This document shows, piece by piece, positions 1 through 64,000 of a stretch of DNA of 64,000 nt. The notes under the pieces were generated by a model that worked only from the letters and a program-made list of their open reading frames with translations, was not told where the DNA came from and did not search any database. Source of the DNA: Terriglobia bacterium (GTDB lineage Bacteria; Acidobacteriota; Terriglobia; Terriglobales; Acidobacteriaceae); contig JAJPHW010000024.1 of NCBI GenBank assembly GCA_021325035.1, positions 1-64,000 of the forward strand, written 5' to 3'. How positions within the stretch are numbered: the first letter of the stretch is position 1; the number at the start of each line of letters is the position of its first letter. The translations under genes and the position numbers were made by a program.

Positions 1-1071
1 CAGGAAGCCCAACCCCGGCTTGGTGTCGCTTATAACATTAAGCGCACCAGCACCGTTCTCCGGGTTTCGTACGCACGAACGATGGAAACCCCCTTCAATG
101 AGAATCTGGTACTTTCCAACAACGGTTGCGCCAATCCGGTCTTAAATCCGCTTCTTGGGTGCACCGTGTCAGGTATAACTCCGTTTGTTCCAGGCTGGCG
201 CAATGAATTCCATGCTGGCCTGCAGCAAGCATTCGGAAAATATGTTGTGTTCTCAGGCGAATACATTTGGAAGTACACCCACAACGCTTATGACTTCAGC
301 GTGCTTGGTAACACACCAATCACATTTCCAATCGAATGGGATCGCTCGAAAATCCCCGGCTACGCAGGCCGCGTGAGCGTTCCCAATTTTCACGGCTTGT
401 CTGCCCTGGCCGTATTCTCAAGCGTGGCAGCGCGCTTCTTCACGCCGCAAATCGGAGGCGCAGGAGCGGTGCCTTCAGCCGCCTTGGCGGGCGCGGGCGT
501 GCCCTTCCGAATTGATCACGATGAAAAGTTCAACATGACCGCTCATCTTCAGTATCAACCGTGGAAGCGTGGCCCTTGGGCGGGGTTTAACTGGCGTTAT
601 GACAGCGGCTTGGTTGCCGGCCAGACGCCTTGCTATGGTGGCAATTGCGCGCAAACAACAACCCTCAACGGCCAGCCAGCGATCAACTTGACAGATTCAT
701 TCGGAACCCCATTAACCGCCGATCAGGAATTCGAAGCCGGTCTCTTTTGTGGATCGCAACGTGCGACCCCAACCACTCCCCTACCTTCGTCATGCCTGGC
801 ATCGCAGTTCGGTTCCACGCTTTTACAAGTACCTGCACCAAACACCGAGGACGACGACAAAAACCCGCCGCGGATCGCGTCGCGTAATCTGTTCGACGTC
901 TCTATCGGCCACGACAATCTCTTCCACGGCGACCGCTTTAAATGGAGCGCGCAACTTACTGCCATCAACATCACCAACAAATACGCGCTCTACAACTTCC
1001 TTTCCACCTTCAGCGGCACGCATTATGTGAGTCCGCGGGCGCTGACGATGCAAGTAGGCTTTCACTTCTAA
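1..1071 (+). CDS. TonB-dependent receptor / Oar-like outer-membrane beta-barrel protein, C-terminal part (5' truncated by window edge)
   Basis: Frame +1 is open from base 1 (QEAQPRLGVAYNIKRTSTVLRVSYARTMETPFNENL...) and ends in a terminal beta-strand ...RALTMQVGFHF*, typical of acidobacterial TonB-dependent receptors. Confidence 0.75.
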   Translation, partial: QEAQPRLGVAYNIKRTSTVLRVSYARTMETPFNENLVLSNNGCANPVLNPLLGCTVSGITPFVPGWRNEFHAGLQQAFGKYVVFSGEYIWKYTHNAYDFSVLGNTPITFPIEWDRSKIPGYAGRVSVPNFHGLSALAVFSSVAARFFTPQIGGAGAVPSAALAGAGVPFRIDHDEKFNMTAHLQYQPWKRGPWAGFNWRYDSGLVAGQTPCYGGNCAQTTTLNGQPAINLTDSFGTPLTADQEFEAGLFCGSQRATPTTPLPSSCLASQFGSTLLQVPAPNTEDDDKNPPRIASRNLFDVSIGHDNLFHGDRFKWSAQLTAINITNKYALYNFLSTFSGTHYVSPRALTMQVGFHF

Positions 1072-1081
1072 ACAGCAAAAC

Positions 1082-1118
1082 GTGGCGAGCGGGGAGGAAA
1101 TGAGTTTCCGCTCGCCAC
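1082..1118. terminator. Bidirectional terminator-like hairpin between convergent genes
   Basis: Perfect 11-bp stem GTGGCGAGCGG / CCGCTCGCCAC with 15-nt loop between convergent stop codons. Confidence 0.6.
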
Positions 1119-1133
1119 CAATGCTGCATCGGA

Positions 1134-1850
1134 TCATGCAGCCATTTCTTCGAGCGCACTGCGATTGCGAATCACCAGCATCGATCCCTCCAGCCGGATC
1201 AATTCCCGTTTCTTTAGATCTCCTAACAGGCGCGTGACTGTCTCTCTTGAGGCGCCGATCATTTGTGCCATCTCTTCGTGTGTAGCAGCCGCTCTAACGC
1301 GTAATTCGCTGTCGTTCGCTTGCTCTCGCTCCGTCACCCACGAAAGTAACAACCGCGCCAGTTTCCCCACGGAGGAGCGCGCCAGAATCAAATCATGAAT
1401 GTCCCGGTATGCTGCTTGAAATTCACGGCTGAGAACTTCCGTGGCATGCAGCCCGACCTCGGGGTTGGCGCGCATCAGTTGAATCAACGATTCGCGGTAC
1501 ACGAAATTCACCTGCGACGGCATGGATGTTTCTGCCGTCAGCTCATAAGGCTCCCCTGCAACCACAGCGCTCAAACCCAACACCGCACCGGGCTCAGCCA
1601 TTTTCAGAATCAGAACTTTGCCATCCCGGGATGTGGCCGAAAGCTTCACCCTGCCGGAGCACAAGATGAAAATGCCGCGCGGGGATTGTCCTTCGACAAA
1701 CAACAATGCGCCGCTCGGGTAAACCGTCAAATGGCTGTACATGTTTAATGATTTTGACCCTGCCTGTGATAAGTGACAGAACCAATCGTTCTTGTTCAGC
1801 TTGCAGGATACGCAACTCTCGCAGATTTCGAGCCCATAGGGAGTATTCAT
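1134..1850 (-). CDS. Crp/Fnr family transcriptional regulator
   Basis: cNMP-binding-like domain plus C-terminal HTH (THEEMAQMIGASRETVTRLLGDLKKRELI); start ATG at 1850 preceded by AGGAAATGAA; the ORF stays open upstream to 2174. Confidence 0.85.
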   Translation of the reverse strand: MNTPYGLEICESCVSCKLNKNDWFCHLSQAGSKSLNMYSHLTVYPSGALLFVEGQSPRGIFILCSGRVKLSATSRDGKVLILKMAEPGAVLGLSAVVAGEPYELTAETSMPSQVNFVYRESLIQLMRANPEVGLHATEVLSREFQAAYRDIHDLILARSSVGKLARLLLSWVTEREQANDSELRVRAAATHEEMAQMIGASRETVTRLLGDLKKRELIRLEGSMLVIRNRSALEEMAA

Positions 1851-2364
1851 TTCATTTCCTTTTTTCGATTCTGGTAGCACACATAGCGTGTTCTCGGCCG
1901 TGGTTTCACGCAAATAAAACGGGCGCTGTCTGGTTAGGCTTGCTTGCGTCTTTGCTCCCAGAAGGAGATTCGCGCTGAGATTTTCTATTGTCTGGTCGCA
2001 AGAGCGCAGCGCCTGGATCAGATCCCAGCCCGCCGACGGATCAGCGCACTGTTGCCAGCGCAAGCCGCATGCAAACAGGTAGAGCAGGTAATCTCCGTCA
2101 GTCCGCTGCTCATGATTCTGTCCGGCAAATAGGCCGGGATTCGGTGTCGCTCGTACGATCTCGCAAAGTGGCATGCGTTCTCGCTCCTGAGCTTACGTTC
2201 CTAATACAGGGGAGGGTGGTTAGTGGCAGGCAATTTACATTCCAGAATTTTGGCTTGCAGGTGATTGATAATACGAGATTTTATTCATTACTACTGACGG
2301 TAGAACGTCATCCTGCCGAAGAAGTGTCCCTCAAAAGTAGCTAGTATGAATTCTGGTAGGAATT

Positions 2365-4917
2365 TCAATTCTCATATTCTTGGCGGTCAATGCCCATTTT
2401 TTGCATGCGGGATTGCAATGTGGTGCGTTTCAATCCCAAACGCGCGGCGGCCCCATTCAAACCGGCAATGACTCCCCCGCTCTCCCGAAGAGCCCGAACA
2501 ATATGCTCCCGTTGCATGCTCTCAAGTGTTCCCTCCCCAGGCATCCGATGATCCGTATTTCTTAGCTCAGGAAATGCTACATGCAAAGTATCGTCGTGAC
2601 TCAGAATGACGGAGCGTTCGATAAAGTTCTCGAGTTCACGTATATTGCCGCGCCAATGCCAGTTGCATAAAGCATTCATGGTAGCGATGGGGATATATGA
2701 AATCTTTTTCCCCATTCGTTGGGAGAATTTTTGCACGAAGTGTTGCACCAGCAGTGGAATATCGCCGGTGCGATCTCGTAATGGCGGAGCCGTAATCGGA
2801 AACACATTCAACCGGTAATACAGGTCGCTTCGATATTCATGGTCTGCAACGCTTCTCTCCAAATCTTTGTTGGTTGCGGCGATGATACGCACATTTACCC
2901 GAATAGTTTTTGTGCCCCCAAGCCGTTCAAATTCCTGATCTTGTAAAACCCGTAACAGTTTTGGCTGCAATTCTAAAGGGATGTCGCCAACCTCATCTAG
3001 AAAAAGCGTTCCTTTATCGGCCATTTCAAGGCGCCCGATCTTCTGACTGACTGCGCTGGTGAACGCGCCTTTTTCGTGGCCAAACAGTTCACTTTCCAGC
3101 AACCCTGTTGGAATCGCGGCGCAATTCAGTTTGATAAAAGCGCCTGCGGAGCGTGCGCTCATTTTGTGAACCGCCCGCGCAATCAATTCTTTACCCGTGC
3201 CGGTCTCGCCAAGAATTAGCACCGCCGCGTCGGTCGGGGCCACTGTGGCCACCTGGCTTAGGATTCGCTTGAGACTCGGGCTCTCTCCGATGATCTCTGT
3301 GAAATCTGGATTGGTGCGGACTTCCGGCAATTCAGCGATTTTTTCTTTTTTGAGCTTTTTTGTTAACTGAAGAAGGTTCCCTTCTGTCCGTTCATAATCG
3401 AGTGTGGCGGCGACTTGCATCGCAATCTGTTTCAACATTGCAATATCCGTTGGCCTGAATGCGTCCGTTGTCCGGCTGCACAATACCAGCGCGCCCAATT
3501 TCACCTCACCATGAATAATGGGAATCGCACAGGCGGTACGAATACCTCGCTCCAATTTGTATCGAATGGCGGGAGAGTCAATCGCCTGAAGATCGTCCAG
3601 GGTAAAAATAGCGGCGTCTCCTCGACCGAATGCGGCCCCAGATAGCGATTGATGAAACGGCACCTTTGTCCCGGTGATATCGTCAGCCCAATCAAAATCC
3701 AACGAATGAATGGAAAAAGAGTGACTTGCCTTGTCATAGAGCGACAGACCGACGGAGTCAGGTTGCATGAGCTCGCGAATGGTCTTGGCCACTTGAGGAA
3801 ATGCATCCCGGACTTGTTGGGTCGTACTTAGCGCGCTGCCGACATCCATCAAAGCCTTTAAACGTTGCTTTTCGCTTTGCAAACTTTCGACTTTGGCTTG
3901 CGCGCGATTGCGGTCAAGCGCCATGGCAATTTGAGCTGCTATTTGTTCGAGAATTTCAATTCGGCGGGAAGGAAAAGCGTTGGGGTCGCAGCTACCTAAA
4001 TTCAGCGCACCTAACTTGGTCACTCCAACCATCAAAGGAATTGAGCATATCGCAGAGATGCCTTCCTTGATCAAAACTGGCACATGCGTTCCCTGTATCT
4101 TGCGCATTTCATCGAGGTACAACACCTTCGTGCGTCCGGAGGAAAACGCGGGGTAAGCCAGAGATTCTTCAAAAGGTACGCTGGTGCCAGATGGAACAAT
4201 CTTGTCCACGATTGGCGACTGGATGCCATAAATGCAAAAAGATTTCGACGCCTCGTCGCCAACAGCCAAAGAAATCAAATCGGGAGACAGTACATTGCGA
4301 ATCGCTGCTGCAATAGCAGAAAAGGCTTCTGCAATGTTCGTTGTCGTACTTAAGGCCTTACTTACATCAAGCATCATTTGCAAACGTCCTCGTTCATGGT
4401 CGAGGGTGTCCTGCGCCACCAGGCGTTCGATTCCGACTGTGATCGGCGCGGTATAATCCCGCAAAAGTTGCGCATCGGCCTCACTAAAAGCTGCCGTTGC
4501 ATCGCTTCCAACGCCCAAAATGCCTAGAGGACGCGTAATGCCATTAATAGGCCACAAGCAATAGGACTTTACTCCCTTACCTTGCATGACTTCCTGGCAC
4601 ACTGGATAGTCGGAGGCAAACGCATTGTTAGGGGCGATGAACACGCGTTGATGCTCCATGCAGCAACTGCTGGGACAGGCGCTGGCTTCAACTTCCAGCG
4701 GCGGTGGTGCATCCTGATCCATCCGCCAAACGCGTACGTTCATGGTGTTTTTTTCTACGTCGTGTAATGAGACAATAAAAAACTCAAAAGGCAAGAGCGT
4801 GCGAAGTCTCTGGCTAAGGTCCACGCACAAATCTGGCAGATTGTTGTGGCGTGCAAGAAGGTCGAGCATCGTGGCCCGGTCCTCAGCTGTGTGGGTGTAT
4901 TTCTTCGGGTCTAACAT
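2365..4917 (-). CDS. GAF-domain sigma-54-dependent transcriptional activator (FhlA-like)
   Basis: Repeated GAF modules, Walker A GETGTGKE, AAA+ core, Fis-type HTH; start MLDPKKY with AGGAG upstream; sigma54 loop reads GAFTSA. Confidence 0.88.
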   Translation of the reverse strand: MLDPKKYTHTAEDRATMLDLLARHNNLPDLCVDLSQRLRTLLPFEFFIVSLHDVEKNTMNVRVWRMDQDAPPPLEVEASACPSSCCMEHQRVFIAPNNAFASDYPVCQEVMQGKGVKSYCLWPINGITRPLGILGVGSDATAAFSEADAQLLRDYTAPITVGIERLVAQDTLDHERGRLQMMLDVSKALSTTTNIAEAFSAIAAAIRNVLSPDLISLAVGDEASKSFCIYGIQSPIVDKIVPSGTSVPFEESLAYPAFSSGRTKVLYLDEMRKIQGTHVPVLIKEGISAICSIPLMVGVTKLGALNLGSCDPNAFPSRRIEILEQIAAQIAMALDRNRAQAKVESLQSEKQRLKALMDVGSALSTTQQVRDAFPQVAKTIRELMQPDSVGLSLYDKASHSFSIHSLDFDWADDITGTKVPFHQSLSGAAFGRGDAAIFTLDDLQAIDSPAIRYKLERGIRTACAIPIIHGEVKLGALVLCSRTTDAFRPTDIAMLKQIAMQVAATLDYERTEGNLLQLTKKLKKEKIAELPEVRTNPDFTEIIGESPSLKRILSQVATVAPTDAAVLILGETGTGKELIARAVHKMSARSAGAFIKLNCAAIPTGLLESELFGHEKGAFTSAVSQKIGRLEMADKGTLFLDEVGDIPLELQPKLLRVLQDQEFERLGGTKTIRVNVRIIAATNKDLERSVADHEYRSDLYYRLNVFPITAPPLRDRTGDIPLLVQHFVQKFSQRMGKKISYIPIATMNALCNWHWRGNIRELENFIERSVILSHDDTLHVAFPELRNTDHRMPGEGTLESMQREHIVRALRESGGVIAGLNGAAARLGLKRTTLQSRMQKMGIDRQEYEN

Positions 4918-5319
4918 CCAATAGACTCCTGACAAGAAAAAAATGGGGCTCAATTTTCCTGAAGATATCCAGATTGAATTCCCAGAGAATTTGAAAAAGA
5001 ATTGCGAATTGCAATATTTGCAAAGACTTACAGATGGTAAAGGAATCTTCACCTAAGGATTGAAGCACGGACACACTTTTACTTCGAGTGATGCGGTGAC
5101 GCACCGGAGACGAATTATTTACGAAGCGGCAACACTTGTACATTGCGCGAGCATGACCTTACTACCCCCTCGGGCAAAGCACAGTAGCATCTAAATTGGG
5201 TTCTAAACCAAGCCCACATGCAATTGCAAGCCTTTATTTTATTCTGATGAAAATTTTATTGCCTAAACACTCGAGAGTTAGTTCGGAAGTTTAAGCTGCC
5301 TATGCGCTAGCATAGTGAC

Positions 5320-5568
5320 ATGGCCCGGGGCTGGGAGAGCAAATCAGTCGAAGATCAACAAGCTGAAGCAGCGGCAGAACGAAAGCTACCAAAAGCCCGG
5401 CTCACTTCCGAAGAAATCCATCGGCAACAACAAATTCAGGGACTGAAACTCTCGAAGCAACGGGTAGAACAGCAGTTACAGTCGGTTCAAAGCCCGCAAC
5501 ACCGGGAAATGCTGCTTCTCGCGCTTGCTGATCTGGAGAGCCGGCTATCATCACTATGCAAAGAATGA
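5320..5568 (+). CDS. Small charged hypothetical protein (82 aa)
   Basis: Intact ORF directly upstream of the hybrid kinase. Confidence 0.4.
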   Translation: MARGWESKSVEDQQAEAAAERKLPKARLTSEEIHRQQQIQGLKLSKQRVEQQLQSVQSPQHREMLLLALADLESRLSSLCKE

Positions 5569-5665
5569 ATGAAACGCCCGCCGATAAACTCCTATATTTT
5601 GGGTAGCAGCGTTCCCCTAATTGGGCTAGAATTCGTTGCTGTAACCCTGCAAGCGCAAGAACCGC

Positions 5666-7324
5666 ATGACCCTCGCGAAAGAACCTACAGTTCCCGATTT
5701 TCGTATCTTGTTCGAATCCTCTCCGGGCTTATATCTAGTACTTGTGCCTGACTTCACGATTGTCGCCGTGACCGAGAACTATCTTTCTGCGACGATGACG
5801 CAGCGAGATGCGATTCTCGGTCGAGGAATTTTTGATGTTTTCCCGGACAATCCCAATGATCCAACCGCTACTGGCGTTAGTAATTTGAGGTCTTCCTTGG
5901 AACACGTCCGAAATAACCGCATTCCTGACGTCATGCCATTGCAAAAATATGATATTCGCCGTCCCGAGTCTGAAGGAGGAATGTTTGAAGAACGCTATTG
6001 GAGTCCGGTCAATACTCCTGTGCTGACCAAAGATGGAGAGCTTCTCTACATCATTCATCGCGTGGAAGATGTGACCGACTTCGTCCGCCTTAAACAATTT
6101 GGTACCGAACAACAGCAACTTACCCACGAGCTGCAAACCCGCACCGACCACATGGAGGCGGAAATTTATCTCCGCTCGCAAGAATTGGAAGAAGCGAACC
6201 GCAACAGACTAGCAGCGCTGGGAAGACTTTCCGGAGGAATTGCCCACGACTTCAATAATCTTCTCGGCGTAATTTTGGGCTATGCCCGTCTTCTTCAAGA
6301 TGAAAATCAAACAGACACGCGCCTGAACAAGGCGCTCGACAGCATCGTACACGCGGCAGAGAATGCTTCAGGATTGACCCGGCAACTGCTGGCATACAGC
6401 CGTCAGCAAGTGCTTGAGCCCAAAATCCTCAATTTGAATGACATTGTTAAAAAGATTGAACCGCTCATCCGGCGATTAATCGGGGAAAACATAGAATTCC
6501 AGACTTCTCTTGATTCCGGACTTGGGAAAATCAAGGCAGATCCAGGCCAGATCGAGCAAGTCATTATGAATCTGGCCATCAACGCGCGGGATGCCATGCC
6601 GCAGGGCGGCAAATTAATTGTCGAGACGTCAAATCACGATCTCGACGAATCTTATATTTCACAACATCCAGGAGTTGCACGTGGGCCGTACGTGCTGCTC
6701 TCCGTGTCAGATACTGGCACAGGTATTGATCCAAGTGCGAAAGAACGTATCTTTGAACCTTTTTTTACTACCAAAGAAATGGGCAAAGGCACAGGATTGG
6801 GCTTGTCGACCGTCCAGGGAATCGTCAAGCAAAGTGACGGTCATATCTGGGTTTACAGCGAGTTAGGGCACGGTACAAATTTTAAGATTTACTTCCCTAC
6901 GACGGAGGAAAGCGCAAAGACGGCTTCCTCCGTAGAAGCAAAACCTTATATTGCAAGAGGTTCAGAAACAGTTCTTCTTGTAGAAGATCAATCTTCTCTT
7001 CGCGAACTCATCACAACCATGCTTGAACGAGATGGTTACAAAGTTTTAGCTGCGGAGACACCTGCAAAGGGACTTGAATTCGCGGGCACGTATAACGGAA
7101 CGATTCATCTCCTTATCACTGATGTCATCTTGCCGGAAATGAATGGGCGGGCTTTCGCTGAACGACTTGCGGGTTCGAGACATGCGATCAAAGTACTCTT
7201 TATTTCGGCATATACGGAAAACATTATGGTCCAACAAGGAACGCTGCCGGGCGGAACTGCCTTTCTGCAAAAACCCTTCACACACGAAGCGTTGCGCAGG
7301 AAAGTCCGGGAAGTACTGGATTAA
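5666..7324 (+). CDS. PAS-domain hybrid histidine kinase with C-terminal receiver
   Basis: H-box GGIAHDFNNLLGVILGYARLL, N/G boxes (NLAINARDAM, DTGTGI, GTGLGLSTVQGIV), REC domain LLITDVILPEMNG. Confidence 0.9.
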   Translation: MTLAKEPTVPDFRILFESSPGLYLVLVPDFTIVAVTENYLSATMTQRDAILGRGIFDVFPDNPNDPTATGVSNLRSSLEHVRNNRIPDVMPLQKYDIRRPESEGGMFEERYWSPVNTPVLTKDGELLYIIHRVEDVTDFVRLKQFGTEQQQLTHELQTRTDHMEAEIYLRSQELEEANRNRLAALGRLSGGIAHDFNNLLGVILGYARLLQDENQTDTRLNKALDSIVHAAENASGLTRQLLAYSRQQVLEPKILNLNDIVKKIEPLIRRLIGENIEFQTSLDSGLGKIKADPGQIEQVIMNLAINARDAMPQGGKLIVETSNHDLDESYISQHPGVARGPYVLLSVSDTGTGIDPSAKERIFEPFFTTKEMGKGTGLGLSTVQGIVKQSDGHIWVYSELGHGTNFKIYFPTTEESAKTASSVEAKPYIARGSETVLLVEDQSSLRELITTMLERDGYKVLAAETPAKGLEFAGTYNGTIHLLITDVILPEMNGRAFAERLAGSRHAIKVLFISAYTENIMVQQGTLPGGTAFLQKPFTHEALRRKVREVLD

Positions 7325-7389
7325 GCCTGCAAACTCAGCAACAAACCAGGGTAATCTCGCCCTTATTCTCACTCACGTATAATCGTTAT

Positions 7390-7632
7390 ATGAAGGCTTA
7401 TGTCTATGTGTCGCTGAAGAAGAGCGTCCTGGACCCACAGGGCAAGACCATCCACGGCGCATTGCAGAAAATGGGCTATAAGGGGCTGGACGGCGTTCGG
7501 CAAGGCAAGTATTTTGAGCTCGATTTAGCCAGCAGCTTGACAAAACCTGAGGCAGAAGCAGAAGTCACTCGCATTGCCAGCACCGTGCTCACCAATCCGG
7601 TGATCGAAGAGTTCCAGATCAAAGTCGAGTAA
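7390..7632 (+). CDS. purS: Phosphoribosylformylglycinamidine synthase subunit PurS
   Basis: 80 aa, MKAYVYVSLKKSVLDPQGKTIHGALQKMGY...GKYFELDL, typical PurS. Confidence 0.9.
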   Translation: MKAYVYVSLKKSVLDPQGKTIHGALQKMGYKGLDGVRQGKYFELDLASSLTKPEAEAEVTRIASTVLTNPVIEEFQIKVE

Positions 7633-7668
7633 ATGCAGGTCGAGTAAATTCGGGGGCGAAGTTTTCGT

Positions 7669-9543
7669 ATGTGCGGCATTGTCGGTTACGTCGGGAAAAA
7701 ATCAGTTGTACCGGTAATCATCGAGGGTCTCCGCAAGCTGGAGTATCGCGGCTATGATTCTGCCGGCATCGCAGTCTGCGGCAATGGTGAGGGACTACAA
7801 GTACGCCGTGCGGAAGGCAAGCTGCGCAATCTCGACGAAGTCATCCGGCAAAACCCACTCGATGGCACTTACGGAATCGGCCACACCCGCTGGGCGACGC
7901 ACGGGCGGCCCAGTGAAGAAAATGCTCATCCTCTACGCGACTGCACCGGACGCATTGTTGTGGTGCACAACGGCATCGTTGAGAACTACGTCGCGCTCAA
8001 GAAAAAGTTGATTGAGGAAGGCCACAAGTTCGTCACCGAAACCGATACGGAAGTTATCGCTCATCTGGTTGAAAAGTTTTACCTCAAGCATGAGAACGGC
8101 GGCAGACCATCTTTAGAAGAAGCAGTTCGCAAGACCGTAAAAATGCTTAACGGCGTCTTCGCTCTTGGCGTGATCGCCGTAGATGAGCCCAACAAAATTG
8201 TAGCCGCTCGCAACGGTCCTCCAGCCGTGATCGGCTTGGGTAATGACGAATATTTTGTCGCTTCCGATGTCCCCGCAATTCTCTATCACACGCGCGATTT
8301 ATTTTTCCTCGCCGATGGCGATCTCGCGGTCATCACTCCCGCAGGCGTACAACTAACCGATTTTGACGGACGCCCGATTCGCCGCGAAGTGCAGCACGTC
8401 ACCTGGGACCCCATCATGGCGGAAAAGGGCGGCTTCAAGCACTTCATGCTCAAAGAGATTTACGAGCAGCCGCGTGCGGTCCGCGACACCACGTTGGGCC
8501 GCATTTCGCAGGAAACCGGACAAGTATTCCTCGATGAAATGCAGATCAGCGAAGCCGAATTCAAAGCGGCGAAGAAAATCAACATAGAAGCGTGCGGCAC
8601 GAGCTGGCACGCGGGACTCGCCGGCAAGTTCATGATTGAAAGCCTGGCGAGGGTTCCGGTGGAAGTCGATTATGCCAGTGAGTGGCGTTATCGCGATCCG
8701 ATTGTCGGCTCCGACGAAATTACAGTCGTGATTTCGCAATCCGGCGAAACCGCCGACACGATTGCAGCGCAGCGCGAAGCCAAAGCTAAAGGCTCCAAAA
8801 CGCTGGCCATTTGCAACGTGGTCGGTTCGATGATCACGCGTGAAGCTTCGGGAACGATTTACACTCACGCCGGACCGGAGATTGGCGTGGCCTCGACAAA
8901 AGCATTCACGGCACAGCTCACTGCGCTTTATTTATTTTCTCTGTATCTCGCACAGGTTCGTGGGGCGATGAGCAAAGAGCAGGCGACGGAAGCGGTCTAT
9001 GAACTCACCCGCATGCCGGCCAAACTTGAGCAGCTTCTCACTCGCGACGAACAATGCGAAGAGTTGGCCAAGCTGTATGTTCGCGCGCACGATTTTCTCT
9101 TTCTGGGACGCGGCATACACTATCCCATCGCACTGGAAGGCGCACTCAAACTGAAAGAAATTTCTTACATTCACGCCGAGGGCTATCCCGCAGGGGAGAT
9201 GAAGCATGGGCCTAATGCGCTGATTGATGAGAATTTGCCAGTCGTCATTATTGCCACACGCGATCCCAAGAGCGAGCTTTCCATGATTCGCTATGAGAAG
9301 ACGATGTCAAATCTCAAGGAAGTAAAAGCGCGATCGGGAAGGGTGATCGCCATTGCCACCGAAGGCGACGAAGAAATCAAAGATGCCGCCGATCACGTGC
9401 TCTATATTCCTGCCGCACCGGAAGAGTTGGCGCCGATTCTGGAAATTGTTCCGCTGCAACTGCTCGCCTATCACATCGCCGTCCGCCGCGGATGCGATGT
9501 GGACCAGCCAAGAAATTTGGCGAAGTCCGTCACGGTCGAGTAA
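7669..9543 (+). CDS. glmS: Glutamine--fructose-6-phosphate aminotransferase (isomerizing)
   Basis: [12 protein letters not shown]-terminal nucleophile domain, two SIS domains, C-terminus [10 protein letters not shown]. Confidence 0.97.
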
Positions 9544-10128
9544 TTAAGGAATATTTGCCGTCGCGCCCTCGGGCCAGGTGCGGTGCGCTCTCCGTCCATT
9601 CACAACGTAATACACCGATAGTGTCTTGCTTTGTCCCAGCGCGGGATCGCCGCCCATCACAACGTTTGTCACCTGAAAGGTCAGAACCGGGCCGCGAATC
9701 ATGGCGTTCAGCCGGTCGGTCACATCGCGGACTTTGTGCCGGTGGCCATAAGTCGCTTCAATAATGCGCAAGCCTTGATACGCTGGATTTGGCCGGTTCC
9801 AGGTTCCGCCGGGGTAATAGTTTGTAGCAACTATAGCCATCGCCACTACATCGCCCTCGCGATAGTGATAAGTGTGATTGCGTCCGCGCCAGTCGCCGCA
9901 AGTAAGCTGAAAAATCTTTTTCATTCCCGGCGCAGGATCGCCAAAAACCGAATTGCTTACGCGAAAGTTCAGCTGTCCGCCGGGGGCCATGGATTGCACG
10001 CGCGCCGTCACGTCCGCCATGTTGAATCCTGCTCCATAAGTTGCGCGCTGGATGAGGCATTGCGCAGCAGACAGAATTGACAATAAGAGAACCACTCCAG
10101 TCAAAAAGACGATGGAACGAAATCTCAT
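9544..10128 (-). CDS. Secreted protein with two tandem DUF3395-like (YG...DVT) modules
   Basis: Signal peptide MRFRSIVFLTGVVLLLSILSAAQ; internal repeat ATYG...DVT...F.VSN/F.VTN..(G)DPA.G..K; SD GAGG upstream of ATG 10128. Confidence 0.55.
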   Translation of the reverse strand: MRFRSIVFLTGVVLLLSILSAAQCLIQRATYGAGFNMADVTARVQSMAPGGQLNFRVSNSVFGDPAPGMKKIFQLTCGDWRGRNHTYHYREGDVVAMAIVATNYYPGGTWNRPNPAYQGLRIIEATYGHRHKVRDVTDRLNAMIRGPVLTFQVTNVVMGGDPALGQSKTLSVYYVVNGRRAHRTWPEGATANIP

Positions 10129-10207
10129 ACGAACCTCACGGTGGTGAAAGAACGCCGTCAGCATAGCACAGCGTAGCTTCCTTCCTTGTCTTGGCGTCAT
10201 CTATACA

Positions 10208-10945
10208 ATGACAAACACAATCATGCCTCAATTCAAAACTTATACAGCTCGTTTGGTCCGCACTTTGCCACTCTCCGATTACACCAAGCACTTGGAATTT
10301 GAGATGAAAGATCTTCCCCGCTTCGGCTTTGTCGCCGGACAATGGCTTTCTTTCAAGCATCGCAAGGCCGATGGCGAGGAAATCACGCGCGCCTACTCCA
10401 TCGCCTCGCCGCCGGGTGAAAACAATCGCTTCGCGCTTTGCCTCAATCGCGTCGAAAACGGATTCATGTCGAATTTTCTTTGCGATTTACCCGAAGGCGG
10501 CGAAATCGAGTGTCAGGGACCGTTTGGTGATTTCATTTTGCGTCCGCCGATGCGCGATCTTCTTTTCATTGCCACGGGCACCGGCATCGCTCCCTTTCGC
10601 GGCATCTTGCAGTGGCTGCTGGCGGATTCCACTCGCCACCAAAATAAATCTATGACTCTGATTTTCGGCAATCGCACGGAAAAAGATATTTACTATCACG
10701 AGGAATTTCTCGACCTCGCCGAGAGGCACGAAAAATTTCGTTATTTGCCCACGCTCAGTCGCGGAGACGAACGCTGGGCCGGCCTTCGCGGCTATGTGCA
10801 AGAGCACGTCCCCGACATCGCCGCCGGACGTTCCGATATGCACGCCTACATCTGCGGCCTCGACAAGATGGTGAAAGCGAACCGCGATTTACTGAAATCG
10901 CTGGGCTGGGACAGAAAATCCATCCTGTACGAAAAATATGATTAG
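10208..10945 (+). CDS. Ferredoxin--NADP reductase (start at 10208 or 10223)
   Basis: FAD/NAD-binding motifs RAYSIASPP, LLFIATGTGIAPFRGIL, HAYICGLDKM. Confidence 0.88.
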   Translation: MTNTIMPQFKTYTARLVRTLPLSDYTKHLEFEMKDLPRFGFVAGQWLSFKHRKADGEEITRAYSIASPPGENNRFALCLNRVENGFMSNFLCDLPEGGEIECQGPFGDFILRPPMRDLLFIATGTGIAPFRGILQWLLADSTRHQNKSMTLIFGNRTEKDIYYHEEFLDLAERHEKFRYLPTLSRGDERWAGLRGYVQEHVPDIAAGRSDMHAYICGLDKMVKANRDLLKSLGWDRKSILYEKYD

Positions 10946-11049
10946 CGCGGCCTAACGCAAAAAACCTCGGATTACGCCCGTAACTTGCCGCGCCCTCTAG
11001 CTCCTTAGCAGACTAATTGCATCCACTCTGTAAAGATTTAAGGAGTCGT

Positions 11050-11766
11050 ATGCTTGGCAAATCTGTCGGCCTAGTTGGCGGCCTGCTTCTTCTCTTGTTC
11101 GGCGCTTACATTTCTCTGCAATCTCTGAATACATGGAAACCGTTTTGGCGTCAGCAGGAAAAAGCTGCCGCACAGCCTGCGCAAGCTCATTCTCCCAACG
11201 CGGATGCGATCGGCCCGGAACTAAAAGATGCGGCGAGTATTAAAGCTATCGGGCCTCTGGCCTCTGCCGCTGCGCAGCATGCGAACGATGCGGCGCTGGC
11301 TATGCCCGATACTGCCGTGCCGACTGACGATGCCAACGACGCCAAGCCTGCTCCAACCCCTGCTGCCAACGGAACACTCTCGGCTCTCGATCGCGCGGCT
11401 GGTGTGGTTGGCACTCCCGCGGAGTCGCTCGTTCACCAAAGCTTCGTTGTGACGACGTACGAAAAGTTTCCCTTCATTGTGCCGCCGCATTCGCTCCATC
11501 CTCATATTCATGGAAAATTCCACACCGAAGACGCAGGTAAGAATGTTGACGTGCTTTTAATGAATGCGCGAGAGTACGAAGCGTTCAGCCATCACCATCC
11601 AACCAATGCGACTTTTTCAAGCGAAGGTTCGAGTGGCGGCGCAATTGACTGGACTCTCCACTCGACGCTGCTCGAAGCGCAAAAATACTACCTGGTTTTC
11701 GCCAGCTCCCAAGAAAGCGGCGGGCAAACGCCCGTCAACGCAGATTTCACCGTCAGCTTCGAATAA
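11050..11766 (+). CDS. Membrane-anchored hypothetical protein with Ala/Pro-rich linker
   Basis: N-terminal TM helix, AAGGAG SD 5 nt before ATG 11050. Confidence 0.6.
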   Translation: MLGKSVGLVGGLLLLLFGAYISLQSLNTWKPFWRQQEKAAAQPAQAHSPNADAIGPELKDAASIKAIGPLASAAAQHANDAALAMPDTAVPTDDANDAKPAPTPAANGTLSALDRAAGVVGTPAESLVHQSFVVTTYEKFPFIVPPHSLHPHIHGKFHTEDAGKNVDVLLMNAREYEAFSHHHPTNATFSSEGSSGGAIDWTLHSTLLEAQKYYLVFASSQESGGQTPVNADFTVSFE

Positions 11767-12069
11767 ATCCTTAAAATACATGGCATGGCTTTAGCTATGC
11801 CGGATAAGCCTGCGAAATTCGATTGCGCACCCATGTGCGTACCTGCCGGTAAATAGGAGTTACCATGAGCAAAAGCGAGAACCCAAAAGAGAAATTGACC
11901 TCGTTTGGCCCGCCGTCCCGGAGTTGCCGGTAGTTGCGCCTTTCGCCGGCGTAGAACATTGATTTGCCGGCCTTTCCGCACGGCTGAAGCCTTGCCCTTC
12001 CCGGCCCCTGAGATATCCAACTTTTTTGTAGCCCCCTCGCATCCTCCTGTTTTCTTCCGCATCTAAACA

Positions 12070-12107
12070 TTGACAACGATTCACTCAGGTCTTAGGATAG
12101 TCCTGAG
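12070..12107 (+). promoter_or_regulatory. dnaK promoter with overlapping inverted repeat (candidate heat-shock operator)
   Basis: TTGACA (12070-12075) - 17 bp - TAGGAT (12093-12098); arms CTCAGGTCT / AGTCCTGAG flank the -10 symmetrically. Confidence 0.6.
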
Positions 12108-12163
12108 CGCAATCATAAGTGCACTGATTATAAAGCACTTAACAGTTTCAGGAGGAGCCAATT

Positions 12164-14083
12164 ATGGCCAAGATTATAGGAATTGACTTGGGAACCACCA
12201 ACTCCTGCGTGGCGGTTATGGAGGGTGGAGAGCCCAAGGTTATTGCAAATGAAGAAGGTGGGCGAACCACGCCTTCGGTCGTCGGCTTTACCAAATCCGG
12301 CGAGCGGCTGGTTGGCCAGGTGGCCAAGCGGCAGGCGATTACCAATCCCGAGAACACCGTTTATTCGATTAAGCGGTTTATGGGACGCCGTTTCGATGAA
12401 GTGCAGGAAGAGATCAAGATGGTGCCCTACAAGGTCGTGAAGTCGGGCGACCACGTCGCGGTTGTGGCGCAGGGCAAGGAGTACACCCCGCCGCAAATCT
12501 CCGCGATGATTTTACAGAAGTTGAAGAAGGCCGCGGAAGATTACCTCGGCGAGAAAGTGACCGAAGCGGTCATCACGGTGCCTGCGTATTTTAACGACGC
12601 GCAGCGCCAGGCGACCAAAGACGCCGGGCAGATTGCCGGACTCGACGTAAAGCGCATCATCAATGAGCCCACGGCAGCAGCGTTGGCTTATGGTCTCGAC
12701 AAGAAGAAGGATGAGACGATTGCGGTTTATGACTTCGGCGGCGGTACGTTCGACATCTCCATTCTGGAAGTCGGCGAAGGCGTTATTGAAGTCAAAGCCA
12801 CCAACGGCGATACGCATTTGGGCGGCGACAACCTCGACCAGAAGATTGTCGATTGGTTGATTGGCGAGTTCAAGAAGAACGAAGGCCTCGACCTGCGCGG
12901 CAAGGGCAACGAAATGGCTTTGCAGCGTCTGCGTGATGCGGCTGAGCGAGCGAAGATCGAGCTTTCGACCACGATGGAGACGGAAATCAACCTCCCCTTC
13001 ATCACCGCGGATGCGGGCGGTCCGAAGCACCTGGTTGTGAAGCTGACCCGCGCCAAGCTCGAAGCGATGGTGGAAGACATCATCCAGCGCTCGGTTGGAC
13101 CTTGCAAGCAGTGCATGAAGGATGCGGGCGTGGATGCCAGCAAGATTGATGAAGTCGTGCTGGTTGGCGGACAGACTCGTATGCCGCGCATTCAAGCGCT
13201 GGTGAAGGAGTTGTTCGGAAAAGAAGGCCACAAGGGCGTGAATCCTGACGAAGTCGTGGCGGTTGGCGCGGCGATTCAGGGCGGCGTGCTCACGGGCGAC
13301 GTGAAAGACCTGCTCTTGCTCGACGTGACTCCGCTGTCATTATCCATCGAGACTCTCGGTGGCGTAGCGACGCCGATGATTCCGCGGAACACGACCATTC
13401 CGACGCGCAAGACGGAGACTTTCTCCACGGCGGCGGACAGCCAGACGACGGTCGAAGTCCACGTGTTGCAGGGCGAGCGGCCAATGGCGAGCCAGAACAG
13501 AACGCTGGGCAAGTTCCACTTGACCGGAATTCCGGCAGCGCCACGCGGCGTGCCGCAGATCGAAGTGACGTTTGACATTGACGCGAACGGCATTTTGAAT
13601 GTCACGGCGAAGGACACGGCCACGGGCAAGGACCAGAAGATTACGATTACATCGTCTTCAGGTCTGAGCAAAGAGGAAGTGGAGCAGATGGCGAAGGAAG
13701 CCGACGCTCACTCCGCCGAAGACAAAGCCAAGCGGGAAGAGATCGAGTCCAAGAACCAGCTCGACTCGATGGTCTATGGCACGGAGAAGATGCTCCGCGA
13801 ACAGGGAGACAAGATCTCCGGTTCGGAGCGGGGCGATGTCGAAAACGCAATTGCCGATGCGAAGAAAGCACTCGAGTCGAACGACAAAGCCACCATGGAC
13901 AAGGCCCGCGAAACGCTGACCCAGGCTTCGCACAAGCTGGCAGAGCAGATGTACAAGTCGGCTCAAGCCCAAGCCCAACCGGGCGCGGCTGGAGCGGGTC
14001 CGCAAGCGGGTGGCAACGCCTCTGAACCGAAGAAGGATGAAGGGGTAATTGACGCCGAGTACGTGGACGTCGAGAACAAATAA
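12164..14083 (+). CDS. dnaK: Molecular chaperone DnaK
   Basis: [27 protein letters not shown]..., full Hsp70 length; SD AGGAGG. Confidence 0.98.
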
Positions 14084-14089
14084 TGTGTG

Positions 14090-14156
14090 GGGCGGGCGCC
14101 CTCGCCCGCCCGAGTTTTAAAGTTCGGCAATAGCAGGGGCGTGAAAACGCCCCTGC
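14090..14156 (+). terminator. Two tandem hairpins downstream of dnaK
   Basis: GGGCGGGCG-CCCT-CGCCCGCCC then GCAGGGGCG-TGAAAA-CGCCCCTGC, both perfect 9-bp stems. Confidence 0.65.
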
Positions 14157-14211
14157 CGTTTCATGGTTGGCGTTTTTTTGATTGAAGAAGTCGGGTTCGG
14201 AGGTGGGTATC

Positions 14212-14373
14212 ATGCAATTTGAAGTGAACGGACAGGCATATTTCTTACATTTTGTAGATGATGAAGGACGCTGGTATTTGTTTGAGCCCAGCGATACGGG
14301 CATTCAAAGAATTCCGGTGTATGTGGATGACCGCGGTGGAGAACGAAAAAAGGCAACGCACGCGATTATGTGA
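14212..14373 (+). CDS. Small hypothetical protein (53 aa)
   Basis: ATG 14212 preceded by GGAGG; MQFEVNGQAYFLHFVDDEGRWYLFEPSDTGIQRIPVYVDD looks like a compact folded domain. Confidence 0.55.
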   Translation: MQFEVNGQAYFLHFVDDEGRWYLFEPSDTGIQRIPVYVDDRGGERKKATHAIM

Positions 14374-14391
14374 TTGGTGAGGTCGAGAGGC

Positions 14392-14682
14392 TTAACCCGC
14401 TACTTTCGCAGCGATGGCCAGACGCGACACATGAGGGCGTTTGCGACGTGAAGCCCGCCAGAGTTCATACTGGGACTGCATCCCCAGCCAAAGTTCAGGG
14501 CTGGTGCCGATTGCTTCCGATAACCGGAGGGCCATCTCGGCGGAGATGCCAGCGCTGCCGTTCAGAATGCGGGACAAACTGGCGCGCGTGATCCGCAAGT
14601 GGCGGGCTGCTTGGGTAACGGAAATCTCGCCAAGATAATCCCGCAATACTTGCCCGGGATGAGGTGGATTGTGCATGCGCAT
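14392..14682 (-). CDS. HigA-family (XRE HTH) addiction-module antitoxin, no HigB seen nearby
   Basis: MHNPPHPGQVLRDYL...SVTQAARHLRITRASLSRILNGSAGISAEMALRLSEAIGTSPELWLGMQSQYELW is the HigA/VapI signature. Confidence 0.88.
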   Translation of the reverse strand: MRMHNPPHPGQVLRDYLGEISVTQAARHLRITRASLSRILNGSAGISAEMALRLSEAIGTSPELWLGMQSQYELWRASRRKRPHVSRLAIAAKVAG

Positions 14683-14705
14683 AAGAAACCGCCCAAGGAC
14701 AGCTT

Positions 14706-15353
14706 ATGATGATGGTAGCACCTGAGACATGGCAGGCTGTAAGCGCGGCGAGCACATTCGCATTGGCTATCATTGCCGCAGTAGCGTTGGTCTTCACGGT
14801 CGTACAGATTCTGATCCAACGTGGTCTTGCGAAAATCACCAATCTGGAAAAGCAAATCGATAGCTTCGATTCGTCCGAATTCCTCGGATACCGGAAGGAG
14901 CTCGCTAAGCAAAGGCTGGGCCAAGGACGCCTGAAGGTTCTTAGGGATGACGATGCGCCGTCGGAGTTATATAAAGTACTGGACTTCTTTGAGCATGTGG
15001 GCTTTCTCGTTCGAAAACGCCATCTCCGTGCTTATGATGTCTGGCATTCCTTCGGCGCTTGGGCGGTGCCAACTTATTATGACGCAAGGCGGGTGATCGA
15101 ATATCAGCAGTATGACGACCCGACCTTTTATGATGACTTCGTGTGGCTGATCCGTAAGGTTGAGAAAATCTCGCAGAAGAAAACAGGAAAGCTAGAAATT
15201 CCTTCGGACGACGACATCTATAATTATTATCTCGACGAATTTGGCGGAAAGCTCCCATCCCGCAGGAACCGAAAGGGAAGCAAACAGTCGTCAAGTGAAA
15301 GGCCAATTCCGCCTGAAGACAAGCCCACTCTGATCTCAGGTGGTGGAAAGTAA
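14706..15353 (+). CDS. DUF4760-like membrane-anchored protein, coupled to dnaJ
   Basis: N-terminal TM segment then helical domain; stop TAA overlaps the dnaJ ATG (TAATG). Confidence 0.6.
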
Positions 15354-16591
15354 TGGCAACGACCACTCAAAAAGATTATTACGGCATTCTCGGCGTGAAG
15401 AAGTCCGCGTCGGCGGATGATATTCGCAAGGCTTTCCGCAAGCTGGCGCGGAAGTACCATCCAGACGTCAATCCCGGGGACAAGGCGGCGGAGGAGAAGT
15501 TCAAGTCCATCTCCGAGGCCAACGAAGTTCTGAGTGATCCGAAGAAGCGCAAGATCTACGACCAGGTCGGGTTTTATTCCGACAATATCGATCCGGCGAC
15601 CGCCGAGGCTTATGCCAAAGCTGGTGGAGGCTCGGGAGGGTTCGCAGGAGGAGGATTTCCCGGTGGACAAGCGCCGCCTCGCGGCAGCGGACAGAACGTC
15701 AACTTCGACTTCGGTGGGTTTGATTTCTCTGATCTCTTCGAAGGAGGAGGGCGGGCGCAGCAACGGCAGAGCAGCGGCGGGGGATTTAAAGATATCTTCT
15801 CCGGCATGTTTGGCGGAGGACGTGGCGCAGCGGCTGAAGAAGGGCCTGAGTCGGGTTCGGATCTCGAATATCAGGTGGATGTCCCTTTCTGGACGGCGAT
15901 TCGCGGCGGCGTGATGAAGTTGAACATCGCACGGCGGGATGCGTGCCCGACTTGCCATACTCAGGGATTTGTTGAGGGAGCAGGAACGTGCCCCGAGTGC
16001 AAGGGCTCTGGTCAAGTGACGCAGACGGGAGGGCGCATGAAGTTCAATGTGACCTGCCCACGTTGCCATGGGACGGGAAAGAATATTTCTACCTGTCCGA
16101 CATGCCATGGCGAGGGAACTCTGGGCAAAACCGATCCTTTGGAAGTGCGCATTAAAGCTGGAACGCGCGATGGGCAACGCATCCGCCTGGGTGGCAAGGG
16201 CAACGCCGGAGTACGCGGCGGGACGGCTGGCGATCTTTACGTGATTATCCGCGCGGGGAGCCATCCGACTTTTCAGCGTGATGGAGATGATATTCGGCTG
16301 ACCGTTCCAGTGAATGTGACTGAGGCGGCTCTGGGCGCGAAGGTTGAAGTGCCCACGATCGATGGACGGGCGCAGTTGAAGATTCCGCCGGGAACGCAAT
16401 CAGGACAAAAGCTGAGACTTCGCGAAAAGGGCGTACCGTCGGCGACGAAAGATGGTGTGCGCGGAGACGAGATTGTCGAAATCAAAATCGTCGTTCCCAT
16501 GCCGCGCGACGAAAAAACCAAAGAGCTAATGCGGGAATTGGCCAAGCTGAACCCGGAGGATCCCCGGGCAGAGTTGTGGAAGGACGTCTGA
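15353..16591 (+). CDS. dnaJ: Molecular chaperone DnaJ
   Basis: J-domain with HPD, G/F-rich linker, CxxC zinc-finger repeats, C-terminal substrate-binding domains. Confidence 0.95.
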
Positions 16592-16682
16592 GAATATTCT
16601 TACTGCCGAGGACGCTGAGAGCGCTGAGAAAAATAAATTTCTCTTCCCAGCGAACTCCGCGCCCTCGCTTAATCTTCTCCAA

Positions 16683-17138
16683 TTATTTCTTACTTGGATC
16701 GTCCGCCGGATTGACGTAGTTGAATTGCAACGGCGCCATGCCGTGAACTTGGACAATAGTTTCTCCGACAGCCATCGCGTAGTGATGCATATCGGGATCG
16801 AGATAAGCAAAGCTACCTGCTGGGAAGAGATTCATCTTCGCGGCATCAAACTTGTCTCCCATGCCGACTTTAAAACTTCCTGAAATTACAGTGACGTTCT
16901 CGCGCGTTGGATGCCAATGCGGCGCAAGCTTGTAGCCGTCCGGCATTTTCAAGCGCACAGTGTAGTCTCCGGAACTGCCCATAGGATTGCCTTCGATAAC
17001 TGCGAGTTGAGCGCCGGGGTTTACGAACGGCGGTGGGGGCCCCCACTTGATTTGATCAGGGGTAAAAGCATTTTGGGCAAATGCCGCGGCGAGAACAACG
17101 AAAAAAACTACTGAAAACTTCCACAGGTTTGTTTTCAT
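16683..17138 (-). CDS. Secreted cupin-domain protein
   Basis: Signal peptide; cupin motif HWHPTRENVTVISGSFKVGMG...HHYAMA; GGAGG SD before ATG 17138. Confidence 0.8.
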   Translation of the reverse strand: MKTNLWKFSVVFFVVLAAAFAQNAFTPDQIKWGPPPPFVNPGAQLAVIEGNPMGSSGDYTVRLKMPDGYKLAPHWHPTRENVTVISGSFKVGMGDKFDAAKMNLFPAGSFAYLDPDMHHYAMAVGETIVQVHGMAPLQFNYVNPADDPSKK

Positions 17139-17210
17139 AGACGCCTCCATGCGTTGGCGGCATCATAGCCATGTAGAAATCAGAACGCAATGCTTGAGTC
17201 TAAAAAGTCT

Positions 17211-17279
17211 TTAACCACAGAGGTGACGAAGGATCGCAGAGGCAAAATCTAGAATTTTTCTGTGATCCTCTGTGGTTCA
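17211..17279. repeat. Long imperfect palindrome (AACCACAGAGG ... CCTCTGTGGTT)
   Basis: Perfect 11-bp outer arms 17213-17223 / 17267-17277 plus partial inner pairing GATCGCAGA / TCTGTGATC. Confidence 0.65.
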
Positions 17280-17501
17280 AAGTTTGCGAGTGTTACCTCC
17301 GTACCCTCGCCTCACCATAAAAATTTCCTCTGAACTCCAAAAAATTCTTGCATCTGTGGAAAATTCCCGTAATCTCTTAATTGCGAACTAACTTAGCCGC
17401 AATGTCCGGAAATCGCTGTCAGCCGGGAGCCTCGAGACGTTGAACCTTTCAAGGGAGACGAGGCGGCGAGAGTGAGTCGCTTGAGGAGGAAGCCATAGAA
17501 A

Positions 17502-18911
17502 TTGGCAACAGCTAGCGCGCCACAACAGATCACAGAGAATCCCCCCGCTCTCACCGCAGTACCTAACCGGAAAAAATCGGTTCGCCTCACGCTTTGGCCC
17601 CTGGTCGCCGCCACCTTCTTTATGGTGTCAGGCGGAACATATGGGACCGAAGATATCGTCCACGGCGCGGGATACGGGAAAGCGATTCTGATTCTGCTGC
17701 TCACTCCGATTCTCTGGAGCCTACCCACTGCATTCATGATCGGTGAACTCTCGAGCGCACTGCCCTACGAGGGCGGTTATTACGCCTGGGTGCGCCGCGC
17801 CATGGGCAATTTCTGGGGATTTCAGGAAGCATGGCTTTCGCTGGTTGCGTCCATTTTCGACATGGCGATTTACCCGACGCTGTTTGTCACATATTTGACG
17901 ACGATGTTCCCCTGGTTCCAGGAAAATCATCGGGGTTTAGTGGTGGGGATTGCCGTCATTGCTATGTGCGCGATTTTAAATATCGCGGGCGTGAAAGTTG
18001 TTTCGACAACTTCATTGTGGATGTTCTTCGCGCTGTCCGCGCCATTCGCAGCGATTGTGCTGCTCGCGCCCTTTAAGTTTGGTGCGCTGGCCAATGCTGT
18101 GACCAAACCGACGACCTCCAACGTGGATATTCTCGGCGGATTACTCATCTGCATGTGGAATTACATGGGATGGGATAACGCCTCGACGATTGCCACGGAA
18201 GTCGAACGCCCGCAGCGAACTTATCCGCGTGCGATGCTGGTTGCAGTGTGCATCGTTGCGCTGAGCTACATGCTGCCGTTTGGCGCGATGTGGATGACCA
18301 AGCTGCCAGCCTCCGCGTGGGAAACCGGATCATGGGCAGAGATCGCCGGATTGCTCGGCGGCCCATTGCTCCGCGTCGCGGTCGTGCTCGGTGGAATGAT
18401 CAGCGCCTTCGGTATGTTCAATGCGCTGGTGATGAGCTACTCTCGGTTGCCCCTGGCGATGGCGCAGGATGGCATGTTGCCGGGAATTTTTGCCAAGCTG
18501 CATCCAAAGTCGCGAGCGCCCTGGGTCTCGATTATCGCGCTGGCGATTTTATGGGCGCCGTGCCTGCTGCTCGGTTTTGAGCGGCTGATTACGCTCGACA
18601 TTCTGATTTACGGGCTCAGCCTCGGCCTTGAGTTCGCGGCATTGGCGGTTCTGCGCGTTCGTGAGCCAGAGCTAAAGCGGCCATTCCGCGTCCCCGGTGG
18701 AATTTTCGGCGCATTTGCTATTGGCGTTCCGCCGGTGCTGATGCTGGCCTTCGATTTGATTCATAGCGAACACGAATCCGTATGGAACATGAGTTCACTG
18801 GAGTTCGGAGCGATCCTGATCGGCTTGGGTGTGGTGGCTTACGGAGTGAATCGTCTGCTGAAACCGGAAGGCTGGGCGGTAAGCGAGCAGACACCACAGC
18901 CTCAGGAATAA
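17502..18911 (+). CDS. APC-family amino acid permease
   Basis: About 12 TM segments, PLVAATFFMVSGGTYGTEDIV...; TTG start with GAGGAGGAAG SD. Confidence 0.85.
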   Translation: MATASAPQQITENPPALTAVPNRKKSVRLTLWPLVAATFFMVSGGTYGTEDIVHGAGYGKAILILLLTPILWSLPTAFMIGELSSALPYEGGYYAWVRRAMGNFWGFQEAWLSLVASIFDMAIYPTLFVTYLTTMFPWFQENHRGLVVGIAVIAMCAILNIAGVKVVSTTSLWMFFALSAPFAAIVLLAPFKFGALANAVTKPTTSNVDILGGLLICMWNYMGWDNASTIATEVERPQRTYPRAMLVAVCIVALSYMLPFGAMWMTKLPASAWETGSWAEIAGLLGGPLLRVAVVLGGMISAFGMFNALVMSYSRLPLAMAQDGMLPGIFAKLHPKSRAPWVSIIALAILWAPCLLLGFERLITLDILIYGLSLGLEFAALAVLRVREPELKRPFRVPGGIFGAFAIGVPPVLMLAFDLIHSEHESVWNMSSLEFGAILIGLGVVAYGVNRLLKPEGWAVSEQTPQPQE

Positions 18912-18935
18912 AGATTCAAAGGCAAATAAATATAA

Positions 18936-18964
18936 GGGACCGGAGTTCCGGTCCCTTTTTGTTT
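18936..18964 (+). terminator. Rho-independent terminator
   Basis: GGGACCGG-AGTT-CCGGTCCC followed by TTTTTGTTT. Confidence 0.92.
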
Positions 18965-18971
18965 AAGGTAA

Positions 18972-19421
18972 TCAGGCGGCTCGCGCTTCATCGCGCAGAG
19001 CTTTGATCTTGTCATGCGCCTGCTGCACGGAATTGGCCTGACGGCGAACCATGTCTGCGATATTTGCCGGCAGATGCGCTGCAAGAGCCTTCTTGTACGA
19101 CTCTTTGGCAGAATCTTCGCCGGATTCGATTGATTCCAGAATCGTCTTGTCTCCTCCACCCAAGGCAACCTTCGTATCAATCCACGCGCGATGAAGAGTG
19201 CCTCCTACCGAACCGGAGACTTTTTCATCTTTCTTGCCGAGATGCAGGAGTTCAGCTTGCAGTTCTTCCGCAAATCGTCCCCGTTGCAGACCCTCTTCAT
19301 AAAAAAGCGTCTTGAGATCGGGCCGCTTTACATGCGAAGCGGCATCTTGATAGCCTTTTTGGCCATCGCGGCAGGTCTCGATGAGATCTTTTATGACATC
19401 TACGGTATTATTTTCGTCCAC
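18972..19421 (-). CDS. PA2169-type four-helix-bundle protein (DUF2383)
   Basis: IKDLIETCRDGQKGYQDAA...LKTLFYEEGLQRGRFAEELQ...; GTG start 19421 with GGAGG SD. Confidence 0.8.
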   Translation of the reverse strand: MDENNTVDVIKDLIETCRDGQKGYQDAASHVKRPDLKTLFYEEGLQRGRFAEELQAELLHLGKKDEKVSGSVGGTLHRAWIDTKVALGGGDKTILESIESGEDSAKESYKKALAAHLPANIADMVRRQANSVQQAHDKIKALRDEARAA

Positions 19422-19521
19422 GATTGAACCTCCGCCACTTGGATGCAAATAAGCGAGTTGGGTTTGGCGAAGTTCGCGAGAAATCAGCGGAATGCTCTAG
19501 AATCATAAATGAGGCAAAACG

Positions 19522-19923
19522 GTGACTAAGCGGAAATCCAAAGGCGCATACATGATCTCGGCGGTCGCTGAGATGTATGGCATCCATCCGCAGACGCTGC
19601 GATTGTATGAGCGCGAAGGTCTGCTCAAACCATCGCGCACCGAAGGCAACACCCGCCTTTACACCGACGAAGATTTGCAGCGCTTGGAATTTATTTTGTC
19701 GCTGGCCCGCGATTTGGGCGTGAACATTAGCGGGATGGCGATCATTCTGCAAATGCGCGAGCGCATGGAAGAAATGCAGCGCCAAATTCAGGATTTCGTG
19801 AAATACATTCAAGAAGAAGTGCTGTCGCGCGCCAGCGCGGCGGCAGACCCGTCGAAGGGTGCGATTGTGCCGATAAGAAGAGCTATTGTGACGCCAGCTC
19901 CAGTAAAGAAAAAGCACACGTAG
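19522..19923 (+). CDS. hspR: MerR-family heat-shock repressor HspR
   Basis: YMISAVAEMYGIHPQTLRLYEREGLLKPSRTEGNTRLYTDEDL matches the HspR N-terminus; GTG start. Confidence 0.85.
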   Translation: MTKRKSKGAYMISAVAEMYGIHPQTLRLYEREGLLKPSRTEGNTRLYTDEDLQRLEFILSLARDLGVNISGMAIILQMRERMEEMQRQIQDFVKYIQEEVLSRASAAADPSKGAIVPIRRAIVTPAPVKKKHT

Positions 19924-19937
19924 CGAGCTAATCGCGC

Positions 19938-20903
19938 ATGCTGCCCTTCAAGCTCATCTACAGCGAGGATTATTACCTGCCGATTGGCGCGCATGTGTTT
20001 CCGGCGGAGAAGTATCGCCGTATTCATGACAGGCTGATTGAAACAAATGTTGCCGCCGTGAGTGATTTTCTTAAGCCGCAGCGTGCATCTGACGAAGACA
20101 TTCTTCTCGTCCATACGCAGGAATATGTTCGCAAGCTGAAAACTGGCACGCTTTCGCCACGCGAAGAAATGCAGTTGGAAGTTCCCTTCTCGCCGGAATT
20201 AGTGCGGGCGTTCTGGCTGGCGGCAGGTGGATCCATACTCGCTGCACAATGCGCCCTCAAAGACAAAATCGCCATCAACATCGGCGGAGGATTCCATCAT
20301 GCTTTTCCCGACCATGGCGAGGGCTTTTGCATGATCAATGACGTCGCCGTCGCCATCCGCGCGATGCAGCGCGATAAAAAGATCGATCGTGCAATGACGG
20401 TGGACTGCGACGTGCACCAAGGCAACGGGACCGCAGCAATCTTTGCTGGAGCAAAGGCAAACGCTGATGTGCTGCCTTCAAATCCAATCGTGCAACGATC
20501 TCTGCAAAGCTCGACCGGCGTTTTCACCATCTCGCTACATCAACAGAACAACTATCCCTCTTACAAGCCGCCATCCTCCATAGACATGGACTTGCCCGAC
20601 GGTATCGGCGATAACGCCTACCTTTCATGGCTCGACAATGCTCTCAGTTCCGGATTGCGGCAATTTTCGCCAGACTTGATCTGCTATATCGCAGGAGCTG
20701 ATCCGTATAAAGAAGATCAACTCGGTGGACTGGCGCTCACCATTGAAGGACTCAAGAAACGAGACGAATTGGTATTTCGCGTAGCCCGGGCAAAGAACAT
20801 TCCAGTGATGGTGACTTATGCGGGCGGATATGCCCGGCACGTAGAAGACACGGTCACCATCCATTGCAATACCGTGCTTGCGGCTGGCAAGCTCTTCGCA
20901 TGA
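19938..20903 (+). CDS. Histone deacetylase / acetoin utilization (AcuC)-family deacetylase
   Basis: GGGFHHAFPDHGEGFCMINDVAVA and DCDVHQGNGTA catalytic motifs. Confidence 0.92.
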   Translation: MLPFKLIYSEDYYLPIGAHVFPAEKYRRIHDRLIETNVAAVSDFLKPQRASDEDILLVHTQEYVRKLKTGTLSPREEMQLEVPFSPELVRAFWLAAGGSILAAQCALKDKIAINIGGGFHHAFPDHGEGFCMINDVAVAIRAMQRDKKIDRAMTVDCDVHQGNGTAAIFAGAKANADVLPSNPIVQRSLQSSTGVFTISLHQQNNYPSYKPPSSIDMDLPDGIGDNAYLSWLDNALSSGLRQFSPDLICYIAGADPYKEDQLGGLALTIEGLKKRDELVFRVARAKNIPVMVTYAGGYARHVEDTVTIHCNTVLAAGKLFA

Positions 20904-21196
20904 CGAGTTGAAAATGTCGAGTGCCTGAGAATACCCGGCGCTTTTATTCGTAAATATAAAGCGAAACAAGTGTGTGCATAATTTTGCAACTTCGTGTCTT
21001 TTGGGTATTCAAAAAGATATCCTCGAAAAACGGCTTCCCGCGCTCGTTTCCTCTTGACGCAGCGCAGAATCGTTGTAGAATTCGTGCCATTCCTGCGAGA
21101 CAGGTTTCGCACGATGTTCACAGTTCTCTGAGATGTCCCGCTGCGAAAATCGAGGCGCTACCGGAATCGCAGTTTGTTTAAACCCCAGGAGGAAAG

Positions 21197-21856
21197 ATGA
21201 ATACCAAAGCAGTCCCCCGTACGTTGTTCTGCATTGCTCTTCTCACCCTCGCCAGCAGCCTATTCGCTGCAGAGGTTAAGCCTCATCAGTCCATCACCAA
21301 GGGCTCGAATATCGTTCACCAGGCCCCTGCTCCGCCGCCGGGCGTAAGCGTTCTTTACAGCAACCTCGGCCCGAAGAATAACGCTTACAACGGAAACCAA
21401 GGTTGGACGATTGCAGGCCCGCAGAGTGCGCTTGGTTTTGATCAAGCGATCGCGCAGCCTTACACGCCGGCAGCGGACTCCACAATCCAGGGTCTTCAAC
21501 TTGGATTGGGATACGTTGAAGGTGCAAACACGTTTGCAGTCGCCATCTTTACGGATGCAAGCGGATTGCCCGGCAAACCAATCAAGGTATGGAATGCAAC
21601 CAACATCGCCAACTTTGGCACTTGCTGCACCCTCGCGACCGTGGTTGACAAAGCTGGCATCAAGGTAACGGCTGGCACGCAGTATTGGGTCGTGGTCGGC
21701 TGGGACAACGCTTCAGAGACTCTGTATGGCGTGTGGGATCAAACCTACAACGGCAGCCAGGGAACAGTTGCGTTTGCTTCCACCGGAAACGGCAATGTCT
21801 GGGAAACCTTCACAGGCACCCAGAGCGCTTATGCGATTTACGGAACCACTCCGTAG
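21197..21856 (+). CDS. Secreted choice-of-anchor-type hypothetical protein
   Basis: Signal peptide; repetitive Gly/Asn/aromatic beta-rich composition; AGGAGG SD. Confidence 0.55.
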   Translation: MNTKAVPRTLFCIALLTLASSLFAAEVKPHQSITKGSNIVHQAPAPPPGVSVLYSNLGPKNNAYNGNQGWTIAGPQSALGFDQAIAQPYTPAADSTIQGLQLGLGYVEGANTFAVAIFTDASGLPGKPIKVWNATNIANFGTCCTLATVVDKAGIKVTAGTQYWVVVGWDNASETLYGVWDQTYNGSQGTVAFASTGNGNVWETFTGTQSAYAIYGTTP

Positions 21857-22045
21857 ATTTCACAACAAGAACAAATTGTTACAAGAGTCCGGCGCTGGAA
21901 TGTTCTGGCGCCGGTTTTCTTTGCCTGCTAAGAATTCTCTGCCGAAACCATTCTCAAATTTTCTTCGATCCTGAGCGTTTTGGCGATCATGAGGAAGCCG
22001 CACGCAGGGTTTTCCTTCTCTGGCTGCTAAAATAAGAGATTCGCT

Positions 22046-23404
22046 ATGTTTGAGAATCTTTCAGAAAAACTACAACGCGCGTTCAAAACCCTGCGTGGGC
22101 AAGCCGTTCTCACTGAGGAGAACATCGGCGAAGCCTTGCGTGAACTTCGGCTGGCCCTGCTTGAAGCTGACGTCAACTTCAAGGTCGTCAAAGAACTGAT
22201 TGACCACATCCAGGCAAAGGCGGTTGGCCAACAAGTGGCCACTTCCCTTTCGCCCGGTGAACAGGTCATTAAGATTGTCCGCGACGAATTAGTCGCCACG
22301 CTTGGCACCGATACGGCTAGGGTGAAGTTTGCCTCGCAGCCACCGACCGTCATTCTCATGGCAGGCCTGCAAGGGTCTGGTAAGACGACAACTTCCGGCA
22401 AGCTGGCGAATTGGTTGAAAAATGGCGGACATCGGCCCTTGCTGGTTTCGGTGGACGTCTATCGCCCCGCGGCGCGTGAGCAATTAAAAGTTGTAGCGCA
22501 TGCGATTAAAGCCAACATCTACGAAGGCTCCAACGTTGAAGCCAACACAGCGACCGTCGAACGTCTGGCCAAAGAAGCGAAGCGCGAAGCCATGATTTCT
22601 GGCTCGGATGTGCTGATCGTGGATACCGCCGGCCGTTTGCATATTGATGACCAACTGATGGACGAAATGCAGTCGTTGAAGAAGATACTGAATCCGTCAG
22701 AGATTTTGTTCGTTGCGGATGCCATGACCGGGCAGGACGCCGTCCGCTCGGCTGATGAATTTCACAAGAAGCTGTCTTTGACCGGAGTTGTATTAACCAA
22801 GATGGACGGCGATGCTCGCGGCGGCGCGGCTTTATCCATTCGCCAAGTCACCGGTCAGCCGATTAAATTCATCGGCGTGGGTGAAAAGTACGATGCGCTG
22901 GAACCCTTCCATCCCGATCGCATTGTTTCCCGCATCCTCGGCATGGGCGACATTCTTTCGCTGATTGAGCGCGCCGAACAGAATGTTGACAAGAAAAAAG
23001 CGCAGGAGATGGCTTCGCGGGCGCTCAGCGGAGATGGCTTTTCGCTGGAAGATTTTCGCGACCAGCTACAACAGGTCAAGAAGATGGGATCGATCAAGAA
23101 CATCATGGGCATGTTGCCCAGCATTGGGCCATTCGCCGGAATGCAGAAGCACGCCGACAAAGTGGATGAAAAGCAGATTGGCCGCATCGAGGCCATTATC
23201 AGTTCGATGACCGCGCACGAGCGCCATCATCATGAAGTCATCAATGGCAGCCGCAGAAAGAGAATTGCTCGTGGCTCGGGAACCTCGGTCCAAGAAGTAA
23301 ATAATTTGCTTCGCCAATATGCTCAGATGCGCAAGATGTTCAAAGACATGGGCAAAGCCAGCTTTGGACGAAAACTCGCTGGCATGAAATTTCCGGGCAT
23401 GTAG
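22046..23404 (+). CDS. ffh: Signal recognition particle protein Ffh
   Basis: MFENLSEKLQRAFKTLRGQ..., GLQGSGKTTTSGKLA, DTAGRLHID, Met-rich M domain. Confidence 0.97.
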   Translation: MFENLSEKLQRAFKTLRGQAVLTEENIGEALRELRLALLEADVNFKVVKELIDHIQAKAVGQQVATSLSPGEQVIKIVRDELVATLGTDTARVKFASQPPTVILMAGLQGSGKTTTSGKLANWLKNGGHRPLLVSVDVYRPAAREQLKVVAHAIKANIYEGSNVEANTATVERLAKEAKREAMISGSDVLIVDTAGRLHIDDQLMDEMQSLKKILNPSEILFVADAMTGQDAVRSADEFHKKLSLTGVVLTKMDGDARGGAALSIRQVTGQPIKFIGVGEKYDALEPFHPDRIVSRILGMGDILSLIERAEQNVDKKKAQEMASRALSGDGFSLEDFRDQLQQVKKMGSIKNIMGMLPSIGPFAGMQKHADKVDEKQIGRIEAIISSMTAHERHHHEVINGSRRKRIARGSGTSVQEVNNLLRQYAQMRKMFKDMGKASFGRKLAGMKFPGM

Positions 23405-23451
23405 AGACAGCAACTCCTTGACGTGCCGCTGCCATTGTTGAATTTACAAGG

Positions 23452-23508
23452 GGTCCTTCGACTATTTCTTCGTGCGCCAAGCGCACGACAACTTCGCTCA
23501 GGATGACA
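23452..23508. repeat. Dispersed GGTCCTTCG...CTTCGCTCAGGATGACA intergenic element
   Basis: Shared termini with copies near 50.9, 53.8 and 53.9 kb; central hairpin CGTGCG-CCAAG-CGCACG. Confidence 0.75.
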
Positions 23509-23536
23509 AGTGATTTGAGATGACAAGTGATTTGAA

Positions 23537-24229
23537 ATGAAATGGCGTTCCCTCGAAGAGTCGAGTCCAGCAACGGCCATTCGTCCCCTGGGGGAAATTT
23601 TCGCCGAGCGCAAAGCCCTCATTGCCAAATATGTTCCGGCGGAAATTCAGGCGATTCATGCGCGCACAGTTGAGCGGTTGCAATCGGAAAATATCGCGCA
23701 ACGAACATTGCCTGTCGGCGTACCCGCACCAAGCTTCGAGCTGCAAGATCACAACGGCAAGCTAGTTTCTTCCGCCCGGCTTTTTATTGATCACACCAAA
23801 ATCGTAATAATTTTCTTTCGCGGACGCTGGTGTCCGTTTTGCGTCGGTCAGCTTGAGGCCATGAATCTGATCGCGCCCGAAATTCAGAAAGCAGGAGCGG
23901 CGCTGGTGGCCATTTCTCCGCAGACAGTGAAGCAATCATTCTTTATGGCCGATCAGCACAAGCTGCGCTTTCCCCTGCTCAGCGACGCCGGCAATCAGGT
24001 CGCGCGGCACTTCGGCCTTGTCTATAGCGTCCCCGACGAACAGCGCCAGGTGTACCGCAGCGCCTTCGTCAATTTGCCCTTCGCCAATGGAGATGAAGGC
24101 TGGGAACTTCCCATTCCGGCGACCTACATTCTCGACCGCGAGGGCACGGTCGTCTATGCCTCGGCCAATGCCGACTATGCGAATCGCCCCGAACCTGCCG
24201 ATATCCTTGCAGCATTAGCAACGACTTAG
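23537..24229 (+). CDS. Peroxiredoxin / AhpC-TSA-family thioredoxin-fold protein
   Basis: IIFFRGRWCPFCVGQLEAMNLIAPEIQKAGAALVAISPQ motif. Confidence 0.88.
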   Translation: MKWRSLEESSPATAIRPLGEIFAERKALIAKYVPAEIQAIHARTVERLQSENIAQRTLPVGVPAPSFELQDHNGKLVSSARLFIDHTKIVIIFFRGRWCPFCVGQLEAMNLIAPEIQKAGAALVAISPQTVKQSFFMADQHKLRFPLLSDAGNQVARHFGLVYSVPDEQRQVYRSAFVNLPFANGDEGWELPIPATYILDREGTVVYASANADYANRPEPADILAALATT

Positions 24230-24332
24230 CCGCCTGCTATTTCTGGTTTGCCATTCCCGCTAAATTACGGCATAATAATGGTTTGTCTCACCCCTCCCGT
24301 AGGGAATAGGAAAGGAAACAAGCTCTGTGTTA

Positions 24333-24581
24333 ATGATTCGTCTGTCGCGCGTGGGTGCGCGAAAACAACCGCATTATCGCGTAGTGGTGATTGAGAAGGA
24401 ACGCGCGCGCAATGGCCGTCCGGTGGAAGTAGTGGGCATTTACAATCCCCGCACCAGCCCTGCCAGCTTTGAGCTCAAGCGTGAACGGATTGACTACTGG
24501 GTTTCTAAAGGCGCCCAATTGTCAGACCGCGTGGGCAAGATTTTGAAGCTGCCGGTACCCGCTGCTACGGCTGCGTCGTAA
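24333..24581 (+). CDS. rpsP: 30S ribosomal protein S16
   Basis: MIRLSRVGARKQPHYRVVVIEKERARNGRPVEVVGIYNP. Confidence 0.97.
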   Translation: MIRLSRVGARKQPHYRVVVIEKERARNGRPVEVVGIYNPRTSPASFELKRERIDYWVSKGAQLSDRVGKILKLPVPAATAAS

Positions 24582-24624
24582 TCGTCATTTTCAGCACACC
24601 GAGGAAATCGCCCAGGTAAATCTT

Positions 24625-24876
24625 ATGAGTGAGCAATCGTCCAACATGGTGGCTTTAATGGAGCACGCCGCCAAAGCTCTGGTGGAAAAGCCAGCGGAAG
24701 TCCTGGTCGAATCGTTCGACGAAGACGGCGAAATTGTGCTCGAAATGACTGTGTCCGAAGATGACATGGGCCGGATCATCGGCCGCCAGGGACGGACAGC
24801 GAGAGCTTTGCGTCATTTGTTGCGCGCAGCAAGCATGAAAACCAACAAGCGTTATGAGTTGGAGATTCTCGAGTAG
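24625..24876 (+). CDS. khpA: KH-domain RNA-binding protein KhpA
   Basis: VSEDDMGRIIGRQGRTARALRHLLRAA in the rpsP-rimM context. Confidence 0.9.
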   Translation: MSEQSSNMVALMEHAAKALVEKPAEVLVESFDEDGEIVLEMTVSEDDMGRIIGRQGRTARALRHLLRAASMKTNKRYELEILE

Positions 24877-24881
24877 GTTTG

Positions 24882-25475
24882 GTGGCGAGTTTTACAGAAA
24901 AAGAAACGGCTGCGTTCATTACTCTCGCCCGCGTTGTGAAAACGCAGGGACGGCATGGCGAAGTCGCAGTAGAAGTTCACAGCGATGTTCCCGACCGGTT
25001 TCATGAAGGCATGAAACTGTGGGCGCTGGGAGAAGATGCAAAGCGCCGCGAGTTGGAAGTAGAAAGTTTCTGGCCGCACAAAGGCGGCTTGGTTTTGAAG
25101 TTCGTTGATATTGATTCCATCAACGATGCGGAAACTCTCTTAAAGTGTGAGTTGCAGGTCCCGCAGACTGAGCGGGCAAGTTTAGACGCGGGCTGGACTT
25201 ACATTAGCGATCTCGCCGGATGCATACTGTTCGATGGTGACCGCGAAATCGGCAAAGTGGAAGATGTTCAGTTCGGCGCCGGTGAAGCGCCGCTTCTGAT
25301 TGTGAAGTCGGGCGGTACGCGGCATGAGATTCCTTACGCTGAGGCGTATATCAAGAGAGTGGATCTCGATCACAAGAAAATTGTGATGCAGTTGCCGGAA
25401 GGCATGTTGGAATTGAATGCTCCGCTGACGCAAGAAGAGAAACAGCAGCAAGCGCGCAATCGCAGGAATAATTAA
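24882..25475 (+). CDS. rimM: 16S rRNA processing protein RimM
   Basis: ARVVKTQGRHGEVAVEVHSDVPDRF..., GEAPLLIVKSGGTRHEIPYAEAYI; position between khpA and trmD. Confidence 0.93.
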   Translation: MASFTEKETAAFITLARVVKTQGRHGEVAVEVHSDVPDRFHEGMKLWALGEDAKRRELEVESFWPHKGGLVLKFVDIDSINDAETLLKCELQVPQTERASLDAGWTYISDLAGCILFDGDREIGKVEDVQFGAGEAPLLIVKSGGTRHEIPYAEAYIKRVDLDHKKIVMQLPEGMLELNAPLTQEEKQQQARNRRNN

Positions 25476-25490
25476 TTTTAGGTCCGCCAA

Positions 25491-26306
25491 ATGAAGATCG
25501 ACATTGTCACGATCTTTCCAGATTTTTTCCGCGGACCGCTGGATTTTGGCATTATCCGCCGGGCCCGGGAAGCTGGTCTGGCGGAGATTGCAGTGCACGA
25601 TCTGCGGGCGTTTACGCATGATCGTCACAAGACTGTAGATGACCGCCCATTTGGCGGCGGCGAGGGCATGGTCCTCAAGCCGGAACCGATCTTTGAATGT
25701 ATAGAATCGTTGGGCGTCACGGCGCGAGATCGCCGTGCTGCAGGCGAAAGTGTAGTTTTGCTTTCCGCGCAGGGCAGGCGATTTGACCAAACCGTGGCGC
25801 AAGAGCTTGCCGGGCTAAGCCGAATCGTTTTCATCTGCGGCCGCTACGAGGGCGTAGATGAACGCGTCGGTCAATATCTCGCCGATCGCGAGATTTCCGT
25901 CGGCGACTTTGTGCTGAGCGGCGGCGAAATTGGCACAGCGCTGATTATTGATGCGGTCACGAGATTGATTCCCGGAGCACTCGGGAACGAAGCGTCGACG
26001 CAGCAGGAATCGTTTACGGCTCATCGCGAAAGTGCAAACGGCGATGGCCCGGATTCGACGTGCGGTTCCGGTGGATTGCTTGATTATCCACATTACACCC
26101 GGCCCGCAGATTTTCGCGGCATGGTGGTTCCGGAGGTTTTGGCGTCCGGCAATCATGATGAGATTCGCCGCTGGCGTAGGCGCACAGCTCTAGAAAAAAC
26201 GTGGCGCAATCGCCCAGATCTTTTGCAGGATGCAACATTAAGTAAGGAAGACCAGAAATTACTGGCAAGCATTAAAGCTGGAGAAACAAACACCGATATT
26301 CGGTAA
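25491..26306 (+). CDS. trmD: tRNA (guanine-N1)-methyltransferase
   Basis: MKIDIVTIFPDFF..., DRPFGGGEGMVLKPEP, ICGRYEGVDERV, DFVLSGGE. Confidence 0.97.
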   Translation: MKIDIVTIFPDFFRGPLDFGIIRRAREAGLAEIAVHDLRAFTHDRHKTVDDRPFGGGEGMVLKPEPIFECIESLGVTARDRRAAGESVVLLSAQGRRFDQTVAQELAGLSRIVFICGRYEGVDERVGQYLADREISVGDFVLSGGEIGTALIIDAVTRLIPGALGNEASTQQESFTAHRESANGDGPDSTCGSGGLLDYPHYTRPADFRGMVVPEVLASGNHDEIRRWRRRTALEKTWRNRPDLLQDATLSKEDQKLLASIKAGETNTDIR

Positions 26307-26318
26307 GAGGAAACAATT

Positions 26319-26693
26319 ATGCAGAACCAAATTATTCAAAAACTATTGGCCAAAACGACGCGTACCGAGATTCCCGCGTTTGTTCCCGGCGACACCATCC
26401 GCGTCCACGTCAAAATCAAAGAAGGCGACAAAGAACGCCTTCAGGCCTTCGAAGGCGTCGTCATTTCGCGCAGCCGTGGCGCTCAACCCAGCTTCACCGT
26501 CCGCAAAATGAGCTTCGGTCAGGGCGTGGAGCGTATTTTCCCTGAGCGCTCGCGCGTGATCGACAAGGTCGAAATTGTCCGGTCATCCAAAGTCCGCCGC
26601 GCCAAGCTCTATTACCTGCGCGGATTGCGAGGCAAAGCTGCCCGCTTGAAGGATGTTGACCGCGAACTGGCTACTGCTGTCCTGGCCCAATAA
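26319..26693 (+). CDS. rplS: 50S ribosomal protein L19
   Basis: [34 protein letters not shown]...[20 protein letters not shown]. Confidence 0.97.
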
Positions 26694-26701
26694 GCTCGTA
26701 A

Positions 26702-26771
26702 CCAAAATTCGAAGCCCTGATTCTTTACAACTGTTATGTTGACCAAAGGATCGGGGCTTCGTCTATTTTGG
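26702..26771 (+). terminator. Long imperfect stem-loop after rplS (terminator or palindromic element)
   Basis: CCAAAAT.CGAAGCCCtGATtC ... GgATCgGGGCTTCG..ATTTTGG. Confidence 0.6.
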
Positions 26772-26842
26772 GTTAGAAGTGAACCCAACGACTCTTTTGC
26801 GCGTATAACTACTTGTCGCAACAGACCCAATCCGGAGATGCC

Positions 26843-28573
26843 ATGCCTCATCCCATTCGTCTTTCTGCCATCGCCTTCTTGCTTGTCGCCTGCGCCACGC
26901 TCTACGCCGCAGACGCCAAAACCGAGCCGCAAGCTCAACCTGCCAGTGAATCTATTGATCTGAATATGTACCAGCAAATCCGTGATGAGGGCTTTCATCG
27001 TTCGCACATCATGGAATACGCATCCGGACTATTTGACGGCATTGGCCCTCGCCTGACTGGTTCGCCGAACTTGCAGCGCGCCTATGACTGGACGCAGCAG
27101 CAATTCACGGCGATGGGTTGCGCCAATGTTCATCTGGAAGATTGGGGCGAGTTCGGCATGGGCTGGCAGCAGCGCAACACCTGGATCCGTATGGCCTCGC
27201 CGGACACAGCAATCTTCATCGCACAAGCCACACCGTGGTCTCCGTCAACCAACGGCGCCATCACCGCGCCGGCAGTTTCAGTTGTCGCCAAAGAAGAAAA
27301 AGACCTGGATCAGTACAAAGGCAAACTTGCCGGCAAGATCGTGTTCCTTGGCAAAGTCCCTGAGATCACCAAGCAGGATGTGCCTCTGCTGACACGCTAC
27401 GACGACAAGCAGCTTGCGGACATTTTCCATTTCGGCTACACCGACCAGGATTTGGGGCCGCAGCACGTTCTGCCGCTGGATCAGATGGAAGATGTATTCA
27501 ACAAGCAGGTCGGTTTTCTTGTAAAAGAAGCCAAGTTCGTCGCAGATGAAAAAGCGCTCGCGATTGTCGTCCCCGGTTGCTGCACCAGCGGTACACTCGA
27601 TGACGATATAGGCGGCCCGACGCTGGGCTGGTTCGTTTATCAGCGCGACCACGCGAACACGTTACCCATCGCCAAAATGGCGCTTGAAAACTACGGCCGC
27701 GTCTCGCGCCTGCTTGCCGCGAATGTGCCGGTCACGATCGAAATGAACGTAGATACAGTTTTCACCGGCGATCACCAGCATGGCTTTGATTCGATCGCAG
27801 AGATTCCAGGAACCGATCCTAAATTAAAAGATCAAGTTGTAATGGTCGGCGGCCACCTCGATAGCTGGATCGCCGGCACAGGAGCCACCGACGACGGTGC
27901 CGGCGCCATCATTGCTATGGAAGTCATGCGCATTCTCACCGCGTTGCATGTCCAGCCGCGCCGGACCATCCGCGCGGCACTTTGGAGCGGCGAAGAGCAA
28001 GGCCTCTTCGGTTCATACGGTTACGTAACATCGCACTTTGGCAGCTTCCCGCGTTCGAACACACCTGAGCAGCAAAATGTTCCGCTGTTTGTTCGCAAAC
28101 CTGGCGGCCCATTGACGCTTAAGCCTGAGCACAAACTGCTCTCCGCCTACTACAACATTGACAATGGCGGCGGCAAGTTACGCGGAATTTATGCGCAGGA
28201 AAATAATGCCGCGATTCCAATTTTCCAGCAGTGGATTGCTCCGCTGAAAGATATTGATGTCACCACCGTCAGCGCGCGCCTCACTGGCAGCACCGACCAC
28301 ATGCCCTTCGACGATGTTGGCCTTCCCGGATTCCAATTTATTCAGGAACCCCTCGATTACGAAACGCGCAGCGCCCACACCAACATGGATGTTTATGAGC
28401 GTCTGATTCCCGCAGACCTTCAGCAAGCCGCAGTTGTCGAAGCTATATTCGTCTATAACACCGCCATGCGCGACCAGATGATGCCCCGCAAGCCGCTGCC
28501 CCATCCCGAACTTTGGGAGCAGCAGCGCAAACCGCTGAATAATATGCCCGGCGCGCAACCGGAAAAGAAGTGA
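26843..28573 (+). CDS. Secreted M28-family metallopeptidase
   Basis: Signal peptide; VMVGGHLDSWIAGTGATDDGAGAIIAMEVMRIL, ALWSGEEQGLFGSYGY, STDHMPFDDVGLPGFQFIQ. Confidence 0.9.
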   Translation: MPHPIRLSAIAFLLVACATLYAADAKTEPQAQPASESIDLNMYQQIRDEGFHRSHIMEYASGLFDGIGPRLTGSPNLQRAYDWTQQQFTAMGCANVHLEDWGEFGMGWQQRNTWIRMASPDTAIFIAQATPWSPSTNGAITAPAVSVVAKEEKDLDQYKGKLAGKIVFLGKVPEITKQDVPLLTRYDDKQLADIFHFGYTDQDLGPQHVLPLDQMEDVFNKQVGFLVKEAKFVADEKALAIVVPGCCTSGTLDDDIGGPTLGWFVYQRDHANTLPIAKMALENYGRVSRLLAANVPVTIEMNVDTVFTGDHQHGFDSIAEIPGTDPKLKDQVVMVGGHLDSWIAGTGATDDGAGAIIAMEVMRILTALHVQPRRTIRAALWSGEEQGLFGSYGYVTSHFGSFPRSNTPEQQNVPLFVRKPGGPLTLKPEHKLLSAYYNIDNGGGKLRGIYAQENNAAIPIFQQWIAPLKDIDVTTVSARLTGSTDHMPFDDVGLPGFQFIQEPLDYETRSAHTNMDVYERLIPADLQQAAVVEAIFVYNTAMRDQMMPRKPLPHPELWEQQRKPLNNMPGAQPEKK

Positions 28574-28664
28574 GCGTACATTGTCTGACTACGAGCGCAG
28601 GTAGGCCGACGGAAACACACACATGCCGTTCGGCCTCAGTTTTGCGACTCCAGGCAGTATCCCT

Positions 28665-29117
28665 TCATAACTTTCCCCGAATTGAGATGCCTGGGTGTAG
28701 CTTTGGAGCTGTCGATTCCGATCGTACAATGTCGCGGGCTATAAAGGATGGAAGGATAAAAAGAACTCCAAGCTCCACGTAATAAACTGTCCCCGATATT
28801 GGGTCGCGGTGCGCAAGGTATTCGCTGATGGATATGCCACGAACCCACAACATGAATGAGAACTCAGCAAGTAACATTAGGAATAGAGCTATACATCCCA
28901 TCCCTAGCCGATTTGATAGAGCTGGCGTTAATTGTAGCCAGCGAATCACCCAGCCTGCTGCAACAATAATAATTACAAGCATAATCGGCTCTTCCAGCAA
29001 TTCAGCCATCCTTGTGCCGATCCGCGGGACAACCCACAGGATGCGAATTGCTCCAAGTATGAAACCCGTCCCGAAGACCAAGGTGAAATAGAGAACACCT
29101 GCTTTCAAAGCCTTCAT
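28665..29117 (-). CDS. Hypothetical membrane protein
   Basis: Several predicted TM helices, intact 150-aa ORF. Confidence 0.6.
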   Translation of the reverse strand: MKALKAGVLYFTLVFGTGFILGAIRILWVVPRIGTRMAELLEEPIMLVIIIVAAGWVIRWLQLTPALSNRLGMGCIALFLMLLAEFSFMLWVRGISISEYLAHRDPISGTVYYVELGVLFILPSFIARDIVRSESTAPKLHPGISIRGKL

Positions 29118-29227
29118 AAAGACACGCCTTTGAATTTTGGCGACGTGGAGGATAAATCATACAAAATCATTCGGACGGGCAAAATGTCTCAAGCATATTT
29201 GCCCGCCCGACGTTAAGGCCGAAAGAG

Positions 29228-29749
29228 TTAGGCGGCCCTGGGTGTAATTTCAATTGTCTTGCCTTTTGCGGCTTTTGGCATCGTCAACTCGAGGATGCCA
29301 TTTTTCAATGTCGCTGTTACCTTCTCCGTGTTAATTGCCATGGGAAGTTCTACGACCTTCAAAACCTGGTTGCAGCATGCTTCCGAATAGAGGGTTTTGC
29401 CTTTCTTTTCCTCTTTATTGCATTCCCGCTGGCCAATAATCGTCAGCCGCTGCGGTTCGACGCTGATTTCGAGTTCCTTCTCGCTGAATCCCGGCACTTC
29501 GGCCTTCATTTCCAGATTTTCTCCGGATTCATTGATTTCAACATGCACCGGATGCACTAATTCCATTTCAGCTTTGAGCCAGTCATCCACTTCGTGGCCA
29601 AACCTGCGTCCCTTGCTGTCAAACATTTCGTAGGCTCGTTTAGCAATTGCATCAAACACCTTATCAATGCGCTCGGACAAATTATTGGCCGATTTGATCG
29701 CAATTATTTTTTCTTCTGCGCGTTGGAGAGCAGTCCCTGTTTCCGTCAT
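29228..29749 (-). CDS. Hsp20/alpha-crystallin-family protein
   Basis: VEINESGENLEMKAEVPGFSEKELEISVEPQRLTIIGQRE...ATLKNGILELTMPKA. Confidence 0.9.
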   Translation of the reverse strand: MTETGTALQRAEEKIIAIKSANNLSERIDKVFDAIAKRAYEMFDSKGRRFGHEVDDWLKAEMELVHPVHVEINESGENLEMKAEVPGFSEKELEISVEPQRLTIIGQRECNKEEKKGKTLYSEACCNQVLKVVELPMAINTEKVTATLKNGILELTMPKAAKGKTIEITPRAA

Positions 29750-30049
29750 GACCTTGGTACCTCATTTCTTATCGAGCTGATATGAGTGCCGGCCCGGTAA
29801 ACCAGCTCCCCCCTGGAACCTCTTACCGATATTTTTCAAATTCCTAACCGGCACTCGCAATTAGAAGTTCTCATAATCGGGAAGGAGTTGCTGTGCCGTG
29901 CATCACTGGCGCAGGTGACCCCAGGTACCGGGAAGGTCAAAGAATCAAAACGGCTTTCCTGCTTGCTGCGAAGCACAAAAAAAAATACTTGGTTATTTTC
30001 GGAAAGTTTTCCGCCTTGCTCCACAGGCCCAAGATGCGCGAAGATGCAA

Positions 30050-30091
30050 GCGGGTGCCCCATTCTTTCGCGTTCTTTGCGAAAGGGTGGGA
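30050..30091 (+). repeat. REP-like hairpin element, copy D
   Basis: GCGGGTGCCCCATT-CTTTCGC-GTTCTTT-GCGAAAG-GGTGGG; same layout as the elements at 33.5, 34.2, 34.4 and 46.3 kb. Confidence 0.7.
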
Positions 30092-30101
30092 AACATATCT
30101 C

Positions 30102-30857
30102 GTGTCCACAAACTTCAAGCTCGCCCCGGAAAAGCCGCTGTCTCCGGCTGCCGCAAAAATGCGGCTGCTTAAAACGTTGCGCTGCACGTTGAAATTTGAA
30201 AAGCAAGCATGGCAGTCCGGTGCACAACTGGTTGCAGGTGTGGACGAAGTCGGCCGCGGTTCACTCTTCGGCCCTGTCGTCGCCGCTGCGGTCATTCTCG
30301 ATCGGTCGTATCGCATTCGAGGACTGCGCGACTCCAAACTTCTTCCCCGCGAGCGCCGCGAAATTCTCGCCGCGCGAATTCGTGAACATTCCATCGCCAT
30401 CGCCATCGCTTCCGTTGACGCCGCCCGCATTGACGAGATCAACATCTATCAAGCTTCGCGCGTGGCCATGCATCAAGCCGTCGTCCAATTGCAACCCGCA
30501 GCCGATCATCTTTTAATTGACGCGATGCGCCTCGACTGTGATATCGCGCAGCAGGCAATCATTCACGGAGACGCGCTTTCCGCTTCGATTGCCGCCGCTT
30601 CCATCATCGCCAAAGTCGAGCGCGACCGCATGATGACCGAACTCGACTCTACATATCCCGCCTACGGACTCGTCTCCAACAAAGGCTACAGCACGCCCTT
30701 TCACCTCGCTGCCCTGCGAGAGCACGGCCCCTGCCCGCTTCACCGCCAGTCGTTCGCACCGGTGTGGCAGAATCCCACCCCGCAGGAAGTGCTGGAGTTT
30801 ATGCAATCTAACGACTCCGCTGAAACGCTACATGCATTGCGAGAGCCAGCAATTTAG
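30102..30857 (+). CDS. rnhB: Ribonuclease HII (start uncertain: 30102 or 30159; the upstream ORF overlaps a REP-like element)
   Basis: VAGVDEVGRGSLFGPVVAAAVIL, DSKLL, ASIIAKVERDRMM, YPAYGLVSNKGYST. Confidence 0.93.
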   Translation: MSTNFKLAPEKPLSPAAAKMRLLKTLRCTLKFEKQAWQSGAQLVAGVDEVGRGSLFGPVVAAAVILDRSYRIRGLRDSKLLPRERREILAARIREHSIAIAIASVDAARIDEINIYQASRVAMHQAVVQLQPAADHLLIDAMRLDCDIAQQAIIHGDALSASIAAASIIAKVERDRMMTELDSTYPAYGLVSNKGYSTPFHLAALREHGPCPLHRQSFAPVWQNPTPQEVLEFMQSNDSAETLHALREPAI

Positions 30858-30860
30858 CGC

Positions 30861-31889
30861 TCAGAACATTTTCATCTGCGCTCCCGCCTCGCGCGACGCT
30901 TCCATCTTCACCGTTCCCGGCCCCTTTCTCTCACCCATTCCATACTTCTGCCGCAACCCCGTCAGCACTTTACCCAGTCTTTTTCCGTAAGCCGGCCCTA
31001 AGAATGCTTTGTCGCCGTAACGTTGTTTGTATTGCGCAACCAAGTGCGGAAATTCTTTTTCCAGAAACGGCATAAACACTGCCGCCGAACACGGCTTCAA
31101 AAACAATGGATTGGAAAATATTCTTCTCGCGCCCGCTTCCGCAGCCGCACGAACAACTTTATCCAAATCCTTCGGCGAATCCGTAATTCCCGGAATCACC
31201 GCGCAGCAATTCACGCCGACATTCACTCCGGCTTCGTGCAGTTTTCTCACCGCTTCCAAACGCAAATCGGGCCGGGGCGCGCGCGGTTCTAACAGCCGCG
31301 CCAGCTTCACATCGAGCGTGGTAATCGTAATGTGGACAAAGAGCCGGTTGTGCTTCCCCACCTCGCGCAGCACTTCAATGTCGCGGACAATCATGTCCGA
31401 CTTCGTGATCATGCCAATTTCCAGCCCGCGATGCCGCGCCATCTCTTCCAGAATTCCTCGCGTAGTTTCATAACGCCGCTCGGCAGGCTGATAGGGATCG
31501 GTCGCCGTTCCAATCGCTATGCTCTCCCCTTCCTTCACCTGTCTCAGCTCTTGGCGCAACAATTCTGCCGCATGTTGCTTCACAAAGATCTTCTGCTCGA
31601 AAGCAACACCGTCACGCATCTCCATGAATTCATGGGTATAACGGGCATAGCAGTATTTGCACCCGAACTCGCATCCACGATAGGGATTGATCGCCCAGGT
31701 AAACGGCACGCCGCGCTTGCTGACCACCCGGCTCAACAGTGATCGCGATTTCAGCGTAAAGTACTCAACATCGTGGCCTTCGCGCAGCGATTCGCCTTGC
31801 GAGGCCAGTTTCGCAATGCCGACAAGCTGCGGCTTCGCGCACGATTCGTTTTGGTTCAGCGGAAAAAGGGAAAGAGGAGAAGAGGTCAT
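30861..31889 (-). CDS. Radical SAM protein (spore photoproduct lyase-like / Rv2578c-like)
   Basis: PYRGCEFGCKYCYARYTHEFM; TATDPYQPAERRYETTRGILE; ITITTLD. Confidence 0.9.
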   Translation of the reverse strand: MTSSPLSLFPLNQNESCAKPQLVGIAKLASQGESLREGHDVEYFTLKSRSLLSRVVSKRGVPFTWAINPYRGCEFGCKYCYARYTHEFMEMRDGVAFEQKIFVKQHAAELLRQELRQVKEGESIAIGTATDPYQPAERRYETTRGILEEMARHRGLEIGMITKSDMIVRDIEVLREVGKHNRLFVHITITTLDVKLARLLEPRAPRPDLRLEAVRKLHEAGVNVGVNCCAVIPGITDSPKDLDKVVRAAAEAGARRIFSNPLFLKPCSAAVFMPFLEKEFPHLVAQYKQRYGDKAFLGPAYGKRLGKVLTGLRQKYGMGERKGPGTVKMEASREAGAQMKMF

Positions 31890-32033
31890 AATTATTTTCG
31901 CCTTTTGTTCGCCTATCATGCGCCTGCATCCTGCTTTTGTCAACAGGCAAATTGAATGGAAGCGCCCGCAATAGCTCGCAAGCATCCATAAGCCGTTTCT
32001 TGACATTCACTTACAAGAACGGCACTCTTCTGT

Positions 32034-33254
32034 ATGCGCAAACTTGTCTTCGTCCTGGCCATATTCTTTAATTCGCTCGGCTTTGCCCAATCCAACTCTT
32101 ATCTTTTCGTATGGGCAGGCGATGACGCCAAAGCCAGCAGCGATTTTCTCGCCGTCATCGACGCCAATGCCAAGTCGCCGCACTACGGGCAAGTCGTGGC
32201 TTCGGTCGCGGTTCCCGGCCCCACGGGTACGCCGCACCACACCGAACTCGAAATGCCCCCCGGCGGCTTTCTGCTGGCCAACGCATTCGAAAGCGGGCGC
32301 ACTGTTCTCTTCAACTTGAATGATCCATTGCATCCTTCCGTCGTCACTTCTTTCGGCGATCTCGATGGATACATGCATCCTCATACTTACGTCCGCATCG
32401 CAGATGGCCATGTGCTGGCAACTTTCCAATATCACGGCGATCACGGCCCTAAAGCGGACGGCGGCGGCATTGTTGAATTCGACGAGCGCGGCAAGTTCAT
32501 CCGTGCGAGTAGCGCCATGGATCCCGCAGTGAAGACCGAACTCATTCGTCCTTATAGTTTGGTCGTCGTGCCTGCGCTCGACCGCATCGTCAGCACCAAT
32601 ACCGCCATGCACGAACACGATGGCGATACCCGCACGGTGCAAGTCTGGCGAGCTTCGGATTTAAAGCTTCTGCAAACGGTTGTGTTACCGCCCGGCCCCA
32701 AAGGCCGCGAGCAGGGCTTCCCCGGCGAGCCTCATCTTCTGGCCGATGGCAAGACCGTGCTGATTCACACTTTCAATTGCGGTTTATATGAAATGGAAGG
32801 ATTGAGCAGCGACCACGCCTCGGCAAAATATCTGGCAACTTTCGATGGCGAGCAATGCGACGTGCCCGTGAACATCGGCCATTATTGGGTAGCAGCGCAG
32901 TCTTCCATCCACGCGATTGTCGCCTACGACATTTCCGATCTTGCGCACATCCGCGAAGTTTCGCGAGTCACGCTAGATGACAAACAAAAGCCGCACTGGC
33001 TCTCCGCCGATGAGGACGGCCATCGCATCGTCGCCAACTCCGGCGAATACGGCGAGCACCGCCTGTTCATGTTGAACTTCGATCCGCAAACCGGCGCGCT
33101 CAAGCTCGACGAAACTTTCCGCGACGCAAACAGCAAAGTCGCCGGCGTCAGCATGGATGGCAAAATCTGGCCTCATGGATTCCACGGCGACGCCTATCCC
33201 CATGGGACGGTGTTTTCAAGAACAGCGGCGCAGAGCGCGGCGAAGGGCTATTAA
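32034..33254 (+). CDS. Secreted beta-propeller-type protein (selenium-binding/YncE-like)
   Basis: Signal peptide; repeated blade-like segments (GTPHHTELEMPPGGFLLANAFESGRTVLFNL..., QGFPGEPHLLADGKTVLIHTFNCGLYEM). Confidence 0.55.
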   Translation: MRKLVFVLAIFFNSLGFAQSNSYLFVWAGDDAKASSDFLAVIDANAKSPHYGQVVASVAVPGPTGTPHHTELEMPPGGFLLANAFESGRTVLFNLNDPLHPSVVTSFGDLDGYMHPHTYVRIADGHVLATFQYHGDHGPKADGGGIVEFDERGKFIRASSAMDPAVKTELIRPYSLVVVPALDRIVSTNTAMHEHDGDTRTVQVWRASDLKLLQTVVLPPGPKGREQGFPGEPHLLADGKTVLIHTFNCGLYEMEGLSSDHASAKYLATFDGEQCDVPVNIGHYWVAAQSSIHAIVAYDISDLAHIREVSRVTLDDKQKPHWLSADEDGHRIVANSGEYGEHRLFMLNFDPQTGALKLDETFRDANSKVAGVSMDGKIWPHGFHGDAYPHGTVFSRTAAQSAAKGY

Positions 33255-33268
33255 CCATTTATCGCCTT

Positions 33269-33337
33269 AATGTTCCTTGCGGAACATTGATGAAAAATCG
33301 CGCTAGTGTTCCTGAAGGAACATTCCCAAAATGGGAA
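33269..33337. repeat. Three consecutive short perfect hairpins
   Basis: AATGTTCC-TTGC-GGAACATT (33269-33288), TGTTCC-TGAA-GGAACA (33307-33322), TTCCCA-AAA-TGGGAA (33323-33337). Confidence 0.8.
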
Positions 33338-33479
33338 AGCTCAGATTCGATTGGGGTTAATGGGATATTTAACTTGCCTCGCGAAGCTTTCTCTAGCTAC
33401 CAGAGTGGACTTGACGAACGGGGTGGTTATTTGCCCGGCACATAAATTAGATCTACTTGGTCTAGCCGTGGGGATTATC

Positions 33480-33570
33480 GGGCGGGTGGCCCATCCTTTC
33501 GCCTCGGTTTTTCTTTCCCATTATGAAACTGTGGGTGCCCCGTCCTTGCGTTTTGTGCAAGGGCGGGTAC
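33480..33570 (+). repeat. Compound REP-like element, copy A (left flank of RAYT)
   Basis: GGCGGGTGGCCCAT...CGGTTTTTC... plus GTGGGTGCCCCGTCCTTGCGTTTTGTGCAAGGGCGGGTAC. Confidence 0.85.
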
Positions 33571-33595
33571 GATGCTGCGGATATCATGGTTTGTC

Positions 33596-34182
33596 ATGCC
33601 TGCCGGCCTGCATCGCATCTACGGCGCTCATCACCTGCACTTTATCACCAACTCGTGTTACCGACGGCTGCCGTTCCTCGCTTCGGCTCGAGCGCGCAAC
33701 CGATTCCTCTCCATCCTCCAGCCTGAGACGAAGCCAAAGAGACGCGGTTAAAGTACCGCTTCGTGGTCGTGGGCTACGTCGTCATGCCCGAACACATTCT
33801 TCTTTTGCTCAGCGCGCCGGAAGTGGGCAGCCTTTCGACGGCCATGCAAGTGCTCAAACAGCGCACGGCCCGTGCCCTTCTGCCCAAACGACCGCGCCAC
33901 AATGCCGGACAACGCCAGCTCTTTGGCGATCCGCCGCGCCGGGCATTCTGGCAAGCCCGCTTCTACGAATTCAATGTGTGGAGTGAGAAAAAGCGGGTCG
34001 AGAAGCTGAATTACATGCATGGCAATCCGGTGAAGCGCGCGCTCGTCGAGTCTCCCGAGCAGTTGCGATGGAGCAGTTATCGCCACTACTTTCTGGGCGA
34101 AGCTGGGCGAGTGCGGGTGAATGTTGGATGGGGAGAGATTTCTTTCGCGACCGCGCGGCCTGAAACATCAAACCCTCGCTGA
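33596..34182 (+). pseudogene. REP-associated tyrosine transposase (RAYT, Y1_Tnp), frameshifted with altered HUH motif
   Basis: Frame 2 MPAGLHRIYGAHHLHFITNSCYRRLPFL... stops at 33751; continues in frame 1 as LKYRFVVVGYVVMPEHILLLLSAPE...KLNYMHGNPVKRALVESPEQLRWSSYRHY; expected HxH reads HIL. Confidence 0.85.
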
Positions 34183-34193
34183 CAGCGGTCGTG

Positions 34194-34279
34194 GTACCCG
34201 CCCTTGCACAAAACGCAAGGACGGGGCACCCACGGTCGTAATGATTTCGACTATTCAAAGGCCGGGCCACCCGCCCACC
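34194..34279 (-). repeat. Compound REP-like element, copy B (inverted, right flank of RAYT)
   Basis: 34194-34233 is the exact reverse complement of 33531-33570 (40/40 by eye); second half GCCGGGCCACCCGCCC. Confidence 0.88.
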
Positions 34280-34320
34280 GGGGCTGCATAAATCAGCGGT
34301 GCCTAAAAGGAGAACGGCAG

Positions 34321-34412
34321 GCGGGTGGCCCATGCTTTTTCACCCGGTTTTTCCTGTCTATTAAGAGTGTGAGGGTGCCCCATCCTTGCGTGCTTTTCGC
34401 AAAGGTGGGAGG
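34321..34412 (+). repeat. Compound REP-like element, copy C
   Basis: GCGGGTGGCCCATGCTTTTTCACCCGGTTTTTC...GAGGGTGCCCCATCCTTGCGTGCTTTTCGCAAAGGTGGGAG, colinear with copy A. Confidence 0.8.
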
Positions 34413-34517
34413 CACAGGCTTGTACAACAAATGTCTTTGGCAGCTTAAATCCGCTACGCTCTCAACAGACGAAACCGGCCCGCACCCGGCAATCGTGGTA
34501 TCTTCGGCAATTCGAAG

Positions 34518-35249
34518 CTACCTCTGCGTCAGCACCATCCCCCCGTTTTCCACTTTGAATCCGCCGACGTTGTCGGGCAGCTTTAATTTGTCTTTCTGCT
34601 CGGAGAGTTTCTTTTGCAGCGCATCGTTCACCAAAGACACCGGCACATCGAGGTCGCCAACTTTGAACTCCGTCGGATCGAACGTCGCGTAACCATCTTT
34701 CGACGCTAAGTGTCCGGCGAGCGTCACCCATACCGGTTTGCCGCCGATGGTGGTAAGAAATTGTCCTTTGGCGACGTCGCCCTCAAAGCTGAGCTGATAA
34801 TCCTTCACATCGGGATCTCCCGGCGCGAAGAATGCGTCCGCGGACGAACCCGGCGCGGGCGGCGCATTTCCGAGCCCAAGCGCGTTCAAATTCGCCGAAG
34901 TTACCGTGGATGAAGAAGAAGAAGACGACGATGCTCCCGCCGGCATCGCCGTCGAAGGCGAAGGCTTTCCATTCGCTTGCGGCATCGTCATCGGCAACGA
35001 CTTCGCCGCTTCCGCCAAGGCCGCGCGCAGTTCATCCGCGCTCAAATGCACCTGCGCCGGAGGCTCTCCCGGGCCTTTGGCTTTATCCAACTGCTCCAGC
35101 TTGTTTTCAAAAGATTGCGCATTCGCTGCCTGCGCCGCCGGAGTCATCGGGGCCGCCACCGGCTGCGGCCGTTTCAACACCAGTACCAGCGCCGCGACTG
35201 AAGTGACTAGCGTAGCCACACTCACTATGCGATCCAATTTCCATTGCAT
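34518..35249 (-). CDS. Membrane-anchored hypothetical protein with low-complexity Ser/Pro/Ala linker
   Basis: N-terminal TM, intact 243-aa ORF, C-terminal compact domain. Confidence 0.6.
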   Translation of the reverse strand: MQWKLDRIVSVATLVTSVAALVLVLKRPQPVAAPMTPAAQAANAQSFENKLEQLDKAKGPGEPPAQVHLSADELRAALAEAAKSLPMTMPQANGKPSPSTAMPAGASSSSSSSSTVTSANLNALGLGNAPPAPGSSADAFFAPGDPDVKDYQLSFEGDVAKGQFLTTIGGKPVWVTLAGHLASKDGYATFDPTEFKVGDLDVPVSLVNDALQKKLSEQKDKLKLPDNVGGFKVENGGMVLTQR

Positions 35250-35446
35250 AAAAGCTTCCCTTTCAGCCCCGGGGCGAGCAGCTAAATTCTATCGAGGGAT
35301 GAAAGGTTCATCAGGTTACAGAAGGGCTTGGCCGAATACACACGCCATAACAAGCTAATGACCCATGATTTCTGTGGTTTACGAGAAGCCGGAGGAATCC
35401 GTTCAAAATCCAGACAGATTCCTCCGCATTCGTTTTCGGCAGGGAT

Positions 35447-36226
35447 TTATTTGTAAGTTGCATTCGTGCGCGCCAGAAAATCGCGGTGCGCACTGAAGTC
35501 CGACATGGAGCCAAAGGCTGGCCCCATCATCGGGTTGGATTTCCGCATCTCGCGAAGAGATGCATTCGCTTTGTCGAGGCCATCGCCGTTCGCGGCGACA
35601 AAGAATACGAAAAACATGTCAGGCGAAGCTGTGTGGATCGCCTGCGTATCAATGTCGTACTCGTGAATGGCTCCTTCGGCGAGCAATTTTTCAAAGTATG
35701 GCACAAAGAGGTTCTTGGCCAGCGTATCCACTGCGTCATTGGGAGCGTCTGCTTTCAGCTTGTACACCAAGCCTCGCGTGTACACGCCTTTGTAAGATCC
35801 CGGGTGCCAGTTGTAATACCGGCTGACAAAAATTTCATCCCAATGCTTGGTCGAACTGGCCAGCACCGGCGACGTTGCGCTGCCATTGGCATAAAACTGC
35901 TCCAGCGTGCTTAGAAGCCCGGCCATGGAATACGACGCCCACCAGTTATCGTGAGTACTGCCATCGACTTCGTGGACGAGTGCAGTGTCATCGCCATAGC
36001 CGATGATTGCCCCGCTGGCCATCGCTTTTTCCAAAATTTTCTGGTCGGCGCCATTGGCCTTCTCCATTTCACCCCACTGTGCACGCGGAATCGCCCAATT
36101 GCTCACGTACGCGTAAATCGGCGGTTTCTCTTTCACTTCGGACATCTGCGCGCGTGCCGGCACAGCCCAGCTAGCGGCTATCGTGAGAGCCGCTCCAGCG
36201 AAAACTCTCAACAATTTCCTGTTCAT
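35447..36226 (-). CDS. Secreted hypothetical protein
   Basis: Signal peptide MNRKLLRVFAGAALTIAASWAVPARAQ; GGAGAAACC upstream of the start. Confidence 0.65.
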   Translation of the reverse strand: MNRKLLRVFAGAALTIAASWAVPARAQMSEVKEKPPIYAYVSNWAIPRAQWGEMEKANGADQKILEKAMASGAIIGYGDDTALVHEVDGSTHDNWWASYSMAGLLSTLEQFYANGSATSPVLASSTKHWDEIFVSRYYNWHPGSYKGVYTRGLVYKLKADAPNDAVDTLAKNLFVPYFEKLLAEGAIHEYDIDTQAIHTASPDMFFVFFVAANGDGLDKANASLREMRKSNPMMGPAFGSMSDFSAHRDFLARTNATYK

Positions 36227-36343
36227 GGTTTCTCCTGAAACTTGCGCCGTGGATTTCTATCGTGATATCCAGCAGCGTCGGAAGTGTACACCTCAAAGCA
36301 GGCCCGTGCCGGAAATCTGAAAAAGCGCGGAGTTAAAGGCTAT

Positions 36344-36478
36344 CTACGCGCGCGGGCTCGTCAGCAGAATGCGAATGAGATGAAGAGGAATGAGCACGAT
36401 CCATAAAGGCAAAAGCAGCAGAGTGGTAAAACAACCGATGGCCATCAGCGGCCGGGGAAACTTAAACTTGCTTAGCAT
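36344..36478 (-). CDS. Small membrane protein (44 aa), absent from the supplied ORF track
   Basis: GAGGAGC SD then ATG: MLSKFKFPRPLMAIGCFTTLLLLPLWIVLIPLHLIRILLTSPRA*. Confidence 0.5.
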   Translation of the reverse strand: MLSKFKFPRPLMAIGCFTTLLLLPLWIVLIPLHLIRILLTSPRA

Positions 36479-36541
36479 CGCGAATGCTCCTCATTTTTAG
36501 AATAACCGCGTCATATCGAAACTGAAAGCTCTCGCTATGAG

Positions 36542-37231
36542 ATGCTGAAAAGTTGCGGCATCATGTTGCAGAAATTCCTCACACTCGTAATTTTGGTGAG
36601 CATCGTTCTGCTTACCATGCTGGCCGGTTGGGGCTTGGCTGCTCTGCCTGCGTTTTTCAGCAATCCCGCGCGCACGGGATTGGTCGCCGTGATGATTTTT
36701 GCGGCGCTGTGTGCATTCTTATTGGATATTGATCTCAATCCTTTTCGCAAAGGCCATTCCGCGCTCGGCCAACAATCATGGGTGTTGCTCGCGCTGACTT
36801 TGGCGTCATTATTCTTGATGTGGTTTCTCCCCTACGCAGACCGCCGCCAGATTTGCACGTTTGGAGACAGTTTCATTTTGCGCTGGCTCGGGCTCTCACT
36901 TTGCGCTGCCGGAATCGCGGTTCGACTGCTTGCACTGGCGAAGCTCGGAAAGCAATTCAGCGCCTACGTCACTTTGCAGGATGGGCACGAACTGGTGCAG
37001 TCAGGAATTTACGGCGTGATTCGGCACCCGCTATATCTCAGCTTGTTGCTGATGGGGCCGGGGTTTGCACTCGTATTCCGCAGCGAACTGACTGTGCCAA
37101 TTCTGCTGGCCGCAGTCGCCTTCGTGAGCGTGCGTATTCGTCAGGAAGAAAAATTGCTGGAGTCGCAATTTGCTGCGTCATTCGCCCGGTATCGCGCGCG
37201 GACTTGGATGTTGGTTCCGATGATTCTTTAA
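36542..37231 (+). CDS. Isoprenylcysteine carboxyl methyltransferase (ICMT/PEMT-like) family protein
   Basis: LVQSGIYGVIRHPLYLSLLLMGPGFAL...RIRQEEKLLESQF...FARYRARTWMLVPMIL. Confidence 0.85.
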   Translation: MLKSCGIMLQKFLTLVILVSIVLLTMLAGWGLAALPAFFSNPARTGLVAVMIFAALCAFLLDIDLNPFRKGHSALGQQSWVLLALTLASLFLMWFLPYADRRQICTFGDSFILRWLGLSLCAAGIAVRLLALAKLGKQFSAYVTLQDGHELVQSGIYGVIRHPLYLSLLLMGPGFALVFRSELTVPILLAAVAFVSVRIRQEEKLLESQFAASFARYRARTWMLVPMIL

Positions 37232-37337
37232 TCGATGATTCTTTAATCGATGATTCTTTAATCGATGATTCTTTAATCGATGATTCTTTAATCGATGATT
37301 CTTTAATCGATGATTCTTTAATCGATGATTCTTAAAT
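37218..37337. repeat. 8 x 15-bp tandem repeat (CGATGATTCTTTAAT)
   Basis: Seven identical units plus a terminal variant CGATGATTCTTAAAT; the ICMT stop codon lies in unit 1. Confidence 0.97.
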
Positions 37338-37344
37338 CAGTGGG

Positions 37345-38103
37345 CTACTTGCCGCAAATTCCAAACGACAGCCGCGCGCATTGCTTGGAGTTCTGCCCCA
37401 GGCTGGGGTCGCACCAGTTGGCCCAATTAAACCCGAAATAGCTTGAATTAAAAAATATCTCGTTGGGAGGCTGCGCGTTTCCGTGTACGTTGTGCGTTTC
37501 CTGAGTGGTGTTGTTAACGTAGTAGCCTGCTTTGCAATTCGGGTCGTTATTGTTGAGGCATTGTGGCGTCACGTTGAACCAGTATTGCCCGGCTGGCAGT
37601 TGCACCGGAGGATCCACTTGCACAGCAACAGCATATTGCGGAAACAGCCCCTGCCCATCCAGCGAGTAATAGGTCGCGCCACTTCCTGAAGCTAGGCTCG
37701 TCCCGCCATTGCCCTCGGAAACACCCTGCCGGATGTCATAGCTGGAGGTCGGCGCATCGAACTCTCCTCCGGTAAACATCTGAAAGAATAGGCCGGTTAC
37801 CGTAATAGATTGCCCTGCTGGAATAATTACCGTCCCATATGTATTGGTATCTGGGATGGACACTGTGTCGGAATCGGCAAAACCCTGCGCATTCGGATCA
37901 TTATCATTCGTGTCTCCTCCATAGAAGATAATTCGTTTGCAATACTGTGGAGACGTCGGAGCATTCTGTTCGATGGCCGCTCGCACGGATTGCCCTGCTT
38001 CATTGGGCCGCATGGTCAAAGAAGGTTTGCTGTCCTGGGCAACTGCGGCGACCGGCGCAAGAAATAAGCAGGCAGCCAACCCAACTGCCATCGTAGTTTT
38101 CAT
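37345..38103 (-). CDS. Secreted hypothetical protein
   Basis: MKTTMAVGLAACLFLAPVAAVAQ signal peptide; GGGAGGA SD before ATG 38103. Confidence 0.65.
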   Translation of the reverse strand: MKTTMAVGLAACLFLAPVAAVAQDSKPSLTMRPNEAGQSVRAAIEQNAPTSPQYCKRIIFYGGDTNDNDPNAQGFADSDTVSIPDTNTYGTVIIPAGQSITVTGLFFQMFTGGEFDAPTSSYDIRQGVSEGNGGTSLASGSGATYYSLDGQGLFPQYAVAVQVDPPVQLPAGQYWFNVTPQCLNNNDPNCKAGYYVNNTTQETHNVHGNAQPPNEIFFNSSYFGFNWANWCDPSLGQNSKQCARLSFGICGK

Positions 38104-38226
38104 CGAAATCCTCCCGCTCGCTCCGCTGCGCCCGCAGAGCTTTTCACGGCGGGAGTATATATCAAGAATTGCGCTTATCACAGAGCCTGCGAAGGGAAAC
38201 ATGGAGCAGAGCGCAAAATCTTGCAG

Positions 38227-38709
38227 CTAGCTATTCAGCTTTTGTTTCATCTCCCGGGCCAGTTCATCCATGGTTTGAAGCTTGAGTTCGGCAGCTTGCG
38301 GCAATCCCTGAACCTGCAAGGCCATTTCGCAGGAAAGCAGAATTGCGGTGACGTTGTTTTTAAGTTCATTGCGCAGTTGCTGCTCTGCGCCTCTCCGCGC
38401 CGACTCCGCTTCACGCTTGCGCCGTTGCAGCGCAGCTCGCACTTCGCGCACGACTCGTTCCATACTGCTGATGGCAAAGTTCACATAAAGCGGCATCGCT
38501 GTGGTGAGATGTTGCAGCAGCGCATCGCTCTCTTCCGGTTCGGCCTCGGCAAGGCAAATATCCACAACGACAAGTTCGTAATCTTTCTCGCGCAGTTCTT
38601 CGCTCGCAGCCCGAAAAGACGTAACAGCTTGCGTCGTCTTTCCGGTTGCCTGCTGGATGGAACTGGCGCACTCCGATGCCTTGCTTGATAGTGTGACCAA
38701 CAGAATCAT
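38227..38709 (-). CDS. Receiver-like / degenerate HisKA-like protein next to two-component genes
   Basis: N-terminal ELVVVDICLAEAEPEESDALL (REC-like) and C-terminal LRNELKNNVTAILLSCEMALQ (H-box-like with Asn at the His position). Confidence 0.5.
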   Translation of the reverse strand: MILLVTLSSKASECASSIQQATGKTTQAVTSFRAASEELREKDYELVVVDICLAEAEPEESDALLQHLTTAMPLYVNFAISSMERVVREVRAALQRRKREAESARRGAEQQLRNELKNNVTAILLSCEMALQVQGLPQAAELKLQTMDELAREMKQKLNS

Positions 38710-38811
38710 GCAGCATCTGATTGCACGTTCGCAGCCATAGTCAGGCGATTGATCAGAAACGACTTAAGCTGCATGACCAACTTTGCGAGTTCAAGAAACG
38801 GAAATTCCTGC

Positions 38812-40221
38812 CTAAATCTGCACTGCGTACTCTTTGAGTTTGCGATAAAGCGTGGTCTTGCCAATCCCCAACATCTTTGCTGCCAGCAGTTTGTCGCCAT
38901 TCAGTTGCGTGATGGTATTGAGAATCGCGGTCTTCTCCAGTTCACCAATGGGTTGAATTCGCGATGAACGCTCTCCCGCCATGAGTGTTGTCCCGGCTGC
39001 GCTGTGAATCACTGTCGGTAAATCGTTCACATGAATCACCGGGCCGCTCACCAGGGCGCAAGCCCTCTCCAGGCAATTCTCCAATTCGCGAACATTGCCG
39101 GGCCAGTCGTACGCCAGCATCGCTTTGAGCGCTTCATCGCTCAACGTTTGCTCGCGGCCGGTGTCGCGGCATGTTCTTTCCAGAAAATGCGCTGCCAGCA
39201 GAGGAATGTCCTGCCGTCTTTCTCGTAGCGGCGGAATGCGCAATGTCAGCACATTCAACCGGAAATATAGATCTCGCCGGAAAGTTCCCTGCGCCACTCC
39301 CTGTTCCAAATCACGATTCGTAGCGGCCAGAATTCTCACGTTGATGGGTAGCCTTTTCGTGCCGCCAACGGGACGAATTTCTTTTTCCTGGATCGCCCGC
39401 AATAATTTCGATTGCAAATCAAGCGGCAATTCGCCCATTTCATCGAAAAATACCGTCCCGCCTTCGGCCAGCGCCAGCAATCCATCTTTCGATTGGTTGG
39501 CTCCCGTAAATGCGCCTTTCACATAACCGAAGAGTTCGCTCTCGATCAGCGTCGGCACCAACGAACCGCAATCCACAGGGATGAAAGGCTTATCGCGCAA
39601 TGCGCCGCAGTAATGAATCGCCCGCGCCACCATTTCTTTGCCGGTGCCACTCTCTCCAAAAATCAACACCGGATGTGCACTCTGCGCGGCTTTAGCAACG
39701 ATTCTGTAAAGTTTCTCCATCTCCGGAGAGCGCCCGATCATGGAACCGAAGCCTTGTTTCGACTTAATCTTTTCCCGCAAAGTGCGGTTTTCGCTCTTGA
39801 GTTTCAAATGCGCGGTAACCCGCTCAAGCAGCAACCGCAACTCCTCCATGCTGAAAGGTTTGGTGACGTAGTCGTAAGCCCCTTCTTTCATCGCCTGCAC
39901 CGCCGACTGCACGCTCGCATAGCCGGTCACAACGACCACTGCAACCTCTGGATGTTTTTGCCGCAGCGCATGCAGCGCCTGCAAGCCACCCGCACCCGGC
40001 AATTTGAGATCGAGCAGTACAACATCAATAGGCTGAGTTTCCAGGGTTCGAAAGGCTTGCTCGGCGGAGTCCGCCACCGAAGCGTTGAACCCTAAAGATT
40101 GCGCCAGCTCCCGGCAAACCTCCCGAATGGCGCGTTCGTCGTCCACAATCAGCAGGTTTAGAAGGTTTGCCCCTGGAATTTGCGGCACGTGCAGCGCCAT
40201 TGCGGTTGCAGCAGTCATCAT
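38812..40221 (-). CDS. NtrC-family sigma-54-dependent response regulator
   Basis: REC (LLIVDDE...VVLLDLKLPG), AAA+ GESGTGKE, GAFTGA, Fis-type HTH. Confidence 0.95.
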   Translation of the reverse strand: MMTAATAMALHVPQIPGANLLNLLIVDDERAIREVCRELAQSLGFNASVADSAEQAFRTLETQPIDVVLLDLKLPGAGGLQALHALRQKHPEVAVVVVTGYASVQSAVQAMKEGAYDYVTKPFSMEELRLLLERVTAHLKLKSENRTLREKIKSKQGFGSMIGRSPEMEKLYRIVAKAAQSAHPVLIFGESGTGKEMVARAIHYCGALRDKPFIPVDCGSLVPTLIESELFGYVKGAFTGANQSKDGLLALAEGGTVFFDEMGELPLDLQSKLLRAIQEKEIRPVGGTKRLPINVRILAATNRDLEQGVAQGTFRRDLYFRLNVLTLRIPPLRERRQDIPLLAAHFLERTCRDTGREQTLSDEALKAMLAYDWPGNVRELENCLERACALVSGPVIHVNDLPTVIHSAAGTTLMAGERSSRIQPIGELEKTAILNTITQLNGDKLLAAKMLGIGKTTLYRKLKEYAVQI

Positions 40222-40287
40222 GGGAAAACTCCTCTTATAAAATTAAGAAATACAAAATGAAACAGAAAGCGGTGGATTGATCTTCGG

Positions 40288-41124
40288 CTACACGACATGC
40301 CGCTTTTGGCGCGGCACAACTCGACTCGCAAAAATCCTTTCGGCCTGCACTGGTTCGCTGCGCAAAGCTGGCAGCCTGACCCTCATGCTGGTTCCCTTTG
40401 CCGGACCGCTTTCGACATGAATCTCTCCCCCGGCATTGCCGACAATCTCTCGCACCGTCGCCAGGCCCAGCCCATTTCCACGCCCCTGTGATTTCGTGGT
40501 GAAGAACGGCTCGAAAGCGTGGGTCAAAGTCGCTTTATCCATTCCACAGCCCGTGTCAATCACAGTCAGCTCCACATGCTTCGCACTTTTGCTATTTCCC
40601 GCGCGGGAATTCCCGGTTTGCAACACAATATTTCCCCCTTCGGGCATGGCATCGCGCGCATTCAGCACCAAATTTAAGACCACTTGCTGCGCCTTCGATG
40701 GGGATAACTTCATCTTTTTCAGGTCCTCGGCCAGATTCAGGATTAACTCAAAATTCTCCCCCAGCAATCGCCGCAGCAGATTGTTCATTCCCAAAATGGT
40801 TTCATTCCACGAGATTGCCTCAGGCTCGACCACGGCTGGCCGCGTCAGCGTCATCAGTTGCTGAATCAAGGCGATTCCACGCTCACAAGCCGTGCGAATT
40901 TCATCTGCCGCATGTTTCATTCGTTCGCAGTCGGGAATTTTCCGATTCTGCCGGTGTATCTCCTCGTGAATCAGATCGTTATAGAGCATGATCGCAGTAA
41001 GAAGAGTGTTGAAGTCATGTGCGACCCCGATGGTGAGCCGGCCTAGGGCCTCGTAATTCGACTGGGGCTGGTCACATTCCCGCTGCGGCACCGCGACCGG
41101 ACGCAGATGAATAGCTGCATTCAT
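40288..41124 (-). CDS. Sensor histidine kinase (no obvious sensor domain)
   Basis: YEALGRLTIGVAHDFNTLLTAIMLY, NLVLNARDAMPEGG, DTGCGMDK, GNGLGLATVREIV. Confidence 0.9.
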   Translation of the reverse strand: MNAAIHLRPVAVPQRECDQPQSNYEALGRLTIGVAHDFNTLLTAIMLYNDLIHEEIHRQNRKIPDCERMKHAADEIRTACERGIALIQQLMTLTRPAVVEPEAISWNETILGMNNLLRRLLGENFELILNLAEDLKKMKLSPSKAQQVVLNLVLNARDAMPEGGNIVLQTGNSRAGNSKSAKHVELTVIDTGCGMDKATLTHAFEPFFTTKSQGRGNGLGLATVREIVGNAGGEIHVESGPAKGTSMRVRLPALRSEPVQAERIFASRVVPRQKRHVV

Positions 41125-41319
41125 GCCATTACCCTCGTTCCACTCCCGTTCTGTTGCAATTCCCGAACCGGAAACTGACATTACCGCTTGCGAAGTACGG
41201 AATTCATGTGGGCTTGCTCCCTATTTGGGAAGTTTAGGGAGGAAATCGAATCGTCTAAAGGGCACCCGTCACAGGATGTTTGTGACGAATGAACATTGCA
41301 GACACAAAAATCCACAATG

Positions 41320-41350
41320 AAAAACCCTCTCCGGGGGAGACCGGAGAGGG
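41320..41350 (-). terminator. Rho-independent terminator of the cold-shock gene
   Basis: Minus strand CCCTCTCCGG-TCTCCC-CCGGAGAGGG-TTTTT. Confidence 0.9.
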
Positions 41351-41378
41351 CCAGTAATTCAGCGGAACCGCCGCGCCC

Positions 41379-41582
41379 TTAGGCGCGGACGACATTCCCT
41401 GCCTGGAAACCTTTGGGTCCCTTCAGCAGGTCGAACTCCACGGTTTCACCTTCGTTCAAGGTACGATAACCGTTTTCCTGGATGGCGGAGAAATGAACGA
41501 AAACATCCTCGCCGGTGGAGCGTTGAATGAAGCCGTAACCTTTGGCTCCGTTGAACCACTTGACTGTACCCTTCTCTCTCAC
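41379..41582 (-). CDS. Cold-shock protein (CspA family)
   Basis: [32 protein letters not shown]. Confidence 0.97.
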
Positions 41583-41998
41583 TGAAAAACTCCTTTCGCC
41601 TGTGGGGAATTAGCTCTTTTGCCCTTCTCCGCGAAGCTTCGCTTCATACAACCCCCTCAAAGAAGGACACAAGAGTGCCACCGCACCAACGCTGCGCAGA
41701 TTTCCATCCGGGTACGTGCGCCATGCCACTGCCCTACCAGAAGCGCCGGGAACTTCCAAAGCAGAACACAGAAACGGCTTGGAGATCCATCCACGAAACA
41801 TCAATTCAGCAGCCGAGCTTCGCCGCTTGAATCTTCGGCGAAGCACCAGATAATATTCAGGAACGCGCTTTCTGGCAAGCGGAAAAACGCCCAAGTGAAA
41901 CGTTTCTGTGCAAAAACGTAAGTAACCGCAGGTTATACGCCGTCTTTTGCCGGAAACGATGCTCTTGAAGCCGTTGTCATAGCTTGTTCTGGCCAAAA

Positions 41999-42883
41999 AT
42001 GAGCGATCCAACCACGACTTCGCCACCGTCAACATATCCACCAGTCACATCAGCAAAACAATCCGCGCAACGCTCGCCTTACTCTGGCTTGGTGGCTTCA
42101 ACAGCCAGGTATTTGCTTCATACCGAAGTCCATACTTTCGCTTTCTCCGTCGCCGCCAACGCCATCCTGTCGTTCTTTCCTTTCATGGTGCTTCTGCTGA
42201 CCATCACGCGAAACGTCTTCCATTCGCGAACCATGTCGGAAGTCGTCGAGGTGTTCCTGCGCGACTCCCTGCCCGCCGGACAGGATTTCGTCATCCGCAA
42301 CTTGAACGCCATGGTCGGCTCACGCCATCGCGTGCAGATCTTCTCCTTACTCATCCTGCTCGTGACTTCGACCGGAATCTTCATGCCCCTCGAAGTCGCG
42401 CTCAACCGCATCTGGCGCTTCCCCAACAACCGGTCTTATTTGGGAAATCAACTTATCTCCCTCGCACTGGCTTTTGCCTGCGGCGTGCTCGCGCTGCTCT
42501 CGATCGCTCTCACCGCAGGAAACATAGGCTTGATGCGCACACTCACCTTCGGCCACGGCGAGTTCATTATTCAGGTCATTGGATTCATTGCCATGAAGCT
42601 CATTGCCATCGCGGCTAGTATCGGCATTTTCTTTTTGATCTACTGGCTGCTGCCACACGGCAAAGTCACGCCTATCAGCGTGCTGCCCGCGGCGGTGATG
42701 ATGGGCCTACTCTCGGAAATCTTCAAGTACGCCTACATCGTCGCCCTGCCCCGCCTCAACTTTCAGGAAGTCTATGGCCCCTTCGCGCTTTCCGTGAGCA
42801 TGATGTTCTGGGCCTTCCTATCAGGCTTACTTCTGCTCGCCGGGGCCCACGTCTCCGCGCAAAGGCAGGAAAGAAGAAGCTGA
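41999..42883 (+). CDS. YihY/BrkB-family inner-membrane protein
   Basis: HTFAFSVAANAILSFFPFMVLLLTI..., multiple TM segments. Confidence 0.85.
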   Translation: MSDPTTTSPPSTYPPVTSAKQSAQRSPYSGLVASTARYLLHTEVHTFAFSVAANAILSFFPFMVLLLTITRNVFHSRTMSEVVEVFLRDSLPAGQDFVIRNLNAMVGSRHRVQIFSLLILLVTSTGIFMPLEVALNRIWRFPNNRSYLGNQLISLALAFACGVLALLSIALTAGNIGLMRTLTFGHGEFIIQVIGFIAMKLIAIAASIGIFFLIYWLLPHGKVTPISVLPAAVMMGLLSEIFKYAYIVALPRLNFQEVYGPFALSVSMMFWAFLSGLLLLAGAHVSAQRQERRS

Positions 42884-43117
42884 TGAAAGCACATAGAGCA
42901 TGTCGCCGATGTCAGTAGCAACGCAACGCTGACATTCCCAAGCGCGATCGCATGCGAAGAACAGATTCTGGATAGGCCTCATACGCGCTGAAAACCCTTG
43001 ACAGGCCCGTCTTTAGGGACGATAGTAGCGGGCAGTGCGGTTTCCGCCGTCCAGCCTCGACGGCGCACCGCCAACCCCAGGGGCAGTTGTTGTAAGAATT
43101 TTCTTGGGACGCAGCGC

Positions 43118-44338
43118 ATGAAGATATTTCTTTTCGTAGTGATTCTCGCCACTTCGCTTCAAGCCCAACCCCAAGCGCGCCTGCAAATTCTGCATAATTT
43201 CGGCTGTGACAAGTCATTCCCTGACCAACATACCTGTCCAACAGATGATGATGGCTACCAGCCGTGGTCGGGTGTGGTTTTTGACTCGAAAGGCAACATC
43301 TATGGAACCACCCCAATCGGGGGTACCCATGGTAATGGGATGGTATATGAACTCTCGCCCGATATTTATGCGGGCTGGAAGGAAACGATTTTGTACGAAT
43401 TTACGGGTACTCCACTAGATGGTGCTTGGCCATATGGCGGTGTAATTTTCGGACGCAATGGTCATCTCTACGGCACCACCGAACGGGGAGGAAAGAAATT
43501 TGCCGGGACGGTATATGAGTTAATCCCGGAGGGCAACGGAGGGTGGCACGCAAGGATCATTTACGACTTTAGTGGGAACGAATCTATGTACGGACCAAGA
43601 GCAGGATTGGCGCAAGATGGGAGTGGCAACTTGTACGGTACAGCTGACGGCGGCATCTTCGAACTCAGCCCCGCCGGAAATGACACTTGGACTGAAAGAA
43701 ATATTTGTACCGAAACAGATTGTGCGCAGGCTAACGGCGCACAGATTGCCGTTACTCCTGCCGGCGACCTTTTTGGAGCCACACCCTACGGCGGACCATA
43801 TGGCGGCGGCACCGTATATGCCCTAAAGCGCGTGAAAAATAGCTCGAATGGTTGGCGTCATTACGTACTCCACAGCTTTGGTCTCGACTGGGATTACGGA
43901 GAAGGAGTGAGTAACGGGGCACTTGCCTACGACGGCAAGGGTAATCTGTACGGCACTGCCGGAGGGGGTAAATATCTTTGCAACAACGACTACTGTGGCA
44001 TTGTCTTCAAATTAAGTTGGGATGGGCTGCATCACCGCTGGAAGGAAACGGTAATCCACAACTTCCAAGGTAACAGCTCCCAGCCCAATGGCTTAACGTT
44101 CGGCCCCGACGGAAATCTCTACGGCACCACCGTGTTTAGTCCGAGCGGAACAGTGTTTCGTTTATTGGCAAACAAGGATGGTACTTGGACTTACTCCGTT
44201 GTTGTCACTTTCGTTTACCAAGAGGCAGACACACCCTACGCAAATTTAACCGTAGGTCCAGACGGCAGCCTTTACGGTACAACGATTTTTGGCGGTCAAT
44301 ATTTTAACGGCGTGGTTTTCGAGATCAGCCCGCAGTAG
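43118..44338 (+). CDS. GloVer-type tandem-repeat secreted protein
   Basis: Repeated G.NLYGTT..GG motifs; signal peptide at ATG 43118. Confidence 0.8.
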   Translation: MKIFLFVVILATSLQAQPQARLQILHNFGCDKSFPDQHTCPTDDDGYQPWSGVVFDSKGNIYGTTPIGGTHGNGMVYELSPDIYAGWKETILYEFTGTPLDGAWPYGGVIFGRNGHLYGTTERGGKKFAGTVYELIPEGNGGWHARIIYDFSGNESMYGPRAGLAQDGSGNLYGTADGGIFELSPAGNDTWTERNICTETDCAQANGAQIAVTPAGDLFGATPYGGPYGGGTVYALKRVKNSSNGWRHYVLHSFGLDWDYGEGVSNGALAYDGKGNLYGTAGGGKYLCNNDYCGIVFKLSWDGLHHRWKETVIHNFQGNSSQPNGLTFGPDGNLYGTTVFSPSGTVFRLLANKDGTWTYSVVVTFVYQEADTPYANLTVGPDGSLYGTTIFGGQYFNGVVFEISPQ

Positions 44339-44391
44339 GCGCCTTTGGCATGACTGGCGCAGGTGAATGGGCGCTCACGTTCTCCAACCCC

Positions 44392-44420
44392 TTGACAGGC
44401 ACAGCTTTCGCTCCTAATGT
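44392..44420 (+). promoter_or_regulatory. Sigma70-like promoter upstream of the phosphoesterase
   Basis: TTGACA - 17 bp - TAATGT. Confidence 0.5.
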
Positions 44421-44537
44421 GGTCACCAGTATTTTTCTGCCGGACTCTCCCGCCGGTGCATCCAATGCCTCTCGTGGTCGCATAAGTCCCCCCGGCTTCT
44501 CGCGGCGCACAGAAAACTCAGGAGTCAGGTGCCGCGC

Positions 44538-46247
44538 ATGCGTTTGGTATCGAGTTTGACCTCCCTTAGCCTGCTTTTGTCGTTCTCCGCATCCGCTTTC
44601 GCGCAAAACAGGCCTCCGGTCAACCCCATTCAGCACATCATTATCGTGGTCGAGGAGAACCGCTCCCCCGACAACCTGTTCGGAGCAGACACAGCACTCA
44701 TCCAGGCTGGCGCAAATCTGTGGCCCGCGGCCAACAATCCTGGGTACACCGTTTCCTGCCTGAAGACTTCCACGAACCAGGAAATCCAGGTACACCCGAT
44801 TCCCATCCCGCTGGATACTTGCGTAGGCCCGTTGCATGGCCACACCGATGCCTGGGTGCCGATTTTCGACAACGGCGCCAATGATGGCTTGTGCAATGTG
44901 AAACCCGACTTGCCCAAGGGTTGCGTATTTCCCGGGCAGTATCCGCAGTACAGTTACGTGCCCAACACCATTCAGGCCAACGGCAGCGGATTGCTCGATC
45001 CTTATTTTCAGTTGGCCAACAGCTACGGATTCGCCAACTACATGTTCCAGACCAATCAAGGCGCCAGCTTCGCCGCGCATCAATTTTTGTTTTCAGGAAC
45101 TTCGGCGCCCGATTATTACAACGATCCGAACGGCTACACTTGCGGGCTGATCTTTCCCTGCTGGGAGTGGTTCGTCTCCGACAATCCGATCGCCAGCGGA
45201 GATTTCACGCAAAGCACAGGCTGCATCAGCAATGCGCCCGGCGAATATGTGGCTTCGATTGATCCGGCTTCGGATGCGCCTTCAGCCGTCTATACTCCGC
45301 CATTGCAAGGCGCTTATCCCGGTTATCCCTGCTATGACCACCCCAGCATGCAGGATGAACTTGCCAAGGGAAACGTTTCGTGGAAATACTACTCAGGCAG
45401 CAGCGCGGGATTATGGAATGCGCCGGGGTCGCTCTATCGCGTATGCCAGCCCTCAGGCATTGGCGGCACATGCACGTGGCCGGGGTGGAACAGTACCATC
45501 ATCGCTCCTGCGTCGCGCGCCGACGATCAGGCGCAAATTTTAAACGACATAGAAAGCGACCCAACCTGTACGCAGCTTGCCAGCGTGAGTTGGGTCATGC
45601 CAGATGGGCGATGGTCTGACCACTCGGCGGTTGCCGGCGACGACGGTGGCCCTTCGTGGGCCGCGGCCCTGGTCAATGCCATCGGCAATGAAAACCCTTG
45701 CCACTACTGGGCCAGCACCATCATCATCTTCACCTGGGATGACTGGGGCGGATGGTACGACCACATCAATCCAGCAGAAGCCATGGGCGGCCCGGGTGTG
45801 GGATACAAAAGCGCGAGCAGCGCGAGCGCGGGCGCGCAATACGTTTACGGTTTTCGGGTTCCTCTATTGGTCGTCTCGGCTTATACACCGGAAGGCTATA
45901 TTTCAGGCGGCAATACATCCGGCCCATCTTGCCCCGGCCCTTATTGCCATGATTTCGGCAGTATTCTTAGTTTCGTCGAGCATGAATTCAAATTGCCGCT
46001 GGGAGGAATTGGGCCTAAAGAGTTTCCCTACGCCGATTATTACGCGCCCGACGGCCCCTTCACCGCATGCGGCCCCGTTGCATGCCCTTACCCGCTTGCG
46101 GATTTCTTCACGCTGACCAAGCCGCGCGCCTTCCATCCAGTCATTGGCGCGAAATATCCGGAAACCTGCTTCCACTATCCGAACCAGAAAGGCTGCTTCA
46201 CCGACAAGGTGTTCCGCCCGCCCGACAATGACGATGATGAGGACTAA
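44538..46247 (+). CDS. Secreted phosphoesterase / phospholipase C-like (alkaline phosphatase superfamily)
   Basis: PIQHIIIVVEENRSPDNLFG, IFTWDDWGGWYDHINP, DFGSILSFVEHEF. Confidence 0.88.
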   Translation: MRLVSSLTSLSLLLSFSASAFAQNRPPVNPIQHIIIVVEENRSPDNLFGADTALIQAGANLWPAANNPGYTVSCLKTSTNQEIQVHPIPIPLDTCVGPLHGHTDAWVPIFDNGANDGLCNVKPDLPKGCVFPGQYPQYSYVPNTIQANGSGLLDPYFQLANSYGFANYMFQTNQGASFAAHQFLFSGTSAPDYYNDPNGYTCGLIFPCWEWFVSDNPIASGDFTQSTGCISNAPGEYVASIDPASDAPSAVYTPPLQGAYPGYPCYDHPSMQDELAKGNVSWKYYSGSSAGLWNAPGSLYRVCQPSGIGGTCTWPGWNSTIIAPASRADDQAQILNDIESDPTCTQLASVSWVMPDGRWSDHSAVAGDDGGPSWAAALVNAIGNENPCHYWASTIIIFTWDDWGGWYDHINPAEAMGGPGVGYKSASSASAGAQYVYGFRVPLLVVSAYTPEGYISGGNTSGPSCPGPYCHDFGSILSFVEHEFKLPLGGIGPKEFPYADYYAPDGPFTACGPVACPYPLADFFTLTKPRAFHPVIGAKYPETCFHYPNQKGCFTDKVFRPPDNDDDED

Positions 46248-46318
46248 GGTTGTCTAAGTTATAGATCGGCGCGTGGCCCACAGAAGCTCCGCCCTTTGCC
46301 CGGGATCTGCTCCACCGA

Positions 46319-46358
46319 AGGGTGGCCCATTCTTGCGCGTTCTTTGCGCAAGAGGGGG
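46319..46358 (+). repeat. REP-like hairpin element, copy E
   Basis: GGGTGGCCCATT-CTTGCGC-GTTCTTT-GCGCAAG-AGGGGGA. Confidence 0.75.
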
Positions 46359-46435
46359 AACCACGGGATTCTCTGCCAAACCTCTCCGCAAAAGTCTTTC
46401 CACTCAAACCAAAAAACGGCTTGAAGGGCCACCAA

Positions 46436-46560
46436 CCCCGCGCTTTCAAACCCTTCACCGGCGCCAAGTATCCGGAAAAATGCTTCCATTTTCCGAATCG
46501 GACAGGCTGTTTTCCGGGAACGCTGCCGCATGATCCCGATAACGATGGAGACGACGAGTC
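46436..46560 (+). pseudogene. Duplicated C-terminal relic of a phosphoesterase paralogue
   Basis: PRAFKPFTGAKYPEKCFHFPNRTGCFPGTLPHDPDNDGDDES versus the intact tail PRAFHPVIGAKYPETCFHYPNQKGCFTDKVFRPPDNDDDED. Confidence 0.85.
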
Positions 46561-46697
46561 GTGTTCATGGCCAAGTAGGAGGGTCGGGCAGCCTCAGTGC
46601 GAAAGATGTACGCGGAAGTGGAGTTTGGATTTACGCTTCTTATAGCATCCTTGAAGGCACCAGTTTGACAAGCTCCCGTGGTTTTTGGCCTCTAACG

Positions 46698-46886
46698 CTA
46701 AAACCATTTGGATAGAAAAGCCAAAGCAAAAACACCCGTATCCTTAACGAAGCAGCCAACATAATAAAGCGATATCGGCCACGTCTTTCTGTGGAGACCG
46801 AACAATACTGCCAGCAAAGCATAAGCCACTATCAATACGAGTTGAGCGTTCTTAGCAAAAGCAGGATTTCCAATGAATTCGCGCAT
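46698..46886 (-). CDS. Small two-TM hypothetical protein (62 aa)
   Basis: MREFIGNPAFAKNAQLVLIVAYALLAVLFGLHRKTWPISLYYVGCFVKDTGVFALAFLSKWF. Confidence 0.35.
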   Translation of the reverse strand: MREFIGNPAFAKNAQLVLIVAYALLAVLFGLHRKTWPISLYYVGCFVKDTGVFALAFLSKWF

Positions 46887-47197
46887 CTATTCCTCCGAAC
46901 GGCTTAGGTGCATTGAAATCATTTGGGGTTGTTAGATGTGAACTTTGTTCCAAGCTTAATCGACCTTGATCTGACGGGATAATTACCATCCTTCACGGGG
47001 TTCGAAGGATGGGCGCCCCTGTGCACCACCAGTCCCCCCAAGTTATAGATAGTGTTGCACTTTCATACTCCCTGTGGAAATGTTCGTTCGTCACTAACGT
47101 GCGGTGACGGATGATACAGCCTTCCACAGGGCGATTTTCCTACCATCGAAGCATCCCGTCGGAAAAGCTGGGCCTCGTCGTGCGCGAGGAGCGAAGA

Positions 47198-47788
47198 ATG
47201 TTTTTGTGGCTGCGAAAGTTCGTGAGCGTGGCGGCAGCGCTTTTGTGCCCGTTACTTCTAATTGCGCTGTTTCTCAGCGTATTTTTTCTAAGTCCCCCGG
47301 TTTCGCTAGGCATGGAAATGGCCCACTCCGGCGGAACGCCGGTAGTTCCCATTGAACGGTTGCGCCCTCTTACTAATAAATCCGGATACATCTTTGCGGG
47401 CACCGTGACGGCAATTCACGCCAGCCCTGCGCACGATGCGAAAGATGTGGCCACGATTGCGATTACCTTCCACGTGGACCACGCCGTGCGCGGCGTGCGC
47501 ACGGGACAGTCGCTGACGATCCGCGAATGGATGGGCGTGTGGGAGAACGGTCAGCGCTACCGCGTAGGCGAAAAAGTCTTTTTGTTTCTTTACCAGCCGA
47601 GCAAGTTGGGGCTGACCAGCATCGTGGGAGGGCCGCAGGGGCGAATGTCCATCCATCGGGGTGGGCAAGTAAATGTGGGGTTGGTGCGATATACGCGCGG
47701 GGTTGCATCGGGCGGGCCAGTCAAAAATTTCGTGAGCGTTGCCGAACTCGAGCAAGCTGTGCGTTTTGCAGAGAAGGATTTGCGATGA
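47198..47788 (+). CDS. Secreted/anchored small protein, possibly NTR/TIMP-like OB-fold
   Basis: N-terminal TM; YIFAGTVTAIHAS...ITFHVDHAVRG...RYRVGEKVFLFLYQPSKLGLTSIVGGPQGRM; overlaps the next gene by ATGA. Confidence 0.55.
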   Translation: MFLWLRKFVSVAAALLCPLLLIALFLSVFFLSPPVSLGMEMAHSGGTPVVPIERLRPLTNKSGYIFAGTVTAIHASPAHDAKDVATIAITFHVDHAVRGVRTGQSLTIREWMGVWENGQRYRVGEKVFLFLYQPSKLGLTSIVGGPQGRMSIHRGGQVNVGLVRYTRGVASGGPVKNFVSVAELEQAVRFAEKDLR

Positions 47789-50700
47789 CGCGGGTAACGC
47801 ATTCCTCGCGCCGCTGCATCCGTTGGAGTTTGAGCGATTTGCTGTGGACGCTGGTTTATACGCTATTGGCCGCCATCGGATTGCTGGTGGTGATGATCGA
47901 GATGGCGGAAGCGGAAGGACCCAAGTACATTGCGGGCGTAAGTTATTTCGATCCGCAGACGTTGGGTACGCCATTAGTTTGGGCGAATGGCTTGGTGAAT
48001 TACTGCACCGATCAGGGTAACTTGAGCCCCATCATGCCGGGGCCGAGCGCGGATGCGTTGGTTGCGGACGCGATCAGCCAATGGGCTTTGATTCCCACAG
48101 CGGCGGTCACGTTCTATCACGGCGGACAGTTGGCCGAAGATGTGAATGGATCAAACGTTTACATCAATTCCGATGGGACGATCACTGAGCCGGCCGACAT
48201 CATGCCCAGCGCGACGGGAACTCCACTAGGAGTGGTCTATGACTACGACGGCTCGGTGACTGACGCTTTCTTAGGTCAGGGCGCGGGCGATCCGAGTGAG
48301 TGTTTTTATAACGCCATTTATGGCGGACTGGATAACTTCGCGACGAATGCGACGTTTCTTCATGCGCTGATCGTCATCAATGGGCAATGCATTTTGAATT
48401 CATCGCAGCAACCCGATGTGGAATATCGTCTCGTGCGCGTGTTAGGGCGCGTGCTGGGGCTCGATTGGTCGCAGGTAAATTTGAACGTCATCACCAACAA
48501 CCCTCCGCCGACGCCGGATGATTATGCAGGGTTTCCAGTGATGCATGCCGTGGATCCGACGAGCTGCGTGCCGATTACAAGCTGCTATTCGAATAACGGC
48601 GCGGTGAATCCCTATGTGCCGAAGATGGATGATCAAGCAGCGTTGTCGAATTTGTATCCGGTGACCGCGCAGAATATAGGCGATTTCACAGGAAAAGAGA
48701 TTTTTGCGCAGAATACGGCTGCAATTCAGGGGACGGTCAATTTTGTGAACACGAGCGGGCAAGCGGGCCAGCCGATGCAGGGAGTGAATGTAGTCGCGCG
48801 ATGGATTGATCCTTCAACAGGTTTGCCCTCCGGGCAATATGCGACGGCCTCGGTTTCGGGATTTTCATTCACCGGCGACGCCGGAAATATCGTGAGCGGA
48901 TATTACGATGCAACCGGCGAGCCGTTCAATCAATGGGGATCGAATCAGACGGGCGTGGAAGGTTCGTTCAATTTGGCGGGATTGCAGATTCCAAACGGCG
49001 CAAGCAGCGCACAGTATCAGTTGAGTGTGGAGGCGCTTGATCCGGAGTGGTCGCAACCAGTGGGGCCTTATGGGCCGTGGCAAGTGGAACCGTCGGGGAC
49101 GTTTCAACCGGTGGTTGTGAACGTCGAACTAAATGGCACGGCGCAGCATAATGTGTTGATGACGGGTAGCAAAGTGCCTGTGACGAATTTGTTTGGGCAG
49201 ACGTCGTATGCCTCGCCTGCGCTGTTGCCACCCACGGGAGATTTCATAGGCACGATGAATCCCTACGGCGATGCCGACTATTTGCAATTTAACGCGCGGA
49301 CGAACCGCACGCTGTCGGTTGAGATTACGGCGCTCGATGAAAAGGGCAATCCGACGGAGACGAAATCGCAGCCGGTGGTGGGAATGTGGGCGCTAGCTGA
49401 TCCGGGAACGAGTCCGGCGCCGGCTAATACGCCGGCGGCGTTTAATACTTCATATTTTGGACTTACGCGACTGGATGCATCGGTTTTGCAGAGTACGACA
49501 TTTCGCATCGGGATCATGGATTATCGCGGCGACGGGCGCCCTGACTACGGCTATCATGCGCGGTTGTTTTATGGTGACACTGTCACTCCAGCGCGGGCGA
49601 GCGTGGCGGGAGGGACCGCGATTGCGATTCAGGGTTATGGGTTTCAATCGAATTCGATGTTGAATGTTGCAGGCGCAAATTTGGGCTTGTTATCGCAGAC
49701 CAGCAACCAATTGATTGCGAATACTTTGCCGCAAGCAGACAGCCAGCAAAATATTTTGCTTAGCGATCCGGCGACGGGGGGAAGTTCAACGATGACGGGA
49801 GCGCTGATTATTGGCGCGGGACCGAACGATACGATCAAACTTATCGGTGGTTCGAACCAGCGAGCGCCGGTCGGAGGGCAGATTCCGAATCCGATTGTGA
49901 TGCAGGCAGTTGCGTCGGATGGGGCGACGCCCGTAGCTGGGGCGACGGTAGAGTTTACCTCCATTCCCTCGGTTGGGTTTACGGCATGTGGCGGGGCGAC
50001 GACTTGCACCATGCTGACCGACGAAACGGGCCGAGCAGCGACGGCGGCAACAGTGATGTCGTCGGGCGTGGCGGAAATTACGGCGCAGCTTGCGCCAGCG
50101 TCGTATCCATCGCCACAGCAAGCACAGGCAAATCTGGTGGGAAGTGAGAGCGCGCTCGATATTGCGTTGGTCCCGCAGTATTTAGAAGTTGCGCAGGGGG
50201 CGACCGTCAATTTGCCGCTGACGGCGCGGGTGCTGTCGAATGGCGTGCCGCAAGTGGGAGCGACCGTGGATTACATTCTGGTTAGAGGTGCGGGGTTTGC
50301 TTCGCTTGGAGCGACCACGCTGGTGACGGATTCGAATGGATACGCGACCAGTAATTTGCAAATCGCGGGAATGGCGGGAGATGTTCAGGTAGCAGCGTGC
50401 GTGGGGCCGCAGAATACTCCATGCCTGAGTTTCTACGGAACGTCAGTGCCGTTGAGTGTGATGCAGCTTCAACCGATTGCGGGAACGACACAGCTGTTGC
50501 AAGTCGGGCAGGCGTTCGCGCCGGTGACGGTACGGGCGACGGACCAGTCTTATCCGCCGAATCCGGTGATGGGCGCACCGGTGGCGTTTCAGACGGTGAT
50601 CGCGCGGACGAACAGTAACACACCGATCATCACGATCGGAGAGTTGAATATTACCGAGCCGCAACCGCCGGTGATATTGTCGTCGTCCACGCAAACGATT

Positions 50701-50838
50701 TTGTCGGATGCGAATGGGTTGGCGACGACCCAGATCAACACGGGAGTGGAGGGCGCGACGGTGGTTTTGGGAACGGCGAGCGTAGGGAGCGCGAGCGTGA
50801 GATATCAGTTGCAGTCGCTGTGGCCGATTGGGCCGTGA
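47785..50838 (+). CDS. Large secreted protein: matrixin-like N-terminal region plus Ig-like repeats
   Basis: TM/signal; layout VADAISQWALIP...YRLVRVLGRVLGLDWSQ...MDDQAALSNLYP typical of matrixins; C-terminal repeated Ig/IPT-like modules. Confidence 0.7.
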   Translation: MTRVTHSSRRCIRWSLSDLLWTLVYTLLAAIGLLVVMIEMAEAEGPKYIAGVSYFDPQTLGTPLVWANGLVNYCTDQGNLSPIMPGPSADALVADAISQWALIPTAAVTFYHGGQLAEDVNGSNVYINSDGTITEPADIMPSATGTPLGVVYDYDGSVTDAFLGQGAGDPSECFYNAIYGGLDNFATNATFLHALIVINGQCILNSSQQPDVEYRLVRVLGRVLGLDWSQVNLNVITNNPPPTPDDYAGFPVMHAVDPTSCVPITSCYSNNGAVNPYVPKMDDQAALSNLYPVTAQNIGDFTGKEIFAQNTAAIQGTVNFVNTSGQAGQPMQGVNVVARWIDPSTGLPSGQYATASVSGFSFTGDAGNIVSGYYDATGEPFNQWGSNQTGVEGSFNLAGLQIPNGASSAQYQLSVEALDPEWSQPVGPYGPWQVEPSGTFQPVVVNVELNGTAQHNVLMTGSKVPVTNLFGQTSYASPALLPPTGDFIGTMNPYGDADYLQFNARTNRTLSVEITALDEKGNPTETKSQPVVGMWALADPGTSPAPANTPAAFNTSYFGLTRLDASVLQSTTFRIGIMDYRGDGRPDYGYHARLFYGDTVTPARASVAGGTAIAIQGYGFQSNSMLNVAGANLGLLSQTSNQLIANTLPQADSQQNILLSDPATGGSSTMTGALIIGAGPNDTIKLIGGSNQRAPVGGQIPNPIVMQAVASDGATPVAGATVEFTSIPSVGFTACGGATTCTMLTDETGRAATAATVMSSGVAEITAQLAPASYPSPQQAQANLVGSESALDIALVPQYLEVAQGATVNLPLTARVLSNGVPQVGATVDYILVRGAGFASLGATTLVTDSNGYATSNLQIAGMAGDVQVAACVGPQNTPCLSFYGTSVPLSVMQLQPIAGTTQLLQVGQAFAPVTVRATDQSYPPNPVMGAPVAFQTVIARTNSNTPIITIGELNITEPQPPVILSSSTQTILSDANGLATTQINTGVEGATVVLGTASVGSASVRYQLQSLWPIGP

Positions 50839-50872
50839 GGCTGCGCTCGTCGTGCAAGACGTGAGAAACAGC

Positions 50873-50934
50873 AGGTCCCTCGACTGCGTGAATTCATTCG
50901 CAAAGCGAATGAATTCACTTCGCTCGGGATGACA
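50873..50934. repeat. Dispersed GGTCCCTCGACT...CTTCGCTCGGGATGACA element
   Basis: Central perfect 11-bp stem GAATTCATTCG-CAAAG-CGAATGAATTC. Confidence 0.8.
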
Positions 50935-51016
50935 CTTCTTTAATTTAATTCAACAAAAAATCAAAAGCGGCGGACGGGAATGTCTGCCGGCGCATAAACC
51001 GAGCCATGCAACTTAC

Positions 51017-51062
51017 AAAAGCAGATTCCTCGAGCGATAAAGCCGCTCTCGGAATGACAATG
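51017..51062. repeat. Dispersed AAAAGCAGATTCCTCG...CTCGGAATGACAA element
   Basis: Shares termini with the copy at 55211. Confidence 0.7.
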
Positions 51063-51091
51063 TGGAAAACAACAAAAGCTGATACGGTTTC

Positions 51092-51403
51092 TCACAACCT
51101 CAGGCGTGCAAAGAAATAGATGATCGGTGATGCCAAGGCTAGCGAAAGTACGCCTTGCCAGCGTGTTTGAGAATCCCCAAGGTCTCTAATTGCATAGATC
51201 ACCGTGAATAATGCTATCCAAGGCGAGATGCCCAGAATTATTAGCATTGGCAAGACGTAAACGATGGCAGCTACCTTGGGTATCTTGTCCAAAAGATGGC
51301 CATTAAGCCAGCCAATAGATGTGAGCCGAGCACAGAGATATAGTGCAGTCAGCAAAAAAATATTTGCGCAGGCAAGAACGAGAGCTGTTGTTAACTTCTT
51401 CAT
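51092..51403 (-). CDS. Small hypothetical membrane protein
   Basis: 103 aa, three hydrophobic segments. Confidence 0.5.
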   Translation of the reverse strand: MKKLTTALVLACANIFLLTALYLCARLTSIGWLNGHLLDKIPKVAAIVYVLPMLIILGISPWIALFTVIYAIRDLGDSQTRWQGVLSLALASPIIYFFARLRL

Positions 51404-51418
51404 ACTGATTCAATCACT

Positions 51419-53674
51419 TCACTTCCCTATCCATTGGTCCACCCAGTCGTTGACGGTTTTGTACCAGAGCTGGGAATTTTGCGGTTTCAAGACCCAGTGG
51501 CCTTCGTCGGGGAAGTAGAGCATCTTCGAGGGAACGCCCCGCATTTGAAGAGTCGTGAAGAGCTGGAAGCCTTCGCTGACGTCGAGACGATAATCTTTTT
51601 GTCCGTGGACGACCAGCATGGGCGTCTTGAAGTTTTTCGCGTATTGATGCGGAGACCATTTTTGATAAAGGTCGCGGTTGTCATAAGGAGTGCCTTTGAA
51701 CTCCCAGTTGTTAAACCAGAGTTCTTCGGTTGAGCCCCAAGCCGACTCGGCATTGAACATGCCGTCGTGCGAGACCAGGCATTTGAAACGGTCCGTGTGG
51801 CCTTCGATCCAGTTGATCATGTAGCCGCCGTAGCTGGCACCGAGGGCGCACTCGCGGTCTTTATCAATGAACGGATAAGTCTGCTCGGCGAAGTCGACGC
51901 CTTTCATTAAATCTTCGTAGGGCGCGCCACCCCAGTCGCCGTTGATGGCATCAATAAATTTTTGGCCGTATCCGGTTGAGCCGTGGAAGTTGATCATGAT
52001 GACGACGTAACCATTGGCGGCAAAAAGTTCGGGATTCCAGCGGTAGCTCCAGTCGTCTCCCCAAGCGCCTTCGGGGCCGCCGTGGATGAGGAACTTCACG
52101 GGGTATTTTTTGTCAGGATTGAAGTTGGGGGGCTTGACCATGAAGCCCTGTACTTTGTCGCCGTGAGCTCCGGTGAACCAGAAGGATGTGAGCGGAGACA
52201 TGGAGATTTGGGAGAGGAGCGCATCGTTGAAGTGGGTGAGCGCGCTAGGCGGCTTGGCACATACGGCGGATTGATAGTGGTCGGGTGACCCGGGAGTGCT
52301 TAATCGCTCAAATGTGCAGGGTTCCTGCGTTGCGCCAGGGCTGGTTACAAATATCTCATTTGGCCGCTCCAAACTCATGTGAGTGAATACCATTTTCCCA
52401 TCGTGTGTTATTGCGAGATCATCATTGACCCCGTCAAGTACATCTTGAGGAAGTTTGGTTGATTCGATTTCTTTTTTATAGATTGGAGCTTCACCGCGGT
52501 TATCTCCAGAGAAATAAATTGTGCTTCCATCTCGCGACCAGACTATGGCTCCTACCCAGCGATCAAAATCTTCTGTCAGATTTTTCTTCTCTCCGGTTTT
52601 GCGGTCGTAGAGCATGAGGCGAAAGCGGTCGCTCTCGTATCCGGGGCGCTGCTGGGCGCGGTAAGCGATGTACTTGCCATCGGGCGAGTAGAGCGGCGTC
52701 GAATCGCTGGCGGGATTGTCGGCGGTGATGTTCTTCGTCATCGCGATGATTTGGGCGGACGAGGCGTCCGCCCCTACGTTGACAGGGACGAGCCAGAGAT
52801 CGTTGTTGGTGGAGGCGGCGGGATTTTTATCGTGGTTGGAGGCGTAGCAAATCTCCTGGCCGTCGGGGGAGAAGGCGTAGTCGTCCTGCCCGCCGACGGA
52901 GAAGACGGGGGCGTCGTAGTCTCCGGGGGTGAGGTCGCGGGGGATGACTGCGAATGTACTCAACCTCTCATATCCGCCTGAGCTATCAACCTGAGGCACT
53001 GGATTAACAAAAATGTGCGTACGCTTCCCTTCTTTGTAGGCGTTCCAGTGGCGATAGAGAAGATGGGTGAAAATTTGTGCTTTGACTTTGGACTCCTCCG
53101 CCTCTTTCAACTTTTTCGCATTGCACGCATCCTCCTGGGCGGGAGCGCCGTCACACTCGGGATAAACGTCCGACGTAAACAAAATATTTTTCCCATCAGG
53201 AGACCAGAGTTCTCCGCTGGCTTCGGTGGCGATATTGGTGAACTGATGAACGCTGCTGACCGTGCCGGCAGCGCCGTCGAAGTCTGCGATCCAGACTTGC
53301 GAGCCGCCTTCTTTGGTTGAAAGAAATGCAAAGCGCTTGCCATCGGGAGACCAGCGGGGACGGTCGGCGTCCTGCTCGGCGATGATTTCACGTTCATCAC
53401 TTCCCACGTCTCGCAAATTCGGCGAGACATGGGGCACCCCCGCTTTTTCTTGGCCACCGCCTAGAGGGACGATCCAGATGTGCGGGGTCTTCGTGTTGGC
53501 GGCGAGGTCCACATCCACAACGCTGAAGATGACCCACTTGCCGTCGGGGGAGACTTCGGGTTCGCCGACACGCTTGAGCTTCATCATGTCCTCGAAGGAG
53601 AAGGGATGTTTGGCGGCGGCGAAGAGCGCGGCGGATGAGCAAAGAATGAAAATAAGAGCGAGAAGACCACGCAT
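51419..53674 (-). CDS. S9-family prolyl oligopeptidase (acylaminoacyl-peptidase-like), secreted
   Basis: Beta-propeller TolB-like repeats; GASYGGYMINWIEGHTDRFKCLVSHDGMFN; VVHGQKDYRLDVSEGFQLFTTLQ. Confidence 0.93.
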   Translation of the reverse strand: MRGLLALIFILCSSAALFAAAKHPFSFEDMMKLKRVGEPEVSPDGKWVIFSVVDVDLAANTKTPHIWIVPLGGGQEKAGVPHVSPNLRDVGSDEREIIAEQDADRPRWSPDGKRFAFLSTKEGGSQVWIADFDGAAGTVSSVHQFTNIATEASGELWSPDGKNILFTSDVYPECDGAPAQEDACNAKKLKEAEESKVKAQIFTHLLYRHWNAYKEGKRTHIFVNPVPQVDSSGGYERLSTFAVIPRDLTPGDYDAPVFSVGGQDDYAFSPDGQEICYASNHDKNPAASTNNDLWLVPVNVGADASSAQIIAMTKNITADNPASDSTPLYSPDGKYIAYRAQQRPGYESDRFRLMLYDRKTGEKKNLTEDFDRWVGAIVWSRDGSTIYFSGDNRGEAPIYKKEIESTKLPQDVLDGVNDDLAITHDGKMVFTHMSLERPNEIFVTSPGATQEPCTFERLSTPGSPDHYQSAVCAKPPSALTHFNDALLSQISMSPLTSFWFTGAHGDKVQGFMVKPPNFNPDKKYPVKFLIHGGPEGAWGDDWSYRWNPELFAANGYVVIMINFHGSTGYGQKFIDAINGDWGGAPYEDLMKGVDFAEQTYPFIDKDRECALGASYGGYMINWIEGHTDRFKCLVSHDGMFNAESAWGSTEELWFNNWEFKGTPYDNRDLYQKWSPHQYAKNFKTPMLVVHGQKDYRLDVSEGFQLFTTLQMRGVPSKMLYFPDEGHWVLKPQNSQLWYKTVNDWVDQWIGK

Positions 53675-53768
53675 GAGGCCTCCGGAGAAGAACGGAAAAG
53701 TTTAAATCATTTCGAGCAAGTGAATCGAGGGAACTCCCAGATGTGCCTGAGGAGATGCAGCGAAACAT

Positions 53769-53831
53769 GGGGTCCTTCGACTTCGCAAAGACGTTCGCTA
53801 TGCGAACTTCTTGCTTCGCTCAGGATGACAG
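53769..53831. repeat. Dispersed GGTCCTTCGACT...CTTCGCTCAGGATGACA element
   Basis: Same termini as the 23452 and 50873 copies. Confidence 0.75.
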
Positions 53832-53856
53832 TAATTTAAGAGTAAGTGCAAAAAGC

Positions 53857-53918
53857 AGGTCCCTCGACTATGTGAACTCATTCGCAAGACGAATGACTTC
53901 ACTTCGCTCGGGATGACA
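53857..53918. repeat. Dispersed GGTCCCTCGACT...CTTCGCTCGGGATGACA element
   Basis: Stem GTGAACTCATTCG-CAAGA-CGAATGACTTCAC; same family as 50873. Confidence 0.8.
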
Positions 53919-53933
53919 CCATTTCCAAGAGTC

Positions 53934-55160
53934 TTACTGAACGCAGGCGAGGATTTCGGATTCGGTGAGGGTGTGGTCAGAGGATTTGGCGCGCTGGAAA
54001 ACGGCGTCCACAATTTTTTCGTCGGCAGGCAGGCCGCGGCGTTCGAGCCAATAGACGACGTTCGACTTGCCGCTCATGGGGCCGATGTCAATGGTCTGCT
54101 CCATGCCGAAAACGTGCGCGGGCACGCCGGAATAGACGGCGTTGGCGAGTTCGACGTCGTTCTTTTTATAAGCTTTGATGACGGCGGCGGCGTGGACTCC
54201 GGTGGCGGTGCGAAAAGCGTCCTCGCCAAAGACAGGATAGTTCGCGGGAATGGGTACGCCGGTCGCGCGAGACACCGCGAGGCAATATTCCTTGAGGCGA
54301 GTTAGATCCTGATCGGCCCAGGGCGCAACGCCCATGAGTTTGAGGTTGACGAGCATCTGGTCAATTTGTGTATTACCGACACGCTCGCCGATGCCCAGCG
54401 CAGTGCCGTGAGCGCAATCGGCGCCCGCGACGAGAGCGGCCATGGAGTTGGCGACGGCGAATCCGCGATCGTCGTGGCCATGCCAGTCGAGACGGACTTT
54501 TTCTTTGGAAGGCTTAATTGCTTCTTCGATGACAAAGCGTATCAATGCTCCTGCACCAGCGGGCGTGGAGTGGCCGGCGGTGTCGCAAACGACGACGGCC
54601 TTCGCTCCGCAAGAAATTGCAGTGGAGTAAAGGCGCTTGACGGTTTCAGGATCGCAGCGCGTGGTGTCTTCGGTAACGTACATGCAATCGAGGCCGACGG
54701 AAACGGTGAACTTCACGGCTTTCTCGGTGGTTTGCAGGAGGAAGTCGTCAGTCCAATTTTCGGTGTAGCGACGAATGGGGCTGGAGCCGATGAAGGCTGC
54801 AACTTCGATGGGCAATCCGGTGCGTTGGGTGATTTCGGCGATAGGACGGATATCGCTTTCGAGTGTTCGCGCGGCGCAGTAGGGCTTAATTTTCATCTTG
54901 GCCGAAACAATTTCGCGGGCGAGAGCTTCGACGTGCTCAACCGCACGAGGGCCGGCGCCAGGAAGGCCGAGATCAAGCGAGTTGATGCCAAGCGATTCCA
55001 TTAGATGAAGAATGTGAATTTTTTCTTCGATGGATGGATCGCGGACGGAGGGCGATTGCAATCCGTCGCGGAGAGTTTCGTCAGTCAAGCGGACGGGCTT
55101 GTTGGGACGCAGCAGTTCTGGCTGGCGCTGGTTCCAGTCGAAGATGAGGTCGGTGTTCAT
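53934..55160 (-). CDS. 2-isopropylmalate synthase/homocitrate synthase-like (HMGL-type carboxyltransferase domain)
   Basis: VRLTDETLRDGLQSPSVRDPSIEEKIHIL..., LDWHGHDDRGFAVANSMAAL, GIGERVGNTQIDQMLV. Confidence 0.85.
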   Translation of the reverse strand: MNTDLIFDWNQRQPELLRPNKPVRLTDETLRDGLQSPSVRDPSIEEKIHILHLMESLGINSLDLGLPGAGPRAVEHVEALAREIVSAKMKIKPYCAARTLESDIRPIAEITQRTGLPIEVAAFIGSSPIRRYTENWTDDFLLQTTEKAVKFTVSVGLDCMYVTEDTTRCDPETVKRLYSTAISCGAKAVVVCDTAGHSTPAGAGALIRFVIEEAIKPSKEKVRLDWHGHDDRGFAVANSMAALVAGADCAHGTALGIGERVGNTQIDQMLVNLKLMGVAPWADQDLTRLKEYCLAVSRATGVPIPANYPVFGEDAFRTATGVHAAAVIKAYKKNDVELANAVYSGVPAHVFGMEQTIDIGPMSGKSNVVYWLERRGLPADEKIVDAVFQRAKSSDHTLTESEILACVQ

Positions 55161-55210
55161 TGACGAAGCTATTTTAGCGGATGGAGAGTCAAGTGCGTTA
55201 AGACGCGGAT

Positions 55211-55264
55211 AAAAGCAGATTCCTCGCACGTTCTCGCTTCGCTACGAACGGCTCGGAATGACAA
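55211..55264. repeat. Dispersed AAAAGCAGATTCCTCG...CTCGGAATGACAA element
   Basis: Same termini as the 51017 copy. Confidence 0.7.
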
Positions 55265-55283
55265 GGGATTGAAGTCAGAAATG

Positions 55284-55778
55284 CTAGTCAAATTCAAATT
55301 TGGGAGCGGGCTGGTTTGCTCCGACGCGGCCAGCGGTGACTTCTGCGATGAAATAATTTTCGCTCTTCACCGGAGTTGCGGCCATGCGGCGCAACATCGC
55401 GATCTGGCCGATGTGCGTGAGGGCATCCGCGATGGGTCCCTGAAATAAATTTTCTGGAACGGCATGCAATGGATTCCCTGTGGCGAGGTAATCATCAAAG
55501 CGCTCCAGCACGGCATGAAAACGCTCGCGCTCTTCGTTCCAAGCCATCGGCTCGGAGACATGCCAATGCTGCTTGCCTTGCGCCATGGAAAGCGCCCATT
55601 CCATGAGATCGCTGATGTGAGCAAGAATCTGGCGGGGCGTGCGGGCGCCCTCGCATGCACGGAAATCGCCGAAGGTTGCGGGGGCGTCACGCAACATTTT
55701 GCCGCCGCGATATGCGATGGTGGCAAGAGAGTGGCGAAGTAAATCGCGCCTGGGGTCGCTGGCCGATGAGTTGGTCAT
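55284..55778 (-). CDS. DinB-like four-helix protein
   Basis: TPRQILAHISDLMEWALSMAQGK...IADALTHIGQIAMLRRMA; ATGA overlap with the ALDH stop; AAAGGAAC upstream. Confidence 0.7.
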   Translation of the reverse strand: MTNSSASDPRRDLLRHSLATIAYRGGKMLRDAPATFGDFRACEGARTPRQILAHISDLMEWALSMAQGKQHWHVSEPMAWNEERERFHAVLERFDDYLATGNPLHAVPENLFQGPIADALTHIGQIAMLRRMAATPVKSENYFIAEVTAGRVGANQPAPKFEFD

Positions 55779-57349
55779 AGTTGTTCCTTTCGGCGCAAGA
55801 GACCGAGCGTTCGTAAAGCACCACGCAGCCGTTGCGCAGAGGATTTGGCGAATTGCATATCCACGAAGCCTTCCATCTGGCGCGTGAAAGCTTCTCCGTA
55901 ACCATACCACCAGAGTTTTTTCATTTTTGGCAAGCGATCAGTGTCGAGATATTTGATGCGAACCATTTCTTCGAGGCCGTATTTCCCGTGAGTGCGACCG
56001 ATGCCGCTGGCTTTCACACCGCCGTGCGGAGCTTCGCTGATGCCAAAGCAGGAAATCACGTCGTTGACCATGACGGTTCCCGCATGGATGCGGCGTGCCA
56101 TGGCTTCGCCGCGGGATTGATTTTTTGTCCATACGGTGGCGGCTAGTCCGTAGTTGGAATCATTGGCGAAGCGTATCGCCTCGTCGTCGGAATCGAAGGG
56201 CATGATAGGAAGTACCGGGCCGAAAGTTTCTTCGCGCATGACGGTCATGGAGTGGTTGACATCGGCAAGAACAGTTGGTGCGTAGAAATTTGGGCCGAGA
56301 TGCGTGAGGCGTTCGCCACCGGCCAGCACATGGGCGCCCCGTGCGCGTGCGTCTTCGACTTGCGCTTCGACGATGCGAAGCTGACGCTCATGAATCATGG
56401 GACCAATGTCGGTTTGTGGATCGAGGCCGCTGCCAACGCGCAATTGTTGGGTCTTGGCAACGCAAGCTTCGACGAACCGCATATAAATACTGCGGTGGAC
56501 ATAACAGCGCTCGACAGAGAGACAGGCTTGCCCTGCATTCACGAAAGCTCCCCAGACGGCTCCACTGGACGCGACGTCTATGTCGGCGTCATCGAGAACA
56601 AGCATGGGATCTTTGCCGCCGAGTTCGAGAACCACGGGCAGCAGACGGGCAGCAGCTGTTTGTGCAATTCGTTTTCCGGTGGCGACGCTACCCGTAAATA
56701 TCAACTTATCAATATTGGAATTGACCAAAGCGGCGCCGGTTGGGGCGTCCCCTATGACAACTTGAAATACATCTTTCGGCACTCCAGCCTGGTGAAATAG
56801 AGAAGCAAGTTCCAATGCGATGAGCGGAGTCAACTCCGAGGGCTTCAAGATGACTGCATTGCCCGCTATCAGCGCGGCGAGAGTCTCTGTCGCGGGAATG
56901 GAAAAGGGGTAATTCCATGGAGAGATGATGCCGATGACGCCATAAGGCTCGCGGAGAATGCGTCCGGTTTTGGTCTTCATCGCGAGACTGCGGTGCAGCA
57001 AAGCCTCATCATGAAGAAACGAACGGGCATTTTCGATGCAAAAGCGCGCGGAGTCCAAGACCACGTTTACTTCTGTCAGCAGGGCTTCAACCACAGGCTT
57101 GCCAGCTTCCAAGGTGATGGCGCGAGCAATATCAGTTTTTTTAGCGTGAAGCAGATCTTGGAAATTGCGCAGAACCTCGATGCGTTTTGAGATTCGTAGA
57201 GCGTTCCATGCTGGTTGGGCTTGGCGCGCGCGAAGAACAGCTTGAGCGACTTCGGCATCCGGCTGGCACTCGATTTCGCGCAACAGTTCGCCGGTGGCAG
57301 GATTAAAAGATTGGATGGTCCGTCGCTCGATTTGTACTTCAGTGGCCAC
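55775..57349 (-). CDS. Aldehyde dehydrogenase family protein
   Basis: GVIGIISPWNYPFSIP, FTGSVATGKRIAQTAA, VLELGGKDPMLVLDDAD, NAGQACLSVERCYV. Confidence 0.95.
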   Translation of the reverse strand: MATEVQIERRTIQSFNPATGELLREIECQPDAEVAQAVLRARQAQPAWNALRISKRIEVLRNFQDLLHAKKTDIARAITLEAGKPVVEALLTEVNVVLDSARFCIENARSFLHDEALLHRSLAMKTKTGRILREPYGVIGIISPWNYPFSIPATETLAALIAGNAVILKPSELTPLIALELASLFHQAGVPKDVFQVVIGDAPTGAALVNSNIDKLIFTGSVATGKRIAQTAAARLLPVVLELGGKDPMLVLDDADIDVASSGAVWGAFVNAGQACLSVERCYVHRSIYMRFVEACVAKTQQLRVGSGLDPQTDIGPMIHERQLRIVEAQVEDARARGAHVLAGGERLTHLGPNFYAPTVLADVNHSMTVMREETFGPVLPIMPFDSDDEAIRFANDSNYGLAATVWTKNQSRGEAMARRIHAGTVMVNDVISCFGISEAPHGGVKASGIGRTHGKYGLEEMVRIKYLDTDRLPKMKKLWWYGYGEAFTRQMEGFVDMQFAKSSAQRLRGALRTLGLLRRKEQL

Positions 57350-57393
57350 GGCAAGAGTTTACGCGGGCGAGGGCGCCCGCGCCACACGAACGT

Positions 57394-58146
57394 TCAGTAT
57401 TCAACATTTACCAGATACAAACCGTTGGCGGGTGCGGTGGCTCCGGCGGTGGAGCGGTTTTTCGCCTGAAGGATGCGCGGGATGTCTTCCGGCTGAAGTG
57501 TGCCCTTCCCTACGAGCATGAATGTTCCGACAAGATTGCGGACCATATGATGAAGAAAACCGCTGCCACGGACTTCATAGATAAACTCGTCTTCGTCGCG
57601 CCGCCAGGCTGAAGCAAATATCGTCCGGATATTCGATGCAGGGGTCTCTTCCCTTCCGCGCTCCGGATCCACAGCAGCAAAGGAAGTGAAATCGTGCTCG
57701 CCGACGACCAACAACGCGGCGGCCTGCATCGCTTCTTCGTTCAGCGGATAGGGATGGTGCCAAACATATCGGGCCAAAAATGGCGGGCAGATATCATTGC
57801 GATAGATGCGATAGCGATAGGTTTTACCCCGAGCCGATTTCCGGGCATGAAAGGCCGAATCCACCTCCTGTAATCCGAAGACACGAATCGCCGGCGGTAA
57901 TACATCGTTTAACGCGGTCTTCAGGTTCTCGGCAGGAATTGGCGATTCCAGAGAAAAGCTGGCGACCTGGGCCAAAGCGTGAACACCCGCATCGGTGCGG
58001 CCTGAGCCTTGCGGCAAGACCTTTTCGCCAGTGATACGTCCAATAGCCAAGGCGAGTGTGCCCTGGATGGTAGGGGCATCCGGCTGAACTTGCCAGCCGG
58101 CAAAATCGGCGCCATCGTAGGCAAGAATGAGTTTAAAGTTACGCAT
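57394..58146 (-). CDS. truA: tRNA pseudouridine(38-40) synthase
   Basis: LAYDGADFAGWQVQPDAPTIQGTLALAI, GSGRTDAGVHALAQVASF. Confidence 0.95.
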   Translation of the reverse strand: MRNFKLILAYDGADFAGWQVQPDAPTIQGTLALAIGRITGEKVLPQGSGRTDAGVHALAQVASFSLESPIPAENLKTALNDVLPPAIRVFGLQEVDSAFHARKSARGKTYRYRIYRNDICPPFLARYVWHHPYPLNEEAMQAAALLVVGEHDFTSFAAVDPERGREETPASNIRTIFASAWRRDEDEFIYEVRGSGFLHHMVRNLVGTFMLVGKGTLQPEDIPRILQAKNRSTAGATAPANGLYLVNVEY

Positions 58147-58426
58147 GCAATGACTTGGAATCTTCTCAGCCAGGAATATCATCCAAAGCCAAATAAAGGC
58201 TTTACAAAGATTTACCCAAATGGCGGTTTGCAGTTAAGAAGACCAAGGTGACCGTCAGCTATACTATTGCATTCCATTAGTTTGCAGCGATAAATAGACT
58301 GCGATCGGGCTAAAAATCGCCTGCGTAGTCCGAAAAATGAAACTTGATGCCCCGAAGTTCCGTAACAAGCTGTGTGACGGCGACAGACTTCCATCTTCAC
58401 CAGCATTCATGCAGGGAGAAAAACGA

Positions 58427-60505
58427 ATGTATTTGCCTGGTTTGAGATTTACCACGCGGTTGAGCCTAACCATTGCTCTGGCAGGAATTCTATGCGCGAG
58501 CCTTTGGGCACAAGATGCGGCCCAGACGCAGAGCACGCTGCCATCGGCCCCGGCGGCGCAGCCCGCTCACGGCACGGTCATTAAGGATTATTCCAAGGGA
58601 GTTTCGCACTTCCCCAATCCGATTGCGCCTTATATTCCGCGGCATCTGGATCCGCCCAATTTAACCAACACGCCGCGCATGGACCAGCTCATGCAAAACG
58701 GCAAGCTGATGTTGTCCATGGATGATGCCGTAGCGCTTGCCTTGGAAAACAATCTCGATATTGCCATTGCGCGTTACAACCTCAACATTGCAGACACGGA
58801 CATTCTCCGTACCAAAGCGGGAGCCAGCATCCTCGGCGTGAATAACGGAGTAGTGCAAAATACTCCCGGAGGCGAGACGGGCGGATTGAGTGGAAATGTG
58901 GGATCCGGCGCCGGTGGAACCAGTGTGGGCGTGGCTGGCGCGGGCAGCGGAACTAACGGCTTGGTGAGTTCTACGCAGGGCATTGGCTCGACGATTACCA
59001 GTTACGATCCGATTCTGACGGGAACGTTGCAGATGGACCGTAATAACACACTTTCCACGAGTGCGTTCAATGGGGTGCCGGTCATTAATACGAATACGGG
59101 CACGGCGAACTTCGCCTATACCCAGGGCTTCGTCACCGGCACCGCTCTAAATGTCGGGTTCAATAACACGCACCAGACTTCAAACGTACCATTTAATACG
59201 TTTAGCCCATTGCTCAACTCAAACTTCCGAGCTCAAGTAACACAGAATCTATTGCAGGGCTGGGGATTTCTTCCCAACAAACGATTTATCACTTTTGCCA
59301 AGAACAATCGTGAAATCACGGATGTCGCGTTCCGTTTGCAAGTCATAACGACAATTGATCAAATCGAGAATATTTATTGGAACCTGGTGTACGCGTACCA
59401 GAACGTAAAAGTGCAACAAGATGCATTGGAGTTTGCGCAAAAGACACTTTCCGACACTAAAAAGCAGGTTGATATTGGAACGTTGGCGCCCATCCAAATC
59501 GTAGGCGCGCAAAGCACAGTTGCCACCGACCAGCAAGCTTTGACCGTGGCGCAAACCAATCTTGAATTACAGCAGTTGCTGATGAAAAATGCACTCAGCC
59601 GAACCCTGGTTGATCCCCGATTGGCCGATGCAGAAGTTATTCCTACGTCGACCATGCAGCTCCCCGCGCAAGAAGCAGTTATACCAACGCAAGATTTGGT
59701 CAATGACGCACTTAGTCATCGCGCGGAGCTGGCAGAGTCGCGAATCGATCTATCAAACCGCGAAATTAACAACAAAGCCGTTCGCAATGCGCAGTTGCCC
59801 ACTCTCGATTTGTTTGCTTATTACGGAGGATCGGGCATTGGCGGAAATCTGAATCCGAACGTGCAATCTTTCGGAGGATCCCAGACCGTATTTCCTCCAC
59901 CATTCCACTGCACTACCGATTCCAGCGGCAATCCCAATTGCAATTCGGTCGGATACGGAAACGCTCTTAGCCAACTTGTGGATTCAACTGCTACAGATAA
60001 AGGAGTTGGGTTGACGCTGAACATCCCTCTTCGCAATCGAGTAGCTCAGGCGAACCAGGTTCGCGCGGAACTCGAATACCGGCAGGCACAGATGCGGTTG
60101 CAGCAATTGGAGAATCAAATCCGCATTGAAGTTCGTAATGCGCAGTTCTCCGTGCAGCAAAATCGTGCCAGCGTGGACTCAGCGCAAGCGGCCGCGGAAT
60201 TTGCCAAGCAAACGCTTGATGCCGAGCAAAAAAAGCTCGCCCTGGGTGCATCTACATCGACCGCGGTTCTGCAGGATCAGTCTGCTTATACCAGCTCAGA
60301 ATCGAACCTGGTGTCTGCGATGGCGGCCTACGAAAAATCAAAAGTCGAACTCGACCGCGCGACCGGCTTATTGCTGGATCATGCGGGCATCGTGCTCGAT
60401 GACGCCGTCCGAGGGCAGGTGAATCATTTGCCGACGGTGCCTTATGTCCAGCCGAGCCAGGATGTGCGTTCGGTCATGCCTGCGCCAGCTTCTCAACAAC
60501 AGTAA
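58427..60505 (+). CDS. TolC-family outer-membrane efflux protein with Gly-rich insert
   Basis: MSMDDAVALALENNLDIAIARYNLNIADTDIL...; coiled-coil repeats; paralogue immediately downstream. Confidence 0.88.
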   Translation: MYLPGLRFTTRLSLTIALAGILCASLWAQDAAQTQSTLPSAPAAQPAHGTVIKDYSKGVSHFPNPIAPYIPRHLDPPNLTNTPRMDQLMQNGKLMLSMDDAVALALENNLDIAIARYNLNIADTDILRTKAGASILGVNNGVVQNTPGGETGGLSGNVGSGAGGTSVGVAGAGSGTNGLVSSTQGIGSTITSYDPILTGTLQMDRNNTLSTSAFNGVPVINTNTGTANFAYTQGFVTGTALNVGFNNTHQTSNVPFNTFSPLLNSNFRAQVTQNLLQGWGFLPNKRFITFAKNNREITDVAFRLQVITTIDQIENIYWNLVYAYQNVKVQQDALEFAQKTLSDTKKQVDIGTLAPIQIVGAQSTVATDQQALTVAQTNLELQQLLMKNALSRTLVDPRLADAEVIPTSTMQLPAQEAVIPTQDLVNDALSHRAELAESRIDLSNREINNKAVRNAQLPTLDLFAYYGGSGIGGNLNPNVQSFGGSQTVFPPPFHCTTDSSGNPNCNSVGYGNALSQLVDSTATDKGVGLTLNIPLRNRVAQANQVRAELEYRQAQMRLQQLENQIRIEVRNAQFSVQQNRASVDSAQAAAEFAKQTLDAEQKKLALGASTSTAVLQDQSAYTSSESNLVSAMAAYEKSKVELDRATGLLLDHAGIVLDDAVRGQVNHLPTVPYVQPSQDVRSVMPAPASQQQ

Positions 60506-60677
60506 ATTCCCCGGATGGCCCGGAAACGGGCCATCCTCAATTCTTAATCAGCCGCTTCCCAGTTCAACACCAAGACTGACAAATCTTTACACACCTACGC
60601 TTTACAATAACTGCGAGAGCACCTTATCTATAGTTTCAGGGGACTTCGCGGACGGCCTCGGTTTGTACTGTCAGAAA

Positions 60678-62699
60678 ATGCGCCTAATTAGATTCCAAGT
60701 TTTTCGGTTCGCGTTCTTTGGCTTAGCTTTGTTCTTATTTCTGCACGTACAAGGCGACGCACAAGATATTTCTGAAGCAACTAAATCTCGAAACCAATCG
60801 ACGCAAGTTACGGATTACTCCCAACCGCAAAGGCATTTCCCTAATCCGATAGCTCCATATAAAGCCCAGAGCGTGCCGCCGCCAAACTTGTCGAACTCGA
60901 CGCGCATTGCGGAGCTAATTCACGATGGAAAGTTAATGTTGTCACTAGACGATGCGATTGCGCTGACGCTCGAAAATAATCTGGACATCAGCATCGCACG
61001 TTACAACTTGAACATTGCAGATACCGACGTTCTTCGGACTAAGGCCGGAGCTACGGCCCTCGGCGTCAATGCCGGCGTCGTGCAGAACACTCCGGGGGGA
61101 GGCGTAGGCGGGCTCAGTGGAGTCATTGGGTCGGGAACCGGCGGAACGAGCGTTGGAACAGCAGGCGTGGGATCGGGCACAAACGGTTTGGTCAGTTCAA
61201 CGCTCGGTACAGGTTCAACCATAACGAGTTTCGATCCGATCTTGAGCGGGACGCTGCAAATGGACCGGAACCACACGTTCGCCTCTAATTTCCAGTCCGG
61301 CATACCTGTCATCAATACGAATACCGGAATGGCGGATTTCAACTACCAACAGGGTTTTCATTGGGGAACTGTCGGGACAGTTTCGTTTAACAACAATCAT
61401 GTCACCAGCAACAACTCCACGCCATTGTTAAGCCCGGAGATCAGTTCAAATTTTCAACTAAAGATTATGCAACCGCTGCTGCAAGGTTTTGGATCTCTCG
61501 CAAATACCCGCTATATGATAATTGCGCAGCACAATCGTGAAATCACAAATGCTGCCTTCCGGCTGCAAATCATCACAACCGTAGATCAGATTGAAAATCT
61601 CTATTGGAACCTGGTTTATGCAGTTGAGAACGTGAAGGTGCAGCAAGATTCGCTAGACTATGCACAAACAATTTTAAAGGACACAAAAACGCAGGTGAAA
61701 TATGGCGTAGACCAGCCGATTCAAGTCGCCAATGCCGAATCGGCCGTCGCAACAAATCAACAAGCCGTCATATTGGCAAAAACAAACCTGCAACTACAAG
61801 AGCTATTGATGAAGAATGCGATTAGCCGTGTTTACTCGGATCCCATACTGCGCGACGCCCCGGTGGTGCCAACTTCCACAATCCAAATGCCCACAGAAGA
61901 GCGCGAAACTGCGGCAGAGGATTTAGTCAACGACGCGTTGCGCCATCGCGCGGAACTAGCAGAATCTCAGATCGATTTAAGCACACGGCAACTCAGCGGA
62001 CAGGCGGTTGCCAATGCAGTTTTGCCAGTCGTTGACGTCGGGGGTTACTACGGCGGCTCGGGGCTTGGAGGAAACATCAACCCTGGAATTCCGGTTTGTA
62101 CGGGCACCCAAGTCAAGCGCTGCTTCAATCCAAAAACTGCTCCGCCCCCTTTTCAGAATGGTGGGCCAGTTAGCTATGGCGGCACGTTGAGTCAACTCGT
62201 GGATTCCACAGCGGCCGACAAAGGTCTTATCGCCACCTTCGATGCAACTTTACGCAACCGCCAAGCACAGGCAAATCAGATACGTTCGCAACTTGAATTG
62301 CGACAGGCGCAGGTGCGATTGCAACAGCTGGAAAACCAGATTCGTATTGAAGTGAGAAACGCCCTTTTTGACGTGCAGCAAAACCGTGCGAGCGTAAAAG
62401 CAGCTCAACAGGCCGTTGACCTCGCCAAACAAACCTTATATGCAGAGAAAAGAAAATTAGATGTTGGCGTTTCGAACCCTGACAATGTGCTGCAACAACA
62501 TACCTCTCTGGTGGCGGCCCAATCGAATTTATTATCGGCTTTAACCGCTTACGAAGAGTCGCAGGTGGAACTTAGTCGCGCCACGGGATTGCTTCTGGAA
62601 AATAATGGCATTTCAATTCCGGATGCGCGAGCAGGCGTGGTCAATAGTTTCCCCCAAGTACGCGGTATTGCCGAACAAAATGCTCCAAACAATCAGTAA
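60678..62699 (+). CDS. TolC-family outer-membrane efflux protein with Gly-rich insert (tandem paralogue)
   Basis: LSLDDAIALTLENNLDISIARYNLNIADTDVLRTKAGATALGVNAGVVQNTPGGGVGG...; colinear with the upstream gene. Confidence 0.88.
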   Translation: MRLIRFQVFRFAFFGLALFLFLHVQGDAQDISEATKSRNQSTQVTDYSQPQRHFPNPIAPYKAQSVPPPNLSNSTRIAELIHDGKLMLSLDDAIALTLENNLDISIARYNLNIADTDVLRTKAGATALGVNAGVVQNTPGGGVGGLSGVIGSGTGGTSVGTAGVGSGTNGLVSSTLGTGSTITSFDPILSGTLQMDRNHTFASNFQSGIPVINTNTGMADFNYQQGFHWGTVGTVSFNNNHVTSNNSTPLLSPEISSNFQLKIMQPLLQGFGSLANTRYMIIAQHNREITNAAFRLQIITTVDQIENLYWNLVYAVENVKVQQDSLDYAQTILKDTKTQVKYGVDQPIQVANAESAVATNQQAVILAKTNLQLQELLMKNAISRVYSDPILRDAPVVPTSTIQMPTEERETAAEDLVNDALRHRAELAESQIDLSTRQLSGQAVANAVLPVVDVGGYYGGSGLGGNINPGIPVCTGTQVKRCFNPKTAPPPFQNGGPVSYGGTLSQLVDSTAADKGLIATFDATLRNRQAQANQIRSQLELRQAQVRLQQLENQIRIEVRNALFDVQQNRASVKAAQQAVDLAKQTLYAEKRKLDVGVSNPDNVLQQHTSLVAAQSNLLSALTAYEESQVELSRATGLLLENNGISIPDARAGVVNSFPQVRGIAEQNAPNNQ

Positions 62700-62702
62700 A
62701 TT

Positions 62703-63611
62703 CTACTCGGCGGGAACGCTGGCGCGGCGGGGCAAAGAAAGATTCATGCGCTCGGATTCGATTTGAAGCCATTTGCGGATATTGGGTAAAGCGGCGCGAG
62801 TGGCAATCTCTCCTGCGCGAATAAGATCGGAAGCGTGTTCGAAATCATCGTATTTGTGACCTGTAACGTCAGGTTCAATGACTAAATCTGCTGCCTGCTT
62901 CCAGTAACCGCTATTCATTTCCTGTGCGATGGCGAAGCATTGGCCGATCACATCAAAAAGATGCCGAGGGCCGGAGTCGGCCTGCGTCCACGTGCCCTTA
63001 AGTTGAACAGCGAGTACATGTTTAGAGCCCATCTGTCGCAAAGGACGCGTGGGAACCGCATGCGCAAGCATGCCGTCAATCAGCATGCGTCCACGGATGG
63101 TCACGGGCAAAAACATGCCGGGATAGGCGCAGCTGGCGCGCACTGGATCCACCAGCGGGCCAGAATGAAAAACTACGCCTTCCCCGGTCGAAAAATCGGT
63201 GGCCGTAACGGCCAGAGGAATCCGCAACTCCTCGAATGTCTTTACTTTCAAAATTCGATTGAGAAACCCGATCATGCGGGCATTGGTCGCGAAGCCTAAA
63301 CGCGAAAGAGTCCACTTGGCGAAATGCTTGAAGCGCACCTGCGCGGCAATTTGCTCGAGCTCTTCGATGGAGTTGCCACTGCAATAGGCAGCACCGATGA
63401 GGGCGCCAACGCTGGTTCCAGCGACAAATTGAATGGGGACATTCTCTTCTTCGAGAACTTTGAGGACGCCAATGTGAGCGATGCCACGAGCGAACCCTCC
63501 GCCAAGGGCAAGTCCTATGCCTGGAGCAAAGGTTGTCGGCGGTGCAGTATGGCCGGATAGTTCCCGGCTGAAGGCCTGCACGGAGCGAATAATTTTGTTC
63601 AGACGCTTCAT
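62703..63611 (-). CDS. Patatin-like phospholipase (RssA-like)
   Basis: GIGLALGGGFARGIAHIGVLKVLEEENVPIQFVAGTSVGALIGAAYCSG (oxyanion loop and GxSxG); LIDGMLAHAVPTRPLRQMG. Confidence 0.92.
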   Translation of the reverse strand: MKRLNKIIRSVQAFSRELSGHTAPPTTFAPGIGLALGGGFARGIAHIGVLKVLEEENVPIQFVAGTSVGALIGAAYCSGNSIEELEQIAAQVRFKHFAKWTLSRLGFATNARMIGFLNRILKVKTFEELRIPLAVTATDFSTGEGVVFHSGPLVDPVRASCAYPGMFLPVTIRGRMLIDGMLAHAVPTRPLRQMGSKHVLAVQLKGTWTQADSGPRHLFDVIGQCFAIAQEMNSGYWKQAADLVIEPDVTGHKYDDFEHASDLIRAGEIATRAALPNIRKWLQIESERMNLSLPRRASVPAE

Positions 63612-63796
63612 AACAACCGCCGCCGGCCACGAATTGCCAGCAAACTCCAAACCAGCTGGTTTTCAGGCCGCAAACGAGCGACCATTCCCACTATTAGATT
63701 CTTTCATTTAGGGAATGGGTGTACCAGATTACTCCCGGCCTATACCCCGATAGTGCTATAAGTGACTAAGTCCTCTATTCCTGATAACTTGAGCGC

Positions 63797-64000
63797 ATGG
63801 TACGGGAAATTTCTGCGGGCGGAGTGGTGGTTCGGCGATCCGGGGAAAGCTGGGAAATGGCTGCCATTGAGCCGCAAAGGGAGCCACAGGCAAGCGGAGC
63901 GGACGGAAAAAAGCAAAAAAAGTCACAAAAAGTGTTACTCGCCTTACCCAAGGGATTGATTGATCCGGGCGAAAGCCCCCAGCAGGCGGCAGTGCGCGAA
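63797..64000 (+). CDS. NUDIX hydrolase, N-terminal part (truncated by window edge)
   Basis: Frame 2 from ATG 63797: MVREISAGGVVVRRSGESWEMAAIEPQ...KVLLALPKGLIDPGESPQQAAVRE, the start of a Nudix box; not in the supplied ORF track. Confidence 0.85.
   Translation, partial: MVREISAGGVVVRRSGESWEMAAIEPQREPQASGADGKKQKKSQKVLLALPKGLIDPGESPQQAAVRE

Follow-up and report, generated by a model that had tools for sequence, protein, structure and literature searches.

The region 33481-34275 of the window, by which we mean the whole 64,000-nucleotide stretch of Terriglobia bacterium DNA analyzed here, is probably a dead member of a group of small transposable Y1/HUH (RAYT) units that occur in soil Acidobacteriota and have bipartite REP ends and miniature derivatives. 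The window corresponds to contig C91 of a 3.86-Mb genome in 232 contigs, which is 98% complete. Its unit was compared with about 20 close relatives, and nearly all compared sequences are MAGs.

Termini and ends of the RAYT unit

When 16 units from different genomes are aligned together with their flanks, homology extends from GGCGGGTGGCCC on the left to GGGCCACCCGCC on the right and the sequence outside is unrelated (Table 1). The unit is 770-807 bp long in most close relatives, a range that includes the window copy. From the outside inward, each end consists of an outer motif, a spacer, the tag GTGGGTGC and a hairpin. The spacers differ by side, the left one being pyrimidine-rich and the right one another sequence, and in units of the family the left hairpin reads CCCGTCCTTGCG...GCAAGGGCGGG and the right hairpin CCCGTCCTTCGCG...GCGAAGGGCGGG. 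In the window, the outer inverted pair matches over ~20 nt at 90%. Judged by these alignments, the outer 12-mers are the true termini of the RAYT unit. A search of Rfam gave no match.

A sequence-only reading of this DNA had framed the gene by an exact inverted pair of 40 nt, described as REP-like. The pair exists as quoted, the reverse complement is exact and the arms reach 43 nt at 98%; by chance, such an exact pair of 40 nt lying within 1 kb would be expected ~5e-17 times in 64 kb. As an element boundary, however, the 40-mer is ruled out because homology continues to the outer 12-mers. Nor is the 40-mer itself the dispersed repeat; it is related ends that are dispersed in the host genome, with 24 matches to a covariance model of the ends at E<=0.01. 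The two hairpins of a unit differ in most relatives, whose right ends read CCTTCGCG..GCGAAGG, whereas the right end of the window is of the left type. Thus, the perfect 40-nt repeat is secondary and stems from a right hairpin that turned left-type. Such homogenization of the inner hairpins affects 40 nt in the window and is also found in other units, over 35 nt in L086 and 84 nt in L077. In the latter (L144/L077, G006:C29), the 84-nt inverted repeat is near-perfect and reaches from the hairpin into the leader of the gene, a more extreme homogenization than in the window. The third copy in direct orientation, previously placed at 34321-34412, is real and begins one nucleotide earlier; it shares 77% identity with the left compound and scores ~61 bits with the model of ends.

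Table 1. Coordinates of the RAYT unit, its parts and related ends in the window.
Feature	Position	Strand	Remarks
Whole degenerate RAYT unit, terminus to terminus	33481..34275	+	795 bp; edges are the homology limits between units at unrelated loci
Left outer terminus (12-mer), GGCGGGTGGCCC	33481..33492	+	Kept in nearly all related left ends
Left inner REP-like hairpin with tag GTGGGTGC (the 40-mer)	33531..33570	+	Exact inverted pair; DNA fold of left end z = -3.0
RAYT 5' fragment	33572..33751	+	59 aa; ends at frame break, 17-bp insertion just before stop
RAYT 3' fragment	33748..34182	+	Y1_Tnp match; NF047646 RAYT 67.8 bits, partial; comparison with intact relatives
Right inner REP-like hairpin, left-type sequence	34194..34233	-	Exact reverse complement of the 40-mer 33531-33570
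Right outer terminus (12-mer), GGGCCACCCGCC on the + strand	34264..34275	-	In relatives, flank conservation starts <= ~10 nt away
Solo left-type end, outer motif and inner hairpin	34320..34412	+	Model R1 61.3 bits, E 3.3e-10 in the window
Additional end-like element, more diverged	46268..46361	+	Model R1 36.4 bits, E 1.9e-5

Identity and decay of the RAYT gene

Comparison with intact relatives bears out the earlier view that the DNA between the two ends holds a decayed RAYT gene split over two frames. The 3' fragment, which opens with LKYRFVVVGYVVMPEH... in another frame than the 5' fragment, matches Pfam Y1_Tnp at 23.6 bits (cut-off 23) and part of the RAYT model NF047646 at 67.8 bits, while intact relatives reach 99.5-100.2 bits with the latter model (cut-off 80). 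Intact units encode a RAYT of ~184 aa, and the intact relatives match E. coli TnpA-REP (4er8), which is their best structural relative by sequence. Most of them keep the HUH motif (MPEHIHLL or MPEHVHL) and the catalytic tyrosine (KLRYMHRNP). In the window, the HUH motif reads MPEHILLL (EHILL) with the second histidine lost near 33799-33801, and the catalytic tyrosine is retained at 34012-34014 (LNYMHGNP). The frame break coincides with the 17-bp insertion relative to the relatives; a point indel as the origin of the split frame was discarded, since the insertion fits instead. With an HUH residue lost and the frame broken, the window copy is, on the evidence of its sequence, dead.

Pairwise dN/dS among intact relatives ranges from 0.08 to 0.20, which indicates that the RAYT family is under purifying selection. 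The values between the window copy and intact copies (0.09-0.20) are not clearly raised and hence the decay is probably recent. In the protein tree, the window copy clusters with two Sulfotelmatobacter copies, and its nearest RAYT relatives come from MAGs labelled Candidatus Sulfotelmatobacter, Acidobacteriaceae or Terriglobia. These labels place the host in the Acidobacteriota, probably near Korobacteraceae/Acidobacteriaceae. A search of plasmids and phages for the RAYT returned nothing.

Copies, miniature elements and insertion sites

Besides the window copy, the host genome carries a second unit on contig C141 in which both ends are present and most of the gene is gone through an internal deletion. 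A third RAYT, on contig C51, comes from a separate lineage whose REP type differs, and a REP interrupts it; a fourth Y1 protein, on contig C50, is of another kind. The C51 gene (L007, G000:C51:21943-25239) is flanked by GGGTGCCCCATCCTTGTCGCG...GCGACAGGGTGGGG REPs, and a REP of the same type breaks it at ~1520-1565; this REP type is also found on C11, C40, C64, C93 and C165. The intact paralogue that had been suggested as a check is present in sister species, whereas the host MAG yielded no intact cognate RAYT, although its missing 2% may hold a copy. The solo ends of the host are therefore probably stranded. That the window gene is the former mobilizer of a REPIN-like family, as previously proposed, is reasonable given the dispersed related ends, but a RAYT simply stationary between REPs is not supported, as the whole block has fixed termini and is multi-copy at unrelated loci.

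Several genomes contain more than one unit, and some have two or three that are 85-95% identical and lie in unrelated flanks. MAG JABCZG has three units of 85-89% identity on different contigs, with unrelated flanks and a common outer terminus, which form one clade of mutual nearest relatives in the protein tree. The two units of MAG JANXZM are ~94% identical, cluster at 100/97 and are likewise mutual nearest relatives in that tree. Across one genus, DNA-level matches to the unit are patchy (17/45 species), and end matches found with the covariance model occur in 43/45 species, with up to 44 per genome.

Two further arrangements were seen. A full and a partial unit of 95% identity lie ~1.2 kb apart in direct orientation in one genome (L159/L167, G156:C92). 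Another RAYT unit adjoins an exonuclease III-like gene, the first ~50 nt of which are repeated on the far side of the unit. Two other species have a solo left end just upstream of this gene, and its neighbor differs from genome to genome (loci L146/L180, G145:C183, and L183, L184, L190, L191).

Many ends are arranged as inverted pairs 222-265 bp apart with their outer ends facing outward. These miniature elements of ~230 bp possess both unit termini in 15/15 extracted cases. Within genomes, the pairs L311/L312 (96.6% identity over 233 bp) and L320/L321 (96.1% over 229 bp) lose their identity exactly at the termini and are best explained as miniature transposons. Inspection of the miniature insertions by eye revealed no target duplications.

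In three cases a conserved gene forms the right flank, and unit-free relatives are conserved there from <= ~10 nt of the right terminus. At one of these sites, L081, 27 of the 28 relatives sharing the flanking gene lack an end-like element at the junction, and one has such an element. Four attempts to find a two-sided empty site in one 45-species genus failed, because the flank on the non-gene side is conserved in no relative searched. Whole-unit transposition is strongly suggested, short of proof. Locus L094 was considered as a case of a gene interrupted by the unit and discarded; its unit sits between two related genes. The site of a full unit in G121 carries a solo right end alone in G006 (L207, G006:C24, ~1511-1592) and nothing in most other relatives.

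The same sites bear on the possibility that homologous recombination or gene conversion between dispersed miniature elements or REPs carried the RAYT block into miniature elements already in place. The abundance of miniature elements and solo ends and the clear homogenization of inner hairpins in some units would be compatible with this. Yet we regard it as unlikely, given that almost all relatives are free of an end-like element at the L081 site and that near-identical miniature pairs themselves require insertion.

Proposed motif recognition and relation to known systems

Outer and inner motifs vary together among units. In L089, L091 and L092, which belong to one subgroup, the inner motif reads GGGTGCGCC, and all outer motifs found in them read GGGTGGGCC. 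The other readable units combine the inner motif GGGTGCCCC mostly with the outer motif GGGTGGCCC; L109 is an exception in having GGGTGCCCC at the right outer site. In distant subgroups, the hairpin stem varies and the GGGTGCCCC tag is largely kept, and GGGTGCCCC is the conserved part of the tag across units. The 5' GT[AG]G tag appears as GTGG in the window and most close relatives, but L086 and the JABCZG units lack it (AGGG, GGAGGG). Since the outer and inner motifs change together, the data from this single subgroup suggest that both motifs might be read by one protein or be paired with each other. The co-variation would also fit cleavage sites chosen by guide-sequence pairing, as in IS200/IS605.

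In the mechanism that we propose, an intact RAYT would recognize the tagged (GGGTGC) hairpins on single-stranded DNA and cut at the outer termini or beside them. Either the complete block or a miniature one sharing its ends would then be transferred to a new site, often just past the 3' end of a gene and without target duplication. For other TnpA-REP proteins, a guide role of GTAG and in vitro cleavage beside REPs are known (PMC8266576), which suggests the mechanism proposed here. We infer the single-strand mechanism, the cleavage at the outer termini and a past role of the window copy in moving the solo ends of its host.

The unit resembles the RAYT/TnpA-REP and REPtron systems (Nunvar 2010; Bertels & Rainey 2011; Quentin 2018; REP recognition study 2021) in its transposase family, in the position of the gene between inverted REP-like hairpins and in the dispersed solo or paired REPs. 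RAYTs have been described as single copy, apparently unable to move on their own and enslaved to the REPINs that they disperse (PMC3116915), and REPtrons as having one RAYT per REP type and no transposition of the whole unit (PMC6006769, PMC3116915). The window might hold a stationary REPtron whose domesticated RAYT mobilized REPs in trans, was itself immobile and then decayed. The family membership, the flanking inverted REPs, the dispersed solo ends and the cited literature speak for this explanation, but we consider it rather improbable. A single RAYT in an immobile unit does not match the two to three near-identical units per genome, with their unrelated flanks and sharp common termini, nor the patchy DNA-level presence within one genus. 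Furthermore, the unit described here differs from known RAYT systems in its extra outer termini and in its tag, which is GGGTGC(CCC) instead of GTAG, with GTGG in part of the family only.

An ordinary IS200/IS605 remnant with a chance inverted repeat is highly improbable: while it shares the Y1 transposase, the subterminal hairpins and a weak match to the IS200 model NF033573 (39.5 and 42.2 bits), the intact relatives remain under the cut-off of 55 of that model and over the RAYT cut-off, have the catalytic motif YMHRNP and not the Y---Q of TnpA-IS200 (PMC6006769), and carry REP-type tagged hairpins and inverted 12-nt termini conserved across species. The transposable RAYT unit nevertheless resembles IS200/IS605 elements (IS608) in the Y1/HUH chemistry expected, the asymmetric ends and the lack of a visible target duplication, and departs from them in its RAYT-type protein, inverted termini and REP tags, with no TnpB here.

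RAYT-like Acidobacteria genes flanked by TIRs have been termed 'TIRtrons', some of them members of repeat families (Di Nocera 2013, PMC3733652). The same paper describes one sharply defined TIRYT group from Acidobacteria and double inverted repeats for two Pseudomonas genes. The window unit likewise has a RAYT-like gene between terminal inverted repeats, here of 12 nt at both ends, and the TIRtrons of Acidobacteria are, from this description, a likely relative of its family. Compared by description, the two differ in that unit mobility, bipartite ends and miniature derivatives do not feature in the paper's account of TIRtrons. GGGGCACC departs at position 5 from the TIRtron motif GGGGWSAS. The gene-less paired inverted ends of ~230 bp, dispersed and, by their near-identical pairs, recently mobile, are reminiscent of REPINs and MITEs and are presumably moved in trans. 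Unlike these, the miniatures here keep both outer termini, differ in type between their left and right ends and have an autonomous partner with the same termini.

An IS200-like ancestor of REPINs and domesticated RAYTs has been proposed by Bertels & Rainey. We see about even chances that acidobacterial RAYTs are its living counterpart, that is, still-autonomous transposons with bipartite REP ends in which one protein reads both motifs and solo ends, miniature pairs and full units are successive stages of one family. If a RAYT lineage indeed moves as a block beside miniature and solo ends, the path from an IS200-like transposon to a domesticated REP mobilizer becomes directly testable by comparison and in vitro.

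Other repeats were noted in the window. Just upstream of the unit, the palindromes GTTCCTTGCGGAAC and GTTCCTGAAGGAAC are located at 33272-33285 and 33308-33321; unit L155 has a palindrome of this type (GTTCCTACAGGAAC) in its right flank, so that they are perhaps another repeat family. Eight near-perfect 15-bp repeats (CGATGATTCTTTAAT; DDSLI in one frame) occupy 37218-37338, right after a gene ending at 37231. The RNase HII-like ORF 30054-30857 overlaps at its start with a diverged REP-like hairpin (30022-30093), and thus its annotated N-terminus may be REP-derived.
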